From the NCBI GenBank assembly GCA_011620245.1, contig WOZN01000172.1, forward strand, positions 1 through 10,237: a stretch of DNA of 10,237 bases. Direction: 5' to 3'. The DNA comes from Acidovorax sp. (lineage in GTDB: Bacteria > Pseudomonadota > Gammaproteobacteria > Burkholderiales > Burkholderiaceae_C). A program made the position numbers and the translations under genes. Positions 1-10,237 of the stretch are shown one piece after another. The stretch's first letter is position 1; the number at the start of each line of letters is the position of its first letter. Under the pieces are notes generated by a model. That model ran no database searches. It was not told where the DNA came from and worked only from the letters and a program-made list of their open reading frames with translations.

Positions 1-15
1 AATCAAAGCGATGCG

Positions 16-94
16 TTTGGGCGCAGGGCAAGGCGCAAACCGCAGCGATGACTGTAGCTATCGCGAGGGTTTGCAACGCCGCCATGCGCCCAAA
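16..94. repeat. Long imperfect palindrome (hairpin-forming repeat-like element)
   Basis: Nested inverted repeats fold this stretch into one long hairpin. The outer arms are TTTGGGCGCA (16-25) and TGCGCCCAAA (85-94), perfect over 10 bp. Inside them GGCG (32-35) faces CGCC (77-80), GCAAACC (35-41) faces GGTTTGC (68-74), and GCGAT (45-49) faces ATCGC (60-64) around a 10-base loop. No convincing ORF covers it; short open frames at the window edge stop within about 130 bases. It could be a dispersed palindromic element or a structured RNA. I cannot see other copies in this window. Bases 95-242 hold nothing else I can name. Confidence 0.55.
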
Positions 95-242
95 GGCGCG
101 GTTTTATGTGCCGCATAGCGTCGAACAATGACTAGGCAATCGGGCATGGTCGAGCTGGCATTGTAGGAAGATCAGATGACCTGTGCTGCATGGGGCGGGC
201 AAACACCCGCGCTGTGCTGGTGCAAAGGCGCGCTTGTCCTGG

Positions 243-290
243 AACATGTTTACGACCTCACGGCCCCTGCGAGATCGTGAACATGTTTTT
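243..290. terminator. Strong stem-loop with T-tract, probable intrinsic terminator
   Basis: A 17-base arm (243-259) pairs with 271-287 with one G-U pair and one mismatch, around an 11-base loop rich in C. It is followed by TTTTT (286-290) on the plus strand, the layout of a rho-independent terminator for plus-strand transcription. It also lies 13 bases beyond the xseA stop codon on the minus strand, where the stem could help end the xseA transcript, although no T-tract follows in that direction. AACATGTT occurs in both arms and is itself palindromic. Confidence 0.6.
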
Positions 291-303
291 ATAGCCGGTG
301 CAA

Positions 304-1656
304 CTACAGCAGGCGCGGCTGCACTACGGTGACATCCACCGCGCCATCGGCCAGCGTGGCGCGCAGGGCATCGCCCGGCTGCGCCTGGCGCACGCTGGTG
401 ACAGCCTGGCCCGCCATGTCGGTCAACAGCGCATAGCCCCGCTGCAGCACCAGACGCGGATCGAGCAACTCCAGCCGCAGGGCAGCGCGCTCGAGCCGCT
501 CGGCATGGAGTGCCAACTGTCGTTGCAGTTTTTCGGGCAAATCGGCCTCCAGCGCTTGCTGGGTATGCGCAAGCAGCTGCATTTTCAATAGCAATCCGTG
601 GCGCATGCGCTGGGCCAGGCGCGCCAGTTGCATCTGCTGGCGGGCCGCGATGCCCGAGGGGCGGCCCAGGCGAGCGGCGGCCTGGTCCAGGCGCTGGTGG
701 CGGGCGTCAAGCTGGCGCTGCATTGCGTCGGCCAGCCGGCCCGCCAGCAGCCCCAGCGCCCCCAGCCACACCTCGCGCGGCTGGGCCACCAGCTCGGCCG
801 CCGCCGTGGGCGTGGGCGCGCGCAGGTCGGCGCAGAAATCGGCAATGGTGAAATCGGTTTCGTGCCCCACGCCGCAGATCAGCGGCACCGGGCTTTGCAC
901 GATGGTGCGCGCGAGCTGTTCATCGTTGAAGGCCCAGAGGTCTTCCATCGACCCGCCGCCGCGCACCAGCAGGATCACATCGATTGCAGGATTCTGAGCC
1001 GAATCAGCCCCTGGCGCTTGTCCAGCCTGCGCCAGCAGATACAGTTTTGATAGCGCCGAGACGAGTGCCTGTGGTGCGGCAACCCCCTGCACCTGCGCCG
1101 GCACCAGCACCACCGGGATATGCGGCACCCGGCGGCGCAAGGCCGTCACCACATCGTGCAACGCCGCCGCGCCCGGCGATGTGACCAGGCCGATGCCCCG
1201 TGGCAGCAGTGGCAGGGGGCGCTTGCGCGCTGCATCAAAAAGGCCCTCGCCTTCCAGTTGCGCCTTCAGCCGCAAGAATTGCTCGAACAGCGCGCCCTGC
1301 CCCGCGCGCTGCATGCTCTCGACGATGAATTGCAGGTCACCTCGGGCCTCGTACACGCCGATGCGCCCGCGCAGCTCCACCAGTTCGCCATCGCGCGGCG
1401 AAAAGTCAAGCAGGCTGGCCGCGCGGCGGAACATGGCGCAACGCAACTGGCCGCTCGCATCTTTCACCGAGAAGTAGCAATGCCCGCTGGATGCGCGCGA
1501 AAAGCCCGTGATCTCGCCGCGCACCGCCACCGGGTTGAATCGGGCCTCCAGCGCATCAGCAATGGCGCGGCACAGCGCGCCAACTTCCCAGATACGTGGC
1601 GTCGCTACAAGGGTTGACTGCTCAGGCATGAGACCGGACCAGCGTTTGCAGGCCAT
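304..1656 (-). CDS. xseA: Exodeoxyribonuclease VII large subunit
   Basis: Large subunit of exonuclease VII, which with several XseB subunits degrades single-stranded DNA in both directions to acid-soluble oligonucleotides in the cytoplasm. The protein has 450 residues, close to the 456 of E. coli. Residues about 19-115 form the N-terminal OB-fold (GEITGF, SSGHCYFSVKD). The catalytic core is clear: GLVTSPGAAALHDV (156-169), RGGGSMEDLWAFND (232-245), GHETDFTIADF (264-274) and RAPTPTAAAEL (279-289). A long helical, probably coiled-coil, region follows (about 295-395), then the conserved C-terminal stretch LDPRLVLQRGYAL. Compared with E. coli there are about 14 extra residues before the RGGGS motif, exactly where a repeat copy lies. 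The start is uncertain: the ATG at 1656 has GGGGA only two bases upstream, while Met10 (1629-1627) gives a more typical N-terminus. xseB is not in the window. Confidence 0.95.
   Translation of the reverse strand: MACKRWSGLMPEQSTLVATPRIWEVGALCRAIADALEARFNPVAVRGEITGFSRASSGHCYFSVKDASGQLRCAMFRRAASLLDFSPRDGELVELRGRIGVYEARGDLQFIVESMQRAGQGALFEQFLRLKAQLEGEGLFDAARKRPLPLLPRGIGLVTSPGAAALHDVVTALRRRVPHIPVVLVPAQVQGVAAPQALVSALSKLYLLAQAGQAPGADSAQNPAIDVILLVRGGGSMEDLWAFNDEQLARTIVQSPVPLICGVGHETDFTIADFCADLRAPTPTAAAELVAQPREVWLGALGLLAGRLADAMQRQLDARHQRLDQAAARLGRPSGIAARQQMQLARLAQRMRHGLLLKMQLLAHTQQALEADLPEKLQRQLALHAERLERAALRLELLDPRLVLQRGYALLTDMAGQAVTSVRQAQPGDALRATLADGAVDVTVVQPRLL
538..592 (-). repeat. Intragenic 55-base repeat, copy A (in xseA)
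   Basis: Read on the minus strand it begins GCTATTGAAAATGC and carries the core TTGCGC, then AAGCGC, then GGCCGATTTG. It aligns without gaps to copy B in the same gene at 38 of 55 positions by eye. It is translated in the sense direction as XseA residues 356-373 (LLKMQLLAHTQQALEADL), inside the helical region. Confidence 0.5.
1000..1054 (-). repeat. Intragenic 55-base repeat, copy B (in xseA)
   Basis: Read on the minus strand it begins GCTATCAAAACTG and carries CTGGCGCA, ACAAGCGC and GGCTGATTCG at the same spacing as copy A. It encodes XseA residues 202-219 (LSKLYLLAQAGQAPGADS) in the same reading frame as copy A. It coincides with a stretch where this protein is about 14 residues longer than E. 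coli XseA, just before the RGGGS motif. Confidence 0.6.
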
Positions 1657-1841
1657 GTCCCCGGTGACTACTCCACAGCGCGGAGCGAGCGGCAGACATT
1701 TCGGCGCCTATGGACAAAACCTGCCAGAAAACACGAAAACTCGTGCAACCTGTTGATTTATAAAGATTTTTCACTGATCAATTTTTCATCAATCTGTTGA
1801 ACCCACGGTGTGGTGCCGCTTCGCGAGCCTTTTGAGCCCAG

Positions 1842-1873
1842 TTGCCCACAAAGTTATCCACAGATTTTGTGGG
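1842..1873. promoter_or_regulatory. DnaA box inside an inverted repeat, exbB upstream region
   Basis: TTATCCACA at 1854-1862 is a perfect match to the strong DnaA-box consensus. It sits in the 13-base loop between CCCACAAA (1845-1852) and TTTGTGGG (1866-1873), an exact 8-bp inverted repeat. A degenerate neighbour, TTGCCCACA, lies at 1842-1850. The 324-base xseA-exbB spacer also holds an AT-rich patch (about 1750-1800) and a -10-like CATAAT (1943-1948) without a clear -35. The spacer has no convincing gene. Whether DnaA binds here to regulate the flanking genes is inference. Confidence 0.45.
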
Positions 1874-1980
1874 TGAGAAAAAGGCGTTCGGCGTGCCAAT
1901 TCGCGTAACCGTTTGTGTCGGTGTGCGCCTGACAAGCTGGGCCATAATCCGCCATTGCCTTCACCCGTGCGGAGAGAGAA

Positions 1981-2622
1981 TTGCTGTCCATCATACAAGC
2001 CGCAGGCTGGCCCATCTGGCCACTGATCGCCTGCTCCGTCCTGGCGCTGGCGCTGATTTTTGAGCGCTTCGTGGCCCTGAAAACAGCGCGCGTTGCCCCC
2101 CCGAAGTTGCTGGATGAAGCCATCACCGTCTCGGCCAAGGCCGTTCCCACGCCCGACGTGGTGAACCAGCTGGCACAAAACTCGGCGCTGGGCGAAGTGC
2201 TGGCCAGCGGCCTGCGCGCCTTCAACAACAACCCCCAGTGCACCGAGGCGGATTTGCGTGCCACCATGGAAGGCGCGGGCCGCACCGTGGCGCACCGGCT
2301 CGAAAAATACCTCAATGCCCTGGCAACAATAGCCTCTGCGGCGCCGCTGCTGGGCCTGCTGGGCACCGTGATCGGCATGATCGAGATCTTTGGCTCGCAG
2401 GCAGGCACCGGCAGCGCCAGCCAGGCCATGGGCGCCAGCAACCCGGCGCAACTGGCGCACGGCATCTCGATTGCGCTGTACAACACGGCGTTCGGCCTGA
2501 TCGTGGCGATTCCGGCGCTGATCTTCTGGCGCTATTTCCGCAGCCGCGTGGACGCCTATCTGCTCACGCTGGAGCTGGCCTCCGAGCAGTTCGTGCGCCA
2601 TATCCTGCGGCTGCGCAAGTAA
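1981..2622 (+). CDS. exbB: ExbB/TolQ/MotA family proton channel protein
   Basis: Inner-membrane channel subunit that, with ExbD, uses the proton gradient to drive a TonB-type energy transducer or a related envelope process. At 213 residues it has the family layout: an N-terminal membrane helix (about 11-29, GWPIWPLIACSVLALALIF), a large cytoplasmic part, then two helices (about 111-137 with APLLGLLGTVIGMIEIF, and about 160-184 with GISIALYNTAFGLIVAIPAL). These last two contain the conserved pore-lining signature. The start is TTG: GGAG lies six bases upstream and the residues that follow match the usual N-terminus, while no ATG is available nearby. exbD follows after 40 bases. No tonB gene is present, so ExbB rather than TolQ is chosen from the pairing with exbD and the following LPS genes, not from a direct partner. 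Confidence 0.9.
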   Translation: MLSIIQAAGWPIWPLIACSVLALALIFERFVALKTARVAPPKLLDEAITVSAKAVPTPDVVNQLAQNSALGEVLASGLRAFNNNPQCTEADLRATMEGAGRTVAHRLEKYLNALATIASAAPLLGLLGTVIGMIEIFGSQAGTGSASQAMGASNPAQLAHGISIALYNTAFGLIVAIPALIFWRYFRSRVDAYLLTLELASEQFVRHILRLRK

Positions 2623-2662
2623 CCACGGTGCCGCCCAGCCCTTCGCCTGAAAGAACCTGCCG

Positions 2663-3100
2663 ATGAATTTCCGCCCCCGCCAGAAGGAAGAGCCCGAGAT
2701 CAACCTGATCCCGTTCATCGATGTGCTGCTGGTGATCCTCATCTTCATGATGCTGACCACCACCTACAGCAAGTTCACCGAACTGCAGCTGACATTGCCC
2801 GTGGCCGACGCCGAGCAGCAACGCGACCATCCCAAGGAAGTGATCGTGGCCGTGGCGGCCGATGGCCGCTATGCCGTCAACAAGACCGCCGTGGACGGCA
2901 AGAGCGTGGACGCCGTGGCCCGTGCGCTGGGCCAGGCGGCCAGCGCGGGCCAGGGCAGCGTGGTCATCATCAGCGCAGATGCCACTGCGCCGCACCAGTC
3001 AGTCGTTACCGTGATGGAGGCCGCACGGCGCGTGGGCCTCAGCCAGATCACGTTTGCCACGCAGTCCTCGGCATCGGCCCGCGCAGGCAACGGCCGCTAG
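2663..3100 (+). CDS. exbD: Biopolymer transport protein ExbD/TolR family
   Basis: Partner of ExbB: a single-span inner-membrane protein with a periplasmic domain that transmits proton-motive energy. It has 145 residues, the usual size. A short basic cytoplasmic N-terminus ([10 protein letters not shown]) precedes one membrane helix (about 13-36). The helix carries the essential membrane aspartate at Asp20 in [16 protein letters not shown], the position equivalent to Asp25 of E. coli ExbD. The periplasmic part ends with a Ser/Ala-rich tail. The ribosome binding site is weak (AAAGAA about 10 bases before ATG), suggesting translational coupling with exbB 40 bases upstream. Its stop codon lies 16 bases before the most likely lpxK start. 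Confidence 0.92.
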
Positions 3101-3116
3101 TGTAGTGTTCGACGCT

Positions 3117-4187
3117 ATGGCTTCCGCCGGGCCGCAGCCGCCCTCGCCTTCTGCCGCCGCTGCCCCGGCCATGGGTAGCCAGCAGCCCACCGGCTTGGCC
3201 CGCATCTGGCGCTCCCGCGGGCCTGCGGCCTGGGCCTTGTGGCCACTGTCGCTGGCCTACGGTGCGCTGGTGGCATTGCGGCGCTGGCTGTACCGGCTGC
3301 GCGTGCTGCGCAGCGAACACCCCGGCCCGCCCGTCATCGTGGTGGGCAATGTGATTGCCGGCGGCGCGGGCAAGACCCCCGTGGTGATAGCCCTGGTGCG
3401 GCATTTGCAGGCGCAGGGCTGGCAGCCGGGCGTCATCTCGCGCGGCTATGGCCGCAGCACCCACGACTGCCGCGCGGTGCAGCCCGACAGCCCGGCCCGG
3501 GAAGCGGGGGACGAACCCGCCCTGATCGCCCGCGCCACCCATGCGCCCGTTTTTGTGGCACCCCGGCGCATCACCGCGGCGCGCGCGCTGCTGGCCGCGC
3601 ACCCCGGCACCGATATCCTGGTGTGCGACGATGGCCTGCAGCACCTGGCGCTGGCGCGTGACCTGGAAATCTGCGTCTTCAACAGCGACGGTGTGGGCAA
3701 CGGCTTTCTGCTGCCCGCAGGCCCCCTGCGCGAACCCTGGCCGCGCCATGTGGACTGGGTGCTGCATGCCGGCCAGGCCCCCGCCGGGCCCGCCCCGAGT
3801 TTTGCGCTGCAGCGCCGGCTGGCGCCCCATGCAATGCGCGCGGATGGCCGGCAGGTGCCGCTGGCATCCCTGCGTGGCGGCCCGGTGCATGCCGTGGCGG
3901 CAATCGCCCGGCCCGAAGAATTCTTCGCCATGCTGCGGGCGCAAGGCCTGCAGCTGGCAAGTGCCGAGGCGCTTCCAGACCACTATGATTTCAATAGCTG
4001 GAAGCGCTTTACTGATAAGTGTATGACCCTGATTTGTACCGAAAAAGACGCCGTAAAACTCTGGCCGCTGCACCCCGATGCACTGGCCGTGCCGCTGGAG
4101 CTGGAGGTCGATCCCGCCTTCCTGACGGCACTGGATGCCCGGCTCTCGGCCTGGCGGGACGCGCCGCTATCATCCCCCTGTGCCTGA
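3117..4187 (+). CDS. lpxK: Tetraacyldisaccharide 4'-kinase (lipid A biosynthesis)
   Basis: LpxK phosphorylates the 4' position of the tetraacyldisaccharide 1-phosphate to give lipid IVA, the sixth step of lipid A synthesis, at the cytoplasmic face of the inner membrane. The homologous region begins at [22 protein letters not shown], the membrane-associated N-terminal helix. The P-loop is [16 protein letters not shown]; further family motifs are [33 protein letters not shown] and, near the C-terminus, TEKDAVKLW. The start is uncertain. ATG 3117 (356 residues) adds a non-conserved Ala/Pro-rich leader; ATG 3171 would give 338 residues, nearer the usual length; an upstream ATG at 3054 overlaps exbD and is unlikely. 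None has a good ribosome binding site. A lower-GC segment near the 3' end coincides with a repeat copy (3983-4037). ycaR follows after 18 bases. Confidence 0.93.
3983..4037 (+). repeat. Intragenic 55-base repeat, copy D (in lpxK)
   Basis: Begins CTATGATTTCAATAGC, matching the left end of copy C (CTATTTTTTCAATAGC) at 14 of 16 positions. GCGCTT and AAGTG follow where the other copies have GCGCTT and AAGCG. It is read in the sense direction within lpxK, in a different frame from the xseA copies, and encodes the segment [17 protein letters not shown] just before TEKDAVKL. The stretch is clearly AT-richer than the surrounding gene. Confidence 0.45.
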
Positions 4188-4205
4188 TTTCCGGAAAACG
4201 CCGCC

Positions 4206-4388
4206 ATGGATCCCAAACTGCTTGAATTGCTGGTCTGCCCCGTCACCAAGGGCCCGCTGACCTATGACCGCGAACGCCAGGAACTGGTGTCGCGCAGCGC
4301 CCGTCTGGCCTACCCCGTGCGCGACGGCATTCCCGTGCTGCTGGAAAACGAGGCGCGCACCCTGAGCGACGAGGAGCTGGAGGGGTGA
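4206..4388 (+). CDS. ycaR: Trm112/YcaR-like small protein
   Basis: A 60-residue protein closely resembling E. coli YcaR, which lies in the same position between lpxK and kdsB. It begins [18 protein letters not shown] and contains the conserved [16 protein letters not shown]. The Trm112 fold usually carries zinc-binding cysteines; here only Cys11 remains, with CPVT in place of the CPxC seen in E. coli, so zinc binding is unlikely. Biochemical function is unknown for YcaR; Trm112 proteins elsewhere act as partners of methyltransferases. GGA about 11 bases before ATG may serve as ribosome binding site. Its stop overlaps the kdsB GTG start by four bases, indicating coupling. Confidence 0.88.
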
Positions 4389-5191
4389 GCCCAGCCACGG
4401 CAACGGGCTTCACGGTGCTGATTCCGGCACGCATGGCATCGAGCCGCCTGCCCGACAAGCCCCTGGCCGACATCGCCGGCCTGCCCATGGTGGTGCATGT
4501 GGCCCGCCGCGCAGCGCAAAGCGCTGCGGCCCGCGTGGTGGTTGCCGCCGACGATCCACGCATCCTGCAGGCCTGCCAGGCCCACGGGGTGCAAGCGCTG
4601 CTCACGCGCACCGACCACGCCAGCGGCAGCGACCGGCTGGCAGAAGCCTGCATGCAACTGGGTCTGGACGGCGACGCCGTGGTGGTCAACGTGCAGGGCG
4701 ACGAACCCCTGATGGACCCCGCGCTCATCGACGCCGTGGCGGCCCTGCTGCCCGCGCGCCCCGAAGCCAGCATGGGCACGGCAGCCCATGCCATCCACAC
4801 ACTGGCCGACTACGAAAACCCCAACGTCGTCAAGGTGGTGCTGGACGCCCGGTGCCTGGCCCAATATTTCAGCCGCGCACCGATTCCGCACGCCCGCGAC
4901 CATGCAGGCCAGGCCTGGTGGCAAGGTACCGCGACGCAGGCCGCACCAGGCGTAGCTGCCTTGCACGGATTTGCGCCGCTGCGCCATATCGGCATCTACA
5001 GCTACCGCGCGGGTTTTCTGCGGCAGTTTCCTGGTCTGACCCAGGCCCCCACCGAGGCGGTGGAGGCGCTGGAGCAATTGCGGGCACTTTGGCATGGCCA
5101 CCGCATCGCCGTGCACATTGCCGCGCAGGCCCCCGGCCCGGGCGTGGACACCGCGGCAGACCTGAACCAGGTGCGGGCGCTGCTGGCCTGA
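4385..5191 (+). CDS. kdsB: 3-deoxy-manno-octulosonate cytidylyltransferase (CMP-Kdo synthetase)
   Basis: KdsB activates Kdo with CTP to CMP-Kdo, the donor for attaching Kdo to lipid IVA; it works in the cytoplasm and depends on magnesium. The 268-residue protein shows the nucleotidyltransferase start [19 protein letters not shown] (9-27), then [14 protein letters not shown] (74-87), [12 protein letters not shown] (101-112), NVVKVVLD (147-154), YFSRAPIP (161-168), [13 protein letters not shown] (200-212) and the C-terminal [10 protein letters not shown] and GVDTAADL. It is about 20 residues longer than the E. coli enzyme, mainly through a loop between about 172 and 198. The start is GTG, overlapping the ycaR stop by four bases, with a GGAGGG purine run immediately before it. 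lpxK supplies the acceptor lipid of the same pathway. Confidence 0.95.
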
Positions 5192-5334
5192 AACCAGGCG
5201 CGCCGCCGCCTGATTTGGCAGGCGCCGCCGTAAGCCGGGGCAAGGTACTCGCATGCTATCCTTGACCGCAAAGAGAGCACAGCGTCTCGGGTGCTTGGCT
5301 GCGCCCGCTGCCAGCAATGCCAGCCGATTTCTAA

Positions 5335-6006
<672 letters not shown>

Positions 6007-6065
6007 GCCTGGCGGCATGGGCCAGCCACGGCCCGTGGCCGCCCAACCACAGGGCCACAGTTCGA

Positions 6066-7019
6066 TCAAGGCAGCAGCTCCAGCATCAGCGAGATACGTG
6101 CCTTCACCGGAGACAAGCCCCGGGAATCCGGTAATGCATCACCGGGCTTGGGCAACACCTGCCCTTGCGGGCAGCGCGTGGAACGCACCACCTTCACACC
6201 AGCCGCCTGCGCACGCAGCAATGCCGATTCGAGGGCATGGTGAATCGCGCCATTGCCCGTGGCGGCCACCACGATGCCCTGCACGCCATCGCGCACCAGC
6301 GAGTTCACCAGGGCACCGGTGGCACCGGCATAGCTCATGACGATCTCGACGCGCGGCCATCGCGCGCAATTCACTATTTTTTCAATAGCAGGTTGCGCTT
6401 GCCCCGAAAGCGCCGAAGGCCAATTCTGTGCCAAACGCACCGCCCCCTCCTCCACCCAGCCCAACGGTCCGGCATCGCCAGAGTTGAACGCATCCACGCG
6501 GTAGGGGTGCACTTTCTGTACGCGCTGCGCACCATGCACCACGCCGGCCGCCACCACCACAACACCCTGGGCGCCCACGGTCGTCGCCACGGCGACGGCA
6601 TCCAGCAGATTCTGCGGACCATCGGGCGTCAATGCCGTTGCTGGGCGCATCGCGCAGGTCAGCACCACCGGTTTACGGGCATCCAGCACGGAGCGCAAGA
6701 ACCATGCGGTCTCTTCCAGCGTGTCGGTGCCGTGGGTGATGACAAGGCCGCGCACCCCAGGATCGGCGAGCGCGCTGGCACAACGCTTTGCAAGTGCGCT
6801 CCACACGCTGAACTCCATGTCCTTGCTGTCCAGCTGCGCGATCTGCTCGGCCAACAGGTCACCGCCCGCTGCTGCCTTCAGGCCAGGTACGGCATGCAAC
6901 AACTGCTCGACACCTACCTGCGCGGCGGCGTAGCCAATGTTGTCTCCCGCAGTGGCCGCTTTGCCGGCGATGGTTCCGCCCGTCCCCAAAACCACAATTT
7001 TTTGCCCGCTCACTTGCAT
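6066..7019 (-). CDS. L-asparaginase (type II-like fold, cytoplasmic)
   Basis: Hydrolyses L-asparagine to aspartate and ammonia. The 317-residue protein aligns with E. coli AnsB by eye: VLGTGGTIAG with nucleophile Thr16, Tyr30, Ser65 in LDSKDM, ITHGTDTLEETAWFL with Thr98 and Asp99, AMRPATALTPDGPQNL (123-138), Lys169 and VHPYRVDAFNSGDAGPLGW. The AnsB-like active-site residues Thr, Tyr, Ser, Thr, Asp and Lys are all in place. There is no signal peptide, so a cytoplasmic location is expected. Two starts compete: ATG 7019 has AAAGG directly against it, whereas the GTG two codons later (7013-7011) has the better spacing. An SOS box ends 12 bases before the ATG, so it may share control with divergent lexA. 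Residues 198-216, in the loop between the two domains, are encoded by an antisense repeat copy. Confidence 0.93.
   Translation of the reverse strand: MQVSGQKIVVLGTGGTIAGKAATAGDNIGYAAAQVGVEQLLHAVPGLKAAAGGDLLAEQIAQLDSKDMEFSVWSALAKRCASALADPGVRGLVITHGTDTLEETAWFLRSVLDARKPVVLTCAMRPATALTPDGPQNLLDAVAVATTVGAQGVVVVAAGVVHGAQRVQKVHPYRVDAFNSGDAGPLGWVEEGAVRLAQNWPSALSGQAQPAIEKIVNCARWPRVEIVMSYAGATGALVNSLVRDGVQGIVVAATGNGAIHHALESALLRAQAAGVKVVRSTRCPQGQVLPKPGDALPDSRGLSPVKARISLMLELLP
6374..6428 (+). repeat. Intragenic 55-base repeat, copy C (antisense in asparaginase gene)
   Basis: Read on the plus strand it begins CTATTTTTTCAATAGC, then GGTTGCGCTTGCCCC, GAAAGCGC and GAAGGCCAATT. It shares spacing and core words TTGCGC, AAGCGC and GGCC with copy A and its left end with copy D. 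The gene runs on the other strand, so the repeat is translated from its complementary strand as residues 198-216 (QNWPSALSGQAQPAIEKIV), a variable linker between conserved blocks. Confidence 0.5.
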
Positions 7020-7030
7020 CCTTTAAAAAA

Positions 7031-7046
7031 CTGGTGAAAAATACAG
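7031..7046. promoter_or_regulatory. LexA (SOS) box 1
   Basis: CTG-N10-CAG palindrome, CTGGTGAAAAATACAG, with an AT-rich core as in proteobacterial LexA boxes (consensus CTGT-N8-ACAG). It lies 12 bases upstream of the asparaginase ATG and about 200 bases upstream of lexA. Autoregulation of lexA through such boxes is established for the family; use by the asparaginase gene is inference. Confidence 0.75.
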
Positions 7047-7049
7047 TTA

Positions 7050-7065
7050 CTGGATTAAAAAACAG
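7050..7065. promoter_or_regulatory. LexA (SOS) box 2
   Basis: Second CTG-N10-CAG site, CTGGATTAAAAAACAG, starting 19 bases after the first, so the two lie on nearly the same face of the helix (just under two turns). Two adjacent boxes upstream of lexA fit autoregulation with cooperative repression. Confidence 0.75.
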
Positions 7066-7080
7066 CTTGATTGCCACTTG

Positions 7081-7188
7081 TCTCAGATATCTCATCCCAT
7101 CCGTTCGGGCTGAGCCTGTCGAAGCCGGGGCACTGCTTGGGTGCGGCCCTTCGACAGGCTCAGGGCGAACGGGTTTTATCTCAGATAT
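7081..7188. repeat. Palindromic dispersed repeat flanked by 10-bp direct repeats
   Basis: The arms at 7101-7124 and 7149-7172 are 24 bases each and are reverse complements except for two positions (core words GAGCCTGTCGAAG and CTTCGACAGGCTC), around a 24-base loop. The words TGAGCCTGTCGAAG and CTTCGACAGGCTCA are ones I remember from repeats scattered through many betaproteobacterial and other proteobacterial genomes. TCTCAGATAT occurs at 7081-7090 and again at 7179-7188, bracketing the palindrome like a target duplication. The element lies between the SOS boxes and the lexA start, so it is probably in the lexA 5' leader or promoter. Confidence 0.75.
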
Positions 7189-7245
7189 GTTGCTAATCAA
7201 GAAAAACAGTTATTCGCCACTGCTGTGGCATGCACTGGAGACGCC

Positions 7246-7920
7246 ATGCTCGACCACCCCAAGCTCACTGCCCGCCAGCAACAAATCCTGGACCTGATCC
7301 AGGTAGCCATTTCTCGCACGGGTGCGCCACCCACAAGGGCAGAAATCGCCGCCGAACTGGGCTTCAAATCAGCCAACGCGGCAGAAGAACACCTGCAAGC
7401 CCTTGCGCGCAAGGGCGTGATCGAACTGGTCAGCGGCACATCCCGCGGCATCCGCCTGCGCGGCGACACCGTGCGCTCCATCAATGCAGCGCGCGGCACC
7501 CAGTTCAGCCTGCCCATGCCGGGGTTGTCGCAACTGGTCCTGCCCCTGATTGGTCGTGTGGCTGCTGGCTCGCCCATTCTTGCGCAGGAACATGTGGACC
7601 AGACCTACAGCGTGGAAAACAGCCTGTTTCAACACAAGCCCGACTACCTGCTCAAGGTGCGCGGCATGTCCATGCGCGACGCCGGCATCATGGACGGCGA
7701 TCTGCTCGCGGTGCAGTCCACACGGGAAGCACGCAACGGCCAGATCATAGTGGCGAGGCTGGGTGATGATGTCACCGTCAAACGCCTGCGCCGCACGGCC
7801 GGCACCATCGAACTGCTTCCCGAAAACCCTGATTACCCCGTCATTGTTGTGCAACCGGGCGAGCCCTTCGAAATCGAAGGCCTGGCTGTGGGCTTGATCC
7901 GCAACACCATGCTCATGTAA
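7246..7920 (+). CDS. lexA: SOS response repressor LexA
   Basis: Represses SOS genes by binding CTG-N10-CAG operators as a dimer and self-cleaves when stimulated by RecA on single-stranded DNA. The 224-residue protein has the N-terminal winged helix ([54 protein letters not shown]), a linker (about 75-95) and the S24 peptidase domain. The cleavage bond is Ala107-Gly108 in GRVAAGSP; the catalytic pair is Ser142 (RGMSMRDAG) and Lys179 (DVTVKRL). ATG 7246 is chosen because GGAG lies five bases upstream and the protein then begins [12 protein letters not shown]; a longer frame from 7141 would only translate the repeat. Its operators lie about 180-215 bases upstream, beyond the palindromic repeat. 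A terminator-like hairpin follows the stop codon directly. Confidence 0.97.
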
Positions 7921-7921
7921 T

Positions 7922-7959
7922 CGCCGCCATCTGTTGCGCACCTCAGGTGGCGGGCGTTT
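7922..7959 (+). terminator. Probable lexA terminator
   Basis: CGCCGCCATCTG (7922-7933) pairs with CAGGTGGCGGGCG (7944-7956), allowing one G-U pair and one bulged G, around a 10-base loop, then TTT. It begins two bases after the lexA stop codon. A second weak hairpin with a longer T-tract (AAACC / GGTTTTT, about 7963-7980) follows at once and could reinforce termination. Confidence 0.5.
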
Positions 7960-8048
7960 GGCAAACCCATTGCGGTTTTTCAGCCCTGAGTGTGCGCACC
8001 ACCTTGCAATCCTGCCTGTGCTCAACCCCTGATACACGGAGTTTTCAC

Positions 8049-8495
8049 ATGGGACTTGCCTTGTTCGCACTCTCTGCCCTTTCTCAACCACTTCACGCGC
8101 TCGCGCGCTGGTTTCAACCCAGGCATCGGCGCCATTCGCAGCGTGCTATGCCGACTACCCGCAACTCCAGCGTCTGCCCCGAAGGTCCTTCTCCCTGCGC
8201 GGTGACCGGCATCGCCACGGAACCAAGGCTACCGTTCCAGCAGCCGCCCCGTACCGCCGGGACCGCAGTTTCGGTGTCTGCCGGCATGCGCGGCCACACC
8301 GATATTCGCTTGCAAACTGCGCCTTGTGGCCCCCCCGGGCTGGGCGCTGTCAGCCGCCACAGCACCCGACGCCCGGTGCGCGTTCTGCATCCGGCATCCC
8401 GCTCGGAGGTTGGGCGCATCGTCATCGCGGGCCGTATGGCGGATGTCTGCGCAGAGCTTGAGCGCATGACAGCATGTGAGACATGGCGCCACTGA
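8049..8495 (+). CDS. Hypothetical protein, 148 residues
   Basis: I do not recognise this protein with confidence. It starts at an ATG with a good ribosome binding site (GGAG, seven bases upstream). The N-terminus is moderately hydrophobic (MGLALFALSALSQPLHALARWF) and could be a membrane anchor or signal-like segment. The middle (about 25-120) is rich in Arg, Pro, Ser and Thr with low apparent order. The last 25 residues (VGRIVIAGRMADVCAELERM) look like a compact conserved module and contain the only well-structured segment. It lies alone between lexA and the dehydrogenase gene, in the same direction as both. The longer frame from 7947 lacks a ribosome binding site and would overlap the lexA terminator. 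It could be a non-coding frame; the start signal and the C-terminal module are the arguments for a real gene. Confidence 0.45.
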   Translation: MGLALFALSALSQPLHALARWFQPRHRRHSQRAMPTTRNSSVCPEGPSPCAVTGIATEPRLPFQQPPRTAGTAVSVSAGMRGHTDIRLQTAPCGPPGLGAVSRHSTRRPVRVLHPASRSEVGRIVIAGRMADVCAELERMTACETWRH

Positions 8496-8606
8496 TGGCT
8501 GCGGAACTAGCGCTGTTGCCACAGGCGCCACACAGCGTTGCATTCTGATCAAGTCCATGGGGCCGGCGCAGCCGCCGACCAGTTCTCGTCAAGGCACAAT
8601 GGCGGG

Positions 8607-9614
8607 ATGAATATTGTGATTCTGGATGACTATCAGGACGCGGTGCGCAAACTCCATTGTGCAAGCCGGCTCGATCCCTATGCTGCGAAGGTCTATACCA
8701 ACACGGTGAAAGGTCAGGGACAACTGGCCGTGCGCCTGAAGGATGCAGACATCATCGTGCTGGTGCGTGAACGCACCCAGATCACGCGCCAGTTGGTCGA
8801 GAAGCTGCCTCGGCTGAAGCTGATTGCCCAAACCGGCAGGATCGGTAGCCATATCGATGTGACAGCCTGCACCGAACGCGGCATTGCCGTGGCGGAGGGG
8901 GTCAGTTCACCCGTCGCGCCTGCCGAACTGACCTGGGCCCTGGTAATGGCAGCCATGCGGCGATTGCCGCAATACATTGCCAATCTCAAGCACGGCGCCT
9001 GGCAGCAGTCCGGCCTCAAGGCGGCTTCCATGCCGCCAAACTTCTGTCTCGGCAGTGTGTTGCGAGGAAAAACACTGGGCATATGGGGCTATGGCCGTAT
9101 CGGTCAACTGGTGGCGGGTTACGGCCGCGCATTTGGCATGAACGTGCGCGTATGGGGTCGGGAGGCCTCCCGCGCCCAGGCCCTGACCGACGGATACCAG
9201 GCTGCCACCAACCGGGAAGAGTTTTTCTCGCAATGCGATGTGCTGTCTCTTCACCTGCGGCTCAATGAAGAGACCCGGGGCATCATTTCACTGGAAGACC
9301 TTTCGTGCATGAAGCCCACTGCGCTGCTGGTCAATACCTCGCGCGCTGAATTGATCGAGCCCGATGCCCTGATTGCGGCCCTGAACCGCGGACGCCCTGG
9401 TCTGGCCGCTGTGGATGTATTTGAGAGCGAACCCATCCTGCAAGGCCACGCCTTGCTGCGCCTGGAAAACTGCATCTGCACGCCCCACATTGGTTATGTC
9501 GAGCAGGACAGCTATGAGCTGTATTTCGGTGCGGCCTTCGATAACGTAGTGAACTACATCAAGGGCACGCCCACGAATATCGTAAACCCGGGGGCGCTGC
9601 AGGTTCGGCGCTGA
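8607..9614 (+). CDS. D-isomer specific 2-hydroxyacid dehydrogenase family protein
   Basis: NAD(P)-dependent oxidoreductase of the family that includes D-3-phosphoglycerate, glycerate and hydroxypyruvate dehydrogenases. It has 335 residues. The substrate-binding part contains KLIAQTGRIGSHIDV (71-85), then GIAVAEGVSSPVAPAELTW (92-110). The Rossmann fold shows LRGKTLGIWGYGRIGQLVA (152-170). The catalytic set is intact: Arg246 in VNTSRAELI, Glu275 in DVFESEP, and His294 in TPHIGYVE; the 29-residue gap between Arg and Glu equals that in E. coli SerA. There is no ACT domain, so it is not full-length SerA. The exact substrate cannot be read from sequence. ATG 8607 is chosen because the protein then starts MNIVILDDYQDAV, typical of this subgroup; the ribosome binding site is poor (AAGG well upstream, GGCGGG adjacent). 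Confidence 0.9.
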   Translation: MNIVILDDYQDAVRKLHCASRLDPYAAKVYTNTVKGQGQLAVRLKDADIIVLVRERTQITRQLVEKLPRLKLIAQTGRIGSHIDVTACTERGIAVAEGVSSPVAPAELTWALVMAAMRRLPQYIANLKHGAWQQSGLKAASMPPNFCLGSVLRGKTLGIWGYGRIGQLVAGYGRAFGMNVRVWGREASRAQALTDGYQAATNREEFFSQCDVLSLHLRLNEETRGIISLEDLSCMKPTALLVNTSRAELIEPDALIAALNRGRPGLAAVDVFESEPILQGHALLRLENCICTPHIGYVEQDSYELYFGAAFDNVVNYIKGTPTNIVNPGALQVRR

Positions 9615-9655
9615 GCACAACATCCCGCTCCCGCCGTTGCGCATTGAGCAGGTGC

Positions 9656-10003
9656 ATCGGGATAGGGGGCGGCCACAATGACCGCGCCCCTCCCACGCCA
9701 CCCGGCATGCGGGTCCGCACCGGGCGGTTGCCATGGTTGAGGTCGGTCCGACTTGTAGCTTGCAGTTACCCGACCCGACGCCCAGGCTCGCCTCGTCCCA
9801 GTTCGGCGGAATTGATTCCTCACTGCCACGGCCTTTCGGGCTTCACCCTATTCACCACTGTGGCGAGCTTCGCTGACGCGAACATCTGAGTCCTTTCTCT
9901 TCCGATAACCCTGGTCTTACTGTGCCACTGATGTTACGCAGCCGCCCTGAACAGCTGAAGCTGGGCGTAGGCGGTGCGCGATGCGCACATCACGTCCGCG
10001 CAC
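9656..10003 (-). mobile_element. ORF-less group II intron remnant
   Basis: On the minus strand this stretch ends like a bacterial group II intron. A domain V-like hairpin pairs CCGCCCGG with CCGGGTGG (plus 9698-9705 and 9720-9727), with an upper stem TGCG/CGCA and a two-base bulge. A domain VI-like stem follows (plus about 9657-9694), with an unpaired A eight bases from the 3' end in the terminal sequence CTATCCCGAT. The rest resembles domain I sequence of such introns as I remember it (for example GGGTGAAGCCCGAAAGGCC). The 5' end is placed at a GTGCG (10003); another GTGCG occurs at 9988. At about 348 bases with no reverse-transcriptase ORF it is too short to be complete, so an internal deletion is likely. 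It lies 13 bases downstream of the dsbG-like stop codon, in the same direction. Confidence 0.6.
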
Positions 10004-10016
10004 GAGAGAGGAAATT

Positions 10017-10237
10017 TCAACGTGGTCCCAGCACTTCAGCCAATTGGGGCCCTTGAGGCATGCCGTTGTATTTTTTGAGCACGCCATCGGGACCACGAAC
10101 AACAATGCCCGGAGTTCCACGAAAGCCCATGCTCAACATAAGCATCTGGTTGTCATCGAGAGTCTTGCGCACATTTGCAGGAACGCTCTTGGCTGGAGTA
10201 ATTCCACCCTGAGCGTACTTCCGCTCGTTTTCCAGTA
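10017..10237 (-). CDS. dsbG: Thiol:disulfide interchange protein, DsbG-like, C-terminal part
   Basis: The last 72 codons of a gene that enters from beyond the right edge. The translated end contains GGITPAKSVPAN, LDDNQMLMLSMGFRGTPGIVVRGPDG and KKYNGMPQGPQLAEVLGPR, ending at TGA (10019-10017). This matches the C-terminus of the periplasmic disulfide isomerase/chaperone DsbG (DsbC family): the stretch around GTPG carries the cis-proline of the thioredoxin fold, and the end resembles the E. coli protein in layout. The CxxC active site and the dimerisation domain lie outside the window. Codon choice appears less GC-extreme than in neighbours (for example GTT, CGT, ACT, AAA). The intron remnant begins 13 bases after the stop. 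dsbC is the alternative name, but the VVRGPDGVLKKYNG stretch favours dsbG. Confidence 0.85.
   Translation of the reverse strand, partial: LENERKYAQGGITPAKSVPANVRKTLDDNQMLMLSMGFRGTPGIVVRGPDGVLKKYNGMPQGPQLAEVLGPR

Follow-up and report, generated by a model that had tools for sequence, protein, structure and literature searches.

The window studied here, a 10,237-nt Acidovorax sequence taken as a whole, carries repeats in its xseA, lpxK, and asparaginase genes that are members of a motif family of about 65 nt found across many Comamonadaceae chromosomes. We read these repeats, with a probability of about 0.45, as a long DNA recognition motif that would be maintained sequence-specifically, by analogy with the DNA uptake sequences of natural transformation (DUS in Neisseriaceae, USS in Pasteurellaceae). 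The motif may be a tag for the recognition of own DNA. A trans-acting DNA-binding factor would read it, better-matching DNA would be favoured in homologous exchange, and copies would arise and persist in this way; the motif would then act like a DNA uptake sequence, the uptake step being proposed purely by analogy, and the xseA copies would be recognition motifs sitting where the gene tolerates them. This explanation was preferred because of the copy excess, the constraint on the core, the lineage dialects, the lpxK site without an indel, the departure from host codon usage, and the scarcity on plasmids. The main rival is a chromosome-organizing protein, and a small mobile element comes next.

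The sequence-only reading had started from two minus-strand segments of the window, 538-592 and 1000-1054; their ungapped alignment was confirmed, with 38 of 55 columns identical in the same reading frame of the xseA ORF. The best in-frame 55-nt self-match of xseA is this value of 38, whereas 200 codon-shuffled versions of the gene gave a mean of 32.7 and a maximum of 36, so that the repeat exceeds the controls and is not due to chance. The four copies claimed for the window were likewise recovered by R1, a sequence-only model of 67 positions built from 18 copies with the window copies excluded. The training copies were drawn from 20 of the 22 places of the word AGCGCNAGAGGCC and all share that exact word. 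The R1 matches confirm the repeat, extend it beyond 55 bases, and place four copies in the window; the fifth-ranked match (E 0.0086) was the reverse strand of one of the four.

Copies A (530..594, minus strand; 43.5 bits, E 1.8e-13) and B (995..1054, minus strand; 25.2 bits, E 8.7e-8) lie in frame in xseA, at residues ~355-375 and ~201-220, respectively, and copy B sits ahead of the IDVILLVRGGGS segment of XseA. Their host is a 450-aa ORF at 304..1656 on the minus strand (TIGR00237, E 3.4e-124). Copy C (3983..4019, plus strand; 19.6 bits, E 4.9e-6) comprises the 5' two thirds of the motif and encodes, in the sense direction, a 10-residue segment of LpxK, whose gene occupies 3171..4187 on the plus strand with an uncertain start codon (TIGR00682, E 3.2e-62). 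Copy D (6373..6426, plus strand; 30.5 bits, E 2.1e-9) is antisense in a type II asparaginase-like gene at 6066..7019 on the minus strand (TIGR00520, E 4.2e-76, under the model cut-off).

The Acidovorax consensus is approximately TTGCTAYTnATTTnATAGCTGCnAGCGCTTn7AAGCGCTAGAGGCCAATTTGaCTcAAAt. Its information extends across about 60 positions with no short core, and GC content ranged from 33 to 64% in a set of 140 copies. In the source genome (2.5 Mb, 72% complete), AGCGCNAGAGGCC occurs 22 times and its reversal 0 times, and the best 150 of 1784 first-pass R1 candidates all had E values of 3e-7 or lower. A strict core, AGCGCTT-N7-AAGCGC-N-AGAGGCC with at most 3 mismatches, which spans 28 nt, gave 171 matches in the same genome compared to 0 for the reversed pattern. 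Within the genus, 41 of 47 genomes had 19-726 strict matches and six had 2-4 (reversed controls 0-3). Across the family, 33 of 250 genomes had 14-606 strict matches and the remainder at most 6, with reversed controls up to 14. In 146 genomes from other families of the order there was no excess, the highest count being 5 and the highest control 13. Both the family and the order surveys used the Acidovorax dialect and therefore under-count the other dialects. Forward and reverse strand counts were similar. Match counts were uneven within genera (451/15/89 in one and 229/0 in another), partly because of dialect: one genome, G146, had 15 strict matches and 69 matches to the common 5' half. At three sites (G187:C12:9610-9649, G301:C7:272363-272402, and G303:C2:132810-132849), head-to-head motif 5' halves (ATAGCTGCTAGCGC...GCGC.AGCAGCTAT) build bigger palindromes. 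Beside one motif copy lies another dispersed repeat, ~118 bp long, whose two places (G000:C160 at ~9341-9458, in L138, and G000:C399:3436-3553) share 94% identity.

The positions of 215 copies were analyzed in 1.62 Mb from six genomes: the window together with contigs of its own genome selected for carrying copies, G285, G274, G252, G275, and G261. In 800 kb of the last two, the forward motif was found 86 times and the reversed motif 0 times. Only 47 of the 215 copies were genic, though coding DNA makes up 88%, "genic" being approximate since genes were predicted with a home-made codon-score finder. The copies lie mainly between genes or at gene ends, and the window is unusual in that all four of its copies are genic. 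Regions between divergent genes were depleted, with 20 of 162 non-genic copies compared to 23% of intergenic bases (P 4e-4). Relative to the closest 3' gene end, 72 copies pointed the same way and 70 the opposite way, a distribution without bias.

The genic copies comprised 26 sense and 21 antisense copies and used several frames. Translation of copies within genes, as originally read in xseA, was thus observed, in both orientations; the further suggestion that the repeat survives by being translated, in the manner of the Rickettsia palindromic elements, was not supported by the same counts. The likeness to those elements is a repeat that lies in frame within genes as well as between them; the differences are the lpxK motif without length change, the following of dialects, and an insertion that is putative here. 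Genic copies produced recurring peptides (IAASA...SARGQF and LLALA.QALEA; antisense MASSAY.SSASSY and NWPLAL), and the motif explains these recurrent odd peptides of annotated proteins. GC at third codon positions was 335/878 (0.38) within genic copies compared to 22484/26719 (0.84) elsewhere in the same genes and was lower in 47 of 47. Genic copies therefore depart from the codon usage of their hosts.

The core columns of the motif were conserved between related genomes, changing more than 4-fold less than loop columns. Across 12 pairs of orthologous copies from G274 and G252, high-information columns differed at 10 of 251 positions compared to 29 of 162 for low-information columns (Fisher P 3e-6). 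Between G085 and G285, the values were 2 of 281 and 8 of 174 (Fisher P 0.008; 14 pairs, one skipped as misaligned). One partner's score decided which copies entered the test; a fairer neutral expectation is therefore half the low-column rate, and against it the P values were 0.002 and 0.04, respectively. The core is kept by selection or by a biased process, and not as a hairpin.

The consensus folds into three hairpins and contains internal palindromes, and a few orthologous pairs showed apparently compensatory changes; however, a hairpin element was rejected on the 140 copies, which carried no covariation. The covariation score was 0.060 compared to 0.067 for shuffles, 482 of 500 shuffles scored as high or higher, and paired cells across the copies scored no higher than shuffles. 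A structured RNA or a terminator-like hairpin would fit the consensus fold, the closeness of copies to genes, and the depletion of divergent regions. It is strongly disfavoured by the missing covariation, the even orientation toward gene 3' ends, the antisense genic copies, and the lack of an Rfam match at the motif copies of the window.

Copies were mostly shared between related genomes. In G085 and G285, whose main blocks are 95-99% identical (about 98%), all 15 alignable G085 copies were common to both, as were 15 of 16 alignable G285 copies, the exception being a weak copy without a length difference. In G274 and G252 (89.6% identity over 105 kb), 14 of 15 were common and one was absent with a 70-base difference; in the reverse direction 14 of 14 were common. 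These counts exclude copies without alignable flanks, numbering 1 and 7 for the first pair and 8 and 16 for the second. Overall, 29 of 30 alignable copies were shared at ~98% and 90% identity.

Length changes at motif sites were mixed. At xseA site A, an orthologous copy was scored in 8 of 13 other Acidovorax-set loci, and the remaining 5 showed no length difference. Site B is 14-23 residues longer than in Polaromonas XseA (14 in the window). The comparison of XseA orthologues thus showed a length gain at copy B, with Polaromonas as the reference in place of the E. coli protein of the original reading, and at copy A it revealed presence and absence without any. lpxK is the clearest case: in most Comamonadaceae lineages its protein varies by no more than about one residue, whether the motif is present or absent. 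The asparaginase site of copy D had graded similarity in other Acidovorax at unchanged length; its NWP...AI segment occurs across most of the family, and some motif-poor lineages have a shorter segment. A formate dehydrogenase site was 48-57 or ~72 nt longer than in two motif-free genomes, and one intergenic site was 66-92 nt longer than in four of seven motif-free loci. Many other genic sites in Acidovorax showed presence/absence contrasts without a length difference, which on their own could be the decay of old insertions. On this mixed evidence, copies seem to arise partly by substitution and partly by gain of DNA.

These data bear on a small mobile element, similar to Rickettsia palindromic elements or MITEs, that was amplified once and is now mostly fixed, its core being constrained by recognition by a mobilizer. 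The high copy number, the abrupt differences between species of one genus, the length gains at xseA site B, formate dehydrogenase, and the intergenic site, the internal palindromes, and the copies within integron cassettes would all suit such an element. We nevertheless consider it quite unlikely, given the low turnover at 98% and 90% identity, the unchanged length of lpxK, the dialects followed at orthologous sites, the absence of copies from 250 kb of plasmid sequence, and a distribution of Y1 transposases unrelated to copy number. The description of the repeat as a mobile or amplified element accordingly holds for a genome-wide amplified family; its mobile part is only partly supported, insertion being indicated at the three sites with length gains and not at lpxK, and the shared copies, the dialects, and the empty plasmid stretches speak against mobility.

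Y1 transposases were found in 44 of 47 genomes of the genus without relation to motif copy number: the three genomes lacking them are motif-rich, and the six motif-poor genomes all have them. REP sequences driven by RAYT transposases were rejected for this reason. The likeness to REP, as described in PMC3733652, lies in short dispersed repeats with internal palindromes mainly outside genes; here covariation is lacking, copy number is independent of Y1, and the consensus start has no GTAG or CGTC tag. G293, an Acidovorax genome, contains 37 Y1 matches, mostly of equal score, which suggests the recent spread of an IS200-type element.

The motif differs between lineages. They have the 5' half in common. 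The 3' half is spelled ..GCGCTTn7AAGCGCTAGAGGCC by Acidovorax, ..GCGCAATATCCACGGGGGCTAGAGGCC by Rhodoferax-type genomes, and ..GCGCATATTCCACGGGCGCTAGAGGCC by other genomes. A dialect score, Rhodoferax minus Acidovorax, was calculated for orthologues reaching at least 10 bits in either dialect, a filter that removes, among others, L060 and L061 at lpxK (+6.5 and -0.4). The Rhodoferax-type matrix consists of 50 rows chosen by eye, with rows unlike the motif and everything from G303 omitted. The lpxK, xseA B, and asparaginase sites could not train the matrices because the collecting pattern does not match them.

With P values that treat related orthologues as independent, the Acidovorax copies at lpxK scored -6.6 to -12.7 in 7 of 8 cases, with one at +4.7, and all 9 Rhodoferax-type copies scored +4.6 to +20.5 (P 0.0004); at xseA B, seven Acidovorax copies lay near zero at -7.1 to +4.7 and 8 of 9 others at +5.1 to +21.6, with one at -7.3 (P 0.004); and at the asparaginase site, 3 of 5 Acidovorax copies were negative and 5 of 6 others positive (P 0.026). 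No Rhodoferax-type copy scored at xseA A. Exceptions to the dialects were L062 at lpxK, L057, L062, and L073 at the asparaginase site, and L087 at xseA B. Two motif-free, GC-rich orthologues at lpxK, L063 and L064, also scored as Rhodoferax-like (+11.8 and +16.3), so the dialect test is meaningful only alongside the full motif score, which reached 34 bits in Rhodoferax-type lpxK under its own dialect. Between the dialects, the LpxK protein changes from QRLQYKRY to RNEYEGY. Orthologous genic copies therefore mostly follow the dialect of the host lineage, with exceptions, which would not be expected of fixed transposon relics. Whatever the reader, when sites in unrelated genes shift along with the lineage dialect, a trans-acting factor that selects on coding sequence is indicated.

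Copies were scarce in the plasmid DNA sampled. In five 50-kb stretches from two plasmids, one of Acidovorax and one of Diaphorobacter, a small sample, 0 copies reached 22 bits compared to 26 expected from the mean density of six chromosome segments rather than from the chromosomes of the plasmid hosts. BLAST located one and two motif places on the two plasmids, which are thus not motif-free. In a wider set, the 65-nt consensus matched 1779 of 72,556 plasmid records, mostly from Enterobacteriaceae. The matches inspected lie antisense in genes annotated "DUF1010 domain-containing protein" within integron cassettes by OXA-2 and aadA5; plasmid NZ_KJ541071.1 (L135), for example, has motif matches at 294-355 and 1488-1552. 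Both of its DUF1010 proteins match Pfam PF06231 starting at the motif-coded residues, and the antisense translation of one genomic copy matched the first 23 positions of PF06231 weakly (E 0.025, under the cut-off). The antisense-translated motif accounts for part of this Pfam domain. The C-terminal part of the protein presumably resembles a translated attC site. DUF1010 may be no real domain, and its cassettes may be derived from a Comamonadaceae-like host.

The hosts of genic copies were also compared. Eight of 31 examined genes, from 38 distinct hosts, function in repair, recombination, or DNA uptake: UvrA, UvrD, XseA, DnaE2, LigA, MutL, a RarA-like ATPase, and ComEC. DUS are enriched in genome-maintenance genes, and the category was picked with that literature in view. 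A control of 30 length-weighted random genes gave 2 (DnaG and HolC, both replication; P 0.045); neither the window nor genes truncated at 20-kb borders entered this control, and one control gene, cysN, itself has a copy. The P value was 0.003 if replication genes were discounted and 0.073 without xseA (7 compared to 2 of 30). The enrichment is therefore suggestive only. Within comEC, at ~1174000-1176600 of G275:C1 (L296:13945-16623), a copy lies in frame over 55 model positions with 53.8 bits. ComEC itself occurred in each of the 47 Acidovorax genomes, the six with only 2-4 matches among them, and its presence was set aside as uninformative. Copy spacing was even in G285 and G274, not even in G252 and G275, and clustered in G261. 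Even spacing was rejected as support for an uptake sequence, as only two of five segments showed it and the evidence from those two is related.

A site for chromosome architecture, segregation, or recombination would account for several of these findings: a nucleoid-type protein would bind the spaced blocks, selection for binding would hold the core, and the dialects would track the evolution of the protein. This rival agrees just as well with the constraint, the dialects, the occurrence on both strands, and the few copies on the plasmids sampled, and in the consensus the conserved blocks lie about a helical turn apart. A range of 2 to 726 copies within one genus would be odd for a house-keeping site, and the copies are clustered in one segment and even in others. 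Known sites of this type are much shorter. We regard such a site as unlikely.

Among known systems, DNA uptake sequences were judged, by analogy, to fit the recognition motif best. For DUS, PMC3630211, PMC2397512, and PMC12616744 report dialects, placement at permissive positions, and a lack of copies in recently acquired DNA. According to the same papers, DUS are up to ~13 nt long and USS consist of a 9-nt core with flanks. The present motif resembles these systems in abundant copies on both strands, restriction to a family, dialects that follow phylogeny, permissive positions, low occurrence in acquired DNA, and motif-free species within the family. It differs from them in its length (~65 nt compared to ~10-30) and in having hundreds of copies rather than thousands. 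Its length, the irregular spacing, the copies with length gains, the dialect exceptions, and the occurrence of ComEC even in motif-poor genomes count against the uptake reading.

The Betaproteobacterial repeat element (BRE), in the part of PMC3110155 that describes it, is ~90 bp long with 69% GC and often tandem; it shares with the motif dispersal in several Comamonadaceae and some genic copies. BRE was rejected on that description, the present motif being ~65 nt, 33-64% GC, and dispersed. Pieces of the motif were probably tabulated earlier. In PMC5217627 (2017), spaced motifs are listed as potential novel motifs and left unexplained in its motif section: GCTTAT(N)5AAGCG in Acidovorax ebreus TPSY, with 114 copies of which 107 are intergenic, and ATAGCT(N)22CAAAAG in Polaromonas naphthalenivorans CJ2, with 125 copies of which 101 are intergenic. 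In both species the copies lie near genes, and in A. ebreus few are found between divergent genes (4 of 107). Judging by their letters, we take the spaced pairs for fragments of the present motif from two dialects. The motif section of that paper names neither a family nor a full length, dialects, or a mechanism, and our literature search found no description that joins the pieces, describes the motif family, or gives a function.

A 2013 paper (PMC3630211) calls the need for an uptake sequence unique to Neisseria and Pasteurellaceae. Our tentative extension of the recognition-motif reading is a third, independently evolved uptake-sequence system in Comamonadaceae, with a ~65-nt motif, genus dialects that would rewrite lpxK and xseA, and relics in the integron cassettes of clinical plasmids; stretches of genes would be rewritten as the specificity of the reader changes. 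If true, this would be a third distinct uptake system, and its environmental hosts, with their several dialects and numerous sequenced species, would allow ideas on drive, selection, and receptor co-evolution to be tested by replication.

Two further features of the window were recorded. An inverted repeat at 7101-7172, CCGTTCGGGCTGAGCCTGTCGAAG / CTTCGACAGGCTCAGGGCGAACGG, with 22 of 24 positions complementary and a 24-base gap, separates the asparaginase and lexA-like genes and has no relation to the motif. Close to the window end, 9656-9729 on the minus strand matched the Rfam group II intron model RF00029 with 38.1 bits, compared to a gathering threshold of 40, and is likely an intron remnant.
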